Under the pieces are notes generated by a model. It did not search any database. It was given only the letters and a program-made list of their open reading frames with translations, and was not told where the DNA came from. A DNA stretch of 64,000 bases. Source: Armatimonadota bacterium (GTDB lineage Bacteria > Sysuimicrobiota > Sysuimicrobiia > Sysuimicrobiales > Kaftiobacteriaceae). Positions 1-64,000 of this stretch are shown here, piece after piece. The position numbers and the translations under genes were made by a program. The DNA is taken from assembly GCA_031459765.1 (NCBI GenBank), contig JAVKHY010000001.1, positions 124,001-188,000 on the forward strand. The letters run 5' to 3'. Position 1 is the stretch's first letter; each line of letters starts with the position of its first letter.

Positions 1-3831
<3,831 letters not shown>

Positions 3832-3954
3832 GACTCTCTTCTCCGACCTCCTCAATTCTGGCGCCATCCGGCAGGTGCTGTCCAGTGCCGGGACGAAACA
3901 CATTTTCCTTCTACACTCTCGGCCCACGGGGATCCACGAAGGGAGCCCAACGTC

Positions 3955-4953
3955 ATGCGGCGAGTACGGGCGGTAACGGTCGGGGGCGCGATCGCAGTGC
4001 TGGTCCTTGCCGGCGGCCTCTCCGCCACCGGTGCGGCTCCCGGAGATGCCAGGGGGCCGGCTCCGGGAGAGTGGGGGCGTCGGGCCGACCTGCTGGAACC
4101 CAACTCCGAATTCGCCCTGGCCGAGCTGTCCGGCAAGCTCTATGTCATCGGCGGATATCCGGCGAGCCGCGAGACGGTGCGCACGGTGCAGATCTACGAC
4201 ATCGCCCGCGACCGCTGGGAGCTGGGGCCGCCGATTCCGCAGCCCAACAACCACGGTATGGCCGCCAGCGTCGGCGGCCTCGTCTACCTGATCGGCGGCC
4301 AGACCACTGCCACGGGTGAGAGCTACGTCAACACGGTCTATGCGCTGGACCCGGCCGTGGGCCGGTGGGTCCCGCGGGCCCCCATGCCGACGGCGCGCAG
4401 CGCCGGCGTGGCGCTCGTGCACGAGGGCCGGATTTACGTCGCCGGCGGGCGGCCCCCGCGGGGCCACGACTTCGCGGTCTACGATCCGGCCGCCGACCGC
4501 TGGGAGGTGCTGCCGCCGCTGCCCAGCCAGCGCAACCACATCGCGGGGGCGGTGATCGGCGGCCGCCTGCACATCGTCGGGGGCCGGCTCGGGGGCGGCT
4601 TCACCAGCGAGCAGTCGGCGGCGCACGAGGTCTACGATCCCCGGACGCGGACCTGGACGATGGCGGCCCCCATGCTCCGCCCGCGCAGCGGGATCAACGG
4701 CGTCGTGGCCCGGGGCTGCTTCCACGTCTGGGGCGGCGAGAGCGCGGCCGGCATGTTCGCCGACCACGACTACTATGATCCGCGCACGAACCGCTGGACC
4801 CGCCTCCCCAACATGCCGATTCCCGTCCACGGCGTGACGGGATCGGCCTATGTCGACGGGCTGATCTGGGTCACGGGGGGCGGGACGGCCGTCGGCGGCA
4901 GCAGCGGCAGCCTGTACAACCAGGTCTACCGGCCGGCGGTGAGCTGCGAGTAG
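3955..4953 (+). CDS. Secreted kelch-repeat beta-propeller protein
   Basis: This 332-residue protein has an N-terminal hydrophobic signal segment (about residues 8-28, ending near ATGAAP), so it is probably exported. The rest is a kelch propeller: six Gly-Gly doublets (VIGGY, LIGGQ, VAGGR, IVGGR, VWGGE, VTGGG) are spaced about 45-50 residues apart, each followed by a YDP.....W stretch, consistent with a six-bladed fold. Kelch propellers bind proteins or sugars, and the ligand here is unknown. The open frame extends upstream, but only the part after this ATG reads as protein; a weak GGGAG lies about 8-12 nt before it. The next gene starts 27 bp downstream. Confidence 0.85.
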   Translation: MRRVRAVTVGGAIAVLVLAGGLSATGAAPGDARGPAPGEWGRRADLLEPNSEFALAELSGKLYVIGGYPASRETVRTVQIYDIARDRWELGPPIPQPNNHGMAASVGGLVYLIGGQTTATGESYVNTVYALDPAVGRWVPRAPMPTARSAGVALVHEGRIYVAGGRPPRGHDFAVYDPAADRWEVLPPLPSQRNHIAGAVIGGRLHIVGGRLGGGFTSEQSAAHEVYDPRTRTWTMAAPMLRPRSGINGVVARGCFHVWGGESAAGMFADHDYYDPRTNRWTRLPNMPIPVHGVTGSAYVDGLIWVTGGGTAVGGSSGSLYNQVYRPAVSCE

Positions 4954-4964
4954 GCCCGACGGGC

Positions 4965-4970
4965 TATAGT
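4965..4970 (+). promoter_or_regulatory. -10 box TATAGT, near-leaderless promoter of the radical SAM gene
   Basis: TATAGT lies 9 nt before the ATG at 4980. There is no ribosome-binding sequence in the interval. Initiation about 7 nt after the box would give a leader of only 2-3 nt. No clear -35 box is seen. Confidence 0.45.
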
Positions 4971-4979
4971 GAAACTGCT

Positions 4980-5930
4980 ATGGTCGGGGCGGCAGTCGGC
5001 GTGCCCGCGTATCTCCGCCTGGATCACGCCGAGCTGCGGCGGCGTGCCGAGGCGGCGCTGGAGCTGCTGCGTGCCTGCGAGGTCTGCCCGCGGAACTGCC
5101 ATGTCGATCGCCTCGCCGATCACTGGTCGTTCTGCAAGATCGGCCGGTATGCGGTGGTGAGCAGCGCCTTCCCGCACTTCGGCGAAGAGGATTGTTTGCG
5201 GGGCTGGAACGGCAGCGGGACGATCTTCTTCTCCATGTGCAACCTGCGCTGCGTCTTCTGCCAGAACTTTGACATCAGCCAGCAGAAGGTCGGCCGGGAG
5301 GTCAGTGCGCGGGAATTGGCGCAGATCATGATCGCCCTGCAGGAGCGGGGCTGCCACAACATCAACTTCGTCACGCCCGAGCACGTCGTGCCCCAGATCC
5401 TGGAGGCGCTGCCCCACGCCGTGGAGATGGGCCTGCGGCTGCCGCTGGTCTACAACACCAGCAGTTACGACTCCATGCACTCCCTGCGGCTGCTGGACGG
5501 CATCGTGGACATCTACATGCCCGACTTCAAGTACTGGGACCCGGAGTCCGCCCGGCTCTACCTCAAGGCGCCGGACTATCCGGAGGTGGCCCGGCGCACC
5601 ATCGCCGAGATGCACCGCCAGGTGGGTCCGCTGGTCATCGACCGGTCGGGCCTGGCCCGGCGCGGCGTGCTCCTCCGCCATCTCGTGATGCCGGGGGCCC
5701 TGGAGGAGACCCGACAGATCATGCGGTGGATCGCCGAGACGCTTGGCCGGAACACGTATGTGAACGTGATGGCCCAGTACCATCCGGCCGGCCAGGTCGG
5801 CCGGAATCCGCGTTATGCCGCGATTAACCGCCGTCTCTTCCCCGAGGAGTATGCCGCCGCGGTGCGCGCTGCGCTCGATGTCGGCCTCACGCGGCTGGAT
5901 CACCGCCTGGCCGGCGCCGTCTTCCCCTAG
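4980..5930 (+). CDS. PflX-like radical SAM protein
   Basis: This 316-residue radical SAM enzyme resembles the PflX group (COG1313), homologues of pyruvate formate-lyase activating enzyme whose substrate is mostly unknown. The SAM-cluster motif CNLRCVFC places the three cluster cysteines at 87, 91 and 94. A second cysteine set (33, 36, 40 and 52) sits in the N-terminal extension and could hold another metal or cluster. The glycine-rich segment WNGSG precedes the motif. No pyruvate formate-lyase gene is visible nearby, so an activase role is not supported by context. The start is set by the -10 box just upstream. The gene converges with the NrfD-type gene, with 35 bp between the stops. Confidence 0.85.
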   Translation: MVGAAVGVPAYLRLDHAELRRRAEAALELLRACEVCPRNCHVDRLADHWSFCKIGRYAVVSSAFPHFGEEDCLRGWNGSGTIFFSMCNLRCVFCQNFDISQQKVGREVSARELAQIMIALQERGCHNINFVTPEHVVPQILEALPHAVEMGLRLPLVYNTSSYDSMHSLRLLDGIVDIYMPDFKYWDPESARLYLKAPDYPEVARRTIAEMHRQVGPLVIDRSGLARRGVLLRHLVMPGALEETRQIMRWIAETLGRNTYVNVMAQYHPAGQVGRNPRYAAINRRLFPEEYAAAVRAALDVGLTRLDHRLAGAVFP

Positions 5931-5965
5931 CGCGAAAGGAGGCCACCCGGCGACCGGAAGGTTCC

Positions 5966-7132
5966 TCACGGGGCCGCCTCCGGCATGTGCAGCGCCGCCG
6001 TGCTGGTCGGAGCGGGCTCCTCCGCGTGTTCGAGAATCGGGAGACGCTCCACGATGTAGATGTAGGCCAGGATCCCTCCGGAGACGATCGCCGCCGTGAT
6101 GAGGACCTCCGTCCAGGCGGGCACATAGTGCGCCCCGCTGCCCGCCAGCATCCCGGTGATCGCGACGTTCAGGCGGTTCAGGACCACGCCCCCCACCACG
6201 AGCCAGGAGGCCGCGGCGAGCCCGCCCAAGGAGCGGGCCACGCCCGGAATGGCCAGCAAGACCAGCGGGAGGACGACGCCGCCCACAACCTCCACCAGGA
6301 ACATCACGCTCTCGATCCCCCCGGCGAAGACCAGCCCCACCGCCTGGCGGGTGACCAGGTCCACGACCTTCACCCCCAGGTAGAGGGAGAGGACAACGGC
6401 GGAGGCGCGACCGAGGTCGGTGAACAGCGAGATGTCCACCCGGTGGCGAAACGCCCGGGCGGCCAGGGTGGCCTCGACGGTGACCATCGCCAGGCCGACG
6501 GCCACGGCGGAGATGAAGAAGAGGATGGGCAACAGCGACGTGTACCACAGCGGGTGCAGCTTCTCCGGGACGATGAGGAACAGCGAGCCCAGCGACGACT
6601 GGTGGAGCGTGGAGAGGAGCACGCCGGCGATGACCAGGGGCGGCAACGCCAGCTGGGTCACCCGCAGGAACGTCCACAGCCGGAATCGCTGCAGGATTAC
6701 CTGCCCGAACTCCAGGGCCAGGACCAGCGTGTACAGCATGACGCACCAGGCGACTTCGAACATCACCGAGTGCGGGTTCCACATGACGACCGGATGCCAG
6801 ATGTTCCAGGGTCGCCCCAGGTCCACCAGCAGCGCGGCAATCACGAGCAGGTACCCCAGGAAGCCGGTGAGGACGGCGGGGCGCAGAAGCGCGTGGTACC
6901 GGTGCAGCTTGAACACATGCACTGCGGCGGCGATGGTGAACCCGCCCGCGGCGAGCGCCACACCGCTCATCACGTCGAAGCCGATCCACAGCCCCCAGGG
7001 GAAGCGGTCGCTGAGGTTGCTCACGGCGCCGAGCCCATAGAGGTAGCGGACGATCGCCGCGCCTCCCCCGGCCAGCACCAGGACCCACAGGGCCAGACGG
7101 AAGGGACGGAAGCGGATCCGCGGCGTGCTCAT
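5966..7132 (-). CDS. NrfD/HybB-type membrane quinone oxidoreductase subunit
   Basis: This 388-residue polytopic protein has about ten hydrophobic segments and belongs to the NrfD/PsrC/HybB family, which passes electrons between an iron-sulfur partner and membrane quinone. The segment PWGLWIGFDVMSG near residue 45 and HPVVMWNPHSVMFE near residue 112 are typical of the HybB branch. Its ATG overlaps the stop of the upstream iron-sulfur gene by 4 nt, so the two are translationally coupled. HybB normally serves a NiFe hydrogenase, but no hydrogenase subunit is present here. It may therefore work with a catalytic subunit encoded elsewhere or form a stand-alone quinone module. Confidence 0.88.
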   Translation of the reverse strand: MSTPRIRFRPFRLALWVLVLAGGGAAIVRYLYGLGAVSNLSDRFPWGLWIGFDVMSGVALAAGGFTIAAAVHVFKLHRYHALLRPAVLTGFLGYLLVIAALLVDLGRPWNIWHPVVMWNPHSVMFEVAWCVMLYTLVLALEFGQVILQRFRLWTFLRVTQLALPPLVIAGVLLSTLHQSSLGSLFLIVPEKLHPLWYTSLLPILFFISAVAVGLAMVTVEATLAARAFRHRVDISLFTDLGRASAVVLSLYLGVKVVDLVTRQAVGLVFAGGIESVMFLVEVVGGVVLPLVLLAIPGVARSLGGLAAASWLVVGGVVLNRLNVAITGMLAGSGAHYVPAWTEVLITAAIVSGGILAYIYIVERLPILEHAEEPAPTSTAALHMPEAAP

Positions 7133-8022
7133 CGCTGCTCACGCTCCTCTTTGCGCCGGGCGGAGCCGTTCAGCTCCATGCGCCGGCGGATGACGGCTTC
7201 CAGCACCGTCAGGGTGGCCCCCAGGCCGACCACGACGCCCGGGATCTTCCCCAGCGCCCGCCAGGTGTAGCTGGGCAGCGGTTCGCGGACGACGACCGGG
7301 AAGCCGAGCTCCTCGAAGGGGATGTCGGAGAGATAGAGAATCGCTGTCCCCCCGACCTCCTCCGCGCCGTAGATGGCCGGCACGTACCGGCTCCGATCGT
7401 TGCTGATGCGCCGCGCCGCTTCGGCCAGCAGCTGCTCACGCGGTCCGAACTGCAATGCCTCCATGGGGCAGGCCTCCACGCAGGCCGGCGGTGTCCCTTC
7501 CACCAGGCGCTCCGCGCATAGGTTGCACTTCCTGATCTCGGGCATCCGATCGTGCCACTCGAACCGCGGCACCTGGAAGGGGCAGGCCACCATGCAGTAC
7601 CGGCACCCCAGGCAGCGCCCCGGGTCGTAGGTCACCGGCCCTTCCGGCGTCTTGCGCAGCGCTGCCACGGGGCAGGCGGAGGCGCAGGCCGGTTCCACAC
7701 AGTGTCGGCACTGGATCTTGACGGTGCGCTGGAGCGCGCCGGCTTCGCCGAGCTGAAGGTGAGGGGTGGCCCTGTTCAGGCGCACCGTGCGGATATAGGT
7801 CCAGGCCTGGGGGCCGAGGTCCGCGGACTCCTCCTCGGGAAAGCCGTGGTATTTCTTGCAGGCCATCTCGCACGACCGGCAGCCGACGCAGCGGGCGACA
7901 TCGATGAGGATGCCCACCCCCGCCTTCGACGCGGCCCTCGCCGGCCTGGCCGCGCCCAGGACGGTGACCCCGAGACCGCTGGCCGCGGCCAGCTGGAGGA
8001 ACTCGCGACGCGTCAACCCCAT
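7129..8022 (-). CDS. HybA-like Tat-exported 4x[4Fe-4S] ferredoxin subunit
   Basis: This 297-residue electron-transfer subunit starts with a twin-arginine signal (TRREFLQLAAASG), so it is exported folded. Four cysteine groups follow: CVGCRSCEMAC, a CRHC...C...C group, CLGCRYCMVAC, and a C..C...C...C group, enough for four cubane clusters. A C-terminal hydrophobic segment (about residues 247-268, near IPGVVVGLGATLTV) would anchor it to the outer face of the membrane, as in HybA. It is coupled by a 4-nt overlap to the NrfD-type gene that probably accepts its electrons. The stop of the 98-residue membrane gene lies just upstream. The catalytic partner is not in the window. Confidence 0.88.
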   Translation of the reverse strand: MGLTRREFLQLAAASGLGVTVLGAARPARAASKAGVGILIDVARCVGCRSCEMACKKYHGFPEEESADLGPQAWTYIRTVRLNRATPHLQLGEAGALQRTVKIQCRHCVEPACASACPVAALRKTPEGPVTYDPGRCLGCRYCMVACPFQVPRFEWHDRMPEIRKCNLCAERLVEGTPPACVEACPMEALQFGPREQLLAEAARRISNDRSRYVPAIYGAEEVGGTAILYLSDIPFEELGFPVVVREPLPSYTWRALGKIPGVVVGLGATLTVLEAVIRRRMELNGSARRKEEREQR

Positions 8023-8035
8023 CGGACCTCCCTCC

Positions 8036-8332
8036 TCAGCGCCGCCACGCGGCGATCAGCGCGGTGATGAAGAAGGTGGAGAGTCCAATCACCACGATCC
8101 CAAGCACAAGACCGGAGACGGCCTCGTCCATCCCCTGCATCGCGCCGTGACTGTGCAGAATCTGCCAGCACGCGAACACGCCGAGCGCAACGGCAGCGGC
8201 GGCCAGGAGGACATTCACTCCGGGCAGCCAGCACACACGCAGGGAGAGGAGGCCGACGGCGAAACTGGCCGCCGCGGCCCGGCAGACGGCCTGGGCCGCC
8301 CCCCTGTGGGGAGAAGGCATGGTCTGCGGCAT
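8036..8332 (-). CDS. Small membrane protein, first gene of the HybA/HybB-like operon
   Basis: This 98-residue protein has two or three hydrophobic segments: one around residues 20-45, one around 47-60 and one near the C-terminus (VLGIVVIGLSTFFITALIAAW). It has no recognised domain, although the arrangement resembles small DUF4190-like membrane proteins. The frame extends further upstream, but this ATG has AGGAGGT 7 nt before it and gives a normal membrane protein, so it is preferred. The iron-sulfur gene begins 13 bp downstream, so it probably belongs to the same complex, possibly as an accessory or heme-less anchor subunit. That role is inference from position only. Confidence 0.7.
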   Translation of the reverse strand: MPQTMPSPHRGAAQAVCRAAAASFAVGLLSLRVCWLPGVNVLLAAAAVALGVFACWQILHSHGAMQGMDEAVSGLVLGIVVIGLSTFFITALIAAWRR

Positions 8333-8568
8333 TGTCGCCACCTCCTGGCACCACGGTACCGGACAGGAGATGGCGCCGCGTCGGGTGGCTTCCCCTATGG
8401 CGGGGGACAACGTACCGGCATGCGGCGGGAAGAACTACCGAATCTGGCGTAGGAAAGGTCTCAATGCCGCGGTGGCCGGATACCCGGTGGGTGGCCGCCC
8501 CCAGGGGCCCAACCTCCGCGTCGAAGGGTGCACAGGGGTCGGTCTCGGCAGGACGTTGCATCCCTCCC

Positions 8569-9321
8569 TTACCTGTCACCCCTCCGCATGGTCACCAGAC
8601 GCACCCCCAGGCGCCGAAGTTGTCGGAAGTTGGCTCCCTGACCGACGGCCCGGAAGACAGCATCGATCTCCGCTACCACGGCACCCGAGATCACGTGGAC
8701 GCCGTGTCGGAACAGGACGGGCGACAACGGCGTGCTGGGACCCAACATCACGACGAGGGCATCCGGCCGGCGGAGCGCCATCAGGGCATCGAACGTGTGG
8801 TTGATTAGCGTCGTGCCGCTGAGGGCCAGCACATCGGCCTGGGGGATGACCTCGGCCGCAGCGCCAGCGGGCAGGTCGTCTTCCCTGGGCCGCTCTTCCA
8901 GGACCCACAAGGTCCCGGCCCGCTTCCGGAGCTCCGGGACGAAGGGGAAGTGGCCGACCAGGACCGCCCGCTTCCCGGCCCCGTGCGCGGTGATCACCTC
9001 TTCCGCGTTGAGATCCGTCCACAGCGACTCGTGCGCCGGCAGCAGGGCGTTGATCGCGGCCAGGCCAATGGCGGCCTCCATCGGGCTCCGGGACCGGGCC
9101 AGGTCGGCCAGCGCGCGGGCGCTTCGCTCGAGCAGCCGGCCCGCCTCCGGCACCGCCGCTCCACCGCCGTAGTGATGATCGTCGTCCCTGGGAGTAGACG
9201 CCAGGCCGCAGCGGCGGAGGCCTTCCACTTCCACCACCACCGCAGTCTTGAACGCCCCGACGACGATATCTCGAACCACTCCGTCCCGCACAGAGGCGAG
9301 CAGGTCATCGATGACGGACAC
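8569..9321 (-). CDS. DUF364/DUF4213 putative heavy-metal chelation protein
   Basis: This 250-residue cytoplasmic protein belongs to the DUF4213/DUF364 family, which has been proposed to bind metals or tetrapyrrole-like ligands through a Rossmann-like C-terminal domain. The N-terminal part (MSVIDDLLASV) and the segments VGHFPFV, LSGTTLINHT and MLGPSTPLSP are typical. HHYGGG near residue 50 supplies two histidines and CGLAST one cysteine. The start is GTG with GGAGAG about 8 nt upstream. It is the last gene of the arsR-led operon, 21 bp after the thioredoxin-like gene, which suggests a role in metal or metalloid handling. Biochemical function is unproven for the family. Confidence 0.82.
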   Translation of the reverse strand: MSVIDDLLASVRDGVVRDIVVGAFKTAVVVEVEGLRRCGLASTPRDDDHHYGGGAAVPEAGRLLERSARALADLARSRSPMEAAIGLAAINALLPAHESLWTDLNAEEVITAHGAGKRAVLVGHFPFVPELRKRAGTLWVLEERPREDDLPAGAAAEVIPQADVLALSGTTLINHTFDALMALRRPDALVVMLGPSTPLSPVLFRHGVHVISGAVVAEIDAVFRAVGQGANFRQLRRLGVRLVTMRRGDR

Positions 9322-9342
9322 GGTGATCTCTCCAGCGCGCTG

Positions 9343-9603
9343 TCATGCGCCCTTTGCGGACGCCGCCGCGGTGGCCAGCCAGGTGATCATCTCCTCCACC
9401 CTCGGCACGCGGCCGGTGGACTTGATCTCGCCGTTGATCCGTACGGCCGGCGTGAACATCACCCGAGCCTTAGCCATCTCCTTCGGGTCGCTGATCTCCG
9501 TCACGTGCGCGTCCATCCCCAGCACCCGCAGCGCCTCGTGGACGACCTTGATCGCGGCCCGGCAGCGCGGGCAGCCCGGTCCAAACACCTCGACGGTAAT
9601 CAT
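9343..9603 (-). CDS. Small thioredoxin-like redox protein (MTH895/TM0996 type)
   Basis: This 86-residue protein is a single thioredoxin-fold domain of the redox-active disulfide protein type. The active site is CPRC (Cys11 and Cys14) directly after the first strand (ITVEVFGPG). The cis-proline segment FTPAVRINGEI is also present. Proteins of this type are often encoded beside DUF318/ArsP permeases and ArsR regulators, as here, where the permease stop lies 13 bp upstream. It probably reduces a thiol or metalloid species linked to the permease. That link is inferred from conserved neighbourhood, not from biochemical evidence in this sequence. Confidence 0.88.
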   Translation of the reverse strand: MITVEVFGPGCPRCRAAIKVVHEALRVLGMDAHVTEISDPKEMAKARVMFTPAVRINGEIKSTGRVPRVEEMITWLATAAASAKGA

Positions 9604-9616
9604 TGTGGCCCCTCCC

Positions 9617-10666
9617 TCAGCGCAGGATGAAGGTCCCGGCGAACCATCCGCCGATCGTCCCCAGCACGATGATCGTGCTCACATAGACCACGGCCTTCCT
9701 CACCCCGAACACCCGGCCGATGGCCAGCCAGTTGGGCAGGCTCAGTCCCGGCCCGGTAAGCAGCAGGGCCAGCGCCGGGCCCTTGCCCATCCCCAATCCC
9801 AGGAGGGTGTGTACGAACGGCGCTTCGGTCATCGTCGCGAAGTAGCTCACGCTCCCGAGCAACGTGGCGAAGAACGCTGCCCGCAGACCCGATCCGCCCA
9901 GATAACTCTCGATCCACGTCCGCGGGAGCAGCGCGCCGATAACGCCGACCACGAAGACGCCGGCCAGCAGCAGGGGGAAGATCATGCGGACGAACCACCA
10001 GCTCTCCTCCATCCACCGGCGGAGCTCAGCCCGGGTCTTTTTCCAGGCCCCATAGCCGGCGACGAGCACCGTGGCGATGGCCCAGACCAGGACCTTCTGG
10101 CTGTAGGGACCCGACCGCACAAGGTAGTTGGGCGCCAGCAGGGAGACGACCAGCAGGGCCAGGAGGCCGGAGTCGGCCGGGGTGATGATCCGGCTCTTCG
10201 GTCCGTTGGAGGTGGCGCTCGCGCGCCGGGCTTCCTCGTTGCGGAACGCCACCGTCATCACCCAGCCGACGGCCATGGCCATGAGGAGTGCCGTGATCAG
10301 GCGCGCCCAGACCATCTGCCCGCCCAGGATGCTCCCGGTATAGACCAGTGACAGCAGGTTGGAAGCAGGGGCCACCCACAGCACGATAAACGCGGCGCCG
10401 ATGCCGGCCCCGCCGTAGTACAGCCCGCTGCTGACCGGGATGACCGTGCAGGAGCACGCGGCAAGGAAGAAACTCGCCCCGGCGGCCGCAGGGAAGCTCG
10501 TGACCCTGGAGGTGCCGGCGCCGAGACGCTCCATGATCGCCTCCTTTGAGACAAAGGTGACCAGGGCCCCGGCGAGGAGGAACGCCGGGATCAAACAGGT
10601 GAGGACGTGTAACGCGATGTAGCCCCCGACGGCCCGGAGGCCGGCGAGCAAGACGCTACTGAGCAT
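9617..10666 (-). CDS. ArsP/YraQ-type (DUF318) permease
   Basis: This 349-residue permease has about eight to ten hydrophobic segments and belongs to the PF03773 family, which includes the organoarsenical exporter ArsP. The conserved CSC motif (Cys71 and Cys73, in ACSCTVIPVSSG) sits in a membrane segment, as in thiol-dependent members. A central cytoplasmic loop (about residues 150-180) is charged. The start ATG has GGGGAGGA upstream, whereas the longer open frame upstream is Pro/Arg-rich and reads as antisense. It overlaps the end of arsR by 11 nt. Together with ArsR and the small thioredoxin it probably exports an arsenical or another soft-metal compound. The exact substrate is unknown. Confidence 0.87.
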   Translation of the reverse strand: MLSSVLLAGLRAVGGYIALHVLTCLIPAFLLAGALVTFVSKEAIMERLGAGTSRVTSFPAAAGASFFLAACSCTVIPVSSGLYYGGAGIGAAFIVLWVAPASNLLSLVYTGSILGGQMVWARLITALLMAMAVGWVMTVAFRNEEARRASATSNGPKSRIITPADSGLLALLVVSLLAPNYLVRSGPYSQKVLVWAIATVLVAGYGAWKKTRAELRRWMEESWWFVRMIFPLLLAGVFVVGVIGALLPRTWIESYLGGSGLRAAFFATLLGSVSYFATMTEAPFVHTLLGLGMGKGPALALLLTGPGLSLPNWLAIGRVFGVRKAVVYVSTIIVLGTIGGWFAGTFILR

Positions 10667-11051
10667 GGCGTTCCTCCCCTGTGGCGACCCTGCAGGCGGG
10701 GCAGTCGCATCCCCGGACCGGCGCCCGTCGGGCTCGAGTGAACGAAGGGCCGCCGGCGAGGCGACCGGCGAGATCGACCACGCCGAGGACGGAGAAGTCG
10801 CGCAGGGCGTAGTAGGTAAACGTCCCCTGCCGCCGCGCGGTGAGCAGGCCGGCCGCCCGCAGGATCGCCAGTTGCTGTGAGACGTAGGGCTGGGAGCGGC
10901 CAAGCGCCGCGGCCAGGTGGCAGACGCAGGCCTCACCCCTGCCAAGAGCGGCAACAATGGCCAGACGTCCGGGATGGGAGAGCGTCCGGAGCAGGCGCGC
11001 CTGCCTGGCGATCACGGCATCCGGTAAAGAGACCCTCCTCCTGGCATTCAT
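10656..11051 (-). CDS. arsR: ArsR-family metalloregulator
   Basis: This 131-residue winged-helix repressor has the HTH segment GRSQPYVSQQLAILRAAGL (about 51-69) and the wing ARRQGTFTYYAL. A CVCHL motif (Cys42, Cys44) matches the As(III)/Sb(III)-binding helix motif CVCDL of classical ArsR. A second cysteine group at the C-terminus, CDCPAC (115-120), may form an added metal site. The chosen ATG lies inside the palindrome at 11046-11069. A longer open frame upstream lacks protein character. No clear ribosome-binding sequence precedes this ATG, which fits a very short leader. A GTG 12 codons later is an alternative start. It leads the four-gene operon. Confidence 0.85.
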   Translation of the reverse strand: MNARRRVSLPDAVIARQARLLRTLSHPGRLAIVAALGRGEACVCHLAAALGRSQPYVSQQLAILRAAGLLTARRQGTFTYYALRDFSVLGVVDLAGRLAGGPSFTRARRAPVRGCDCPACRVATGEERHAQ

Positions 11052-11069
11052 GCAGGAATCTGCATAAAT
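11046..11069. promoter_or_regulatory. Imperfect palindrome, probable ArsR operator
   Basis: Two 10-nt arms, ATTCATGCAG and CTGCATAAAT, separated by 4 nt form an inverted repeat with one mismatch. On the minus strand a possible -10 box TACGAT (11068-11073) overlaps its edge, and the arsR ATG (11051) lies inside one arm. A bound repressor would block both polymerase and start codon. ArsR-type operators are usually palindromes of this size. Confidence 0.55.
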
Positions 11070-11240
11070 CGTAGGTGCCCATGGGGTCCTCCGCATCGGG
11101 CCGCGACCTGATCGGGCGTCCCCGAATCGGCCATCAGGCGCGCGCCCCGCAGAGGCGCGGTCCGGCGGGATCAACGAAGGCAGGTTGCCGGTACACGGCG
11201 TACTGCTGGACAGACGGGCCATTCCGGAAGGAGGAGAGCG

Positions 11241-11564
11241 ATGGAACTCCCTGCGCCCTATCGGGCCTTTCAATCCGCCTATCCCGAGGTCTGGCAGGCC
11301 TACGACCGTCTCGGTGCCGCCCTGCACGGCTGGGGCCCCCTGGACGCAAAGACGAGAGCACTGGTCAAGCTGGGCATCGCCGTGGGTGCCCGCCTGGAGG
11401 GTGCGGTCCACGCCCACACGCGGCTGGCCCGGGAAGCGGGGGCCACGCCGGAAGAGATCCGGCACGCGGTGCTGCTGGCCCTGACCACCATCGGGTTCCC
11501 GTCGATGATGGCGGCCAGGACCTGGGTGGAGGACGTCCTGGCTCCCGGGCGAGCCGGGGGCTAG
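11241..11564 (+). CDS. Carboxymuconolactone decarboxylase/AhpD-like protein
   Basis: This 107-residue all-helical protein belongs to the CMD/AhpD-like fold family. The conserved region [16 protein letters not shown] and the following [16 protein letters not shown] contain the Glu and His residues of the decarboxylase-type motif. The AhpD CxxC peroxidase cysteines are absent, and there is no cysteine in the protein, so a thiol peroxidase role is unlikely. GGAGGAGAG lies just before the ATG. It is divergent from arsR across 189 bp and lies 115 bp before the ttrB-like gene, so it may belong to either regulon. Substrate and function are unknown. Confidence 0.85.
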
Positions 11565-11679
11565 ACGCGGCTATCGGCTGGAGCCTGGAGGACAATCCGG
11601 TCCCGGCCCGATACCCTTCCTCAACGGCCCCCCTGTACGCTGGCGGCAACAGCCTGCCAGGCTGCGCGAGGAGGAGCCC

Positions 11680-12624
11680 ATGGCCAGGAAGCTGCCCGCG
11701 GATCACACTGCACCCGCCGGCGATCCCCCCGATCCACGCCCTGCCACGTCGCGCCGTGCGTTCCTCAAGACCCTGGGGGCCGGCGCGGCGACCATGGTTG
11801 CGCTGGATATTCTGGAGACGACCGCGGCGGTCTCCGGGGGAACCGCCCCGCCGCCGGCGGCCGCGACCGCCCCGCCGCTGCCCGACGTCGGCGAACCCGA
11901 CCTGCTGCTGCGGATGCAGGCCGACCTCCGCCGGGCCCTGCGCAAACCGGTCCACCTGCGGCGGTGGGTGATGGCCATCGACCTGCGCCGGTGCATCGGG
12001 TGTCACGCCTGTACCATCGCCTGTGTCGCGGAGAACAAGCTTCCGCCGGGCATTGTCTACCGCCCGGTTCTGGAGGAGGAGATCGGCACCTATCCCAACG
12101 TCACCCGGCGGTTCCTGCCCCGGCCGTGCATGCAGTGCGAGAACCCGCCGTGCGTGCCGGTGTGCCCGGTCGGCGCCACCTATCGCCGGGCGGACGGGAT
12201 CGTGGCCATGAACTACGACCAGTGCATCGGCTGCCGGTACTGCATCACAGCCTGTCCCTACGGAGCCCGGACCTTCGACTTCGGCCACACCTACACCGAA
12301 GGCACCGTCGACGCCGCGCCGGCCGTGCTCGGTCGGTCGGGCGCCGAGGGATACGAGCGGGCCACGGCCCACGAGTACAAGCAGCGGCGGGAGCGGCGCG
12401 GCCAGGCCTCGCCCATCGGGAACGTGCGGAAGTGCCATTTCTGCATCCACCGCATCGAGGCCGGGGTCCTGCCCGCCTGCGTGACGACATGCGTGGGCCG
12501 GGCGACATACTTCGGCGACGCGAGCGACCCCGACAGCCTCGTGGCTCAGGTCATCAGCAGGCCGAACACCATGCGCCTGAAGGAGGAGCTGGGCACCAGG
12601 CCCCGCGTGTATTACCTGCTCTGA
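11680..12624 (+). CDS. TtrB/NrfC-like Tat-exported 4x[4Fe-4S] subunit
   Basis: This 314-residue exported electron-transfer subunit starts with a twin-arginine signal ([12 protein letters not shown], about residues 24-35). Four cysteine groups follow: [15 protein letters not shown]...[18 protein letters not shown], and a final CHFC...C...C group separated by an insert. This is the TtrB/PsrB/NrfC pattern of four cubane clusters linking a molybdopterin catalytic subunit to a membrane NrfD protein. AGGAGGAG precedes the ATG. The order iron-sulfur, NrfD, molybdopterin subunit equals ttrBCA. Identification with tetrathionate reductase rests on this order and general similarity, not on substrate-specific residues. 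Confidence 0.88.
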
Positions 12625-12634
12625 GGAGGAGACG

Positions 12635-13765
12635 ATGAGACTGCGACAGGTGCTCTACGGGCTCTGCGCCGTGTCCCTCATCATCGGAACCTGGGGGATC
12701 GTCGACCGCCTCAGGTACGGGCACCAGACCGCCGCCTACGGCTCCTATGTCGTGTGGGGGCTGTGGGTGGCGATGTACCTGTTTTTCGCCGGGCTCGCCG
12801 CGGGCGCGTTCATGGTCGCTAGCCTGGATCTGTTGTTCAAAATCGGGGTGTTTCGAGGGATCGGCCGGCTGGCCCTGTGGGTGGCCCTGGTCAGCCTGGC
12901 CGCCGGGCTGTTGCAGGTGTGGCTGGATATCGGCCACATGAGCCGCATCTGGAAAGTCTACCTGCAGGCCAATCTGGGATCGGTCATGGCCCAGATGGTC
13001 TGGGGCTACACCCTCTTCGGGCTGCTGATCGCGGCCACGCTGTCCCTGGCGCTGTGGGTTCCGCAGAGCTGGGCGATCCGCGCGCTGATGCTGGTCGGAT
13101 TGCCGCTGTCCCTGTTCGTGAGCGGTGCGGTCGGAGCGCTGCTCGGCGTGCAGGCCAGCCGTCTGTTCTGGCACGTCGGACTGTTCCCGGTGCAGTTCCC
13201 CGTCTTCTCCCTGGCCACCGGGGTGGCGGCCGTGATGGCGGCGATCGCCTTCTTCGGACCCGCCGACGATCCCCGGCGCGGCGAGCAGCTCCGGATCCTC
13301 GCCATCGCCACGGTCGCGCTGGCTGTGGTCAAGCTGTACTTCCTGTGGGCCGACTTTTCCCAGAGCCTGTACGGCAACATTCCCCACAACGTGGAGGCGG
13401 TGAACGCGGTCCTGTTCGGTCGCTACTGGTGGGCCTTCTGGATCGGCCAGATCCTCGTGGGCACGCTCGTTCCGGTCGTCATCCTGAGCTGGCCCGGCCT
13501 GGCCCGGGAGGAAGCCTGGGCCGGCTGGATGGGCGTGCTGGTGCTGGCGGGACTGGCGGTCGCGCGGGCGAACATCGTGTTCCCCGCCCTGGCCGTGCCC
13601 GAGATCGAAGCCTTGAGCACGGCCTTCTCCGGCCCCCATCTGACGTTCGACTACTTCCCCAGCCTCATGGAGTGGGCGGTCGCCGTCGGCATCATCGGCG
13701 CGGCGGTCCTGGCCTTCATCCTGGGACGCGACGTCGTCCTCCAGCCCCGAAGGGAGGTGGCGTAG
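12635..13765 (+). CDS. TtrC/NrfD-like membrane anchor subunit
   Basis: This 376-residue polytopic protein of the NrfD family has about nine membrane segments. It begins with a short cytoplasmic stretch and then segments around VSLIIGTWGIV and YVVWGLWVAMYLFFAGLAAGAFM, a typical NrfD start. It would exchange electrons between the TtrB-like clusters and quinone. The gene starts 10 bp after the ttrB-like stop with GAGGAGAC as ribosome-binding sequence. Its TAG is followed immediately by the ATG of the molybdopterin subunit, so the three genes are clearly one operon. It is unrelated in detail to the HybB-like gene at 5966-7132, which has a different N-terminal motif. Confidence 0.88.
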   Translation: MRLRQVLYGLCAVSLIIGTWGIVDRLRYGHQTAAYGSYVVWGLWVAMYLFFAGLAAGAFMVASLDLLFKIGVFRGIGRLALWVALVSLAAGLLQVWLDIGHMSRIWKVYLQANLGSVMAQMVWGYTLFGLLIAATLSLALWVPQSWAIRALMLVGLPLSLFVSGAVGALLGVQASRLFWHVGLFPVQFPVFSLATGVAAVMAAIAFFGPADDPRRGEQLRILAIATVALAVVKLYFLWADFSQSLYGNIPHNVEAVNAVLFGRYWWAFWIGQILVGTLVPVVILSWPGLAREEAWAGWMGVLVLAGLAVARANIVFPALAVPEIEALSTAFSGPHLTFDYFPSLMEWAVAVGIIGAAVLAFILGRDVVLQPRREVA

Positions 13766-16700
13766 ATGGCGGCCCGGCGGGCAGCTCCGCGGAGACTTTC
13801 GCGCCGCGCCTTTCTCAAGTCTTCTGCACTCCTCGGCGGATCGACGCTGCTCGGTCCCCAACTGGCCCGCGCCCTCGCCCCCCGGTCGCCGGGGCAGGCG
13901 CCCGCCGTCACCGGGCCCGAGCACTTCCTGTATTCCGTCTGCCAGCAGTGCAATACGCAGTGCGGCATCAAGGTCCGGATCGAGGACGGGCTGGTCGCCA
14001 AGATCGACGGGAACCCGTACTCCCCCTGGACCCTGAACCCCCACCTCCCCTTCGCCACGCCGGTGACCCAGGCGGCCGCGGTCGACGGCTACCTGTGCCC
14101 CAAAGGCCAGGCGGCGATCCAGACCACCTACGATCCCTACCGCCTCCTCAAGGTGCTCAAGCGCGCGGGGAAGCGGGGCGAGAACAAGTGGGTGACCATC
14201 CCCTTCGAGCAGGCGATCACGGAGATCGTCGAGGGCGGCCTCCTGTTCAAGGACGTGCCGGGCGAAGAGCACCGGCACGTGGACGGACTCCGGGCCATTC
14301 GGGCGGCCGGCGATCCGGACGTCCTGAAGGCCCTGGCCGCCGACGCCAGGAAGGTCGCCAAGAAGGAGATGCCGCTCGCGGCGTTCCGCGCGAAGCACGC
14401 CGCCGCCCTGTCTCTCCTGATCGATCCCGAGCACCCCGACCTCGGGCCGAAGAACAACCAGTTCGTCTTCATGTGGGGACGCCTGAAGGGCGGGCGCAGC
14501 GAGCTCATCCGGCGATTTACGGAACAGGCCATGGGCTCGGTCAACGCCCACGGCCACACCACGGTCTGCCAGGGCTCCCTGTACTTCACCGGCAAGGCGA
14601 TGAGCGAGCAGTTCGTCTTCGACGAGACCGACAAGAAGATGAAGTGGACGAAGGGCAGCAAGTTCTACTGGCAGGGCGACCAGCAGTCGGCCGAGTTCAT
14701 GCTGTTTGTGGGCGCCTCCCCGCTGGAGGGCAACTACGGGGTTACCAATCGCGCCAGCCGGATCGCCCAGCGCATCGCCGACGGCGACCTGAAGATCGCC
14801 GTGGTGGACCCGCGGGCCTCGAAGACGGCGGCCAAGGCCTGGCGCTGGGTGCCCATCGCGCCCGGGGGCGAGGGCGCCCTGGCCCTGGGGATGATCCGGT
14901 GGATCATCGAGTCCAGGCGCTACGATGCGCGGTACCTGACCAATGCCAACAAGGCCGCCGCCGCCGCGGACGGCGAACCCACCTGGTGCAACGCCACCTG
15001 GCTGGTCAAGTTGGAGCAGGGCCGGCCCGGGGCGTTCCTGCGGGCCTCAGAGATCGGCCTGCCGGTGGAGCGGCGGGTCTACAAGGACAAGAAGACCGGG
15101 GAAGAGACCGTCTATGACTTTGACCCCTTCGTCGTCCTGCGGGACGGGAAACCGGTAGCCTTCGACCCGTACGCGGAGACCGTCGCGGTCGAAGGGGACC
15201 TGATGGTGAAGACCGAGATCAACAAGATCCCGGTCCGCAGCGCCTTCCAGCTCCTCTGGGAGGAAGCCTCCTCGCGCACCCTGGAGCAGTGGGCGGCCCT
15301 GGCCGGCATCCGCGCGGCGGACATCGTGGACCTGGCCCGCGAGTTCACCAGCCACGGCAAACGCGCGGTGGCCGACATCCACCGCGGCGTTTCGCAGCAC
15401 ACGAACGGCTTCTATCAGGTCTTTGCCTGGTACACGCTCAACCTCCTGATCGGGAACTACGACTGGAAGGGCGGACTGGCCAAGGCGACCACCTACGATC
15501 CCGCGGGCACCAAGAAAGACACGGTGAAGGGCCCCGACGGCAAGGAGATCGAGTGGGCGCAGCCCTTCCCCGTCACCGATTTCAAAGGCAAGCTGAGCCC
15601 CTTCGGGATCAGCCTGATCCGGCACGGGGAGAAGTACGAGGACACCACGCTCTTTGCCGGATATCCGGCGAAGCGGCCCTGGTACCCGCTTGCCTCCGAC
15701 ATCTACCAGGAGATCATCCCCTCGGCCGGCGACGCCTACCCCTACCCGATCAAAGCGCTGTTCATCTACATGGGCTCGCCCGTCTACGCGCTGCCCGCCG
15801 GGCACACGAACATCGAAATCCTGGCCGATCCGGCCAAGATCCCCCTGATCGTGGCCAACGACATCGTGATCGGCGAGACCTCGATGTACGCCGACTACAT
15901 CTTCCCCGATCTCAGCAACCTGGAGCGCTGGGAGTTCGCCGGATCGCACCCCAACATGATCTGGAAGGTCCAGCCCGTGCGCCAGCCGGTCGTGGCGCCG
16001 ATGACGGAGACGGTGCGCGTCTACGGGCAGGAGATGCCGCTGTCGCTGGAAGCGATGATCCTGGGACTGGCGGAGAAGTTGGGGCTGCCGGGGTTCGGGC
16101 CGGACGGCTTTGGGCCCGGCCAGCCGTTCACGCATCCCGACCACCTGTACCTGCGCATGGCGGCGAACCTGGCCGTCGGGGACAAACCCGGACAGGAGCT
16201 GCCCGAGGCCAGCGACGAGGAACTGCGCATCTTCCTGGAGGCGCGCCGACACCTGCCGAAGTCGGTGTTCGACCCGGCGCGCTGGGAGGGAATCGTCGGC
16301 AAGACGCTGTGGCGGAGGGTGGTCTTCCTGCTCAATCGCGGCGGCCGCTTCGACGACTTCGAGCAAGGGTACGACGGCGAACGGCTCAAGAACAAATACG
16401 GGACGCTGATCAACTTCTATCAGGAGAAAACGGCCAAGACGAAGGACTCCATGACGGGAGCCCCGCTGCCCGGCCTGGCCGTGTTCCGCCCCTCGCCGGT
16501 GGATGCGACGGGCCGCGCTCTGCGCGATGAACAGGCCGGATACGATCTGCGCCTCATCACCTACCGCGAGGTCATGCACACGAAGTCCCGCACGGTCAGC
16601 AACTACTGGCTGCAGGCGCTGCTGCCGGAGAACAGCCTGCTCATGAACGAACGGGATGCGGCCGCGCGCGGACTACGGGACGGGGACCGGGTCCGGATCC

Positions 16701-17017
16701 GGTCGGCCTCCAACCCCGACGGCGTCTGGGACTTCAAGAACGGCGCCACACGGCCGATTGAAGGACGGCTGAAGGTCGTCCAGGGGATCCGCCCGGGGGT
16801 CGTGGCATTCTCCCTCGGGCACGGCCACTGGGCCTACGGGGCCGGCGACGTCATTATCGACGGGAAGGTGGTCAAGGGGGACCGGCGGCGCGGCACCGGC
16901 CTGCACGCCAACGCCGCGCTGCGGGTGGATCCCGTCCTGAAGAATACGACGCTGGTGGACCTGACCGGTGGCAGCGCCGTGTTCTACGATACACAGGTCA
17001 AGGTTACCAAGGCCTGA
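13766..17017 (+). CDS. TtrA-like molybdopterin oxidoreductase catalytic subunit
   Basis: This 1,083-residue enzyme belongs to the DMSO-reductase superfamily of bis-molybdopterin-guanine-dinucleotide proteins. It has a twin-arginine signal (SRRAFLKSSALLGG) and an N-terminal [4Fe-4S] site with Cys59, Cys62, Cys66 and Cys110 (CQQCNTQC, then YLCPKGQ). Cys268 in HGHTTVCQGS is the likely molybdenum ligand, as in the TtrA/PsrA/ArrA branch. The C-terminal cofactor-binding domain (ERDAAARGLRDGDRVRI) is complete. The length suits TtrA (about 1,020 residues). Tetrathionate, thiosulfate, polysulfide, selenate or arsenate are all possible substrates. The nearby arsenic-type operon keeps arsenate open. Confidence 0.85.
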   Translation: MAARRAAPRRLSRRAFLKSSALLGGSTLLGPQLARALAPRSPGQAPAVTGPEHFLYSVCQQCNTQCGIKVRIEDGLVAKIDGNPYSPWTLNPHLPFATPVTQAAAVDGYLCPKGQAAIQTTYDPYRLLKVLKRAGKRGENKWVTIPFEQAITEIVEGGLLFKDVPGEEHRHVDGLRAIRAAGDPDVLKALAADARKVAKKEMPLAAFRAKHAAALSLLIDPEHPDLGPKNNQFVFMWGRLKGGRSELIRRFTEQAMGSVNAHGHTTVCQGSLYFTGKAMSEQFVFDETDKKMKWTKGSKFYWQGDQQSAEFMLFVGASPLEGNYGVTNRASRIAQRIADGDLKIAVVDPRASKTAAKAWRWVPIAPGGEGALALGMIRWIIESRRYDARYLTNANKAAAAADGEPTWCNATWLVKLEQGRPGAFLRASEIGLPVERRVYKDKKTGEETVYDFDPFVVLRDGKPVAFDPYAETVAVEGDLMVKTEINKIPVRSAFQLLWEEASSRTLEQWAALAGIRAADIVDLAREFTSHGKRAVADIHRGVSQHTNGFYQVFAWYTLNLLIGNYDWKGGLAKATTYDPAGTKKDTVKGPDGKEIEWAQPFPVTDFKGKLSPFGISLIRHGEKYEDTTLFAGYPAKRPWYPLASDIYQEIIPSAGDAYPYPIKALFIYMGSPVYALPAGHTNIEILADPAKIPLIVANDIVIGETSMYADYIFPDLSNLERWEFAGSHPNMIWKVQPVRQPVVAPMTETVRVYGQEMPLSLEAMILGLAEKLGLPGFGPDGFGPGQPFTHPDHLYLRMAANLAVGDKPGQELPEASDEELRIFLEARRHLPKSVFDPARWEGIVGKTLWRRVVFLLNRGGRFDDFEQGYDGERLKNKYGTLINFYQEKTAKTKDSMTGAPLPGLAVFRPSPVDATGRALRDEQAGYDLRLITYREVMHTKSRTVSNYWLQALLPENSLLMNERDAAARGLRDGDRVRIRSASNPDGVWDFKNGATRPIEGRLKVVQGIRPGVVAFSLGHGHWAYGAGDVIIDGKVVKGDRRRGTGLHANAALRVDPVLKNTTLVDLTGGSAVFYDTQVKVTKA

Positions 17018-17064
17018 TGGTCTCCGTGTAGGAGGACGGCTCCCGGGGCAGAAGGAAACGAGGG

Positions 17065-18915
17065 ATGACCGCCCTGAGGCGCGTCGCGCCCCTCGCCCTT
17101 CTGCTCGTCCTCGCCGCCTCCGCGGCGTGGGCGAAATCCTACGACCACCCGCTGATCGAGCAGACCTTCCGCCTCCGGCCCAACGGCGACGCCGAGGTGG
17201 AAGAGGTCCGCACCTTCCGGTTTGACGGGACCTTCTCCTGGGCGTCGATCACGCGCGATATCAGCGGGCAGTACGGGCGCTACACGCTGGAGTACCACGG
17301 CGTCTGGGATGCGGACACCCGTCAGGCGCTCCGCCACGTGGTCAAGCGTGATGGGGACAAGGTGGAGCTCACCTGGATCTACGACGCGCAGGATACCACG
17401 AAGCGCTTCCTGATCCGCTATCGCATCGGCGGCGCCGTCCAGCGCTACGAGGACGTCGCCCAGTTCTACTGGCAGGCCGTGGAGGGCGACCACGCCCCGA
17501 TCGGCCGCGTCCGGATCACCCTCCTCCCGCCGGCACCCAGCGTGGCGCTGTTCAAAGTCTTCGTGCACAGCCGCGCCGCGCCGGGATCGCTCGACCTCGC
17601 CCCGGACGGCAGCCGCGCCGTCGTCACGCAGCACGGCATCCCGGAGACGAGCTTCGTGGAGGTCCGGGCGCTGCTGGATCCGGCCACCTTCCCGCAGGCC
17701 CGCGTCCAGGGCGGCCAGACCTACAAGAGCCTGTTGCAGGACGAACGGCGGCAGGCCGGACGCGAGCTGCGGCAGCGGCGGCTGTTCCTCGCCGGCGTCG
17801 GCCTCGCCGTGTTCATCACCCTGCTGCTCATCGTCGGCTACATCTGGACCTACCGGCGCTACGGCAAAGAGCCGCCGGTGGCCTACGACGGCCTGTACGA
17901 ACGCGAGCCGCCGCGGCCGCTGCCGCCCGCGGTGGTGCCGGCGATCATGACCCAGGGGAAGGTCAACCGGAACGACCTGCCCAAGGGCTTCGCGGCCACG
18001 CTGCTCGAAGCGGCGCGCCTCGGGTACCTCGAGATCGAGGAGGTCCAGGACCAGGGCCTCCTCGGCACAGGTCTGTTCAAGGACACCGACCTCATCTACC
18101 GCCTCACGTCCAAAGGCGTGGATCTGCTGGACGGCGGACGCCCCTTCACCCCGCCTGCCGACGAGCGGCCGCTTCTGCCCTTCGAGATCGCCGTGCTGCA
18201 GGCCGTGTTCAAGCACGCCGGGGACGGCACGGTGGCCACCAGCGACCAGATCGAAGCGTGGGGCAAGCGCATCGTGGGCTCCAAGAGCAACTTCCTGCGC
18301 TTCGTCGAGTCCTGGGGACCGCAGCTGCGCGGCTGGTTCGAGCGGACCTTCTTCAAGCTGGATGATGCGACCAGTGAGCGGGCGAAGGTGATCTACATCG
18401 GCCTCACGGTGGTGGGATTGCTCCTCGCTTTCTTCGTGGGTATGGGGGTCTCGCTCTTTTTCGCCGGTCCGGTCGGGGCGGTTCTCCTCTACCTCGCCGT
18501 ACGCAGCCTCTCCCGGCGCACGCCCGAGGCTGCGCTCGAAGTGCGCAGGTGGGAGGCCTTCCGCCGCTTCATGACCGACTTCTCGGCGATGAAGGAGGCC
18601 GGCCCGCAGCTGCTGCACCTGTGGGAGCACTACCTGGTCTACGCCACGGCGCTGGGCGTGGCCGACCGCCTGCTCAACAACTTGAAACTGGTCGCCGCGG
18701 AACTCCACCAGCCGGTCACCTCTCCCCGCTGGTTCCGCTCCCCGTCGATGGGCCGGGGGCTGGCGGGATCGGTGGGATCGCTGGAGTCGCTCACCCGGTC
18801 CTTCCAGAACTTCCAGAACCTCTCCCGCGCCCTCTCCTCCTCTACCCGAAGCGGCGGGGGCTTCAGCGGCGGCGGGGGTGGGGGCGGCGGCGGCGGCTCG
18901 AGCCGCGCCGGATAG
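17065..18915 (+). CDS. DUF2207 membrane protein with Gly-rich C-terminal tail
   Basis: This 616-residue protein has a signal peptide (about residues 1-23), an extracytoplasmic N-terminal DUF2207 beta domain (FRLRPNGDAEVEEVRTFRFDG), a first membrane segment (about 238-258, LAVFITLLLIVGYIWT), a cytoplasmic winged-helix-like region, two further membrane segments (about 447-475), and a tail of ten consecutive glycines before SSRAG. The tail is a known feature of this family. DUF2207 proteins often neighbour lemA, but here lemA is about 13 kb away. Their function is unknown. The gene follows the ttr-like operon by 47 bp and may be read through from it. A partial copy of its tail lies at 34748-34972. 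Confidence 0.88.
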   Translation: MTALRRVAPLALLLVLAASAAWAKSYDHPLIEQTFRLRPNGDAEVEEVRTFRFDGTFSWASITRDISGQYGRYTLEYHGVWDADTRQALRHVVKRDGDKVELTWIYDAQDTTKRFLIRYRIGGAVQRYEDVAQFYWQAVEGDHAPIGRVRITLLPPAPSVALFKVFVHSRAAPGSLDLAPDGSRAVVTQHGIPETSFVEVRALLDPATFPQARVQGGQTYKSLLQDERRQAGRELRQRRLFLAGVGLAVFITLLLIVGYIWTYRRYGKEPPVAYDGLYEREPPRPLPPAVVPAIMTQGKVNRNDLPKGFAATLLEAARLGYLEIEEVQDQGLLGTGLFKDTDLIYRLTSKGVDLLDGGRPFTPPADERPLLPFEIAVLQAVFKHAGDGTVATSDQIEAWGKRIVGSKSNFLRFVESWGPQLRGWFERTFFKLDDATSERAKVIYIGLTVVGLLLAFFVGMGVSLFFAGPVGAVLLYLAVRSLSRRTPEAALEVRRWEAFRRFMTDFSAMKEAGPQLLHLWEHYLVYATALGVADRLLNNLKLVAAELHQPVTSPRWFRSPSMGRGLAGSVGSLESLTRSFQNFQNLSRALSSSTRSGGGFSGGGGGGGGGGSSRAG

Positions 18916-18979
18916 CGACGCCTTCCCCTCCTGCGAACCTATCGGTCCCGTCGCACGTCACACTCTGGGAGGTGGGAGG

Positions 18980-19675
18980 ATGCGCATCGCTGCTGTCGCG
19001 GCTGTCTTCGTCATGATCCTGGCACCTTTCCCGGCGGCGGCCCAGGCACCGGAGGGCACGCGAAACCAGATCATCGTCCGCGGCTGGGGACAGGTAGAAG
19101 TCCCGCCGACGCAGGCGGTGGTGACCGTGGGCGCGCAGCACCAGCGCCCGGAGGCCGCAGACGCCGGCGCGGAGGTCTCCCGCATCGCGGACCGGATCCT
19201 GGCCCGCCTGCTGACCCTGGGGATCCGCCGCCAGGAGATCCGCACCTCGGGGGTCCAGCTGGTCCCGATCTACAGCGCCCCGCGGGACGGAACACCGCAG
19301 GTGGTCGGCTACCGCGCCACCTATCTGCTGACCCTCACCCTCACCGACCTCCGCCTGGTTGGGCAGGTCCTGGACGAGTCCGTCAAAGCCGGCGCCAACC
19401 AGATCCTCGGGGTGACCTTCGGGCTGCGCGATCCGTCGGAGGCGAGGCGGGAAGCTTTGACCCTGGCCGTGCGGGAAGCCCGGGACAAAGCCGAGGCCAT
19501 CGCCCGCGCCGCGGGCCTGCAGATCAAGGGGATCGCCCAGATCTCCGAGGAGTCCGTGGACGTTGAGGTCCGGGCCTTCAGCCGCGCCGCCCCGGCCCCC
19601 CAGCCGGTGCCGATGCCGATCGAACCGGGACTGATCACCGTCACCGCCCGGGTGACGATGGTGTTTGTCTACTGA
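18980..19675 (+). CDS. Exported SIMPL (DUF541) domain protein
   Basis: This 231-residue protein has a signal peptide (MRIAAVAAVFVMILAPFPAAA) followed by a single SIMPL/DUF541 domain: IIVRGWGQVEVPPTQAVV, the LLTLGIRRQEIRTSGVQL segment, the VGYRATYLLTLTL strand and the DKAEAIARAAGL helix. These proteins are periplasmic and form oligomers; functions are largely unknown, with links to oxidative stress in some bacteria. The start ATG follows GGGAGG directly and yields the signal peptide, so the longer frame upstream is rejected. It lies 64 bp after the DUF2207 gene and could be cotranscribed. Confidence 0.88.
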   Translation: MRIAAVAAVFVMILAPFPAAAQAPEGTRNQIIVRGWGQVEVPPTQAVVTVGAQHQRPEAADAGAEVSRIADRILARLLTLGIRRQEIRTSGVQLVPIYSAPRDGTPQVVGYRATYLLTLTLTDLRLVGQVLDESVKAGANQILGVTFGLRDPSEARREALTLAVREARDKAEAIARAAGLQIKGIAQISEESVDVEVRAFSRAAPAPQPVPMPIEPGLITVTARVTMVFVY

Positions 19676-19725
19676 TCGGCAGGAGGCTCTGCCTGAGCGG
19701 CCTCCCCACGCACCGGTCGCCTCTG

Positions 19726-19741
19726 TGTGACATTGGTCACA
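19726..19741. promoter_or_regulatory. Perfect CRP-family palindrome before the DUF1428 gene
   Basis: TGTGACATTGGTCACA is an exact TGTGA-N6-TCACA palindrome. A possible -10 box TAGAGT lies at 19764-19769. Initiation about 7 nt after it places the palindrome centre near -42, the class II activator position. The DUF1428 gene starts at 19862. A CRP/FNR-type regulator is implied, but none is encoded in this window. Confidence 0.65.
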
Positions 19742-19763
19742 GGAGGCCAAGCCGGGCTTCTGG

Positions 19764-19769
19764 TAGAGT
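19764..19769 (+). promoter_or_regulatory. Putative -10 box TAGAGT of the DUF1428 gene
   Basis: TAGAGT sits 22 nt after the end of the CRP-type palindrome, and no matching -35 box is present, as expected for an activator-dependent promoter. The leader would be about 85 nt. Confidence 0.45.
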
Positions 19770-19861
19770 GGAGCCCTACGGCACGCTGGCCGTGGCGCCG
19801 TCACCTTCCGGCGCGGATGGACGGGAGAATGAGGCAGTGTAAGTTGTAGAGGAGGGGAAGC

Positions 19862-20218
19862 ATGGCATACGTGGACGGCTATGTATTGCCGGTGCCCAGG
19901 AAGAATCTAGGCGCCTACCGGCGGATGGCACGCCTGGCAGGAAAGATCTGGCGCAAGTACGGCGCCCTCCAGTACTTCGAGTGCGTCGGTGATGATCTTC
20001 ACCCGAAGCATGTCGCTCTCACGTTCCCCAGGACTGTGCGGGCCAAGCCCGGGGAGACGGTGGTGTTCTCATTCGTCGTGTTCAAGTCGCGTGCGCACCG
20101 CGACCGCGTCAACGCCAGGGTGATGAAGGATCCGTCCCTGGACACGCCCAATCAGGCGATGCCGTTCGACATGAAGCGCATGGCCTACGGCGGGTTCAAG
20201 GTCCTGGTCGAAGCCTAG
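19862..20218 (+). CDS. DUF1428 family protein (YbaA-like)
   Basis: This 118-residue protein is a single DUF1428 domain, an alpha/beta-barrel-like dimeric fold. Diagnostic segments are YVDGYVLPVPRKNLGAYR at the N-terminus, YFECVGDD in the middle and a MPFDMKRMAYGGFK segment near the C-terminus. The biochemical role of the family is unknown. GAGGGGAAGC precedes the ATG. The gene sits behind the CRP-type palindrome at 19726-19741 and about 50 bp before the DNA ligase gene, which has its own promoter. It is probably a single-gene transcript controlled by a CRP/FNR-family regulator. Confidence 0.9.
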   Translation: MAYVDGYVLPVPRKNLGAYRRMARLAGKIWRKYGALQYFECVGDDLHPKHVALTFPRTVRAKPGETVVFSFVVFKSRAHRDRVNARVMKDPSLDTPNQAMPFDMKRMAYGGFKVLVEA

Positions 20219-20254
20219 GGACTTCACACGGAAGGAGTGATCACCGCAGTGTGA

Positions 20255-20260
20255 CATAAT
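20255..20260 (+). promoter_or_regulatory. -10 box CATAAT, leaderless promoter of the DNA ligase gene
   Basis: CATAAT, within TGTGACATAAT and so possibly an extended -10, ends 6 nt before the ATG at 20267. Initiation would fall at or beside the A of the start codon, giving a leaderless message. No ribosome-binding sequence is found in the 6 nt. Confidence 0.5.
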
Positions 20261-20266
20261 GGGGCC

Positions 20267-22006
20267 ATGAAGTACCGCCTGCTCGCCGACGCCTACGCCG
20301 AGATCGAAACCACGACCTCGCGCCTGGCCATCACCCGGCTGCTGGCCGACCTCTTCCGCCAGGCGCCGCACTCCGTCCTGGCCCGCCTCACCTACCTGAC
20401 GCAGGGCAAACTCTACCCCGACTTCGAGGGTGTGGAGATCGGCGTGGCCGAGAAGATGGCGGTGCGGGCCGTGGCCCAGGCGGCGGGCGTCTCGCCGGAG
20501 GTCGTGACGCGCCAGCTGGCCGCCTCCGGTGACCTCGGATCGGTCGCCGAGACGCTGCTGGCCAAGAGCGCAGGCCGCCGGGCCACGTTGACCGTCGATG
20601 AAGTGTACGACGGGCTGGACCGCGCGGCGCGGGCCGCCGGCGAAGGGGCGCAGTCCGTGCGGATCGGAGCGGTGGCCGGATTGCTGGCCAAAGCGGCACC
20701 GGCCGAGGCGAAGTACATCGTGCGCATGGCCACGGGCAAGCTCCGTCTGGGTGTCGGGGACATGACCATCCTCGACGCCCTGGCCGAGGTCTTCGCCGGG
20801 GGGAAACAGGCCCGCAAGGAACTGGAGCGCGCCTACAACCTGACCTCCGACCTGGGTCAGATTGCCGCCGCCGTCGCCGCGGGCGGCCTGGAGGCGATCC
20901 GCAAGGTTCACGTCGTCGTGGGCAAGCCGATTCGGCCGATGCTGGCCGAGCGCCTGGGCGATCCCGCGGAGGTCCTGGCCAAATTGGGAGGCCGTTGCAT
21001 CGCCGAGTACAAGTACGACGGCGAGCGACTGCAGATCCACAAGAAGGAGTCGGAGGTGGAGATCTTCTCCCGGCGCATGGAGAAGATCACCGCCCAGTAC
21101 CCCGACGTGGTGGACCTGGCCCGGCGCTGCCTGCAGGCAGGCGAGGCCATCGTCGAGGGCGAGGTCGTGGCCGTGGACGCCGATACGGGCGAACTGCGCC
21201 CCTTCCAGGACCTCATGCCGCGCCGGCGCAAGTACGGCATCGAGGAGGCGGTGAAGGAGATCCCCGCCACGTTCTTCGCCTTCGACACCGCCTATGTGGA
21301 CGGGCGGGACCTGACCACCGAACCCTACCAGGCGCGCCGGGCGGTCCTCGCCCGCATCCTCCGACCGGCCGAGCAGTTCAAGCTGGCGACCTCCGCTGAG
21401 GTTTCCTCGGTGGAGGAACTGGAGCGGATCTTCGAGCAGGCCGTGCAGGACGGCTGCGAAGGGCTCGTCTGCAAAGCCACGGGGGGCATCTACCAGGCCG
21501 GAGCCCGCGGATGGCAGTGGATCAAATTCAAGCGCGAGTACCGCAGCGAGATGACCGATGCCGTGGACCTCGTGGTCGTCGGCGCCTTCCACGGCCGGGG
21601 CCGGCGCGGCGGCACCTACGGGGCGCTGCTGATGGCCGCCTACGACGACAAGGAAGACGACTTCAAGACGGTCTGCAAGCTGGGCACGGGCTTCTCCGAC
21701 GAGTTCCTCGCCAGCCTCCCCGCGATGCTCCGCCCCCACGAGCGCGCGGAGCGGCCGGCGCGTGTCACGGCCCGCCTGACGCCCGACGTCTGGATCGAAC
21801 CGGCGGTCGTCTACGAGGTCATCGGCGCGGAGATCACCCTGAGCCCCGTGCACACCGCCGGGTGGGACGTCCTCCGCCAGGGCAGCGGGCTGGCCATCCG
21901 CTTCCCCCGGTTCACACGCGTCCGGGACGACAAGGGCCCCGCCGACGCCACAACCGTGACCGAGCTCGTGGAGATGTACCGGCGCCGGCTGAAGAAGGCC
22001 GGATAG
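20267..22006 (+). CDS. lig: Archaeal-type ATP-dependent DNA ligase
   Basis: This 579-residue ATP-dependent DNA ligase has the three-domain layout of archaeal and eukaryotic enzymes. An N-terminal DNA-binding domain (about 1-210) includes the ATGKLRLGVGDMTILDALAE stretch. The nucleotidyltransferase core has the adenylation lysine Lys249 in EYKYDGER, followed by FSRRMEKIT, EGEVVAVD, EGLVCKA and WIKFKREY. The last part is the OB fold. The size and the presence of the N-terminal domain distinguish it from short bacterial LigD or LigC types. Most bacteria rely on NAD-dependent LigA, so this looks like an acquired archaeal-type gene or an additional repair ligase. Confidence 0.93.
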   Translation: MKYRLLADAYAEIETTTSRLAITRLLADLFRQAPHSVLARLTYLTQGKLYPDFEGVEIGVAEKMAVRAVAQAAGVSPEVVTRQLAASGDLGSVAETLLAKSAGRRATLTVDEVYDGLDRAARAAGEGAQSVRIGAVAGLLAKAAPAEAKYIVRMATGKLRLGVGDMTILDALAEVFAGGKQARKELERAYNLTSDLGQIAAAVAAGGLEAIRKVHVVVGKPIRPMLAERLGDPAEVLAKLGGRCIAEYKYDGERLQIHKKESEVEIFSRRMEKITAQYPDVVDLARRCLQAGEAIVEGEVVAVDADTGELRPFQDLMPRRRKYGIEEAVKEIPATFFAFDTAYVDGRDLTTEPYQARRAVLARILRPAEQFKLATSAEVSSVEELERIFEQAVQDGCEGLVCKATGGIYQAGARGWQWIKFKREYRSEMTDAVDLVVVGAFHGRGRRGGTYGALLMAAYDDKEDDFKTVCKLGTGFSDEFLASLPAMLRPHERAERPARVTARLTPDVWIEPAVVYEVIGAEITLSPVHTAGWDVLRQGSGLAIRFPRFTRVRDDKGPADATTVTELVEMYRRRLKKAG

Positions 22007-22111
22007 GGGGCGAAGATGTGGTTGTGCCCCTGCGGAATCCATGAGACAATGAGCAGGCGTCGCAGAAGCTGGTTCCTCTGTGATAGTCTGCAGGACGAAG
22101 GTGGGAAGATC

Positions 22112-22318
22112 GTGGCGACAGGTACCGTCAAGTGGTTCAACAGTGAGAAGGGGTACGGCTTCATTACCCCGGAGGACGGCTCGAAGGACCTCTTCGTGCA
22201 TTACAGCGCGATCGAGGGCGAGGGCTACAAGTCGTTGAACGAGGGGCAGAAGGTCGAATACACCGAGGGGCAGGGGCAGAAGGGTCCCCAGGCGACCCGA
22301 GTGCGACCTATCGGATAA
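22112..22318 (+). CDS. csp: Cold-shock domain protein
   Basis: This 68-residue protein is a complete cold-shock OB fold that binds single-stranded nucleic acids. RNP1 (KGYGFI) and RNP2 (LFVHYSAI) are intact. The body [14 protein letters not shown] is near consensus. The start is GTG with GGTGGGAAG upstream; the longer frame from 22016 lacks protein character. It is a single gene followed after 30 bp by a strong GC-rich hairpin. Such proteins act as RNA chaperones and may be constitutive in thermophiles or GC-rich organisms. Confidence 0.93.
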
Positions 22319-22347
22319 CGTCCTTCCGACCGCCAGCATCGCAGGCG

Positions 22348-22376
22348 AAGGCCCGGGCAATCACCGCCCGGGCCTT
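22348..22376 (+). terminator. Strong hairpin after the cold-shock gene
   Basis: Perfect 11-bp arms AAGGCCCGGGC and GCCCGGGCCTT enclose a 7-nt loop. Only a short T run (TTCT) follows, so it is either an atypical intrinsic terminator or a stabilising 3' structure. Confidence 0.75.
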
Positions 22377-22476
22377 CTGACATCGGCGCCACACCGCAGG
22401 TCTCGAGCCCCCCGTCAGTAGGAACCCGGGGAGGCGCGCCGTAGTGGTCCCCTGCAGCCCGTCTCAGGAGGCGATG

Positions 22477-24477
22477 ATGAGTCCCCGTCCGATCGAGATC
22501 GAGGATCTCCTGGCCGTCCGCTTCCCGCACGATCCCGCCGTATCCCCCGATGGCACACAGGTCGTCTTCGCTCTCGGTCGGCTCGATGTCGAGTCGAACG
22601 AGATCCGATCGGCGCTGTGGATGGTGCCGGCAGGCGGCGGCCCGCCGGTCCCGTTCACCAGCGAGGAAGCCCGTGACACGAAGCCCATCTGGTCTCCCGA
22701 CGGACGCCGGATCGCCTTCCTCTCCACGCGCGGCGGCAGGCGCCTGGGCCGGAAGAGGGGCGCGCCGCAGCTGTGGGTGATGCCTGCCGGCGGCGGGGAG
22801 GCGGTGCAGCGGACCTTCTTCCGAGACGGTGTCGCGCAGCCCGCCTGGTCGCCGGACGGACGCCTGCTCGCCTTCGCTTCGCGGGGCAGCCCGGAGCACC
22901 TCGAACGGCGGGAGGACGAGGAGGTGGTCGTCCGGGAGATCCGCCGGGCGAAATACAAGTTCGACGGCCTCGGCTGGGTGGAGCGCCCGGCGCACATCTG
23001 GACGGTCTCCCGGGATGGGGGAACCCCCGTCCGGCTCACCGACGGCGAGTTCGACCACGAGTTCCCGGTGTGGCTGAACGACCACGAGGTCGTGTTCGTG
23101 GCCAACCGCACCCCGGCATCGGATCTCAGCCTGGCCCGCGACCTGTGGGTGGTGGACGTGCGCACGCGTGAGATGCGGCAGATCACGCAGCACGGCGGCC
23201 CCTGCCTCTCGCCCACCCCCTCCCCGGACGGGCGGTGGATCGCCTTCATCGGCCACGACCTCCACGCGGGGCCGGCGACGAACATGGCGGTCTACGTCGT
23301 CCCCTCTGCCGGCGGGCCGGTCACCAATCTCACGGAACGTTTCGACCGCTCGGTGGGCAACGCCGTGGGCAGCGACCTGCGGCTCACCCCTCTCGTCCCC
23401 CGACTGGCCTGGGACGGCGACGGGGCGATCCTCTTCCTGGCCAGCGACGCGGGCCAGACGCACCTCTACGCGGTGCGGCCCGGAGAAGGGACGGTGCGGC
23501 AGATGACCGCCGGGGCCGAAGTGGTCGCGGACTTCCACGTCGGCGGCGGGACGACGGTCGTCCAGCGCATCGGCTCCGCCTCGTTCGACGAGCTGTGGGC
23601 GCTGACCGACGGGCACCTGCGCCCCCTGACCGGCGTGAACGACGGCCTGGCCGGGGAGGTCGCGCTCGGATCGCCGGAACGCTTCTCCTACCTCGGGGCC
23701 GACGGCTGGCCGATGGAAGGCTGGATCCTGACCCCGCCCGGCTTTGACCCCTCCCGGCGCTACCCGGCCGTCCTGCGCATCCACGGAGGACCGCACGCGG
23801 CCTTCGGCGACGCCTGCAGCCATTACGCGCAGCTCCTCGCCGCCCGCGGATACGTCGTGATCATGACCAACCCGCGCGGGAGCCAGGGCTACGGGGAGGC
23901 GTTCACCCGCGCGGTGGTCGGGGACTGGGGCGGCAAAGACGCTGAGGACATCCTGCTGGGCCTGGAGGCCGTGCTGGCGCGGGGCTTCGTCGATCCCGGA
24001 CGCGTCGCGGTCACCGGAGGTTCCTACGGCGGGTTCATGACGAACTGGCTGATCACGCACACCCCGCGGTTTCGCTGCGCCGTCAGCGAGGTATGCGTCA
24101 GCAACCTGCACAACTTCTACGGCACGAGCGACATCGGCGCGACCTGGGGCGAAGCCGAATGGGGGGCGACGCCGTGGGACGATCCGCAGACCCTGCTGGC
24201 CCGCTCGCCGCTGACCTTCGTCCGGAACGTCCAGACCCCCGTCCTGCTCACGGCCAATGAGGACGACCATCGCTGTCCGGTCGAGCAGTCCGAGCAGTTC
24301 TTCATCGCCCTGAAGAAGCTGGGAAAGGACGCCGTCTTCCTTCGCTTCCCGGGGGAGAGCCACACCATGAGCAGCAGCGGCCGGCCCAGAGCGCGACTCG
24401 AGCGGCTGAAGCGCCTGCTGGAATGGTATGCTCAGCACCTGCAGGAGACCAGATCGGCTGTGCCGGCGGGGCGGTAG
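22477..24477 (+). CDS. S9-family prolyl oligopeptidase/acylaminoacyl peptidase
   Basis: This 666-residue serine peptidase has an N-terminal seven-bladed propeller made of TolB/WD-like repeats (AVSPDGTQVVFAL, PIWSPDGRRIAFLS, PAWSPDGRLLAFAS, TPSPDGRWIAFIG). The C-terminal alpha/beta hydrolase domain contains HGGPHAAFG, NPRGSQGYG and the nucleophile Ser516 in GGSYGG. Asp596 or Asp597 in NEDDHRC and His629 in GESHTM complete the triad. This fits the acylaminoacyl peptidase subgroup of S9, which cleaves short peptides in the cytoplasm. AGGAGG lies 5 nt before this ATG; another ATG directly upstream at 22474 is possible. The BNR-repeat gene follows 31 bp later. Confidence 0.9.
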   Translation: MSPRPIEIEDLLAVRFPHDPAVSPDGTQVVFALGRLDVESNEIRSALWMVPAGGGPPVPFTSEEARDTKPIWSPDGRRIAFLSTRGGRRLGRKRGAPQLWVMPAGGGEAVQRTFFRDGVAQPAWSPDGRLLAFASRGSPEHLERREDEEVVVREIRRAKYKFDGLGWVERPAHIWTVSRDGGTPVRLTDGEFDHEFPVWLNDHEVVFVANRTPASDLSLARDLWVVDVRTREMRQITQHGGPCLSPTPSPDGRWIAFIGHDLHAGPATNMAVYVVPSAGGPVTNLTERFDRSVGNAVGSDLRLTPLVPRLAWDGDGAILFLASDAGQTHLYAVRPGEGTVRQMTAGAEVVADFHVGGGTTVVQRIGSASFDELWALTDGHLRPLTGVNDGLAGEVALGSPERFSYLGADGWPMEGWILTPPGFDPSRRYPAVLRIHGGPHAAFGDACSHYAQLLAARGYVVIMTNPRGSQGYGEAFTRAVVGDWGGKDAEDILLGLEAVLARGFVDPGRVAVTGGSYGGFMTNWLITHTPRFRCAVSEVCVSNLHNFYGTSDIGATWGEAEWGATPWDDPQTLLARSPLTFVRNVQTPVLLTANEDDHRCPVEQSEQFFIALKKLGKDAVFLRFPGESHTMSSSGRPRARLERLKRLLEWYAQHLQETRSAVPAGR

Positions 24478-24508
24478 GCGATGCCGCCTACGGAATGAGG
24501 TGGCGGGC

Positions 24509-25510
24509 ATGACCGCGCTGCTCGTGGCCACGGAGCGGGCGCTGTTCGTTGCGCGACGGGCATCACGCTGGTCTGTGGAGGAATCCCTGAAGGGCAAATC
24601 CCCCGATGCCCTCGCCGTTGATCCGCACCATCCCGGGCGTGCCTATGCCGGGACCTGGGGTCACGGCCTGTGGCGCACCGACGACGCCGGCCGCACCTGG
24701 CATCCGGCTGGCCGGGGGATTGCCTACGGCGAGGTCACGGCCGTCGCGGTCAGCCCGGCTGAAGGGGGCGTGGTGTATGCGGGCACGGAACCCAGCGCGG
24801 CCTTTCGCTCTGAGGACGGCGGAGAGACGTGGAACGAGCTGCCGGGACTGCGGGCGCTTCCCTCGTCCCGATCGTGGGCGTTCCCGCCCCGTCCCGAAAC
24901 CCACCACGTCCGCTGGATCGAGACCGATCCGGCCGTCCCCGGCAGAGTTTTCGTGGCCATCGAAGCCGGCGCGCTGGTCCGGACGCTCGACGGCGGCCGG
25001 ACCTGGCTGGACCGGGTGCGCGAAGGGCCGATCGACACGCACACGGCCGCCACGCACACCCTGGCGCCCGGCCGGCTGTACTCCGCGGCGGGAGACGGCT
25101 ACTTCGAAAGCACGGATGCGGGCGAGAGTTGGTCTCGTCAGGTGGACGGCCTGCAACACCGATACCTCGTCGGGGTCGCCGTCCACTCGGCCGACCCGGA
25201 TGCCGTCATCGTCTCTGCCGCATCAGGACCCTACGTCGCGTACAGCCCCCGCCGCGCCGAAGCCTACGTCTACCGCAAGAGCGCAAAGGGGGGATTCCAG
25301 CCGGCCATGGCCGGACTGCCGGACGCCCGAGGCACGGTGGCCAGCCGGTTCGCCGCCAGCCCGGACGAGCCGGGCATCATCTACGCGGCCAACAACCACG
25401 GGACCTTTTGCACCGCCGACGCCGGGAAGACCTGGCAGGTCGTGGAGATCCCCTGGCCCCAGGGCGCATTTGACCGCGGAGTGAATGCGCTGGCCTGCCT
25501 TCCCGACTGA
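24509..25510 (+). CDS. BNR/sialidase-like repeat propeller protein
   Basis: This 333-residue protein is made of repeated BNR/Asp-box modules typical of sortilin- or sialidase-like propellers: RTDDAGRTW, RSEDGGETW, RTLDGGRTW, ESTDAGESW and CTADAGKTW. There is no obvious signal peptide, so it may be cytoplasmic. Asp boxes are structural elements and do not imply sialidase activity. Catalytic residues for glycosidase action are not recognisable. It lies 31 bp after the S9 peptidase gene, so both may share a transcript. GAGGTGGCG precedes the ATG. Function is unknown. Confidence 0.82.
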   Translation: MTALLVATERALFVARRASRWSVEESLKGKSPDALAVDPHHPGRAYAGTWGHGLWRTDDAGRTWHPAGRGIAYGEVTAVAVSPAEGGVVYAGTEPSAAFRSEDGGETWNELPGLRALPSSRSWAFPPRPETHHVRWIETDPAVPGRVFVAIEAGALVRTLDGGRTWLDRVREGPIDTHTAATHTLAPGRLYSAAGDGYFESTDAGESWSRQVDGLQHRYLVGVAVHSADPDAVIVSAASGPYVAYSPRRAEAYVYRKSAKGGFQPAMAGLPDARGTVASRFAASPDEPGIIYAANNHGTFCTADAGKTWQVVEIPWPQGAFDRGVNALACLPD

Positions 25511-25629
25511 ACGATCGTACACCAGCGGCTGAGACGCGCACCCCCTTGCCCGCGGCGAACTTTTGCCCCGGCCTCCGCATCTATCTTCTAGAGGGAACCA
25601 GTCGCCTCAAGAACAGGAGGGAGGACGGC

Positions 25630-25701
25630 ATGAGGGCTTCTCGCGACGAGACGGCGCCAGTACTTGAGACACAGACTGCGCCGGTTCGCGAGACGCAGTG
25701 A
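25630..25701 (+). CDS. Short ORF with a duplicated 8-residue motif
   Basis: This predicted 23-residue peptide starts at ATG with AGGAGGGAGG about 5 nt upstream, the strongest ribosome-binding sequence in this stretch. The peptide contains TAPVLETQ followed at once by TAPVRETQ. The DNA differs at several synonymous sites between the two units, so the duplication has been kept at the protein level or is old. The peptide lacks cysteine and a signal. It lies 119 bp after the BNR-repeat gene and 72 bp before the cupin gene. No family is recognised. It might be a leader peptide, a peptide precursor or chance. Confidence 0.4.
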   Translation: MRASRDETAPVLETQTAPVRETQ

Positions 25702-25773
25702 GGCGGAATGCGGGCGGGAAGGTGTATCGCGCCGGAGACGCCTCTTCCTTCACAAATCCCAAAGGAGGCTGCG

Positions 25774-26148
25774 ATGCGCGGTTCAATGAAAGACCTGCCG
25801 GTGATTCTCGACGTTCCCGAGGGCAAGATCTGGCAGGTGGAATGGGGCGGCAACATCGTCGAGTTCGGCAAGTTCAACCAGCCTGTTGACCCCGCTCCAT
25901 TTTTCAAGGGCCTGCCTGACGATCGTTGTCAGTGTCCGCACTGGGGTTATGTGCTCAAAGGCCGTCTGCGCTATCGTTTCAAGGATCACGAGGAAATCTA
26001 CGAAGCGGGCGATGCCTATTACGCGCCCCCAGGCCACACTCCCGTGTTGGAAGCGGGCGTCGAGTACGTTGAACTCAGCCCGATGAAGGAACTGGCCAAG
26101 ACGATGGAAGTCGTCAAGCGTAACATGCAGATGATGAACCAAGTCTGA
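25774..26148 (+). CDS. Single-domain cupin protein
   Basis: This 124-residue protein is a small cupin beta-barrel. The first cupin motif is degenerate: CPHWGYVLKGRLRYRF has one His and a Cys (CQCPHWG) where the usual pattern has two His. The second motif GDAYYAPPGHTPVLEAG retains a His. Metal binding is therefore possible with a Cys/His set but not certain. AAAGGAGG precedes the ATG. Codons are richer in A/T than in flanking genes, as in the next two genes. It may act as a sensor or as an enzyme of small-molecule metabolism. Confidence 0.82.
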   Translation: MRGSMKDLPVILDVPEGKIWQVEWGGNIVEFGKFNQPVDPAPFFKGLPDDRCQCPHWGYVLKGRLRYRFKDHEEIYEAGDAYYAPPGHTPVLEAGVEYVELSPMKELAKTMEVVKRNMQMMNQV

Positions 26149-26161
26149 ACAAAGAAAAACC

Positions 26162-26776
26162 ATGACCATGACCTCTCGCTGGCGGGGGCTGGCGTTATTC
26201 CTCGGCGGCATCCTGACGGGGATCGGGCTGCTGATCCATCCCAATGACGCGGCTGACCCCAATGTGGTCATCACCGGACGCTGGAGTTTAGCGCACGGTC
26301 TACTCTTCGTCGGCGCGGTGCCGGCTCTGCTCGGGCTGGGGGGTGTTCACGAGCGCCTGAAGGGCTTGCTTGGCTTCATCGCCTACCTGCTGACCTTCAG
26401 CAGCATTGCCTCCTTTATCTTCGCATTTGCGCTCGAAACCTTTGTCGTACCCGTCATGGCCGCCGATCCCAACGCCGGGAAGTTACTGGATCCTACTGGT
26501 CCGTTGCTGGGGGGATCGCTGGGGGTCTTTCTTCTGGTCATCGGTCTCGCTTTTACCTTGGGCGCGATCCTGCTGGGTATTGCCATCCTGCGTTCGAGCG
26601 ACCTGCCCAAGTGGAGCGGGATTCTGTGGATTGGTGCTGCGCCGGTATCGCTGGTTCCACCTCTGCCCTATCCTGTGCTGCTCATCAGCGGTCTGGCCCT
26701 GGGGCTCGCCTTCGCTGTTACGGGCTTTGCCATCTGGTCGCGGCAAATGCCGATGACGCGTCCTGCGATTACCTGA
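26162..26776 (+). CDS. Polytopic membrane protein of unknown function
   Basis: This 204-residue protein has about six hydrophobic segments, starting at residue 8 (WRGLALFLGGILTGIGLLI) and ending near ALGLAFAVTGFAIWS. No catalytic motif is recognised. It resembles DUF4386-like or general four-to-six-pass membrane proteins only in overall layout. It begins 13 bp after the cupin stop, with no strong ribosome-binding sequence (AAAGAAAAACC), and shares that gene's lower-GC codon use. A 12-bp hairpin follows before the GNAT gene. Function is unknown. Confidence 0.78.
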   Translation: MTMTSRWRGLALFLGGILTGIGLLIHPNDAADPNVVITGRWSLAHGLLFVGAVPALLGLGGVHERLKGLLGFIAYLLTFSSIASFIFAFALETFVVPVMAADPNAGKLLDPTGPLLGGSLGVFLLVIGLAFTLGAILLGIAILRSSDLPKWSGILWIGAAPVSLVPPLPYPVLLISGLALGLAFAVTGFAIWSRQMPMTRPAIT

Positions 26777-26783
26777 ACACACG

Positions 26784-26820
26784 GCTGGGCGATGATCTTC
26801 ACCCGAGGTCATCGCCCAGC
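26784..26820 (+). terminator. 12-bp hairpin between membrane and GNAT genes
   Basis: Perfect arms GCTGGGCGATGA and TCATCGCCCAGC surround a 13-nt loop. The second arm ends 16 nt before the GNAT start codon, so it could terminate upstream transcription or mask the start. There is no T run after it. Confidence 0.6.
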
Positions 26821-26836
26821 TTCGAGAGAGACCGAA

Positions 26837-27682
26837 ATGTCTGGTTTTGTCCTTGCCGACTTCTCACCGCCTGCGCTCGCCCAGGCCGTCAAAACCAACC
26901 TGCACAATTTCTTCCGCTATATAGCCCGCGCGACGCCAACGGAATCTCTTGGCGATCCGGAACTGACACGCTGGCACACGCAGGTGCCCTTCCCCTGGTT
27001 CAACGGCGTGCTGGCTTCACGCCCGCCGACGAACGGCGACGAAGAAACCGTGCAGACAGCGATTGCCTGGTTCAAGGCCCGGGCGGTGACACGGTTTACC
27101 TGGTGGCTGACGCCGACGCTGCCGCGCACGGGCTGGGAAAAGCTTCTCCGAGCGCAGGGCTTTCAATCTTCAGACGGGCCGCCTGGCATGGCCGTGGAGT
27201 TGCACGCGCTGAAAGAAGACGGGACCCGCCCTGGGCTTCATATTGCTCCGGTGGCCGACGAAAAGACCTTACAGACGTGGACGCGCACGTTCATCTTCGG
27301 ATATGGATTGCCGCCGGATTGGGAGAAGCCCCTTCTGAAGATGATGACCGGCCTCGGGCTGGACCTGCCCATGCGCAACTACTTGGGCTATCTGGATGGT
27401 AGGCCGGTTGCTACTTCCAACTTATTTCTGAGCGCCGGGGTGGCCGGGGTGCAGTTTGTTGCCACGCTCCCCGAAGCGCGCGGGCAGGGCCTCGGCGGGG
27501 CGATGTCTCTCATGCCTCTGCTCGAGGCGCGGCAGATAGGTTACCACATTGGCGTCCTGCAATCCTCTGCGATGGGCTTCCCGGTCTATCGTCGGCTTGG
27601 ATTTCAGCAGGTTTGCCAGGTGGAGCATTACTACTGGGCAGAGGCGAGCGCGTCTGAAGCAGACGGACACCGAGATCATTGA
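26837..27682 (+). CDS. GNAT-family N-acetyltransferase
   Basis: This 281-residue protein carries one recognisable GNAT domain in its C-terminal half. The acetyl-CoA-binding loop is PEARGQGLGGAMSL (about residues 213-226), and the last strand FPVYRRLGFQQVCQVEHYYW is typical of the fold. The N-terminal half (about 1-140) looks like a degenerate second GNAT-like domain (PPGMAVELHAL). The substrate is unknown. The ATG follows GAGAGAGACC after the 12-bp hairpin. Codon use matches the two genes before it, which together look foreign to the surrounding high-GC sequence. Confidence 0.85.
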   Translation: MSGFVLADFSPPALAQAVKTNLHNFFRYIARATPTESLGDPELTRWHTQVPFPWFNGVLASRPPTNGDEETVQTAIAWFKARAVTRFTWWLTPTLPRTGWEKLLRAQGFQSSDGPPGMAVELHALKEDGTRPGLHIAPVADEKTLQTWTRTFIFGYGLPPDWEKPLLKMMTGLGLDLPMRNYLGYLDGRPVATSNLFLSAGVAGVQFVATLPEARGQGLGGAMSLMPLLEARQIGYHIGVLQSSAMGFPVYRRLGFQQVCQVEHYYWAEASASEADGHRDH

Positions 27683-27820
27683 GTGCAGCCCCCTGGGACC
27701 AGCTGGCGCAGGTGATTAACGTCGTGGAACAGAACCTTCCAGCCTAGCTTGAAACGACCGGCTCTCGCTGATCTTTGAACAGTTCGTCCTATCTTCGCCG
27801 AGGGCGGCCAGGAGCCGACT

Positions 27821-28828
27821 TTGCAGCGCGGCAACGAGTATCAGGCTCATCGAGGCAGGCGGGTTAATACCGACCTCGTCCGTCAGGCCCAGGCAGGGGA
27901 TACCGAAAGCCTGGGCATCCTTCTGGAACGCTGGCGCCCCTATATGTACGCGCGGGCTCTGCAGCTCCTGGTCTCACGCGACGCGGCGGAGGACGCGGTG
28001 CAGGACGCCTGTGTCATCGCTCTTTCCCGCATCGCCGAGATCCGAAACCCTGCTTCCTTTGGGAGCTGGATCTATGCCGTCGTGACGAACGTGTGCCGCG
28101 GTATGCTCCGAAAGGGCGGCAGAGTGGGCGCAGCCTCCCTGGGGCTGGAGAGATACTTATACCTCCACCACCCGGAACAGATGGCGGAGCATTACCTGGA
28201 GTCCGTCGCCTTCAAAGACCTGGTCTGGCGGGCCCTGTCCGGCCTGGGCGAAGATCTGAGAGTAGCGGTGATGCTGCGCTATTTCTCCTCCTACCGTTCC
28301 TATGAGGAGATCGCCCTGATCCTCGGGGTGCCGGTGGGGACGGTACGGAGCCGCCTGGCCGCGGCGAAGGATCAGCTGCTGCGTCAACTGCAGGCCGTGC
28401 GCCCGGCCCATCCGGAGGCCTCCGCCGGCACAACGACGTTTACCGTGAAGACCCTGGGGGAGATCTGGCGCGGTCTCTGGCAAGGTGACGCGCGGCCGTT
28501 CGACTTCTTCGATGCGGATCTGCGCTTTACGTTCGTCTACCCGGATGCGCCGCCATCCTCGCGTTCCGGCATCGCCTCCTGGAAAGATGAAGTGCGGGGC
28601 GACGTTCTTGCCGGCACCGTCGTCTACCCGGATCGTGTCGTCGCCTCCCACACGGTGTCGATTATCGAAGGTCGCATCGAAAACGCGCCGGAGACGCCGA
28701 CGCGCTGCCCTCCCGGCGCCGTCGCCGTGCTCTTCCACGGCGCGCACCGCATCACGCGCATGCGCATCCACATGGAACCCCGCCCGGCCGGGACGAGGGA
28801 CCGCTCGCCCCGGTCGTCTCCGGCATAG
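27821..28828 (+). CDS. ECF sigma factor with C-terminal extension
   Basis: This 335-residue protein has sigma-70 region 2 (about 18-85, LLERWRPYMYARALQLLVSRDAAEDAVQDA) and region 4 (about 130-185, RSYEEIALILGVPVGTVRSRLAAAKDQLLRQ). It ends in a 130-residue extension (VKTLGEIWRGLWQGDARPFDFF) possibly of SnoaL-like fold, as in ECF41-type factors, where the tail regulates activity in place of an anti-sigma factor. No anti-sigma gene is adjacent. The start is TTG with AGGAG about 10 nt upstream. A 138-bp gap precedes it. Target genes cannot be deduced here. Confidence 0.82.
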   Translation: MQRGNEYQAHRGRRVNTDLVRQAQAGDTESLGILLERWRPYMYARALQLLVSRDAAEDAVQDACVIALSRIAEIRNPASFGSWIYAVVTNVCRGMLRKGGRVGAASLGLERYLYLHHPEQMAEHYLESVAFKDLVWRALSGLGEDLRVAVMLRYFSSYRSYEEIALILGVPVGTVRSRLAAAKDQLLRQLQAVRPAHPEASAGTTTFTVKTLGEIWRGLWQGDARPFDFFDADLRFTFVYPDAPPSSRSGIASWKDEVRGDVLAGTVVYPDRVVASHTVSIIEGRIENAPETPTRCPPGAVAVLFHGAHRITRMRIHMEPRPAGTRDRSPRSSPA

Positions 28829-28926
28829 ACACTGCGTCGAGCGGCGAACCCGGCGACGAGCGATTCAAGAGCAGAACGAAGCCAGGGGATTGAGAGACGC
28901 GGTCGCGACCTAAGAGACCGAAGGTA

Positions 28927-29001
28927 TGGAGCCGGCGACGAGATTCGAACTCGTGACCTGCGCATTACGAGTGCGCTGCTCTACCACTGAGCTACGCCGG
29001 C
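28927..29001 (-). tRNA. tRNA-Thr (anticodon CGT), CCA encoded
   Basis: The minus-strand sequence folds into a full cloverleaf with acceptor stem GCCGGCG/CGCCGGC, D stem GCTC/GAGC, anticodon stem GCGCA/TGCGC around loop CTCGTAA, T arm GGTTCGAATC-type loop (GTTCGAATC) and encoded CCA. The anticodon CGT reads ACG. Confidence 0.96.
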
Positions 29002-29013
29002 TCGGACAGAAGC

Positions 29014-29042
29014 ATCATAGCAAGGAGTTGCGGGCGGCTCAA
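29014..29042 (-). promoter_or_regulatory. Sigma70-type promoter of tRNA-Thr
   Basis: On the minus strand TTGAGC (29037-29042) and TATGAT (29014-29019) are 17 nt apart. Transcription would start a few nt before the tRNA 5' end at 29001. Confidence 0.75.
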
Positions 29043-29059
29043 GACGAACCCCCCTCAGT

Positions 29060-30541
29060 GTGAAACTGCTCCGGACGCCGCGGCAGTGGGACCGCCGCAC
29101 GACGATCGTCGCCACGCTGGGCCCCGCCACCTGTACCCCTGAGCTCGTTCGCCGGCTCATCGAGGCCGGCGCCGATGTGTTCCGCCTGAACTTCTCTCAC
29201 GGCACGCAGGAGACGCACGCCGAAGCGTACGCCCTGGTCCGGGAGGCGGAGCGGGCCGTGGGGCGGCCGGTGGCGGTGCTGCAGGACCTGGCCGGGCCGA
29301 AGGTGCGGGTGGGACCGCTGCCGGGCGGCTCCGTCGCGCTGCGCGAAGGAGAGCCGCTCATCCTCTCGGCGGACTCCGCGGGCGACGGGGGGCGGCGTAT
29401 TGCGACCACCCACCCCGGGCTGGTCCGGGATGTGCGCAAGGGCGACCGCATCCTCCTGGACGACGGCGCGCTGGAACTCCTGGTGGAAGCGACCGGCAGA
29501 GAGGGTGTCCGCACGCGCGTGGTCCGCGGGGGAATCCTCTACGCGCACAAGGGGCTGAACGTGCCCGGGGTGCCCCTGCGCGTGCCGGTGATGACGGAGA
29601 AGGATTACGACGACCTGGCCTTCGGGATCCGACTGGGCGTCGATTATGTGGCGATGAGCTTCGTCCAGCGCCCGGAAGACCTCGTCCCGTGCCGGCGGGC
29701 CATGGCCCGTCTGGGCCGCCAGGTGCCCATCGTGGCCAAACTGGAGAAGGCGGGCGCGATCGTCGCCCTGGAGGGGATCCTCCGCACGGCGGACGCGGTG
29801 ATGGTGGCCCGGGGCGACCTGGGGGTGGAACTGCCGGCCGAGCAGGTGCCGGTGCTGCAGAAGACCATCATTGCCAGGGCCAACGATGTGGGCATCCCGG
29901 TGATCACGGCCACGCAGATGCTGGACTCGATGGTGGACCACCCGCGGCCGACGCGCGCGGAAACCTCGGACGTGGCCAATGCCATCCTGGACGGGACCGA
30001 TGCGGTAATGCTGTCGGAGGAGACCGCCGTCGGGAAGTATCCCGTGGAAGCCGTGGCCATGATGGACCGCATCGCCCGCGTCGTGGAATCCACGAACCCC
30101 GCCATCTTCACGGCCCGCGCCGGCGCCCGGCGGGGGACGGCCGCCTCCGTGGCCCGCGCCGCGGCGGGGCTGGCCGACGAGCTGAACGTCCGGGCCATCG
30201 TCGTCATCACGCGCACCGGCCGCACCGCGGAACTAGTCAGCAAGCAGCGGGCCCGCGCTCCGCTGGTCGCCTTCACCGAGGAGGAAGGCACCGCCCGCCG
30301 CCTGACGCTGTGGTGGGGCATCCGGGCCTACGCCACGACGTTTCTGGACAACACCGACGCCATGCTCACCCACGTCGAAGGCGAGCTCCTCCGCCGCCGG
30401 CTGGCCGCGGCCGGAGAGACCATCGTCCTGGTGGGCTCGGCCCCGGTGGTGGCGCGAGGGCGCACCAACTTCGTGAAGGTACACCGCATTCGGAGCGCGA
30501 ACACGGCCCAGCGAAGACGGCCTGCGGAGGCCCGCCGATGA
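29060..30541 (+). CDS. pyk: Pyruvate kinase
   Basis: Pyruvate kinase converts phosphoenolpyruvate and ADP to pyruvate and ATP at the end of glycolysis. This 493-residue protein has the expected TIM barrel, B domain and C-terminal allosteric domain. Visible motifs are TIVATLGPAT, RLNFSHG, DLAGPKVRVG, KLEKAGAI (the catalytic Lys-Glu strand), VARGDLGVELP and ITATQMLDSM, and the C-terminal TNFVKVHRI. The start is GTG with no clear ribosome-binding site and a short gap to the divergent tRNA promoter. Its stop overlaps the next ATG by 4 nt (ATGA), so a small protein is coupled to it. Confidence 0.94.
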   Translation: MKLLRTPRQWDRRTTIVATLGPATCTPELVRRLIEAGADVFRLNFSHGTQETHAEAYALVREAERAVGRPVAVLQDLAGPKVRVGPLPGGSVALREGEPLILSADSAGDGGRRIATTHPGLVRDVRKGDRILLDDGALELLVEATGREGVRTRVVRGGILYAHKGLNVPGVPLRVPVMTEKDYDDLAFGIRLGVDYVAMSFVQRPEDLVPCRRAMARLGRQVPIVAKLEKAGAIVALEGILRTADAVMVARGDLGVELPAEQVPVLQKTIIARANDVGIPVITATQMLDSMVDHPRPTRAETSDVANAILDGTDAVMLSEETAVGKYPVEAVAMMDRIARVVESTNPAIFTARAGARRGTAASVARAAAGLADELNVRAIVVITRTGRTAELVSKQRARAPLVAFTEEEGTARRLTLWWGIRAYATTFLDNTDAMLTHVEGELLRRRLAAAGETIVLVGSAPVVARGRTNFVKVHRIRSANTAQRRRPAEARR

Positions 30542-30810
30542 ACGAGCGGCTGTGGGAGATCTACGAGCAGCTGTGCCTCGTGGAGATGGTCAGCCTGGAA
30601 GAGTTCGTCCGGCGCCTCAAATCCGGCGAGTTCGGCGATTTCCCCACCGAGGACGTAGTCAGTTTCCTCCGCGAGATCGAGGCCAACATGCTCCAGAACA
30701 TCGAGATGAAGACGATGGAGCACCAAGCCTACGCGGAGATGGCCGACGAGGTCTCCGAGCAGACCCAGCGGATGTTCGAGGAGTTGATCGACGAGGTGCG
30801 CCGGCCCTAG
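30538..30810 (+). CDS. Acidic 90-residue protein coupled to pyruvate kinase
   Basis: This predicted 90-residue protein is acidic, helical and without cysteine. It starts MNERLWEIYEQLC and contains EFVRRLKSGEFGDFPTEDVVSFLREIEANML, then ends with FEELIDEVRRP. No domain is recognised. It overlaps the pyk stop by 4 nt and therefore depends on pyk translation. Its stop overlaps the 3' end of the opposing M29 peptidase gene by 4 nt. A link with glycolysis is possible through position only. Confidence 0.7.
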   Translation: MNERLWEIYEQLCLVEMVSLEEFVRRLKSGEFGDFPTEDVVSFLREIEANMLQNIEMKTMEHQAYAEMADEVSEQTQRMFEELIDEVRRP

Positions 30811-31910
30811 ATCAGGAACCGGCCGTTGCGGTAGATTACCTCGCCGTCCGCGATCACCTCGGCGCCGGTGCGCAGGTCGCAGATCATGTCCCAGTGCAGC
30901 CCTGAGACGTTCTTCGATCCCGTCTCAGGGTAGCCGGCGCCCAGGGCCATGTGCAGCGTCCCGCCGATCTTCTCGTCGAACAGGATGTTGCGCGTGAACT
31001 GCGTGATGTGGTAGTTCGTGCCGAAGGCGAACTCGCCCAGGTAGCGCGCGCCGGCGTCGGTATCCAGCATCGCCTTCAGAAACTCCTCCCCCTTGGCGGC
31101 GCGGGCCTGGACCACCTTGCCGCGCTCAAACACCAGTTCCACGCCCTCCACCTCGCGGCCGTCGTAGATGGCGGGGAAGCTGAAGCGGACGCGGCCGTTC
31201 GCCGAGTCCTCAACCGGCCCCGTGAAGACCTCGCCGTCCGGGAAGTTGGACTCGCCCGCGGCGTTGATCCACCTCCGCCCCTCCACGGAGATCTCCAGAT
31301 CGATGTCCGGCCCGCGCACGACGAGACGGTTGCGGCGGTTGAGAAAGGCCACGATCCGGTCCTGCTCCCTGCGCACCTGCTCCCAGGCCGCGACCGGGTC
31401 CTCGCGGTCCAGCAGTCCCGCGCCGAAGACGAAGTCCTCGTACTCGGCCAGGGACATCTCGGCGTCCTGGGCCTCGGCATGGGTCGGGTACTGCGTCCCG
31501 CACCAGCGCAGTTCCCCGGCCGCGGCCCGCTCCAGGAACCGCTGCTGCAGCTCGCGCGTGGCCTCGCGACGCAGGGCGACGCGCTTGGGATCGATCCGGG
31601 TCAGCTCGCGCGTGTTCCACTCGCCCCAGATGCCCAGCGATGCGGTGATGCGCTCGGTCTCCTGCCGCTGGAGTTCGGACACGAACCGCAGCTGTTCCTC
31701 CGAAGCGTGCTTGAAGTAGATCTCCTCCAGCCCGTCCAGACCGACCCGGACGAAGGGGTGGGCGCCGGCCGCCAGCCCCTCGCGGTAGACGGCGACAATC
31801 AGCGGAGCGGCCAGGGCGGGACCGCTGATCCGAAAGAGATCGCCGGGGCGGATCTTGAGCGAGTAGTGGACCAGAACCCTGGCCAGCTTGTCGATGCGGG
31901 GGTCAACCAT
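30807..31910 (-). CDS. M29-family aminopeptidase
   Basis: This 367-residue metallopeptidase of the M29 (AmpS/aminopeptidase T) family releases N-terminal residues from peptides. The family uses two metal ions held by Glu, His, Tyr and Asp residues in the C-terminal half; matching segments here are NFPDGEVFTGP, LGEFAFGTNYHIT and HMALGAGYPETG followed by SGLHWDMICDL. The family's usual length is about 370-410 residues, so it is complete. It is a single gene, convergent with the 90-residue gene and divergent from lemA across 190 bp. Confidence 0.92.
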   Translation of the reverse strand: MVDPRIDKLARVLVHYSLKIRPGDLFRISGPALAAPLIVAVYREGLAAGAHPFVRVGLDGLEEIYFKHASEEQLRFVSELQRQETERITASLGIWGEWNTRELTRIDPKRVALRREATRELQQRFLERAAAGELRWCGTQYPTHAEAQDAEMSLAEYEDFVFGAGLLDREDPVAAWEQVRREQDRIVAFLNRRNRLVVRGPDIDLEISVEGRRWINAAGESNFPDGEVFTGPVEDSANGRVRFSFPAIYDGREVEGVELVFERGKVVQARAAKGEEFLKAMLDTDAGARYLGEFAFGTNYHITQFTRNILFDEKIGGTLHMALGAGYPETGSKNVSGLHWDMICDLRTGAEVIADGEVIYRNGRFLI

Positions 31911-32100
31911 CCTCTCCTCCCAAGATATGGTGCTCGCTTGATGGTGACACGTCCCCCGCCCTCCTGTCCAGCGGCCCGGCGAGGCAGGAGGTCCCCCGGA
32001 TGTGTCCTATCCCCACAAGGGGAGGCGGGAACCTCCGGCGGTTCGCGCCGGGACACCGGGCACCTGACAGGACGCCGGACACCGGATAGGGAGGGTCTTC

Positions 32101-32649
32101 ATGGAGATGCTGATCGTGCTGGGGATCATCGCCCTGCTCGTGCTGTTCTTCATCGCGATGTACAACCGGCTGGTCGTCCTGCGCAACCGCATCGAGAACG
32201 CCTGGTCGCAGATCGACGTGCAGCTGCGCCGCCGCTATGATCTGATCCCCAACCTGGTCGAAACGGTCAAAGGGTACGCGGCGCACGAACGCGCGGTCTT
32301 CGAACGGGTCACCGAAGCGCGGGCCCGGGCCCTGGCCGCGGGCGGGGTGGCGCAGCAGGCCCAGGCCGAGAACATGCTCACCCAGGCCCTGCGCTCCCTG
32401 TTCGCCGTGGCGGAAAACTACCCCCAGCTGCGGGCCAGCGAGAACTTCCAGAAGTTGCAGTCCGACCTCTCCGACACCGAGAACAAGATCATGTTCTCCC
32501 GGCAATTCTACAACGACACGGTGATGCAGTACGACAACGCGCGGGAGTCCTTCCCGACCAACATCGTGGCCCGGCTGGCCGGCTTCGGGCCGAAGGAGTA
32601 CTTCGAGGCGGAGGCGGTCTCGCGCGAACCGGTCAAAGTGCAGTTCTGA
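32101..32649 (+). CDS. lemA: LemA family protein
   Basis: This 182-residue LemA protein has one N-terminal membrane segment (about 2-19, [18 protein letters not shown]) followed by a helical bundle. Diagnostic parts are [40 protein letters not shown] and the tail [13 protein letters not shown]. LemA is commonly encoded next to a DUF2207 membrane protein, but the adjacent gene here is unrelated and converges by 17 nt. The intact DUF2207 gene is at 17065-18915, and a tail fragment is at 34748-34972. GGGAGGGTC lies just before the ATG. Function of the family is unknown. Confidence 0.92.
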
Positions 32650-33760
32650 GGCCCGTCAGCGGGCCCGCGCGCGCCGTATTGACGAGAAACAGCACCAGAG
32701 CCAATGTATTGAGCAACGCGCCCCACCGCCTTCCCGGCGGTGAGGGGATCAGGTCGGCCGCGACGCGCAACACCAGGCCGGCGTGCAGCAGCGCCGCGTG
32801 CCCGTAGAACGCCGGCCGATAGGGGACGGTGCGGCCGAGGACGGCGGGCAGGATGATCGGGGCGTGGGCGAAGACCATGGAGAAGACGAAGCCGACAAAG
32901 ACGGCGTGCAGGCGCGCGTCGTAGAGGTAGCCTCCGCGCGGGCCGGGCGCGGCGAACCACAGGATCCCTGCGGCCAGTAGCCAGAGGTAGCCGGCGAGGA
33001 GATTCGCCGCGGTGAACCGGTGCAGACCGGCCAGCCGCAGCAGTGGACGGGCCGGGTCGTAGCGCAGCAGCCAGGCCGCCATCCCGACCATCGCCGCGGC
33101 CGACGTGCGGATTCCGGTGGCCGCACTCACCAGAGCGAGCGGCGGGCCTGTCAGGAGCAGGATTCCAAGAAGGACGAAGGTCGTCGTCGCCCACCGGGGC
33201 GGCCGGGCAACCCGGCTCAACTCCAGGCGCTCGCCAGCAATCATCAACACGAGAAAGGCCGTCCACCACGGCACGGTCAGCGGCAGGGAGCACGTGGCCA
33301 TCCAGACGAGGTTCCCGCCCAGCCAGCTCAGGACGCCCGCGCCCATCACCGCGGGAGGCAGGGCAGGCTGGCGGCGGTAAAGGGCGGCGAAAACGGCGGC
33401 CAGCAGGGCGCTGGCCAGCGCGAACACCGCGCGGGCCACCACCTGGGGCAGGCCCAGGATTGTCAGCACGGAGCCGGCTCCGGCCAGCAGAGGAGCGGCG
33501 AAGGCCCAGCGCCGACCCAGGGCGACGGCGCGTTCCATCCCGATCAACGCGCCCAGGAATCCCGAGACCATCAGCGGCCCGTGGGCGACGGCCAGGTCGG
33601 TCGCGGGGAGACGCCATCCGGCCCGAATCAACCCCGCCGGAGTCGAGTGTCCCTTCGACCGGCTCCGGATGTCTCCTCCAGACGGCCTCCGCCTCCTCTC
33701 CTCTCGCCTCCGTCCTGCCGGCGGGGGAAGGAGCGCGCCGCCTCCGCCTGTAATCCTCAT
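32633..33760 (-). CDS. Polytopic NnrS-like membrane protein
   Basis: This protein of up to 375 residues has about ten hydrophobic segments. The His-containing stretches [23 protein letters not shown] and [26 protein letters not shown] resemble NnrS-like or related heme/copper-type membrane proteins. The function is unknown. The first 40 residues are Arg/Gly/Pro-rich and unlikely, so the true start may be the TTG at 33631, giving about 332 residues. It converges with lemA and is divergent from the PLP-lyase gene, only 5 bp away if the long start is used. Confidence 0.7.
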
Positions 33761-33765
33761 CCACT

Positions 33766-34722
33766 ATGCAGGTCCCCACGCTGGCCGACGTCTTCAGCGC
33801 CCGGTTGCGGATCCGTCCCTACCTCCGACCGACGCCGCTGTACGCCTATCCGTCGCTCGATCGCCTGGTCGGCGCGGAGATCTGGGTGAAGCACGAAAAC
33901 CACCAGCCCGTCGGCGCGTTCAAAGTGCGGGGCGGCGTGAACCTGCTCTCCCAGCTGCCCGCGGACGAGCGGCGGCGGGGCGTCATCGCCGCGTCCACCG
34001 GCAATCACGGCCAGTCCGTCGCCTTCGCCGCACGGCTGTTCGGGGTCCGCGCCATCATCTGCGTCCCCGAGGGCGCGAACCCGGTCAAGGTGGAGGCGAT
34101 ACGGGACCTGGGCGCGGACGTCGTTATGCACGGTCGCGACTACGACGACGCGCGGGAGCACTGCGAGCGCCTGGCCGCCGCGGAGGGCTACCGCTACATC
34201 CACTCCGGCAACGAGCCGCTGCTCATCGCCGGCGTGGCCACCGTCACGCTGGAGATCCTGGAGGAGCGGCCCGACGTCGAAGCGATCATCGTGCCTGTCG
34301 GTGGGGGCAGCGGCGCGGCCGGGGCCTGCGTCGTCGTCAGCGCGATGCGCCCCGATGTGCGGGTGATCGGCGTGCAGTCCGCCGAAGCGCCCGCCGCCTA
34401 TCGCTCCTGGCGGGCCCGTCGGCTGGTCGAGGACCGCATGGGCACCTACGCCGAGGGGCTGGCCACCCGCACGGCGTTCGAGCTCCCCCAGCGCATCCTC
34501 TGGGAGCACCTGCGCGACTTCGTCCTCGTCAGCGACGACGAGATCCGCGCCGCACAGCGCGCGATGATCGAGAAGACCCGCAACCTCGTTGAGGCCGCCG
34601 GGGCGGCGCCCCTGGCCGCGGCGCTCAGCCTCCGGGAGCAGCTCGCCGGCCGGCGCGTCGCCCTGATCTGCAGCGGCGGCAACGTCAGCCCGGACCAGCT
34701 GCGCGCCCTGCTCAGCCCGTAG
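33766..34722 (+). CDS. Threonine dehydratase-like PLP lyase
   Basis: This 318-residue enzyme is of the fold type II PLP family with serine/threonine dehydratase, serine racemase or hydroxyaspartate ammonia-lyase members. Lys53 in GAFKVRGG binds PLP, STGNHGQSVA binds its phosphate-flanking substrate loop, and VGGGSGAAG cradles the phosphate. There is no C-terminal ACT domain, so it is not the biosynthetic feedback-inhibited IlvA type. The exact amino acid substrate cannot be told. It is a single plus-strand gene followed by the orphan DUF2207 tail on the other strand. Confidence 0.9.
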   Translation: MQVPTLADVFSARLRIRPYLRPTPLYAYPSLDRLVGAEIWVKHENHQPVGAFKVRGGVNLLSQLPADERRRGVIAASTGNHGQSVAFAARLFGVRAIICVPEGANPVKVEAIRDLGADVVMHGRDYDDAREHCERLAAAEGYRYIHSGNEPLLIAGVATVTLEILEERPDVEAIIVPVGGGSGAAGACVVVSAMRPDVRVIGVQSAEAPAAYRSWRARRLVEDRMGTYAEGLATRTAFELPQRILWEHLRDFVLVSDDEIRAAQRAMIEKTRNLVEAAGAAPLAAALSLREQLAGRRVALICSGGNVSPDQLRALLSP

Positions 34723-34747
34723 CCGCCGCCGGCGCGCCGCGCGCCGT

Positions 34748-34972
34748 TCAACCCGCACTGCTGCCGCCGCCCCCGCCACCGCCGCCCCCTTCTCCTGCGA
34801 ACCCTCCGCGCGAGTCCCCGGCCGAGCTCACAGCGGTGACCAGTGCGTCGAGATTGGCCAAGATCCGGGAGAGATCCTCGAGGGAGTGCGCGGGGGGTCC
34901 CCGACCAGGACGGCCCACGCCCTGGCCCATCGCGCGCGCCGTTCCATGGCTCAGGCTACGCGCCGGCCTCCT
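34748..34972 (-). pseudogene. DUF2207 C-terminal tail remnant
   Basis: About 74 codons on the minus strand, bounded by an in-frame stop at the 5' side, encode a near-equivalent of the tail of the DUF2207 gene at 17065-18915. It matches MGRG-type, SLE.L.R and SRALS-like elements and ends in FAGEGGGGGGGGGSSAG. An ATG at 34930 and an AGGAGG could give a 60-residue product. The membrane and beta domains are absent. It is probably the relic of a DUF2207 gene that once belonged to lemA about 2 kb away. Confidence 0.65.
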
Positions 34973-35053
34973 CTAGGCCAACCGGCTGGCGTCCCGTCCC
35001 GGCCATGCTGTTGTCCCGGTTTTCCGGGTCAGGGCCTTCGCCCGCTCATCGGG

Positions 35054-35083
35054 ACGGGCGCCCGTGTGAACGCGGGCGCCCGT
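35054..35083 (-). terminator. Hairpin after the ABC transporter operon
   Basis: Perfect 11-bp arms ACGGGCGCCCG and CGGGCGCCCGT enclose an 8-nt loop. It lies 19 bp beyond the stop of the solute-binding protein gene. No T run follows on the minus strand. Confidence 0.7.
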
Positions 35084-35102
35084 CCTGTGCCCCGCCCGGG
35101 CG

Positions 35103-36653
35103 CTAGAACCGCCCGCCGACCAGGCCCTGCTCCCGCCACTTGCGGTAGATCCGCCGCAACTGTGCCGCCGCGCTGGACAGCGCCGCCTCGGGCGTGTCGA
35201 TACCCTGGGCCACCCGGGCGAACATCACCGGGATGACCCAGGTGTTGAAGGCTTCGTCCATCGCCGCGCTCGACGGGCCCGGCCAGCCGACATGGTAGGC
35301 CCAGTCAAAAGCCGTTTCGATCGTGGCCAGTTTGTCCTTGCGGTCGCCGGCCGCTTTGGAGATCGGGTCGTCCCGCAGATAGGCCAGCCGCTTCTCCTTG
35401 GAGATGGCCCCCGTGAACGTGGGGAAGTCGTAGGCCTGGCTGGCGTGGAACTTCCCCGGCGCCCACCCCTCGCGGGCGGCGACGTCCGGGTCGTAGCTCA
35501 AGATGAGGTCCACCAGGAACTTCTGGGCGGCGTTGCGCACCGGCGCCGGTCGGTTCCGCCACAGGGTGTAGACGCCCATGACGTGCTCCAACCCCCGCGC
35601 TCCGGCCGGGCCCTGCGGGGCGCGCTCCGTGACCCAGGTGTTGCGCGCGAACTGCACGGCGGGGGAGCTGTTGGGGGCCTCGCCCCGGCGCAGGGCGGCG
35701 ATGGCCTGGGCCTGCGCGGTGCGGGTGATCGAGATGGCGTTGGCGGCCATCGAGATGCGCCCGGCCAGGAACTCTTCGTTGTTGGAGGCCGCGGTCCAGG
35801 CGAAAACCCCGGGGAACATCGCCTCCTCGTACAACGCCTTCACGAACCGCAGGGCGTCGAGAGTGCGCTGCCGGAACGGCGGCCGGTCGATGACGACGTT
35901 GCTCTCCTCGTCCACCTCCGAGGTGCCCCAGGAGTACATCAGGGCGTGCAGCCACATGTTGGTGTCGATCTCCTGAGAGAGCCCCAGCCCGACCGGGTGC
36001 CCGAGCTTCTTCAACTCCCGGCCGCCCCAGCGGATGTGATCCCAGGTCACCGGGCCGCGCAGCGGGACGCGCTCCGTGCCCACGATGCGCGCGGAGACCT
36101 GCCGCCAGAGGTCGGCCCGGTAGTGCACGGGGTCGGGGACGAAGTTGTCCGAGACGCCGAAGTAGCGCCGCGTCACCGGATTGAACGTGCTCTTCTCGGC
36201 CAGGGGGATGTAGTTGCCCGCCTTCCGCTTGAGCTCCTCGACGACCTCGCGATGCGCGTCGGTGTCCACCTGGCGCTCCAGCGTCGCCGGGGGGCTCAGG
36301 TGCTGGATGAGGTCGTGGCCGGGATCGGCGCCGGCGGCCACCCGGGACGACTCCGCCGCGGCGACGGCCGGGATGTCGGCCAGGCCGATGTGGTCGATGA
36401 CGACGCGTACGCCGTTCTTCTCCCCCCACTTCGGGGCGAAGACGCGGTCCAGCCACTCGTCGTAGGGCGGCACGAAATGCCGCCACTGCAGGATGCGGAG
36501 CGTGACCGGCTGCGCGGACGCCCCGCGGGGCAGCAGCAGCGGTCCCAGCCCTGCCGCGGCGGCCAGGGCGCCGGCGGTCTTCAGCAGTTCCCGCCGGGTG
36601 AGCCGCCAGCGGCCGTCGGCCACCTGCATCCAGACCCACTCCCCATCAGCCAT
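35103..36653 (-). CDS. ABC transporter substrate-binding protein, family 1
   Basis: This 516-residue extracytoplasmic binding protein has an internal Tat-like signal (RLTRRELLKTAGALAAAAGLG, near residues 17-37, ending GASA). The mature part starts VTLRILQWRHFVPPYDEW, the typical fold of sugar-type family 1 binding proteins. It is longer than most (about 420 residues). Its start lies 42 bp after the inner-membrane permease genes, so it is the last gene of the operon. Ligand is uncertain; the first gene of the operon suggests a polyol or related carbohydrate. ATG is preceded by a GGGAGGCGGGGAGG-type purine stretch. Confidence 0.88.
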   Translation of the reverse strand: MADGEWVWMQVADGRWRLTRRELLKTAGALAAAAGLGPLLLPRGASAQPVTLRILQWRHFVPPYDEWLDRVFAPKWGEKNGVRVVIDHIGLADIPAVAAAESSRVAAGADPGHDLIQHLSPPATLERQVDTDAHREVVEELKRKAGNYIPLAEKSTFNPVTRRYFGVSDNFVPDPVHYRADLWRQVSARIVGTERVPLRGPVTWDHIRWGGRELKKLGHPVGLGLSQEIDTNMWLHALMYSWGTSEVDEESNVVIDRPPFRQRTLDALRFVKALYEEAMFPGVFAWTAASNNEEFLAGRISMAANAISITRTAQAQAIAALRRGEAPNSSPAVQFARNTWVTERAPQGPAGARGLEHVMGVYTLWRNRPAPVRNAAQKFLVDLILSYDPDVAAREGWAPGKFHASQAYDFPTFTGAISKEKRLAYLRDDPISKAAGDRKDKLATIETAFDWAYHVGWPGPSSAAMDEAFNTWVIPVMFARVAQGIDTPEAALSSAAAQLRRIYRKWREQGLVGGRF

Positions 36654-36695
36654 CCTCCCCGCCTCCCTTCGGTCGCGGCCGCACCGGCCGCGGGA

Positions 36696-37538
36696 TCACT
36701 TGATCGCCCCACTGACGGTAAAGCTGCCCACGAACCGCTCGATCACCGCGTAGTACATCGCCGCCACGGGCACGCTGGCCAGAAAGGCCGAGGCCATCAG
36801 CGGCCCCCAGTCGAAGATGTCGCCCCGCACCATGTCCGCGGGCACACCGACGCTGACGGTCTTCTGGGCGGTGCTCGTCACGAAGGTCAGGGCGTAGACG
36901 AACTCCTGGGCGGAGAGGGTGAAGCCGAAGATCACCACCGTGACGATGCCCGGCAGCGTGAGCGGGATGACCACCTGCCACAGCGCCCGCAGCCGGGTGC
37001 AGCCGTCCACGAGGGCCGCTTCCTCCAGTTCCCGCGGCACGCCGCGCAGGAAGCCGGTGAGCAGCCAGACGCTCAGCGGCACGGTGATCGTGGGATAGAC
37101 GACGATCAGGGACCAGAGGGTGTTCTGCAGGCCGAGCGTCGTCACCACCCTGGCCATGGGGATGAACAGCAGCGTCGGCGGGACGAGGTAGACGAGGAAG
37201 ATGGCGATGCTCGCCCGCTCGCCCCAGCGGCCCAGGAAGCGCGCCAGGCTGTAGGCCGCCGGCAGGGCGAGCAGGAGCGTGATTGCCACCACCGCCACGC
37301 CCACCAGCGCCGTGTTGAGCACCCAGCGGGCGTACAGCGTCTTCGTGAAGACGTACTGCCAGTGCTCCAGCGTCGGCGGCTCGTGGAACCAGAAGGGGTT
37401 GTGCAGGGGGTTGTAGAGGTCGGAGTTGCGCTTGAAGGCCGTGATCAGCATCCAGGCGAACGGCGTGGCCGCGACGATGACGAAGGCGCCGAGAATGCCG
37501 GCCCGGCCCAGCGCCAGGGCCCGCCGCCGCGCCCGCAC
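36696..37538 (-). CDS. ABC transporter permease, MalG/UgpE type
   Basis: This 280-residue inner-membrane permease has six membrane segments and the EAA loop EEAALVDGCTRLRALWQVVIPLTLPG that contacts the ATPase. It starts with GTG directly after the TAG of the MalF-type permease gene, with GGAGGTGG inside the end of that gene as ribosome-binding sequence. It pairs with that permease for carbohydrate uptake. No ATPase gene is found in the operon. Confidence 0.92.
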   Translation of the reverse strand: MRARRRALALGRAGILGAFVIVAATPFAWMLITAFKRNSDLYNPLHNPFWFHEPPTLEHWQYVFTKTLYARWVLNTALVGVAVVAITLLLALPAAYSLARFLGRWGERASIAIFLVYLVPPTLLFIPMARVVTTLGLQNTLWSLIVVYPTITVPLSVWLLTGFLRGVPRELEEAALVDGCTRLRALWQVVIPLTLPGIVTVVIFGFTLSAQEFVYALTFVTSTAQKTVSVGVPADMVRGDIFDWGPLMASAFLASVPVAAMYYAVIERFVGSFTVSGAIK

Positions 37539-38474
37539 CTAGGCCACCTCCACGCGGCGCGCCAGGCGCAGCACCATCACGGCGGCGACCAGGAGCACGG
37601 GGAAGAGGAGCAGGGAGATCGAGGCGCCCACGCTGAGGTTGCCGCCGAAGATCCCCTTGAAGAAGGCCAGGCTGGAGAGGACCTGCGTGGTGTCGAAGGG
37701 GCCGCCCCGGGTCAGGACATACACCACGGCCATATCTGTGAAGGTGAAGATCGTGCCGAACAGCACGGCCACCGCGGTCACGGGCGCCATCAGGGGCAGG
37801 ACGATGTGGAACAGCCGCCGCCAGAAGCCGGCGCCGTCCACCTCGGCCTGATCGAGCACGTCGCGGGGCAGCGCGGCCAGGCCGGCCAGGAGGATCACCG
37901 TGGCGAAGGGCAGCATGCGCCAGACGTGCACGGTGACCACGGAGAACATCGCCAGGTTCGGCCGGCCCAGCCAGAACATGTTCTCGCCGGGTCCCAGCCA
38001 GCCGAGGCCGCGCAGCATCCAGTCGAGGATGCTGAACCGGGCGTGGAAGATCCACAGCCAGCCGATCGTCGTCAGGGAGACGGGGGCGACCCAGGGCAGC
38101 AGCACGAGGAACATCACCAGCCCGCGGCCCCGGAAGGGGCGCTGCAGGGCGTGGGCCAGGATGTTGGCCAGCACCAGGACCGCGACCTGGGCCAGGACGG
38201 TGAAGGTGAAGGTGTTGCGCAGGGCGCGCATCGCCACCGGGTCCTGGAAGACCTCGACGAAGTTGTCCAGGCCGATATAGCGCCCGTAGGGGTTGCCCGT
38301 CGTCGCGTCGGTCAGGCTGAGGTAGAGGGCGAAGAGGAAGGGGAAGCCGACGAGGAGCGCGATGTAGAGCACGGCGGGGGTCAGCAGCAGAGGCCCGAGC
38401 ACGCGCTCGCGCTCGAACAGGGCCCGCCCGTTCGACAGGGCGGTGGAGAGCGAGCGCGTCACGCTCAGGGCCAC
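37539..38474 (-). CDS. ABC transporter permease, MalF/UgpA type
   Basis: This 311-residue permease has six membrane segments and a conserved EAA-loop of the type [25 protein letters not shown]. The longer frame upstream lies antisense to the dehydrogenase gene and is not used. The start chosen is GTG, overlapping the 3' end of the dehydrogenase gene by 10 nt; a second GTG at 38462 is also possible. It forms the transport channel with the MalG-type protein. Confidence 0.9.
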
Positions 38475-39913
38475 CGCTCCACCACCACCTTCTTCTCGGT
38501 GTAGAACTCCACCGCGTCGCGCCCCTGGCCGTGCAGGTCGCCGAAGAAGCTCTGGTTCCAGCCGGCGAAGGGGAAGAAGGCCATCGGCGCGGCGACCCCG
38601 ACGTTGATGCCGATGTTGCCCACCTGCACCTCGTACCGGAACCGCCGGGCGGCCGCTCCGCTGCGCGTGAACAGGCAGGCCATATTGCCGTAATCCTGCG
38701 CGTTGACCAGGGCGATCGCCTCGTCGATCGTGCGCACGGGGATCAACCCCAGCACCGGTCCGAAGATCTCGGTGCGGGCGATGGTCCCCCCGGGGGGCAC
38801 CTCGTCCAGCACCGTGGGCCGGACGAAGAACCCCTGCTCGCGGCCGGGGATGCGCGCCCCCCGTCCATCCACGATGATTCGGGCGCCCTCCGCCTCGGCC
38901 TGGCCGATCAGCCCTTCGACGCGCCGCTGGCTCTCGGCGCGGATCAGCGGCCCCATCTCCACCCCCGGCTCCAGCCCGTCGCCTACCCGGCGGGAGGCGG
39001 CCAGTGCGGCGACCGCCTCGGTGAACGGCTCCCGCGCCTCGCCGACGACGATGGCCAGCGACGACGCCAGGCAGCGCTGACCGGCGCAGCCGAAGGCCGA
39101 GTCGGCGACCAGCTGGGGCACCGTGGCCATGTCCGCGTCGGGGAGGACGACCACCGGGTTCTTGGCCCCGCCCTGGCACTGGGCCCGCTTGCCGGCCGCC
39201 GCCGCCCGCGCGTAGACGTGTCGCGCCACCGGCGTGGAGCCGACGAAGCTCACGGCGCGGACGAGGGGGTGATCGCAGAGCGCGTCCACGGTCTCCGCCG
39301 CCCCGTTAACCACGTTGACCACGCCGGGCGGAAGGCCGGCCCGCTCGACCAGGGCCATGATCTTCTGCATCGTCAGAGGGACCTTCTCGGACGGCTTGAC
39401 GATGACGGCGTTGCCGCAGGCCACGGCGTAGGGCAGGAACCACAGCGGGATCATCCCGGGAAAGTTGAACGGCGTGATGGCGGCGACCACCCCCACGGGC
39501 TGGCGGAAGAGATGTTCGTCGATGCCGCGGGCCACGTCCTCACTGTTGTAGCCCTGCAGCAGGCTGGGGATGCCGCAGGCCACCTCGACGTTCTCGATTC
39601 CCCGCCGCAGCTCGCCCACCGACTCGTCGTACGTCTTGCCGCACTCCTCGGTGACGGTACGGGCCAGGTCGTCGAGATGCTCCTCGAGCAGGCGTTTCAG
39701 ACGGAACAGGGGCTGGACGCGCTCCGGCGCCGGGGTGCGCCGCCACTCCCGGAAGGCCCGCGCCGCGGCCTGCGCGGCGTGATCCACGTCGGCCGCACTG
39801 GACAGCGGTACGCGGGCGATCACCTCGCCGCTGGCCGGATTGAACACCTCCAGGCCCCGGCCCCCGGTCGCCCTCGTCCACTCGCCGGCGATGTGGTTGA
39901 GGACTTCGTGCAT
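38465..39913 (-). CDS. mmsA: Methylmalonate-semialdehyde dehydrogenase (CoA-acylating)
   Basis: This 482-residue NAD-dependent aldehyde dehydrogenase of the MmsA/IolA branch oxidises methylmalonate or malonate semialdehyde to an acyl-CoA. Recognised parts are the N-terminal [56 protein letters not shown], the nucleophile cysteine in AGQRCLAS near residue 284, and FFGDLHGQG near the C-terminus. It heads the operon with two sugar-type permeases and a binding protein, which fits inositol- or valine-related catabolism (in inositol degradation this enzyme is IolA). Other pathway genes are not in the window. Confidence 0.92.
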
Positions 39914-40055
39914 TCCCCGGCCGTCCTTTCAGGAAGCGCGGACCGGCGCGGGGTGGGGCGAAACAGGACGGCGCTGCGCCGGCCTCGGGTGGGTGGACTA
40001 TTCGGCTCCCCGTGGTCCCGTATCCTGTCTGCGGCCGCCCCGCGGAAGCGCCGGA

Positions 40056-40318
40056 CGTACCCGCACCGTCGGCTCCGGCGATGGCATCGCCGTGGTGTGG
40101 ACAGCCGATGGCAAGCCGGTCGCGCAGCTTGGCCCGCACGAAAACGCGTGGATCGCCGTAGAGTGGAGCCCTGACGGCCGGTTCCTCGCTACGGCTCAGT
40201 TCCACGGGAATGTACGGATTTGGGAACGGGGTACCTGGAAGCAACTAGTGCTGCTGCGTGTTCACGCCTCGGCAGGTCTGGTGCGCTGGACGGATGGTTA
40301 CATTGCTGTGGCGGGGGG
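40056..40318 (+). pseudogene. WD40-repeat protein fragment
   Basis: An open plus-strand stretch encodes about two WD40 repeats: VWTADGKPVAQLGPHENAWIAVEWSPDG then FLATAQFHGNVRIWERGTWKQ and a half repeat (LVRWTDGYIAVAGG). No start, signal or full propeller is present; the coding character ends near 40318 after a probable frame change. It lies between the mmsA promoter region and the nuclease island, so it is probably an interrupted relic marking a recombination junction. Confidence 0.6.
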
Positions 40319-40325
40319 CGCATCC

Positions 40326-40613
40326 TCATCGTTCAGATCGTCCACTTGGCACCACACAGAGACGATAGGTTTCATCGAGAGAATGGTCACATCGATTTTG
40401 CCGGCAATCTTTCGAAGCGATCACCAAGGCATAAGGAGAAATCCCTTGCTGGACCCGCGCAAGGGCGTCACGGAAGAGCGAATCACGGATCCCGCCATCA
40501 CCGATCCGACTCTCGATCAGGATACTCTCAGGGACAGATAGCAGGCCGTGCTGCGAAAGCAGGTCGGCGAGAACGGCGTTGAGGACCTCCTCCCGAACCT
40601 CGAACGGCGACAC
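40326..40613 (-). CDS. 95-residue protein coupled to a nuclease-like gene
   Basis: This predicted 95-residue protein starts with GTG only 3 nt after the stop of the nuclease-like gene, so it is translationally coupled. The N-terminal part is helical and acidic (MSPFEVREEVLNAVLADLL). The middle contains ARVQQGISPYALVIASK and the C-terminus is basic. No family is recognised. Its 3' end touches the WD40 fragment, so the reading frame may be truncated by the junction near 40320. Confidence 0.5.
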   Translation of the reverse strand: MSPFEVREEVLNAVLADLLSQHGLLSVPESILIESRIGDGGIRDSLFRDALARVQQGISPYALVIASKDCRQNRCDHSLDETYRLCVVPSGRSER

Positions 40614-40616
40614 AAA

Positions 40617-41078
40617 TCACCTCGGCCGACGGCTACTGGCTCTCGGCTCCGCGAACAACAAATGCCAAGCATCGCGGTAGCGCAAGTCTTTGACTCGCTT
40701 GTAGTTCACGCACGTCACGCTAGGCAACCCCGACCATCGCTCTAGAATCTCGTCGATTTCGCTCGAAGGAACTACGAAGACCTCTGGCGATGCATGGGGC
40801 TCTTTGAATCGATGCTTGTAGCAAACGAGAACGTAAAAGTGAGCAGGGTCCCTCCGCTTGGGAGAGAGTGGCCAGTTGGTCGTATTCTTGAGGGCCTTTA
40901 CGTCAATCGTCACGGTTCGGCCGTCCGCATGATGGGCGCTCAGGTCTATCTCCTTCGTATGACCGAGGGTCAGCGAGACTCGGTGCCCCAGGCGGAGCAG
41001 GGAGGCGGCAACGTAGAACTCCGCCGCCAGGGCGGCAATCTGTGTTTCGCCCCTCGGGGTTCGAAGCTGCTTTGCCAT
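40617..41078 (-). CDS. PD-(D/E)XK nuclease-like protein
   Basis: This 153-residue protein has the layout of a small restriction-endonuclease-like fold. A helix carries Glu20 (ALAAEFYVAASLLRLGH), then EIDL contains Asp45, and TIDVKA supplies Asp59 and Lys61, giving a plausible E...D...DxK catalytic set. The remaining part (FYVLVCYKHR, EVFVVPSSEIDEIL) alternates strands and helices as expected. DNA is the likely substrate, but this is inferred. Its ATG follows a hairpin and CAGGC. The 95-residue gene is coupled to it. Lower-GC codons set it apart from neighbouring mmsA. Confidence 0.7.
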   Translation of the reverse strand: MAKQLRTPRGETQIAALAAEFYVAASLLRLGHRVSLTLGHTKEIDLSAHHADGRTVTIDVKALKNTTNWPLSPKRRDPAHFYVLVCYKHRFKEPHASPEVFVVPSSEIDEILERWSGLPSVTCVNYKRVKDLRYRDAWHLLFAEPRASSRRPR

Positions 41079-41103
41079 GCCTGCCTCACCCCGTCCTTCG
41101 CGG

Positions 41104-41244
41104 TCAAAGCAGAAGCCCCGCCCACCCGGGGGTGAGGCGGGGCTTCCTTGTCGATCCGGCGCTCATGCTCCGACGCATGTTGCTTGGCGGCGCGAGCCAA
41201 TATTCCTCCTCGTCCCCGCAGACGGCACACAGATATGGCGGCAA
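41104..41244 (-). CDS. Possible short CxxC protein
   Basis: An open frame on the minus strand from TTG at 41244 encodes about 46 residues beginning PPYLCAVCGDEEEYWLAPP. A CxxC pair followed by acidic residues looks like a half zinc ribbon. An upstream in-frame stop lies 39 nt before that codon, and a GAGGAGG nearer an ACG codon would suit a longer form with a non-canonical start. The last third lies inside the hairpin at 41112-41146. It is uncertain whether this is translated. Confidence 0.3.
   Translation of the reverse strand: MPPYLCAVCGDEEEYWLAPPSNMRRSMSAGSTRKPRLTPGWAGLLL
41112..41146 (-). terminator. 11-bp hairpin in the nuclease island
   Basis: Arms GAAGCCCCGCC and GGCGGGGCTTC enclose a 13-nt loop. 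On the minus strand it is followed by TGCTTTGA, which is mildly T-rich. It lies between the SNase gene and the nuclease-like gene and probably separates two transcripts. Confidence 0.65.
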
Positions 41245-41381
41245 TCGCTTGCGCTCGTAAGGGTTCGTTGCAGCCTCCTCAGAGGTCCGTCAGAGCTTCA
41301 AATGTCCTCGCGGAGGACCCTTTGAAACGTTGCCAACCGCTGCTTCTCGTTCGACACCCCGGGGCAATCGGAGGCTCGGCC

Positions 41382-41933
41382 TCACCTTCCCCAAAGGCCG
41401 CGCCTCTTCTCGCGGGCCTCCCGCTGACAGGCGAGGAAGAGTTCAGCGTACTTCACATTGGGCGGGATGGTCAGCACCTGAGCGTAGCCCGCCCGCAATA
41501 TCAGCATGTTGAACAGCCTACCATCGAGGAGCCAGACGTAAGCGAGGACGCGACCGTAGCGGTCGCGGACTTGCACGTCCAATTCCAACCCTACCTCTTT
41601 GCCCTGGAGATGCTTCTTCGTGAACTGTGAGGCAAGCCAGCCAAATTCTTGGATGACTTCCTTCGGTACCCCCGACTCGTAAGCATCGCGGTTCAGTTTG
41701 GCGCTCTCGTGGACCTCCGGTGTATCGATCCCGATCAACCGAACGCGCTCCCGGCGGCCGTCCAGCCTCACCTGCACGGTATCGCCGTCCACAACCCACC
41801 CAATCGTGGCCGCGAAGAGTTCTTCGGGCACCGGTGGGTTTTGGCAGGCAACCCGTGCTGCCCCCAAGCGTGAACCCGATAGCGCGAAGACCAAAGTCAG
41901 CGCGACTAGGAGGATTGTTTTCTCGGGTCTCAT
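41382..41933 (-). CDS. Secreted staphylococcal-nuclease-like (SNase) protein
   Basis: This 183-residue thermonuclease-like enzyme has a signal peptide (about 1-26, ILLVALTLVFALSGSRL) and an SNase OB-fold. Conserved parts are DGDTVQVRLDG, RVRLIGIDTPEV with the catalytic Arg and Glu, and a second Arg in DRYGRVLAYVW. The family cuts DNA and RNA with calcium. The substrate-binding Lys/Tyr region VPKEVIQEFGWLA is present. It is encoded in the lower-GC island, 39 bp after the DUF2130 gene on the same strand and may share its transcript. Confidence 0.9.
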   Translation of the reverse strand: MRPEKTILLVALTLVFALSGSRLGAARVACQNPPVPEELFAATIGWVVDGDTVQVRLDGRRERVRLIGIDTPEVHESAKLNRDAYESGVPKEVIQEFGWLASQFTKKHLQGKEVGLELDVQVRDRYGRVLAYVWLLDGRLFNMLILRAGYAQVLTIPPNVKYAELFLACQREAREKRRGLWGR

Positions 41934-41972
41934 CCTCCGCGGTTTGTCCGTGCAGCAGTCATATTGGGGCGC

Positions 41973-43079
41973 TCAGGATCGTAGCTGCACGACCTTTTCG
42001 GCTCCTACATCGCGGACAGGGCGCTCGATTATCGCGCGGATCGATGCGTCGATTGCGCCGCTCTTCTTCAGCAGAGCCTTGTAGGCGGCCTCTCGGCGCG
42101 CCCAAGTCTGCTCATGCCCTCGACGCTCTTTCTGAAGCTCCGTCTGCAGTTTCGAGCTGATCCCGATGAGGTCTGCAAGTGTATCCCGGAACTCCACGCC
42201 GGAGAGGTACTGGTATAGCTCCGCCGTCTTCTGGCTGCGGTCCACTACCGACAGTCCCGCCCTGTGCACCTCGATGACCATCCGCCGCACCACTTCGGCA
42301 AGGTGCAATACTCCGTCGGGATGGATCACCGGGATGCCGTCCTGCAGGCAGAAGTGCCTGTGTTTGCGAGGAAAGACTCTGGTAACGAGGATGACGTGAG
42401 GCGTCCTGTGCGTCTCTTGGGCTTGCCTGGCCTGCGCAACGAACTCGTTCTTCCAATCCTGAGCATCTTTGCACTCGTACACGATCTGTCCAGCAGCTAC
42501 CAGCTGTTCCCCGGTCCGGTATCGCACCGTTTGAATGAGATCTGCGCCAGCGCGGCCCCGTCCGACGCGCTTGACCTCGTCGTCCCGAAACGCCGCTTCC
42601 AACTGGCGCTTCAAGTCTTCCTCGTTGAACTCACCACGGTCGCCGGGCTGAAGGCCATCGAGTTGGCGGCGAAGTCGCTCCGCCTCGGCGCGTTGCCGGT
42701 CCGCTTCTGCTCGTTGCCGTTCAGCCTGCTCCCGGTAGCGCCTGGCGATCACCTCCAGTTGCTTTACACGTCTGTCATCTTTCCTAGCTGCCTTGAGCTG
42801 CGCTTCATACTCCCTGCGCATCTCCACACGCATCTTCTTCCGCTCAGCAGCAAGCTGCGCGCGCATCTCCCGCTTGACCTCTCGCGCAGCCTGAGCCTTC
42901 ACGGCAGCGATCTTCGCGTCATACTCCGCCCGGATCAGCGACCGGGCCTCCTTCTCAGCCTCTGCCCTCAGGCGTCGCTCAAAGCTTGCCTGCGCACGGT
43001 ACAGGTGCGCAATCGCCTGTTCGTTGACCAAGGGCTGACCACAGAAAGGACACCTCCTAGGTGCGGTGGGCTTGCTCAT
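41973..43079 (-). CDS. DUF2130 coiled-coil, PD-(D/E)XK-like protein
   Basis: This 368-residue protein has a CPFCG motif (Cys10, Cys13) at the N-terminus, then a long charged coiled coil (about 30-140) rich in Arg, Glu and Ala, and a C-terminal DUF2130 domain. The domain contains GADL (Asp180) and YECKDA (Glu202, Lys204), an arrangement of D...ExK like restriction-type nucleases, followed by TPHVILVTRVFP. GGGGAGG precedes the ATG. The family has no established role. Its position with an SNase and another nuclease-like gene suggests a nucleic-acid task, possibly defence or repair. Confidence 0.85.
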   Translation of the reverse strand: MSKPTAPRRCPFCGQPLVNEQAIAHLYRAQASFERRLRAEAEKEARSLIRAEYDAKIAAVKAQAAREVKREMRAQLAAERKKMRVEMRREYEAQLKAARKDDRRVKQLEVIARRYREQAERQRAEADRQRAEAERLRRQLDGLQPGDRGEFNEEDLKRQLEAAFRDDEVKRVGRGRAGADLIQTVRYRTGEQLVAAGQIVYECKDAQDWKNEFVAQARQAQETHRTPHVILVTRVFPRKHRHFCLQDGIPVIHPDGVLHLAEVVRRMVIEVHRAGLSVVDRSQKTAELYQYLSGVEFRDTLADLIGISSKLQTELQKERRGHEQTWARREAAYKALLKKSGAIDASIRAIIERPVRDVGAEKVVQLRS

Positions 43080-43449
43080 CGAGATCCTCCCCTTGCTACG
43101 GATTCCTCCGGTCGTCCGCGCTGCGCGTCGATTCTGGTTTCGCGCTGGCCTGATGCTGCACAATTTAAGCACATCTAACACTAGCTCACTTCCTGCATCA
43201 GTCAACTTGTTTACTACCCAATTGGCGCCGATTGGAGACAGCGTGCAGCTACCTAATGCGGGAGAACCCGCACGAGAGGTGCTCGCGCAGATGCCGGGGT
43301 GCTGGCCCCTGTTGAGCCGAATCGCTTACGATGACATAGGGCTTCACTCAGGAACTACGCTCTCAACTCCGAGACAAGCAGTCCATGGGTCCAAGCAGGG
43401 ACCCCGCAAAGGGGAATGCGCGAAAAGCCTTGATAGACGCGGGGGTTCG
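43080..43449. other. 370-bp lower-GC intergenic stretch, no gene seen
   Basis: This region between the DUF2130 gene and tRNA-Val contains no supported ORF. It holds the likely DUF2130 promoter at 43178-43205 and small GC-rich hairpins (for example GGGTCC/GGACCC near 43387-43402) that may end the tRNA-Val transcript. Confidence 0.5.
43178..43205 (-). promoter_or_regulatory. Putative promoter of the DUF2130 gene
   Basis: On the minus strand TTGACT (43200-43205) and TAGTGT (43178-43183) are 16 nt apart. The leader would be about 90 nt. This is the most AT-rich part of the intergenic stretch. Confidence 0.4.
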
Positions 43450-43525
43450 TGGTGGGCGGTGCAGGACTTGAACCTGCGACCTCATGCGTGTGAAGCATGC
43501 GCTCTAACCACTGAGCTAACCGCCC
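43450..43525 (-). tRNA. tRNA-Val (anticodon CAC), CCA encoded
   Basis: The minus-strand sequence gives a complete cloverleaf: acceptor GGGCGGT/ACCGCCC, D stem GCTC/GAGC, anticodon stem CATGC/GCATG around TTCACAC, T loop GGTTCAAGTCC-type and encoded CCA. The anticodon CAC reads GTG. Its 3' end faces the nuclease island. Confidence 0.96.
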
Positions 43526-43536
43526 CGGGCAGAGTC

Positions 43537-43566
43537 ATTATAGGCCCGCGTCCCGAGGAGCGTCAA
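43537..43566 (-). promoter_or_regulatory. Sigma70-type promoter of tRNA-Val
   Basis: On the minus strand TTGACG (43561-43566) and TATAAT (43537-43542) are 18 nt apart, ending 11 nt before the tRNA 5' end. Confidence 0.8.
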
Positions 43567-43592
43567 TCAACCTCCCAGAATACCCGATCGGC

Positions 43593-44303
43593 ATGGATCA
43601 GGAGTTCGCAGCCCTGGCCGAGACGATCAGCGCCTGCCGGCTGTGTCCCCGTCTGGTGCGCTACCGCGAGGCGGTGGCCCGCAGGAAGAAGCGGGAGTTC
43701 GCGCACTGGACGTACTGGGGCCGGCCCGTGCCGGGCTTCGGGGATCCCCGGGCCGAGGTCCTCGTCGTGGGGCTGGCTCCGGCGGCGCACGGGGCCAACC
43801 GGACCGGCCGGATGTTCACGGGAGACGGCTCGGGGCACTGGCTGATCCGGGCCCTCCACCGCGCCGGGTTCGCCTCCCAGCCCACCTCGACCCACCGGGA
43901 GGACGGATTGCGCCTGCGCAACGCCTACCTCACGGCCGCCGTGCGCTGCGCGCCGCCGGACAACAAACCGCTGCCCTCGGAGTTCGCCCGCTGCGCGCGC
44001 TACCTGCGGCAGGAACTCGACCTGCTGACACGGGTGCGGGTCGTCGTCACCCTCGGCCAGATCGCGTACACGCGCTTCCTGGCCCACGCCGCCGAGCGCG
44101 GTTACGCCGTCCCCCGTCCGCGCCCGCGCTTCGCCCACGGGCTGTCCATCGTCCTGCGCCATCCCGCGGGGCAGACGCTGCGCGTCATCGCCTCCTACCA
44201 CCCGAGCCGGCAGAACACGCAGACCGGAAAGCTCACCGCCCGGATGCTGAACGCGATCTTCGCCCGCGCCCGATCCGCCCTGCAGGACGACTGGCGTGGA
44301 TAG
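43593..44303 (+). CDS. Family 5 uracil-DNA glycosylase (UdgB type)
   Basis: This 236-residue iron-sulfur uracil-DNA glycosylase removes uracil and other deaminated bases. Cysteines 15, 18, 119 and 134 would bind the [4Fe-4S] cluster. Motif 1, GLAPAAHGANRTGRMFTGDGSG, lacks the polar Asp/Glu of family 1 and 4 enzymes, as known for family 5. The second motif, YHPSRQNTQTG, is complete. The family is common in thermophilic and GC-rich prokaryotes. Its end overlaps the next start by 8 nt. Confidence 0.92.
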   Translation: MDQEFAALAETISACRLCPRLVRYREAVARRKKREFAHWTYWGRPVPGFGDPRAEVLVVGLAPAAHGANRTGRMFTGDGSGHWLIRALHRAGFASQPTSTHREDGLRLRNAYLTAAVRCAPPDNKPLPSEFARCARYLRQELDLLTRVRVVVTLGQIAYTRFLAHAAERGYAVPRPRPRFAHGLSIVLRHPAGQTLRVIASYHPSRQNTQTGKLTARMLNAIFARARSALQDDWRG

Positions 44304-45756
44304 GAGGGCCTGGATCACCCTCCTCGTCGTGGTGGCGGGGACTACGGCAGGTCGTCTGTGGTTGGCCTCCGCCCTGCCGCTGGTGGACGACGAAGCCTAC
44401 TACTGGGCGTGGGCGCAGCGCCCGGCCTGGGGCTATCCCGACCATCCTCCGGCCGTAGCCGGGATGATCGGCGTGACGACCGCGCTGTTGGGCGACACCC
44501 CGCTCGGGGTCCGGTTCGGGGCGGTGCTCCTCGCCGCGGGCACGACGGCGCTGGTGTTCGCTCTCGGGCGGATGATGTTCGGCGCCTCCGCCGGCCTGGT
44601 CGCCGCGATCGGCTTTCAGCTCATCCCCTCGTTTACTCTGGGCAGCCTCTTCGCCTTCCCCGACGCGCCGTTCATCTTCTTCTGGATCCTCACCTTGTGG
44701 GCGTTGTGGCGGGCCCGATCTGCGGGCCGCCCCCTGGACTGGGTCCTGACCGGCCTGGGCGCGGGGTTGGCGATGCTCAGCAAGATGACGGCGGTCTTCC
44801 TGCTGATCTCCGTCGCCGGCTTCCTGCTGGGTGCGCCTTCGGAGCGGCGGTGGTTCCGGCGTCCAGAGCCCTACCTGGCCGCCGCAATCGCGCTGCTGGT
44901 GCTCCTGCCGTTCCTCTCGTGGAATGCGACCCACCACTGGGCCACCTTCCAGCGGGCCCGGGCTCCGCTGGCCTGGATCCGCACCGACCTGCCGGCGCTC
45001 AGCGCCGCCGCCTTCCTGGCCGCGCAGCTCGCCTACTACGGCCCCGTCACCGCGCCCCTGCTGGTGGCAGCCCTGGCCGCCTCGGCCGTCCCACGGCGGC
45101 GGGATCCGCGCCACCTTTTCCTCCTCTGGAGCGCCCTGCCCCTCATGGGCGTGACGTGGGCGGCCAGTTTCGACGGCATCCCCAAACCGCACTGGCACGC
45201 GCCGGGCTTCCTGGTCGCCCTGATCGCCGCCGGGGCGCTGTGGGCGGAGGTCCGGACGCGCCGCCCGTGGCGGATCACGGCGGGCGCGGCCGCCGCCGTG
45301 AATCTGGCCGCCGTCGCCGCACTCGCGGCGCTCCCCTTCCGGCCGGACTACGCCGGCGCCGGCCAGCTGTGGGGATGGGACCAGCTCGCCGCCCGTCTGC
45401 AGCCGCTGATGGAGGCCACGCCGGAGCGGCCGGGGCGCTTCGTCATGACGGCCGCCTATCAGACGGCGGGGCAGATCGAGTACCACCTGCGGCGGCGCTA
45501 CACCGTGGCCACCCCCAACGAAGGAGGCGACGCCTACGACCTCTGGGTGCCGGCCCAACACCTGATCGACCGGAACGCCGTCTACCTCAACGACCTCCGT
45601 GCCCCGCCCGGCGTGCCGTTGGCGCGCATGTTCCGCACGGTGGAGCGGCTCCCGGACATCGAGGTCGTGCTCCACGGGCGGGTGGTGCGCCGTTTCGCCG
45701 TCTACCGCGGCCTGGGGTTCCGCGGCGTGCCCCGGCCGGCCGCAGTGCCCAGGTGA
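44296..45756 (+). CDS. GT39-like membrane glycosyltransferase
   Basis: This 486-residue membrane protein has about ten hydrophobic segments. The N-terminal loop LVDDEAYYWAWAQRPAWGYPDHPP holds the DDE-type acidic pair and the YPDHPP motif of the ArnT/PMT (GT39, GT83) family, which moves sugars from polyprenyl carriers to lipid or protein acceptors on the outer face. A second acidic FPDAPF loop follows at about residue 122. The start is GTG, overlapping the glycosylase gene. Its 3' end overlaps the convergent DUF488 gene by 55 nt. Acceptor is unknown. Confidence 0.88.
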   Translation: MDRRAWITLLVVVAGTTAGRLWLASALPLVDDEAYYWAWAQRPAWGYPDHPPAVAGMIGVTTALLGDTPLGVRFGAVLLAAGTTALVFALGRMMFGASAGLVAAIGFQLIPSFTLGSLFAFPDAPFIFFWILTLWALWRARSAGRPLDWVLTGLGAGLAMLSKMTAVFLLISVAGFLLGAPSERRWFRRPEPYLAAAIALLVLLPFLSWNATHHWATFQRARAPLAWIRTDLPALSAAAFLAAQLAYYGPVTAPLLVAALAASAVPRRRDPRHLFLLWSALPLMGVTWAASFDGIPKPHWHAPGFLVALIAAGALWAEVRTRRPWRITAGAAAAVNLAAVAALAALPFRPDYAGAGQLWGWDQLAARLQPLMEATPERPGRFVMTAAYQTAGQIEYHLRRRYTVATPNEGGDAYDLWVPAQHLIDRNAVYLNDLRAPPGVPLARMFRTVERLPDIEVVLHGRVVRRFAVYRGLGFRGVPRPAAVPR

Positions 45757-46277
45757 CGGTCGTAGATCACCCGGGTGCCCTCCAGACGGGCGAAGGAGGT
45801 GAGGGCGTGCCGCCGGACTTGATCCGGACCGAGGAGGTGCATGACCTCGACCCCGCGGGCGACCAGGGCGTCCGCGATGAGCTGGCGGTGACACCGCCAC
45901 GGCGCCGCTTCGGCGCACATCAACGCCACCGTCTCCGAGGCGGCCAGGGCGATGACCTCGTCCAGGGCTCTGCCGAAGGCCGGCGTCTCCATGTGGTCCG
46001 CGTAGCCGCGGAACCCTTCGCTTCGCCACCCGATGTGCGGCGAGTCGGGCCGGGGCCGGCGCCAGCCCCCCAGATCCTTGATGTGGAGGTAGCGGATGCC
46101 CGACGCTTCCAGCGCGCGGGCCAGCGCCTCCCGGGCGAAGTGGGGATGGCGGCGAGAGCCGGGGGCAACCCGCACGTCCACCAGACAGGTCACGCCCTGG
46201 GCGCGCAGGAGCTCGAGGAACGCATCCAGCGTCCGCGTGGAATGTCCGACGGTGGCTACGCGGAGGGGGGCCTCCAT
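45702..46277 (-). CDS. DUF488 family protein
   Basis: This 191-residue protein is a single DUF488 domain. Diagnostic segments are VATVGHSTRTLDAFLELL, LVDVRVAPGSRRHPHF, YLHIKDLGGWR, the MCAEAAPWRCHRQLIADAL stretch with Cys and His, and VMHLLGP. The family is widespread and of unknown function. The ATG is inside the end of the upstream membrane gene (22 nt overlap), so the two are coupled. A long antisense frame further upstream is ignored. Confidence 0.88.
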   Translation of the reverse strand: MEAPLRVATVGHSTRTLDAFLELLRAQGVTCLVDVRVAPGSRRHPHFAREALARALEASGIRYLHIKDLGGWRRPRPDSPHIGWRSEGFRGYADHMETPAFGRALDEVIALAASETVALMCAEAAPWRCHRQLIADALVARGVEVMHLLGPDQVRRHALTSFARLEGTRVIYDRHLGTAAGRGTPRNPRPR

Positions 46278-46606
46278 CCCGCCCACAGACCCAACATGCC
46301 GAGCAGCAGGTGCAGCACGTTGTCGAAGGGGTTCACGCCGTAATCCAACAGTCCGTAGAAGTCCCGGGTGAAGAGTCCGGTCAGCCCGGTCGCGGCAAAG
46401 ATGACTCCGGCGACCGCCGCCCACCCCCGGGCCTGGCCGCGGCCAGCCCGGCCCGCCCACACCAGCGTACCTCCGACCAGCAGGCGGAGGGCGTCGATCG
46501 GAAACTCCGCGTTCAGCACGAGCAACATCCGCCCGGCGAACAGGCCGCCGATCCCGAGGGCGACGAGGGCGGCGCCGCCCCACTGCGCATACGTCCGCGC
46601 CGGCAT
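46256..46606 (-). CDS. Small DUF4383-like membrane protein
   Basis: This 116-residue protein has about four hydrophobic segments and an overall layout like DUF4383 membrane proteins. The segment GLTGLFTRDFYGLLDYGVNPFDNVLHLLLGMLGLW is characteristic: a conserved DNVLHL stretch precedes the last segment. A longer frame upstream is rejected as antisense of low complexity. It overlaps the DUF488 gene by 22 nt. Function is unknown. Confidence 0.75.
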   Translation of the reverse strand: MPARTYAQWGGAALVALGIGGLFAGRMLLVLNAEFPIDALRLLVGGTLVWAGRAGRGQARGWAAVAGVIFAATGLTGLFTRDFYGLLDYGVNPFDNVLHLLLGMLGLWAGWRPPSA

Positions 46607-46620
46607 CGGGAGGCTGGCAC

Positions 46621-47163
46621 TCAGGCGGGCCGCGGCGCGAGGGCCTGGAGGAGGTTCTCCTTGCGCAGCGTGACGTCCGCCACCTCCCGGGCCAGGGCGT
46701 CGCCACGCTCGGCCACCCACGTGCACTGGGCGCCGGGATGGACGCGCTTCGGCGCCCCCGTTCCGTACGGCGCATCGAGCGGCGCCACCTCCGGGTGGAG
46801 CACCGCCTGGTCGAAGACCTCCAGCGTCGCCTTCAGCAGCCGCGCCGCCTCCCACCCGGCGGCGTGTCCCTGCTGGATCTCGTCCACGGTCCGGGCTGGA
46901 TCCAGGGACCGGATCCAGGTCACCTCTTCGTGCCAGCGCGCCATGGCCGCGGAGACGGCGGCCAGGGTCTCCCGCATCGCCTGCGCGGCCTGGATCAGGT
47001 CCGCCGGAAGCGGCGTGGATAGTCCGGTCTGGGGATGGTAGCGGAGTTCACCGGCGCACCGGCGGAAGATCGCCGCCGTCCTCTCCAGCGCGCGGGCCAA
47101 GCGCAGCGTCTCGGCGTGCGCGGCCCGCCAGCGGGCAATGTCGTCAGCGTTGGATGCGGTCAT
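46621..47163 (-). CDS. Hypothetical helical protein
   Basis: This predicted 180-residue protein is mostly helical and soluble, without signal or membrane segment. It starts MTASNADDIARWRAAHAETLRLARALERTA and contains a single pair of cysteines (FRRCAGELR and AQCTWVAE). No family is recognised. The ATG chosen lies just before the tRNA-Glu promoter region; a longer frame to 47220 would run over that promoter and is rejected. It ends 15 bp before the small membrane gene on the same strand. Confidence 0.65.
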   Translation of the reverse strand: MTASNADDIARWRAAHAETLRLARALERTAAIFRRCAGELRYHPQTGLSTPLPADLIQAAQAMRETLAAVSAAMARWHEEVTWIRSLDPARTVDEIQQGHAAGWEAARLLKATLEVFDQAVLHPEVAPLDAPYGTGAPKRVHPGAQCTWVAERGDALAREVADVTLRKENLLQALAPRPA

Positions 47164-47169
47164 CGTTCG

Positions 47170-47199
47170 TTGACCGTGCCAAGGACCGGATGCTACAGT
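47170..47199 (+). promoter_or_regulatory. Sigma70-type promoter of tRNA-Glu
   Basis: TTGACC (47170-47175) and TACAGT (47194-47199) are 18 nt apart. Initiation would fall about 7 nt before the tRNA 5' end at 47213. Confidence 0.75.
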
Positions 47200-47212
47200 G
47201 TTGGCGTCTGCG

Positions 47213-47290
47213 GCCCCCATCGTCTAGCCAGGCCCAGGACACCGGTCTTTCAAGCCGGTAACGCGGGTTCGAATCCCGCTGGGGGCACCA
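47213..47290 (+). tRNA. tRNA-Glu (anticodon TTC), CCA encoded
   Basis: Acceptor arms GCCCCCA and TGGGGGC, anticodon stem CCGGT/GCCGG with loop CTTTCAA, T arm CGGGTTCGAATCCCG and encoded CCA are all present. The anticodon TTC reads GAA. Confidence 0.96.
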
Positions 47291-47300
47291 GCCGGCCGGC

Positions 47301-47786
47301 TCACTCCTCCAGATGCCAGGCCTCGCCGCGGCGCACCGCGACCGCGGGCCGCAGCCCCCTCGGTTCGGGCGCCACACCCTCCTCCAGGTGCATCACCTCG
47401 ACCCGCTCACAGGTGAACTTCAGGAGCACGTAGTCGCTGCCCAGAGGCCCCGCCGGCCAGAAGGCCGCCCAGTCGTCGCGCCAGTAACGGCGCCTGAGCT
47501 CGGCGTCCTCGACGACCTCGATCACTCCGGTCAGGGCCGCATACCCGGACCGGCCGGGATCGTGGCACGCCACCACGACACGGGGCGCAAACATTACCTC
47601 CCGCACCTTGCGCGACCCGCGGCTGGCTCCGAACCAGAGGGTGAGGTCATCTTCGGGCTTGAAGTGCTGCATCAACCGGGCGTGGATCTCGCGCGTCGCC
47701 CCCAGCGTGACGAGGAACGCGTACTCCGCCGCACGGAGGATGCCGGCCGCCGTCCGGAGGACCTGCTCAACGGTGAGCGTGTTCAT
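47301..47786 (-). CDS. Pyridoxamine 5'-phosphate oxidase-like flavin protein
   Basis: This 161-residue protein has a split-barrel fold of the PNPOx-like/general stress protein 26 type. Typical segments are YAFLVTLGATREIHARLMQHF, DLTLWFGASRGSRKVREV and AALTGVIEVVEDAELRRRYW followed by DYVLLKFTCERVEVMHL. Members bind FMN or F420 and reduce various substrates; no specific one is indicated. It is convergent with tRNA-Glu and follows pobA by 62 bp. Confidence 0.87.
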   Translation of the reverse strand: MNTLTVEQVLRTAAGILRAAEYAFLVTLGATREIHARLMQHFKPEDDLTLWFGASRGSRKVREVMFAPRVVVACHDPGRSGYAALTGVIEVVEDAELRRRYWRDDWAAFWPAGPLGSDYVLLKFTCERVEVMHLEEGVAPEPRGLRPAVAVRRGEAWHLEE

Positions 47787-47848
47787 GCTCTTCGCGTCTT
47801 CATGCTCTTCGGTGAGAAGACCGGCCCCTTACTTCTGGAGGCCTGGGG

Positions 47849-49039
47849 TCACACCTCCTGCAGGCCCACGTAGTTTTCGGCCAGGCTGGTGGCGGCGGCC
47901 CGCGAACTCGTCACGTAGCGCAACTGAGAGAGCTGCAGACGGTGCTGGTAGGCGTCGTCGCCGGGGAACCGGTGCAGCATGGAGGTCATCCACCAGGAGA
48001 AGTGCTGGGCGCGCCAGACGCGGCGCAGGCAGGTGGCGGAGTAGCCCTCCAGGAGGTCGGTCCGCCCCGTTTGATACCAGGCGGTCAGCGCCTCGGCCAG
48101 GACGCGCGCGTCGTTGACCGCCAGGTTCATCCCCTTGGCACCGGTGGGGGGAACGATGTGGGCGGCGTCGCCAGCCAGGTAGAGACGCCCGTACTGCATG
48201 GGCTCGACGACGAAACTGCGCATCTCGGCGATCCCCTTTTCCAGGACGGGCCCCTCGTTCAGCGTGAACCCCGGCGCCGCCAGGCGGGCCCGCAGTTCCT
48301 CCCAGACGCGCTCGTCCGGCCACTGCTCCAGCGTGTCCTCGGGGTCGCACTGGACATAGAGCCGGGTGAGCTGGGGCGACCGCATGCTATGCAGGGCGAA
48401 GCCCCGCTCGTGGTAGGCGTAGATCAGCTCCTCGTTGGAGGGCGGGCAGGCGGCCAGGATGCCCAGCCAGGCAAAGGGATAGTGCCGCTCGTACACGGTG
48501 AGGACACCGGGAGGAATCGCGCCCCGGGAGACGCCGTGGAACCCGTCGCAGCCGGCGATGAAGTCGGCCCGCAGCTCACGGACCGCCCCCCGGTACCGGT
48601 AGCGCACGACCGGCGTGGTCGTCTGCAGGTCGTCCAGGCCCACGGCTTCGGCTTCGAAGAGGATCTGCCCGCCCGCATCCAGCCTGGCCCGGATGAGGTC
48701 CTTCACCACTTCCTGCTGGCCGTAGACGGTGATGGTGCGCCCGCCGGTGAGTTCGCTGAAGGGGATACGGTGGCTCTCGCCTTCGAACCGCAGCCAGATG
48801 CCGTGGTGGGTCAACCCTTCGCGATCGAGACGCTCTCCGACCCCCGAAGCGCGGAGGAGGTCGACGGTGCCCTGCTCGAGCACCCCGGCGCGGATCCGCC
48901 GCTCCACGTACTCGCGCGTGCGGTTTTCCAGCACGAGGGAATCGATACCGGAGCGGGCCAACAGGTGCGAAAGGACGAGCCCGGCCGGACCGGCGCCCGC
49001 GATGGCGACCTGGGTCCGCGCCGGCGTCAGACGGGTCAT
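47849..49039 (-). CDS. pobA: 4-hydroxybenzoate 3-monooxygenase
   Basis: PobA hydroxylates 4-hydroxybenzoate to protocatechuate with NAD(P)H and oxygen. This 396-residue flavoprotein has the FAD motif GAGPAGLVLSHLLA near the N-terminus, REYVERRIRAGVLEQGTVDLL, the central DG motif GCDGFHGVSRGAIP and the second FAD motif LAGDAAHIVPPTGAKGMNLA. The C-terminal SWWMTSMLH follows. Its length (about 394) is standard. The ATG overlaps the stop of the RND pump gene by 4 nt, so it is translated with the pump. No other protocatechuate pathway genes are in view. Confidence 0.94.
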   Translation of the reverse strand: MTRLTPARTQVAIAGAGPAGLVLSHLLARSGIDSLVLENRTREYVERRIRAGVLEQGTVDLLRASGVGERLDREGLTHHGIWLRFEGESHRIPFSELTGGRTITVYGQQEVVKDLIRARLDAGGQILFEAEAVGLDDLQTTTPVVRYRYRGAVRELRADFIAGCDGFHGVSRGAIPPGVLTVYERHYPFAWLGILAACPPSNEELIYAYHERGFALHSMRSPQLTRLYVQCDPEDTLEQWPDERVWEELRARLAAPGFTLNEGPVLEKGIAEMRSFVVEPMQYGRLYLAGDAAHIVPPTGAKGMNLAVNDARVLAEALTAWYQTGRTDLLEGYSATCLRRVWRAQHFSWWMTSMLHRFPGDDAYQHRLQLSQLRYVTSSRAAATSLAENYVGLQEV

Positions 49040-52000
49040 GCCCGGATCTGATCTGCGCCGTTCCCGCCGTTCTGGCCCCCGGCGACGGCGGCGGGAGCGG
49101 AGACTGGTGCCGTCTCGGTTTGCGGCGCCTTCCGCCTTGCCCGATATCCTTCGACGCTGACGTACAGCGTTGGGATGAAAACCAGGGTGACCATCGTCCC
49201 GATAAGCAGTCCTCCGATGACCGCGCGGGCGAGGGGAACCTGGAGTTCGGCCCCTTCGCCGATCCCGATCGCCGTCGGCAGCAGTCCCATCACAGTCGTC
49301 ACCGTCGTCATCAGCACCGGGCGGAGGCGGGCCACAGAGCCGTCCACGGTGGCCGCCTCCAGGGGCATCCCGTCACGGCGCCGCCGGACCATGATGAAGT
49401 CGATCAGCAGGATGGCGTTGTTCACGATGACGCCGGCCAGCACGATCAGGCCGATCAGGGACTGGATGTTGAGCGTCGTCCCCGTCAGAAACAGCATCAG
49501 CAGCCCGCCGCTCAGGGCAAAGGGCACCGACCCCATGATCAACAGCGGTGCCAGCAACGCCTCGAACTGCACGGCCATGACGGCGAAGACCAGGAGGACG
49601 GCCACGAGGAAGCCCATGGAGAGCTGGCGGTAGGACCGCTGCTGCTCTTCGTAGGTCTGCCCGAGGGCCAGGGAAAACCCCTCCGGCAGAGGCAGCCCCG
49701 CCAGGGCCGACCGGACGTCGGCCATGACGCTGCCGAAGTCGCGCCCGCTGATCCCCGCGGTCACCGTGATCACGCGCTGGCGGCTGCGGCGGAAGATCTG
49801 GGTGGGCGACTCCCCGCGGACCAGCTCCGCCACCTGGCCGAGCAGCACCCGCCGCCCCGAGGGCGAGATGATCGGGATGGAGAGGACCTGGGTCGGCGTC
49901 AGGGCCCGGCCCGCCTCCTGGCTGACCACGATGTCCGTTTCCCGCCCGGCCGCGCGCAGCGTCGTCGCCACCTCGCCCTCCACCGCGGTGCGCAGGGCGC
50001 TGGCCACCTGGGATGGGCTGACGCCGAAGGCGGCGGCCCGTTCCACGTCGATCCGCACCACGACCTCGGGCAGCGCCTCTTCCCGCGCCACCGTCGCGTC
50101 GATCACGCCGGGGATGCGCTCCAGCAGGTCCCGGACCTGCTGCGCCAGACTCAGCCCCTGGCGGAGGTCGAAGCCGCGGATCTCCACCTCGATGGGGTCG
50201 GCGTCACCGCCCCCGAAGCGGAGGATGCCCAGCGCCCCGGCGCTGCCCCGGACGAAGACCCGGGCTCCCGGCTCCTGCAGGCGGGGTCTCAGGGCGGCGA
50301 CGATCTGCTCCGTGGAGCGGGACCGGCTGCCGCGGTCGACGAGGCGCACGCGGATGAAGCCCCGGTGCGACCCGCCGCCGAAGGTGGTCGTCCCCGCCGT
50401 CACCGACACGTACTCCGCCTCGGGCACGGCCGAGCGGATCACCTCCTCGAACCGCGCCAGGACCCGGTCGGTGACCTCCAGCCGCGTCCCGATGGGCATG
50501 GTCACCGACACGAAGAACTCACCTTCATCGGCCGCAGGCAGCGTCTCCCGGCCGATCAGGGAGAAGGTGGCCAGCCCGAGGAGAAAGACGACCGCGCTGG
50601 CCATGAACACCGGGCGGCGGTGCCGGAGGCTCCAGGTCAGGATCTGCCGGTAGGTGGCCAGCAAACCGCCGGGTCGCATCCGGGCCGCATCTTCCCGCCG
50701 GACCAGCCGGGGCAGGTGGGCGGCCAGCGACGGGATGAGCGTGACGGCGACCACCAGCGAGCACAGCAGCGCGAAGACCACGACCACCGAGAACTGGAAG
50801 AACAGCTGGGTGGTGATCACGCTGCCCCGCAGAAAGATGACGGGGAGGAAGACGACGACCGTGGTCAGCGTGGAGGCCAGGATCGCCGCGGCCACCTCCT
50901 GCGCTCCGACCGTCGCCGCCTCGGGCCCGCTCTTGCCCATCTCGCGATGCCGGAAGATGTTCTCCAGCACGACGATAGAGGCGTCCACGAGCATGCCGAT
51001 GCCCATGGCCAGAGCCCCCAGCGTCATCAGGTTCAGGGAGTACCCGGCGAAGAACATCAGGACGAAGGTGGCCACCACCGAGGTCGGCAGCGCGGCGGCG
51101 ATGACCAGCACGCTGCGCACGTCGCGCAGGAACAGCAACAGCACGGCCACGGCCAGTCCGCCGCCGATGAGAATGGCCTGCTGGACGGAGCGCAGGGTGG
51201 AGCGGATGAAGCGGGCCGAGTCGTTCAGGACGAGCAGCTCCGCCCCGCGCAGCGTCGGGGCGGTCTCGCGCACGGCGCGCAGGATGCCGTCGCTGACGGC
51301 GACGGTGTTGGCGCCGGACTGGCGTTGCACCTGGATCATGACTCCGGGCTGTCCGTTCACCCGCACCAGGCTGGTGGGCTCCTCCTGGCCCACCGAGACC
51401 CGGGCGACATCGGCCACGTAGATGGGCACGCCGTCGCGCACCGTGACGATGGTGCGGGCGATCTCTCCCACGTCCCGGTACTGGCTGAGCACCCGCAGGC
51501 CCAGATGACGGGTCCCCTCGACGACCTGGCCGCCGGCTTCCACCAGGTTGGCGCCGGCCAGCGCCGAGCGGATGTCCCGTTCGGATACGGCGAGCGCCTG
51601 CGCCCGCACGGGGTCCATCTCCACCAGGATCTGACGGCGCAGCCCCCCGGAGATCGTCACCGCAGCCACGTCCGGCACCCGCTCCAGGCGGAACTGCACC
51701 TGGTCCTCGGCGATCTGCCGCAGCTGGAGGGGACCGATCTCAGGCGACCGGCTCACCAGGCCGAGCCACACGATTGGGGACTGGGAGGGATCGAACTTGA
51801 AGACGACCGGGGTCGAGGCGGCCGGGGGCAGGCGACGCCGCGCGCGTTCGATGGCCACCCGCACATCGGCGGCGGCCAGGTCCAGATTCGTCCCGAAGGG
51901 GAAGGTCACGGTGACGCGCGAACTCCCCTCCGACGAAGTGGAGATGACGTCCTCCGCGCCCACCGCGGTGCCCACCGTTTCCTCGATCACGCGGGTGACC

Positions 52001-52185
52001 AGGTTCTCGACCTCCTCCGGGCCGGCACCGGGATAGTCGGTGACGATGGTCAGACGCGGGAACTGTAGTTCGGGCAGCAGGTCGAGGGGCAGACCCATCA
52101 GGCTGGTAATCCCCAGCAGGACGACGATCATGAACGCCATCAACGTCCCGATCGGCCGAAAGACCGCGGTCCGGATCAGGTTCAT
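49036..52185 (-). CDS. RND-family multidrug efflux pump (HAE1 type)
   Basis: This 1,049-residue inner-membrane RND pump has twelve expected membrane segments with two large periplasmic loops. The N-terminus MNLIRTAVFRPIGTLMAFMIVVLLG is typical. In membrane segment 4 the stretch GMLVDASIVVLEN has one Asp where AcrB has the pair DD, and segment 10 carries VNNAILLID instead of a Lys. The proton relay is thus reduced relative to AcrB, as in CusA-type members. It is coupled at both ends by 4-nt overlaps with its adaptor and with pobA. Aromatic or solvent export is an inference from that context. Confidence 0.92.
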   Translation of the reverse strand: MNLIRTAVFRPIGTLMAFMIVVLLGITSLMGLPLDLLPELQFPRLTIVTDYPGAGPEEVENLVTRVIEETVGTAVGAEDVISTSSEGSSRVTVTFPFGTNLDLAAADVRVAIERARRRLPPAASTPVVFKFDPSQSPIVWLGLVSRSPEIGPLQLRQIAEDQVQFRLERVPDVAAVTISGGLRRQILVEMDPVRAQALAVSERDIRSALAGANLVEAGGQVVEGTRHLGLRVLSQYRDVGEIARTIVTVRDGVPIYVADVARVSVGQEEPTSLVRVNGQPGVMIQVQRQSGANTVAVSDGILRAVRETAPTLRGAELLVLNDSARFIRSTLRSVQQAILIGGGLAVAVLLLFLRDVRSVLVIAAALPTSVVATFVLMFFAGYSLNLMTLGALAMGIGMLVDASIVVLENIFRHREMGKSGPEAATVGAQEVAAAILASTLTTVVVFLPVIFLRGSVITTQLFFQFSVVVVFALLCSLVVAVTLIPSLAAHLPRLVRREDAARMRPGGLLATYRQILTWSLRHRRPVFMASAVVFLLGLATFSLIGRETLPAADEGEFFVSVTMPIGTRLEVTDRVLARFEEVIRSAVPEAEYVSVTAGTTTFGGGSHRGFIRVRLVDRGSRSRSTEQIVAALRPRLQEPGARVFVRGSAGALGILRFGGGDADPIEVEIRGFDLRQGLSLAQQVRDLLERIPGVIDATVAREEALPEVVVRIDVERAAAFGVSPSQVASALRTAVEGEVATTLRAAGRETDIVVSQEAGRALTPTQVLSIPIISPSGRRVLLGQVAELVRGESPTQIFRRSRQRVITVTAGISGRDFGSVMADVRSALAGLPLPEGFSLALGQTYEEQQRSYRQLSMGFLVAVLLVFAVMAVQFEALLAPLLIMGSVPFALSGGLLMLFLTGTTLNIQSLIGLIVLAGVIVNNAILLIDFIMVRRRRDGMPLEAATVDGSVARLRPVLMTTVTTVMGLLPTAIGIGEGAELQVPLARAVIGGLLIGTMVTLVFIPTLYVSVEGYRARRKAPQTETAPVSAPAAVAGGQNGGNGADQIRA

Positions 52186-53615
52186 GGCTGACGCCTCCGC
52201 CCTCTGTCATTGGACGGGCCGGGCCGGCCGCCCGCGCCCGGCACGGCGGGGCCCACGCCGTTTCGGCCGGACCCCTGAACGGTGACGGGGGCGCCGTCGC
52301 GAAGCGTGCGGTGTCCGGCAACGGCGACGGTCTCGCCGGCGCTCAGTCCGCTGATAATCTCCACCCGGGCGCCGTCCGAGATTCCCGGCCGGACGACCCG
52401 CTCCCGGGCCGTCCCGTCCTGGACGACGAAGACCACCGATCCGGCCGGCCGCTCCAGCAGCGCGTCGAGCGGCACGGCGACCACGTTCTCGCGGCGGGCC
52501 AGCTGGATCTCGACGTTGACGAACATCCCCGGCCGCAGGCGGCCGTCGGCGTTGGGCACCTCCACGCGGACCTCCGCGGTCCGCGTGGTCGGCGAAAGGA
52601 TCGGGCTGATGCTGGCGACGCGGCCCGAGAAGACGGCGCCGGGCAGCGCCTCGGTGCGCACCGTCACGGGTATGCCGACGGCAACCCGGGTGAGGTCCCG
52701 CTCGATGACGGGCATGGTGATCACCGCGGGGTCGACGTCGATCAGCCGGAACAACGGGGTGGCGGGCGTAACGGCCTGACCGCGTTCCACCATCCGTCGG
52801 CCGATCACACCGTCCACCGGAGCGGTGATCCTGCTGTCGGCGAGCAGGCTCTCCGCACGCTGCAGGGCGACCCGCGCCTCCTCCAGGCGCGCGCGGGCCT
52901 GCCGGTAGGCGACGTCCGCCTCGGCCACCTGGGCACGGGCGATCCGAACCGACTCGGGCCGGGGCTCGCGCCGCAGCAGCGCCAGCTGCTCCTCCGCCCC
53001 GCGCAGCCGCGCCTCCTGGACCGTGAGATCCAGCCGCGCCGAGTCCAGCTGGACGCGCGAAACATAGCCCTGGGCGAACAGCTCCTCCGTGCGGCGCAGC
53101 TGCTCGCGGCTGAACTCCAACGCGGCGCGCGCCTGGCGCACCTGTTCTTCGGCCTGTCGCAGTTGCTCCGCCGGCGGGCCGGCCAGGACCTGCGCCAGCC
53201 GGGCCTGTTGCGTGCGCAAGGCGGCACGCGCCGCCTCCACCTGCACGCGCTGCGTCTCGTAGGCCGCCCGGGCGTCGGCGGCCTGGAAGCGCAGATCCTT
53301 GGGATCGAGCCGGGCCAGAAGCTCTCCCCGCCGGACGGTCTGCCCTTCTTCCACCACAACCTCCGCCACCACCCCCGCGACGCGCGCCGTCACGTCCACG
53401 CTGCTCGTGGCGGTGACTTCGCCGATGTGGATGGCGCGCTGGACGAGTGTGGCCCGCTCTGCGCGGGCCGTCTGCACCAGCGCGGCCACCGCGTTCCGCC
53501 CCGCCGGGCCCGACGCCGCCTGCCGGCTACGCAGTGCGGCGCTCGTCCGCCAGGCCAGCAGCGCCACAAGCGCCAGGGCGCCTGCCAGGAACAGGATCCT
53601 GGAAGCCGACCTCAT
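52182..53615 (-). CDS. RND periplasmic adaptor (HlyD/MFP)
   Basis: This 477-residue adaptor has an N-terminal anchor (SRILFLAGALALVALLAW), a barrel-sandwich (lipoyl) domain (VTARVAGVVAEVVVEEGQTVRRGELLARLD), a coiled hairpin of about 150 residues, and beta-barrel and membrane-proximal domains (GVIGRRMVERGQAV, AEVRVEVPNADGRLRPGMFVNVEI). It would connect the RND pump to a TolC-type channel. The TolC homologue lies about 6 kb away within the same directional series. It is coupled to the pump by a 4-nt overlap and starts a new transcript unit after a 108-bp gap. Confidence 0.92.
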   Translation of the reverse strand: MRSASRILFLAGALALVALLAWRTSAALRSRQAASGPAGRNAVAALVQTARAERATLVQRAIHIGEVTATSSVDVTARVAGVVAEVVVEEGQTVRRGELLARLDPKDLRFQAADARAAYETQRVQVEAARAALRTQQARLAQVLAGPPAEQLRQAEEQVRQARAALEFSREQLRRTEELFAQGYVSRVQLDSARLDLTVQEARLRGAEEQLALLRREPRPESVRIARAQVAEADVAYRQARARLEEARVALQRAESLLADSRITAPVDGVIGRRMVERGQAVTPATPLFRLIDVDPAVITMPVIERDLTRVAVGIPVTVRTEALPGAVFSGRVASISPILSPTTRTAEVRVEVPNADGRLRPGMFVNVEIQLARRENVVAVPLDALLERPAGSVVFVVQDGTARERVVRPGISDGARVEIISGLSAGETVAVAGHRTLRDGAPVTVQGSGRNGVGPAVPGAGGRPGPSNDRGRRRQP

Positions 53616-53667
53616 CCGCTACACCGTCCTCTGTCGGGCCACCGGGAGAATCTCCTTCCCACGCCGG

Positions 53668-53686
53668 GCGGGAGGATCCCTCCCGC
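53668..53686 (-). terminator. 8-bp hairpin before the RND adaptor gene
   Basis: Arms GCGGGAGG and CCTCCCGC with a 3-nt loop lie between the hydrolase stop and the adaptor start. The loop is small and no T run follows, so this is a weak candidate terminator or leader structure. Confidence 0.3.
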
Positions 53687-53723
53687 GGGGGAGACGCGTT
53701 CACAGCATACCATCGGCACGCCG

Positions 53724-54416
53724 CTACCGGACGGCCGCGCGCAGGAAGGTGGAGATCGTTCGGTAGATCTGCTCCCGGTGGCGCGCGGAGCGGAGCATAT
53801 AGGTCCCGTGCAACGCGGTGGGGACCAGCATGAGCTGTTTGGGAGGCGGCGTGCGCTCGAACATCACCCGGGCGCTGGTGTTGAAGGGCAGGTCCCGGCT
53901 CCCGGCGATGAAGAGCTTCGGCATCCGGAGCTGCCCGAGATGCGGCCGGGCGTCCAGGCCCTGGAACCTCGTTCCGCTCGCGATGACCACCAGTCCGTCC
54001 ACCGGTTCGTGCGCGGCGGCCACGATCGAGGCGGTGCCGCCCATGCTGGCGCCGATCAGGACCACCCGTCGCGGCCGGTCCGAGCGGACGAAGGCGGCTG
54101 CGGCCATCGTGTCCCGGTAGACGTTACGAATCACCAGGCGACCGGACGAACTCCCGACGCCGCGGAAGTCGAAGGTGAGCACGGTGTACCCTTGCCCGGC
54201 GAGGTAGTCGGCCAGATCGAACCAGATCGACTGCGTGGTTCCGAACATATGGGAGAAGACCACCGCGGTGGACCCGCCGGACCACAGTCGGCCCCGCAGC
54301 GTGATCCCGTCCCTGCTGCGGAAGGTGACGGCCTGCGGTGCAGGAGCAGCCGGTGCGGTCGCCGCCCAGAGCAGGGGGGCCAGGACGGCCAGCAGCCCGA
54401 GGTTGCGGAGGCGCAT
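53724..54416 (-). CDS. Secreted alpha/beta hydrolase
   Basis: This 230-residue hydrolase has a signal peptide (LGLLAVLAPLLWAATAPAA), then an alpha/beta fold: RGRLWSGGSTAVVFSHMFG carries the oxyanion-hole histidine, LTFDFRGVGSS follows, GASMGG holds the nucleophile serine, and ALHGTY the catalytic His. The acid residue is probably in AGSRDLPF. Its ATG overlaps the stop of the SDR gene (TGATG). An esterase or carboxylesterase role is likely; the substrate is unknown. A longer antisense frame upstream is rejected. Confidence 0.85.
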   Translation of the reverse strand: MRLRNLGLLAVLAPLLWAATAPAAPAPQAVTFRSRDGITLRGRLWSGGSTAVVFSHMFGTTQSIWFDLADYLAGQGYTVLTFDFRGVGSSSGRLVIRNVYRDTMAAAAFVRSDRPRRVVLIGASMGGTASIVAAAHEPVDGLVVIASGTRFQGLDARPHLGQLRMPKLFIAGSRDLPFNTSARVMFERTPPPKQLMLVPTALHGTYMLRSARHREQIYRTISTFLRAAVR

Positions 54417-55198
54417 CACATCACCGCTTTCACCAGGCCGCCGTCCACCTGGAGGGTGGTGCCGGTGACAAAGCTGGCCCGAGGCGAGGCGAGGAAGACC
54501 ACCACGTTGGCGAACTCCTCCGGGGTCCCCAGGCGACCCAGCGGGATCTGCCCGGTCCACAACCGCCGCTCCGCCTCCTCGTAGGTGGTCCCCTCCCGCT
54601 CCGCGTAGGTCCTGGTCAGCGACTGCAGCCGCTCCGTGGCGATGGGCCCGGGGCAGACGGTGTTCACCAGGATGCGGTCGGGCGCCAGCTCCGCGGCCAG
54701 CGTCTTGGCCAGCCCGACCACGGCCAGGCGCACCGCGTTGCTCAGCACCAGATTCGGCAGGGGCTGCTTCACCGTGAAGGATGTCACATTGATGATCCGG
54801 CCTCCGCCCTGAGCCCGCATGTAGGGGACCACCTGCCGGCACAGCCGCACCGCGCTCATCAGGTTGAGCCCCACACCCGCCCACCACTCCTCGTCGCTGA
54901 TCTCGATGAAGGGCTTCGAGGGCGGGCCGCCGGCGTTGTTCACCAGGATGTCGATGCGCCCGAAACGGTCGGCGACGGCGCGGACGAACCGCTCCACATC
55001 GTCCGCCCGGCTCACATCCGCGGGCACGGCCAGCACATCCCGGCCGATCTCCTCCGCCGCGGCGCGCAGCGCCGATTCGGTGCGCCCGCAGATGGCCACC
55101 CGCGCCCCTTCCCGGGCGAACCCCCGGGCGATCGCCTTGCCCAGCCCGCGGCTTGCCGCGGCGACCACGGCCACCTGTCCCTCCAGCCCCAGGTCCAT
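54416..55198 (-). CDS. SDR-family oxidoreductase (FabG-like)
   Basis: This 260-residue short-chain dehydrogenase has the NAD(P) motif AAASRGLGKAIARGFAREGARVAICGRTE, the NNAG motif (LVNNAGGPPS) and a SxxxYxxxK-type region. The Tyr of the catalytic YxxxK is not obvious: TSFTVKQPLPNLVLSNAVRLAVVGLAK has Ser/Asn in its place, so activity may be altered. The Gly-rich C-terminal GTTLQVDGGLV is typical. It is coupled to the hydrolase gene and 15 bp after the small membrane gene. Confidence 0.86.
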   Translation of the reverse strand: MDLGLEGQVAVVAAASRGLGKAIARGFAREGARVAICGRTESALRAAAEEIGRDVLAVPADVSRADDVERFVRAVADRFGRIDILVNNAGGPPSKPFIEISDEEWWAGVGLNLMSAVRLCRQVVPYMRAQGGGRIINVTSFTVKQPLPNLVLSNAVRLAVVGLAKTLAAELAPDRILVNTVCPGPIATERLQSLTRTYAEREGTTYEEAERRLWTGQIPLGRLGTPEEFANVVVFLASPRASFVTGTTLQVDGGLVKAVM

Positions 55199-55213
55199 AC
55201 TCCCCTCCGTCCG

Positions 55214-55717
55214 TCAGCGACGTTGTTCCAGCCTGGCGATGACACGGTCGAGCACACGGCGTCGGATCTCGGCCCGGGAGAGACCGCCGGCGGGACCGCC
55301 CGGGGCGACACTCCCCACGGGGCCCGATTCCCGGCGCCCGCGCAACACTCCCGGATCCTGGCCCGCCCCGCCTTCCTGCCGACGACGCCGTTGCTGCTGC
55401 AGGCGCCGGATCTCCCGGCGTTGCTCGGGGGTGAGCGCATCGAGGATCTGCCGGACCAGGGCCCGCGACGCCTCCACATCCTCGGGATCGGTGTCGCGCA
55501 GCACGCGCAGCAGCGGAAGGACGACGGCCACCTGCGCGCTGCTTAAGGCCCGATCACCGCTGCGCTCGAGGGCCATGATCGCCAGGGCGGCCAGGACGGC
55601 CGGATCGCCGCGGGCCGCGGCGGGGCGCGACCGGAGCCGTCCGTAGACGACTCCCCCGACGACCAGCACGGCGACGACCGCGCCGGCCAGCAGGACCTGC
55701 AGGGTACGGCGTCTCAT
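55214..55717 (-). CDS. Small membrane-anchored protein with Arg-rich helix
   Basis: This 167-residue protein has an N-terminal membrane segment (LQVLLAGAVVAVLVVGGVVY, about 5-24) and a soluble region containing ALTPEQRREIRRLQQQRRRRQ, which recalls the LTPEQR-type motif of Spy/CpxP-like helical proteins. The C-terminus ends in RRVLDRVIARLEQRR. No family is certain. It starts 8 bp after the MacB permease stop, so it belongs to that operon and may assist envelope assembly or sense stress. Confidence 0.7.
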   Translation of the reverse strand: MRRRTLQVLLAGAVVAVLVVGGVVYGRLRSRPAAARGDPAVLAALAIMALERSGDRALSSAQVAVVLPLLRVLRDTDPEDVEASRALVRQILDALTPEQRREIRRLQQQRRRRQEGGAGQDPGVLRGRRESGPVGSVAPGGPAGGLSRAEIRRRVLDRVIARLEQRR

Positions 55718-55725
55718 CGGAGGCC

Positions 55726-56942
55726 CTATTCGTACCGCAGGGCGACGATGGGATCCAGCGCCGCCGCCCGCCGGGCCGGATAGATGCCGAAGAAGATCCC
55801 CACGGCGGCGGCGAAGGTCACCGCCATGACGAGCGAGCCCGGCGAGACCAGGGTCGCCCATCCGGCCAGCCGGGAAACCGCCCTGCTGCCGCCGATCCCC
55901 AGGAGCAGTCCCACCGCGCCGCCGGTCAGGCTCAGGACCAACGACTCCACCACGAACTGGATCATGATGTCGCCCGGGGTGGCGCCGACCGCCTTGCGGA
56001 TCCCGATCTCGCGCGTCCGCTCCGTCACCGAAACGAGCATGATGTTCATGATCCCGATCCCGCCCACCAGCAGACTGACCGCGGCGATGCTCCCCAGCAG
56101 CAGCGTCATGGTCTGCGTCACCCCCTGGAAGGTCTGGATGATGTCGGCCTGGTTCCGAATGGTGAAGTCGCTGTCCGCGCCCGCAGCGATGCGGTGCCGC
56201 CGGCGCAGCAGCGTTTCCACCTGCTCCTGGGCCAGGGACATCTCCTCGGCGGTGCGCACCTTGACGTAGATGCTGCGGACGAAGTCCACGCCGAAGAGAC
56301 GGCGCTGCGCCGTGCTCAGGGGGACGAAGATGACATCGTCGCGGTCGATGAACCCCGTCGCGCCTTTCTCCTCCATCACCCCGATCACCGTAAAGGTGAC
56401 GCGGTTGATCTTGATCCTGGCCCCCAGCGGCGAGGCGGAGCGGTCGCCGAAGAGGTTCTCCACCACCGTGCGCCCCAGGACCGCCACGCGGGCGCGCGAA
56501 GCCATATCGACGTCGGTGAAGAACGACCCTTCCGCCACGAAGAAGTTGCGCACTTCCTGAAACGCCGGGGTCACGCCGGCCACGCTGGTGACGGTGTTGG
56601 CATTGCCGCGCACGGCCTGGGCGGTGCGGGAAAACTCCGCGGCCACCGCCTCCACGGTGGGAACCTCGGCCGCGATGGCCTGGGCATCCTCCCAGGTCAA
56701 CGTCTGGCTCGAGCCCAGGCCCTGTCGCACGCCGAACTGCCCGACCGAGCCGGGGAAGACCGTAAGCAGATTGCTCCCCAGGGCCTGGACCTGCTGGGCG
56801 ACCGACTGCCGGGCACCCTGGCCGATACTCACCATCGTGACGACTGCGGCCACGCCGATGATCACGCCGAGCATGGTCAGGAGGGACCGCAGGGGGTTCG
56901 CCCCCAGCGCGCGCAGGGCGATCTGGACGCTGCTGCGGAGAC

Positions 56943-56946
<4 letters not shown>
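55726..56946 (-). CDS. MacB-type ABC permease
   Basis: This 406-residue permease has one N-terminal membrane segment ([22 protein letters not shown]), a large periplasmic MacB-PCD domain (about 45-270) and three C-terminal segments with the conserved [27 protein letters not shown] stretch. The start is GTG, overlapping the ATPase gene by 4 nt. It is the MacB half without the fused ATPase, as in many GC-rich bacteria. It would export peptides or small molecules via the MacA-like and TolC-like proteins encoded upstream. Confidence 0.92.
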
Positions 56947-57659
<713 letters not shown>

Positions 57660-57664
57660 CGCGC

Positions 57665-59137
57665 CTACCGTCGCGGGACGAAGCGGGGCTGGAAGGGACT
57701 GCCCCCGGGCGCAGACGGAGTCGTCGGCTGAGCTCGTGCCGTTCCCAGGTAGACCAGCTCGCCCTCCCGCAGGCCGCTGGTGATCTCAACGAACCGGCCG
57801 TCGCTCAACCCGGTTCCCACCACCCTGGGGACCAGCTTCGTTCCCTCCACGACGAACACCGCCTTGCTCTCCTTTCCGCGTACGGCCTCCTGCGGGACAA
57901 GGAGCACGCCGGCGCGGCGGGCCAGGATAAACTCGGCGTCCACCGTCATGCCCAGGCCCAGCTGCCGTCGGGGGTCGGTCACCTCGACGATGACGGCATA
58001 CTGCGTGACGTTCTGATTCACCACAGGCTGGGGGGTGATGCGGTCGATCTTTCCCCGGAACGTGACGTCAGGGAGGGCGTCGGCGGTGAGTTCCACCGCC
58101 GCGGCGGGGGTGAGCCGGGCGATATCCGACTCGTCCACCATCACCTGGGCCAGCACCGGCGACAGCTGCGCCAGCGTGAGCACCGGCGTGCCTCCCGTGG
58201 CCGTGCCGATGACCGACTGCCCGACCTGGACCGAGAGTTTAACCACGACCCCATCGATGGGCGCCGTGATCCGCCCTTCCGCCAGGCGCTCCTGCGCCTG
58301 CACCAGATCGGCCGCCGCCTGCCGCAGCTGCGCCCGGGCCGCCACCGCATCCGCCTCGCGCTGGCGGACGACCAGCTCGCCGTTGCGGGCCTCGGCCAGC
58401 TGTGCCTCGGCCTGGCGGAGCTGGGCGCGCGCCACCGCGATGTCCTCGGCGGAGCCGCCGGCGCGTACCTGCGCCGCCCGGGCCTCCGCCGCCCGGCGCT
58501 GGGAGACGGCGACGTCGTACTGGTTCTGCGCCTGATCCAGGGCGGACCGGGGGAGGTAGCCCTCAGCGAAGAGCTGCTGCTGCCGCGCCAGGTTCTGCCG
58601 GGCCAGCGACTCCGCCGCCCGGGCCTGGGCCAGGGCCTCCTCCGCCTGCCGGATCTCCTCCGGGCGTCCGCGCATCTGCTGTTGCAGGCGCGCCCGCGCC
58701 GCCTCGACCCCGGCCTGGGCCTGACGGATCGCCGCCGCCGTGTTGGCCCGCTGCGAGGCCACCGCGGCCTCCGTCTGCTCCACCCTGGCCTGGGCCGCCG
58801 CCAGCGCCGCCCGGGCGGTGGCCACCGCGGCGCGGGCATCGGGATCGTCGATCTCGACCAGGACCTGACCGCGCCGCACCTGATCGCCCTCGCGGACGAA
58901 GACCGATCGCACCTCGCCCGTGGCGCGGGATTTCACCTCCACGAGCGAGGCGGCCAGCACCGAGCCGGAGGCCGAGACGCTCACGACGAGATCGCCCCGC
59001 GTGACCTCTGCGGTCCGGTAGCGCGGAGTCTCTGCGCGCTCCCGGTCCCGCACCGCCGCAAAGACCGCCCCGGCCACGGCCAGGACCACAACGACGGCCA
59101 CGACCGACCGTTGCTTCATCATCCCCTCCGGCCGCAT
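57665..59137 (-). CDS. MacA-like periplasmic adaptor
   Basis: This 490-residue HlyD-family adaptor has an N-terminal anchor ([19 protein letters not shown]), a lipoyl half-motif ([25 protein letters not shown]), a long Ala/Gln/Arg-rich coiled hairpin (about 90-275), and barrel domains ([38 protein letters not shown]). It connects the MacB-type ABC transporter to a TolC-like channel. Its ATG overlaps the stop of the TolC-family gene by 1 nt. The coiled hairpin is longer than in E. coli MacA. Confidence 0.93.
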
Positions 59138-60441
59138 CAGCGGCCCGCCACCAGCGCACGTCCGAGGGCGTACTGCAGAGTGACCACGGCCTGCTGCAGG
59201 TCGTAGACGGCCTGCACCGCAGCCACGCGCGCCTCTGCGGCATCGCTCTGAGCGGTCAACACGTCCACCAGCGTACCTACGCCCGCCCGGTATCTCCCCT
59301 CGGTCACCCGCAGGGCTTCCTGCGCCGCCTCGGCGCTGACCCGCGTCGCCTCGGCGCGGGCCGAGGCGGCGGCGAGCCCGACCACGGCCTGGTAGGCCTG
59401 CGTCTGCACCTGAAGGACCGTGGCGTCGCGGCGCGCGGTGGCCGCCTGGAGATTTGCCGCGGCCTCCCGCACCGCCGCCGCGGTCCGTCCGGCATCAAAG
59501 AGGGGGTAGGAGACGGTGGCGGAAATTCCCCACCCCGCCTGCCCGGGATCCGGCGAGACCTGTACCGTGGTGGTTGCCCCGAGGCTCACCTGCAGCCCCG
59601 CGGCCAGCCGCGCCAGACGCAGGGCCGCCTCCGCACCGCGCACTTCCGCCTCGGCGCGGCGCACCTCCGGCCTCTGGCGTACCGCTTCGGCGGCGGCATC
59701 GGCTGCGGCGACCGTGGGAACGGCCGGCATCGCCGGGTCACTGACGGACACCGCCTGGTGCAACGGGACGGCCATCGCCGAGCGGAGGGCCGCCAGGGCC
59801 GTCTCCACCTGTCCGCGGGCGGCGACAACTTCGGCAAAGGCGGTGGCCGCGGCGGCACGGGCGCGGACCACATCGGCCTGGGCGGCGGTGCCCGCCCGGA
59901 AGAACGCCTCGGCCTGCTCCACCTGTGCCTGGGCCGTGCGCAGCACCGCCTCGCGGACCTCCACGGTCCGCCGGGCGCGGAGCACCTGGAAGTAGGCCTG
60001 GGCCGCGGCCAGCACCACATCCTGCCGCGCGGCGGCGAGCTGGGCCCGGGCGGCGTCCAGGAGGGCCTGCGCCTGCAGGATCTGCAGCGCCCGCAGGCCG
60101 CCGTCGTACAGGGGCAGCGAAGCGCCCACGGAGATGTTGTGCGAGGGGGAGGGTTCGCCTCCGGTCGGCGCCCCGGTGGTACTGCTGATCGTCCCATAGG
60201 AGGCGCGGCCGCTCAGGCCGACCTGCAGCGCCGTTCCGGCGCGCGCCTGGACCAGTCGGGCTTCGGCGGCCTCCACCGCGCGCTCCGCCGCGATGACCGT
60301 CGGATGGCGGGTCAGCGCCGAAACCAGCGCCGCCTCGAAGGTCACGGCCTCCGGGACCGGCTGGGATTGCGCCTCCGCCGCGGGCGGGACGACGAGTGCA
60401 GAAGACAGACAGACGATAGCGACGGCAGCAACAGTGCGCAT
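59137..60441 (-). CDS. tolC: TolC-family outer membrane channel
   Basis: This 434-residue outer-membrane efflux channel has a signal peptide (about 1-25, ending VPPAAEA) and two homologous repeats with long helices and short beta strands, as in TolC. The repeat segments ALTRHPTVIAAERAVEAAEARLVQA and AVRQRPEVRRAEAEVRGAEAALRLARL are typical. It is first in the MacAB operon, and the RND pump further along could share it. The length suits the family. Confidence 0.9.
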   Translation of the reverse strand: MRTVAAVAIVCLSSALVVPPAAEAQSQPVPEAVTFEAALVSALTRHPTVIAAERAVEAAEARLVQARAGTALQVGLSGRASYGTISSTTGAPTGGEPSPSHNISVGASLPLYDGGLRALQILQAQALLDAARAQLAAARQDVVLAAAQAYFQVLRARRTVEVREAVLRTAQAQVEQAEAFFRAGTAAQADVVRARAAAATAFAEVVAARGQVETALAALRSAMAVPLHQAVSVSDPAMPAVPTVAAADAAAEAVRQRPEVRRAEAEVRGAEAALRLARLAAGLQVSLGATTTVQVSPDPGQAGWGISATVSYPLFDAGRTAAAVREAAANLQAATARRDATVLQVQTQAYQAVVGLAAASARAEATRVSAEAAQEALRVTEGRYRAGVGTLVDVLTAQSDAAEARVAAVQAVYDLQQAVVTLQYALGRALVAGR

Positions 60442-60524
60442 CGGTCCTCCAGGAAGAAAGGGCGGGAGACAGGGCGGCGTCCCTGCATCCCGCTTGTTTA
60501 TAACGGCCGCGGAGCCTGCGGAGT

Positions 60525-63005
60525 TTACTGCGCTCTCTTTCCCTCGTCCCTGGCCGTGTCCGCCGATCCCTCGTTCTTCCCCTCGGCGGGGCGGGCGCCG
60601 GGAGCGAACCGGCGCAGGCGCTCCGCGAGCTCGGCCAACCGCTTGCTGACGCGGGCGTTGATCGTCCCCTCCGGATAGCTTCCGTCCTCGCGGGCTTCGC
60701 CCGCAGGCAGGCCGGTGAGAATCTCCAGCCCCTCGTCGACGGTCCGCACCGCCCAGATGTGGAACTTCCCCTGAGCCACCGCGTCGACCACTTCCTCGCG
60801 CAGCATCAGGTTGGGCAGGTTCTGGACGGGGATGATCACGCCCTGGGACCCCGTCAGGCCCATCACCTTGCAGACCTGGTAGAATCCCTCGATCTTCTCG
60901 TTGACGCCGCCGATGGGCTGAATCTCCCCTTTCTGGTTGACGGAGCCGGTCACGGCAATCCCCTGGTCGATGGGCACGCCGGCCAGATCGGAGAGCAGGG
61001 CGTAGAGCTCGGTGGAGCTGGCGCTGTCCCCCTCCACCTCGGTGTAGGTCTGCTCAAAGGTCAGCGACGCGTTGAGGCTCAGCGGGCGCTCCTGGGCGTA
61101 CTTCCCGCCCAGGTAGGCGGCCAGAATCGCCACCCCCTTGCTGTGGATGCGGCCGGACATCTCCGTCTCGCGCTCAATGTTCACCACGCCGCGGCTGCCG
61201 ACGAACGTACGCGCCGTGATCCGGCTGGGGTGCCCGAACGTATAGTCGCCGACCTGCAGGACGGAGAGGCCGTTCACCTGGCCCACTTTGGTGCCCGCCA
61301 CGTCCACCAAGAGCTGGCCCTGGGCGATCATCTCGCGCAGTTTCTCCTCGACGCGGTTGGAGCGGTAGACTTTCTCCTCGATCGCCCGGGTGACGTCCGC
61401 GGCGGTGACCACGTCGCGTTCGGCCTGCGCCGCCCAGGCATCGGCCTCGAAGACGATCTCCGCCACCTCGTTGAACCGAGTGGAAAAGCGGTCCTGGCGC
61501 TCGGCCAGGCGCGCGCTGTACTCCAGGATCTTGGCCACGGCGCCGCGGTCGAAGGGACGGAGGCGGTGCTTGGCGCAGATCGCGGCCACGGCGGCGGCGT
61601 ACCCCTCGGCCGTCTCCGGCGTGCGGTTCATCTCCACGTCGAAGTCGGCCTTGACCTTGAACAGCTTGCGGAAGTCTTCATCGAACACGTAGAGCAGTTG
61701 AAAGATCAGCGGCGTCCCAATCAGGATCACCTTCACCGAGAGCGGAATGGGCTCGGGCCGCAGGGTGGCCGTGGCGATAAGCCCCAGTTGCTCGCCGAGG
61801 TTCTCGATACGCGCCTCCCCGCTCTTCAAGGCGCGCTTGAGGGCTTCCCAGGAGAAGGCGTTCAGAAGCAGATCCTTCACCTGGAGAATCAGAAAACCGC
61901 CGTTGGCCCGCTGCAGCGCGCCGGCCTTGATCATCGTGAAGTCCGTGACCAACGTGCCGAGTTCGCCGCGGTACTCCACCTTCCCCAGGAGGTTGTAGTA
62001 GGTGGGGTTGGTCTCCACCTCTACCGGCGCGCCCTGGAGGTGGCTGTTGTCCACCACCAGGTTCACCTCATACCGGCGCAGCCGGTCGCCGCGACGGGCC
62101 AGCAGACCGATGGGGAAGGGGGGAGGCTCCTCGGTCTCCTTGAAGTCGTCGAGGTGCTCCACCACGTCCGCCAGCAGCCGGTCCAGCCAGGCCGCGATCT
62201 TCGGATTGCTTCCGTAGCGCTCCTTGAGGCGGCCCACCGGATCGCTGGCGGCGGAGCGCACCGCCTGCTGCTCCAGCTGGCTCACCGCTTCCCGCGCCTC
62301 GCGCTCCAGGGCCCGCACCTTGCGCAGGGCCTCGCTCACGCCCTCCTGCAGCTCGCGGCCGCGGCGCTGGATCTCTTCCCGCTGCTTCTCCGTCAGCGCG
62401 CTGAACAGCTCCTGGGAAATCGGCTCGCCGGAGGGACCCACCGGGACGGTGGCAATCCCGCCCGGCGACCGCTGCAGGAGGAAGCCCAGCGCGCGGGCCT
62501 GACTCTCCAGCTCCTGCCAGATCTCGTTGATCCGCGCCTCGAAGGACTGGAGCAGCTGCGTTCGCCGGCTCTCAAAGCGCTCGCTGCTGAGCAGCTTGCG
62601 GATGGTCTCTTTGAGGTCCTCGACCAGCCGGGCCATGTCGCGGCGGAACTGCGCGCCCTGTCCGGGAGGCAGACTCACGGCGATGGGCTGGTCGGGCTGC
62701 TGGAAGTCGTAGAGGTAGCACCAGTCGGGAGGGACCGGACGCCTGGCCGCGACGGCCTGGATCCTCTTCGTGGCGTAGGTGGTGCGGCCCGTGCCCACCG
62801 GTCCGGCGATGTAGATGTTGTACCCCGGTTGCTGGATGCTCAGGCCCAGATCGAGGGCGCGGACGGCGCGATCCTGACCGATGATCACCTCGTCGCCGCG
62901 GAGTTCTGCGGTGGTCTGGAAGGGCAGGCTCTCGGGATCGCAGGTCCAGCGCAGCTGCTCCGGTCGGAGGCGGTGACGCGCTCGGCTGTCGTGGCTCGGA
63001 GTCAT
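60525..63005 (-). CDS. Lon-family AAA protease (LonC/AAA_32 type)
   Basis: This 826-residue protein combines an N-terminal ATPase-like region with a modified Walker A (GPVGTGRTTYA), a middle coiled-coil region (about 125-265), a second ATPase-like part with DFEMNRTP-like loop (VDFDVEMNRTPE) and a C-terminal Lon-type protease domain. The Ser nucleophile is in EGDSASSTELY, and the Lys partner is in NEKIEGFYQVCK. The family degrades damaged or regulated proteins. It starts 13 bp after the thrC stop and may share its transcript. ATG start gives the usual length. Confidence 0.92.
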   Translation of the reverse strand: MTPSHDSRARHRLRPEQLRWTCDPESLPFQTTAELRGDEVIIGQDRAVRALDLGLSIQQPGYNIYIAGPVGTGRTTYATKRIQAVAARRPVPPDWCYLYDFQQPDQPIAVSLPPGQGAQFRRDMARLVEDLKETIRKLLSSERFESRRTQLLQSFEARINEIWQELESQARALGFLLQRSPGGIATVPVGPSGEPISQELFSALTEKQREEIQRRGRELQEGVSEALRKVRALEREAREAVSQLEQQAVRSAASDPVGRLKERYGSNPKIAAWLDRLLADVVEHLDDFKETEEPPPFPIGLLARRGDRLRRYEVNLVVDNSHLQGAPVEVETNPTYYNLLGKVEYRGELGTLVTDFTMIKAGALQRANGGFLILQVKDLLLNAFSWEALKRALKSGEARIENLGEQLGLIATATLRPEPIPLSVKVILIGTPLIFQLLYVFDEDFRKLFKVKADFDVEMNRTPETAEGYAAAVAAICAKHRLRPFDRGAVAKILEYSARLAERQDRFSTRFNEVAEIVFEADAWAAQAERDVVTAADVTRAIEEKVYRSNRVEEKLREMIAQGQLLVDVAGTKVGQVNGLSVLQVGDYTFGHPSRITARTFVGSRGVVNIERETEMSGRIHSKGVAILAAYLGGKYAQERPLSLNASLTFEQTYTEVEGDSASSTELYALLSDLAGVPIDQGIAVTGSVNQKGEIQPIGGVNEKIEGFYQVCKVMGLTGSQGVIIPVQNLPNLMLREEVVDAVAQGKFHIWAVRTVDEGLEILTGLPAGEAREDGSYPEGTINARVSKRLAELAERLRRFAPGARPAEGKNEGSADTARDEGKRAQ

Positions 63006-63018
63006 CGTTACTCGCTTC

Positions 63019-64000
63019 TCACCGGTGCAGAAGGTTTCCTATCGCTTCCGGCGTGGCGGGGACGGGCGGCGGGAGCGTGAGGCGCTGCTGGATGACCGCG
63101 GGGTCCTTGAGGCCGTGGCCGGTGAGGACGCAGACCGCATCGGCGGGGGCGCGCCCCAGCCGGCGCAGTTTGAGCCAGCCGGCCGCCGCGGCGGCGGAGG
63201 CGGGCTCCACGAACACCCCTTCCCGACCCAGGAGATCCTGCGCCGCCAGGATCTCCTCGTCGGTGACGGTGAGGAACTCCCCGCCGGACTCCTCCACAGC
63301 ACGCACCGCCCCGTCCCAGCTCGCCGGCCGGCCGATGCGAATCGCCGAAGCCACCGTCCGGGGGTGCTCCACCGGCCGGCCGAGAACCAGCGGGGCGGCT
63401 CCCTCGGCCTGCACGCCGATGAGGCGCGGACGCGTCGCGATGCGGCGCGCCGCGTGATATTCGGTGAACCCCTTCCAATAGGCCGTAATGTTCCCCGCGT
63501 TGCCGACGGGAATGACCAGCGCCTCCGGCGCCCGCCCCAGGACGTCGCAGATCTCGAAGGCCGCGGTCTTCTGCCCCTCCAGGCGATAGGGGTTCACGGA
63601 GTTGACCAGCGTGAGGTTGAACCGTTCCGCGGCCTGGCGCGCCAAGTCCAGGGCCTGATCAAAGGTCCCGGCCACGGGGACGATCGTCGCGCCGTGGGCC
63701 GCCGCCTGCACCAGTTTGCCCAGCGCCACGCCTTCGGCGGGGATGAGGAGCGTGCAGGGCAGCCCCGCCCGGGCGGCGTAGGCCGCCGCCGACGCCGCGG
63801 TGTTGCCGGTCGAGGCGCAGATCACCCCCTGCGCTCCGGCCTCGAGGGCCTTGCTGACCGCGACCGTCATGCCGCGGTCTTTAAACGAACCCGTCGGGTT
63901 CCCCGCCTCGACCTTCAGCCGGACCGCGTCCGCCTCCGCCCCAGCAAACCCTGCGCGCAACAGCGGGGTCCCGCCCTCGAGCAGGGTGACCACGGGCGTG
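63019..64000 (-). CDS. thrC: Threonine synthase, 5' end beyond window
   Basis: Threonine synthase converts O-phosphohomoserine to threonine with PLP. Visible here are about 326 codons: VTLLEGGTPLL, NPTGSFKDRGM with the PLP lysine, ASTGNTAASAAAYAAR, a VGNAGNI PLP-phosphate loop and LTGHGLKDP near the C-terminus. The frame is open to the right edge (an upstream TPV is readable), so the first residues are missing. The match with short thrC forms suggests about 10-25 residues are lost. It precedes the Lon-family gene. Confidence 0.92.
   Translation of the reverse strand, partial: TPVVTLLEGGTPLLRAGFAGAEADAVRLKVEAGNPTGSFKDRGMTVAVSKALEAGAQGVICASTGNTAASAAAYAARAGLPCTLLIPAEGVALGKLVQAAAHGATIVPVAGTFDQALDLARQAAERFNLTLVNSVNPYRLEGQKTAAFEICDVLGRAPEALVIPVGNAGNITAYWKGFTEYHAARRIATRPRLIGVQAEGAAPLVLGRPVEHPRTVASAIRIGRPASWDGAVRAVEESGGEFLTVTDEEILAAQDLLGREGVFVEPASAAAAAGWLKLRRLGRAPADAVCVLTGHGLKDPAVIQQRLTLPPPVPATPEAIGNLLHR

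Follow-up and report, generated by a model that had tools for sequence, protein, structure and literature searches.

Does a cluster of nuclease-like genes in atypical DNA beside a tRNA gene constitute one undescribed nucleic-acid system, or is it a set of unrelated leftovers? This question is raised by a short island in the 64-kb stretch of Armatimonadota bacterium DNA that was analyzed (hereafter the window). The island (40326–43449; 3124 nt) has a GC content of 0.603 (60%), the minimum of all 3.1-kb stretches in the window (window mean 0.692, sd 0.026), compared with 71% in its flanks, and the GC3 values of its four genes range from 0.57 to 0.73, while those of flanking genes range from 0.90 to 0.98. 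The lower-GC island described by an earlier sequence-only reading is therefore real and compositionally foreign. Its borders are also found as that reading had described them: a relic on the left that consists of a WD40-repeat fragment (about 40053–40290, plus strand; Pfam WD40, 2.5e-7) with no full-length gene around it, and an intact tRNA-Val(CAC) gene on the right (43450–43525; Rfam, 75.3 bits), whose location on the minus strand places the island on the 3' side of the tRNA. All four ORFs are on the minus strand and thus co-directional, as proposed: from the tRNA inward, they encode a DUF2130 protein (P0002, 41973–43079), a secreted SNase, or thermonuclease (P0004, 41382–41933), a 153-aa putative PD-(D/E)XK nuclease (P0001, 40617–41078) and a 95-aa product that is probably that of a pseudogene (P0003, 40326–40613). 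The count of three nuclease-like proteins also holds, with two predicted PD-(D/E)XK folds and one SNase. A terminator-like hairpin (41116–41131, minus strand) separates the SNase gene from the 153-aa gene, which makes a single operon of four genes improbable; such hairpins were identified by consensus match only, and four were found where 2.6 were expected from shuffles.

The tRNA-Val(CAC) site was compared among relatives. In G003, two extra 45-nt copies of tRNA-Val (tRNA positions 32–76, from the anticodon loop to CCA) are found downstream of the gene in the same orientation and about 2.7 kb apart. G006 carries two copies downstream of tRNA-Val, one of 45 nt and one of 34 nt, and other cargo in between. 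This cargo includes a protein weakly similar to DUF6998 (2.3e-4, below the cut-off), encoded between tRNA-Val and the first fragment (L111, 1–2431), in which a PD-(D/E)XK-like motif pattern was recognized by eye. The 3' flank of tRNA-Val differs among the relatives read, and a uracil-DNA glycosylase gene is found near the other side of the tRNA in the window, G003 and G009. The tRNA-Val fragments in the relatives identify the site as an integration hotspot, in a small and sparsely sampled bacterial phylum. Fragments of the anticodon-loop type represent one crossover class of tRNA genomic islands (Islander, PMC4383910). The window resembles such islands in that an intact tRNA has foreign DNA on its 3' side, and the relatives G003 and G006 match their anticodon-loop-type fragments, but the window island itself possesses neither a tRNA fragment nor an integrase: a search for att repeats in the window with the 3' end of tRNA-Val returned no word longer than 12 nt, and none of the 45-nt matches exceeded the chance level; no tyrosine integrase was found among the island ORFs. 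The hotspot reading thus rests on the relatives and on position, from which we infer integration at the window's own tRNA-Val. The suggestion that this is atypical DNA of the kind integrated beside tRNA genes is therefore supported by the relatives and not by an att fragment or integrase in the window. As a separate observation, a 45-nt tRNA-Val fragment bounds each of the two segments, about 2.7 kb long and arranged in tandem, that make up the G003 locus (L038, 1–5713); an alpha/beta hydrolase-like and a phosphoribosyltransferase-like gene are found there, and none of the ORFs read is evidently an integrase.

We propose, with a probability of roughly 0.75, that the island is not one system but a small patch of cargo at the tRNA-Val(CAC) hotspot, acquired horizontally and decayed in part. 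This reading draws on the foreign composition, the tRNA fragments in relatives, the unrelated distributions of the gene families and the methylase pieces in the 95-aa ORF; its remaining steps, namely the roles of the genes and the loss of a methylase, we infer. The alternative that survives best is that the island is a complete small integrative cassette that is mobilized in trans, like the att-flanked segments of G003 and G006. It would share with them the same tRNA, the same side and a similar size (about 3 kb versus 1.8–2.7 kb), and their short segments likewise have no evident integrase. The window, however, contains no distal tRNA fragment, its best 45-nt matches being at chance level, and we consider a complete cassette unlikely.

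The 153-aa protein has seven relatives with 37–61% identity in unrelated phyla, from genomes of Thiobacillus, Syntrophaceae, Aerophobetes, Aminicenantes and the archaea Altiarchaeales and Aenigmatarchaeota, and the family profile identified 11 further places in 10 other genomes (386 searched). None of the 42 other genomes searched in the phylum has the family, and no relatives were found by sequence search in phages, plasmids and viral contigs; phrog_29029, a phage protein family of unknown function, matches the protein at 5.5e-12. The four residues that had been singled out as PD-(D/E)XK-like (E20, D45, D59 and K61) are invariant across the eight aligned sequences. An AlphaFold model built on the family alignment (pLDDT 82) agrees with them: the best Foldseek match is the homing endonuclease I-Ssp6803I (2ost; probability 0.99), followed by NhoI, EcoRV and SPARDA nucleases, and while the E-values are weak (best 7e-3), the top matches are almost all PD-(D/E)XK enzymes. 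None of the Pfam and NCBIfam cut-offs was passed, including that of PDDEXK_5 (PF11645), although L068, which is distantly related, reaches 24.7 bits (2.7e-5) with PF11645, just under the cut-off of 26.1. A match to pPIWI_RE_REase (0.023) was rejected as generic PD-(D/E)XK similarity. By predicted fold and by E20/D45/D59/K61, the 153-aa protein is thus a putative PD-(D/E)XK nuclease that has the fold and the E..D..DxK residues in common with PDDEXK_5, I-Ssp6803I and NhoI; it differs from them in that no intron was seen.

The 95-aa ORF begins 3 nt after the 153-aa gene, and a ribosome-binding-like GAGGTGA that overlaps the stop of the 153-aa gene precedes its GTG, which makes this start codon plausible. 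Both features favor the view that the nuclease and the 95-aa protein form a working two-gene module, in which the latter would be a small regulator or antitoxin, and the sequence-only reading had regarded it as a coupled partner. Searches of 386 genomes, viral contigs, phages, plasmids and the PDB, however, returned only noise, and no partner of this type is found beside the 153-aa relatives in the neighborhoods read, so that neither the partner nor the conservation of the pair is upheld. Two matches from those searches were inspected and dismissed as chance, as was a match of 24 residues to PHBC_N (0.0013, below the cut-off). The 95-aa sequence is reminiscent of the N-terminus of a methylase family, and a consensus of that N-terminus found N-6 DNA methylases on two plasmids, pUSP4 of Aminobacter (WP_108610813.1) and pSTJ1 of Sulfuricystis (WP_126447967.1), both with weak N-6 methylase domains. 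A third member of this family is found in genome G176. Scored against a profile built solely from these three database methylases, the 95-aa ORF reaches 17.8 bits, compared with 7.5 bits for the best of 3000 shuffles, and an E-value of 5e-4 that is optimistic because the family was picked after its sequence had been read. The match consists of two collinear pieces shared with the N-6 DNA methylases of pUSP4 and pSTJ1, which carry an N-terminal PD..ExK site. The approximately 20 residues missing between the pieces correspond to the PD..ExK motif of the intact proteins (PDVLI...RVxIEGK), and everything past about residue 85 of about 950 is also missing; about 850 residues are lost in this way, the methylase domain among them. 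Most likely, therefore, the 95-aa ORF is a pseudogene in which the N-terminus of an N-6 DNA methylase has been truncated and its nuclease active site apparently deleted. Flanking methylase pieces with the active site missing between them fit decay, and a working two-gene module is very unlikely.

Within the preferred reading of partly decayed cargo, the 153-aa gene and the methylase stump may be the remains of a restriction-modification-type locus that lost its methylase; at present, only the N-terminal stump is found beside the 153-aa nuclease and not an intact DNA methylase. The 153-aa protein, whose sequence is still intact, is predicted to be a probably metal-dependent, double-strand DNA endonuclease that would cut invading DNA.

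The other two genes have distributions of their own. P0004 is well above the cut-off of Pfam PF00565 (4e-23; 82.3 bits versus 21) and contains the motifs DGDT (49), RLIGIDTPE (65) and YGRVLAY (126) and a signal-like N-terminus. It is thus predicted to be an ordinary SNase, secreted as the sequence-only reading had stated, with catalytic motifs and an N-terminus like those of staphylococcal-nuclease-like thermonucleases and no notable difference from them, and it may be exported to degrade extracellular nucleic acid. Among the 42 other genomes of the phylum, 14 have homologues with 45–66% identity, which lie at unrelated places; by distribution it is a gene of the lineage, yet its composition in the island is low in GC. 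In G006, an SNase gene is found 16 kb from the gene with weak similarity to DUF6998, on the same contig.

P0002 passes the cut-off of the DUF2130 family, Pfam PF09903 (7.5e-24; 84.8 bits versus 26.7). Its N-terminal zinc-finger-like CPxCG motif is followed by a coiled coil and a PD-(D/E)XK-like domain, a layout it has in common with the DUF2130 family, as are the D/E/K residues noted earlier: D180 and K204 are invariant among relatives, and E202 is found in all but one, where it is replaced by D. The modeled domain matches Hjc, Bax1, MspJI and HindIII in Foldseek with probabilities of 0.77–0.97 and weak E-values (best 1.4e-2). By model and conserved residues, the protein is thus predicted to fold as a PD-(D/E)XK enzyme that keeps D180/E202/K204. 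It is a divergent member, with 19–27% identity to others and 84.8 bits in comparison with about 160–306 for most members found. DUF2130 was not found in any of the 42 other genomes searched in the phylum. Of the closest relatives, one is found beside ParB-like and tyrosine recombinase genes in G236 and one beside NO VEIN-type and HNH genes in G171, and the IMG/VR viral contigs that carry DUF2130 genes number at least 20 (L126–L145). P0002 is a candidate coiled-coil DNA nuclease of mobile-element type, and it, the SNase and the 153-aa protein would act independently.

No other genome was found in which the gene set of the island is kept together. Neither DUF2130 nor SNase genes are found near the 153-aa relatives L005–L011, and co-travel of DUF2130 with the 153-aa family was rejected because the two genomes that hold both (G171 and G254) hold them on different contigs. 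PADLOC returned no significant model match on the island; weak ones were obtained for the 95-, 153- and 368-aa proteins, and the SNase matches C3a212 (SNc+LTD) through its SNase domain alone. It is hence highly improbable, and largely refuted already by this scattering, that all four genes form a single undescribed nuclease-based defense system against invading nucleic acid, as four co-directional genes, three of them nuclease-like, of foreign composition and at a hotspot might suggest, given also that the SNase is predicted to be exported and occurs at unrelated places in relatives, that a terminator-like hairpin splits the set and that the 95-aa member is a stump. The sequence-only reading, which had advanced the system, had itself stated that the idea fails if relatives carry the genes dispersed and without linkage, and dispersed genes and a stump are what was found. 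A nuclease-rich appearance can thus arise from unrelated leftovers.

What the cargo reading leaves as a lasting lead is the 153-aa family, a small PD-(D/E)XK family under the Pfam cut-offs that recurs by five different defense systems. In 5 of the 16 neighborhoods of its relatives that were read, a recognized defense gene is adjacent or one gene away: an XhoI-type restriction-modification (R-M) pair (L006), a type III methylase, Mod (L069; PADLOC, 4e-298), an OLD/AriA/GajA-like ATPase (L071), DpdE (L074; 1.5e-238) and a DruE-like helicase (L076; 7.9e-73). In four of these five cases, the defense gene is directly adjacent to the 153-aa relative and in the same direction; the rest of the 16 neighborhoods are ordinary-looking or unclear. 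The suspected link to defense thus stands as far as the 153-aa relatives adjoin defense systems, and not as one defense system made of the island genes. These neighborhoods suggest a defense-associated solo nuclease, which we regard as a lead and not as proof. A further possibility, tentative and to be held with some doubt, is that the family is a small, widely transferred and hitherto unrecognized accessory nuclease of many defense systems, covering R-M, type III R-M, OLD-like, Dpd and Druantia-like loci, that can also persist alone. If the association holds at scale, the 153-aa family would be a candidate shared defense nuclease.

Two other places in the window may be mentioned. A second low-GC stretch (25500–28900) could be another tRNA island. 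It includes the 3.1 kb with the second-lowest GC in the window, its genes (GC3 0.69–0.79) were named by eye as cupin-, membrane-, GNAT- and sigma-factor-like, and its end adjoins tRNA-Thr(CGT) (28927–29001) on the 3' side. A 98-nt tRNA-Val(GAC) at 51258–51355, called by ARAGORN and absent from the Rfam results, may be a spurious prediction or a tRNA that carries an insertion.
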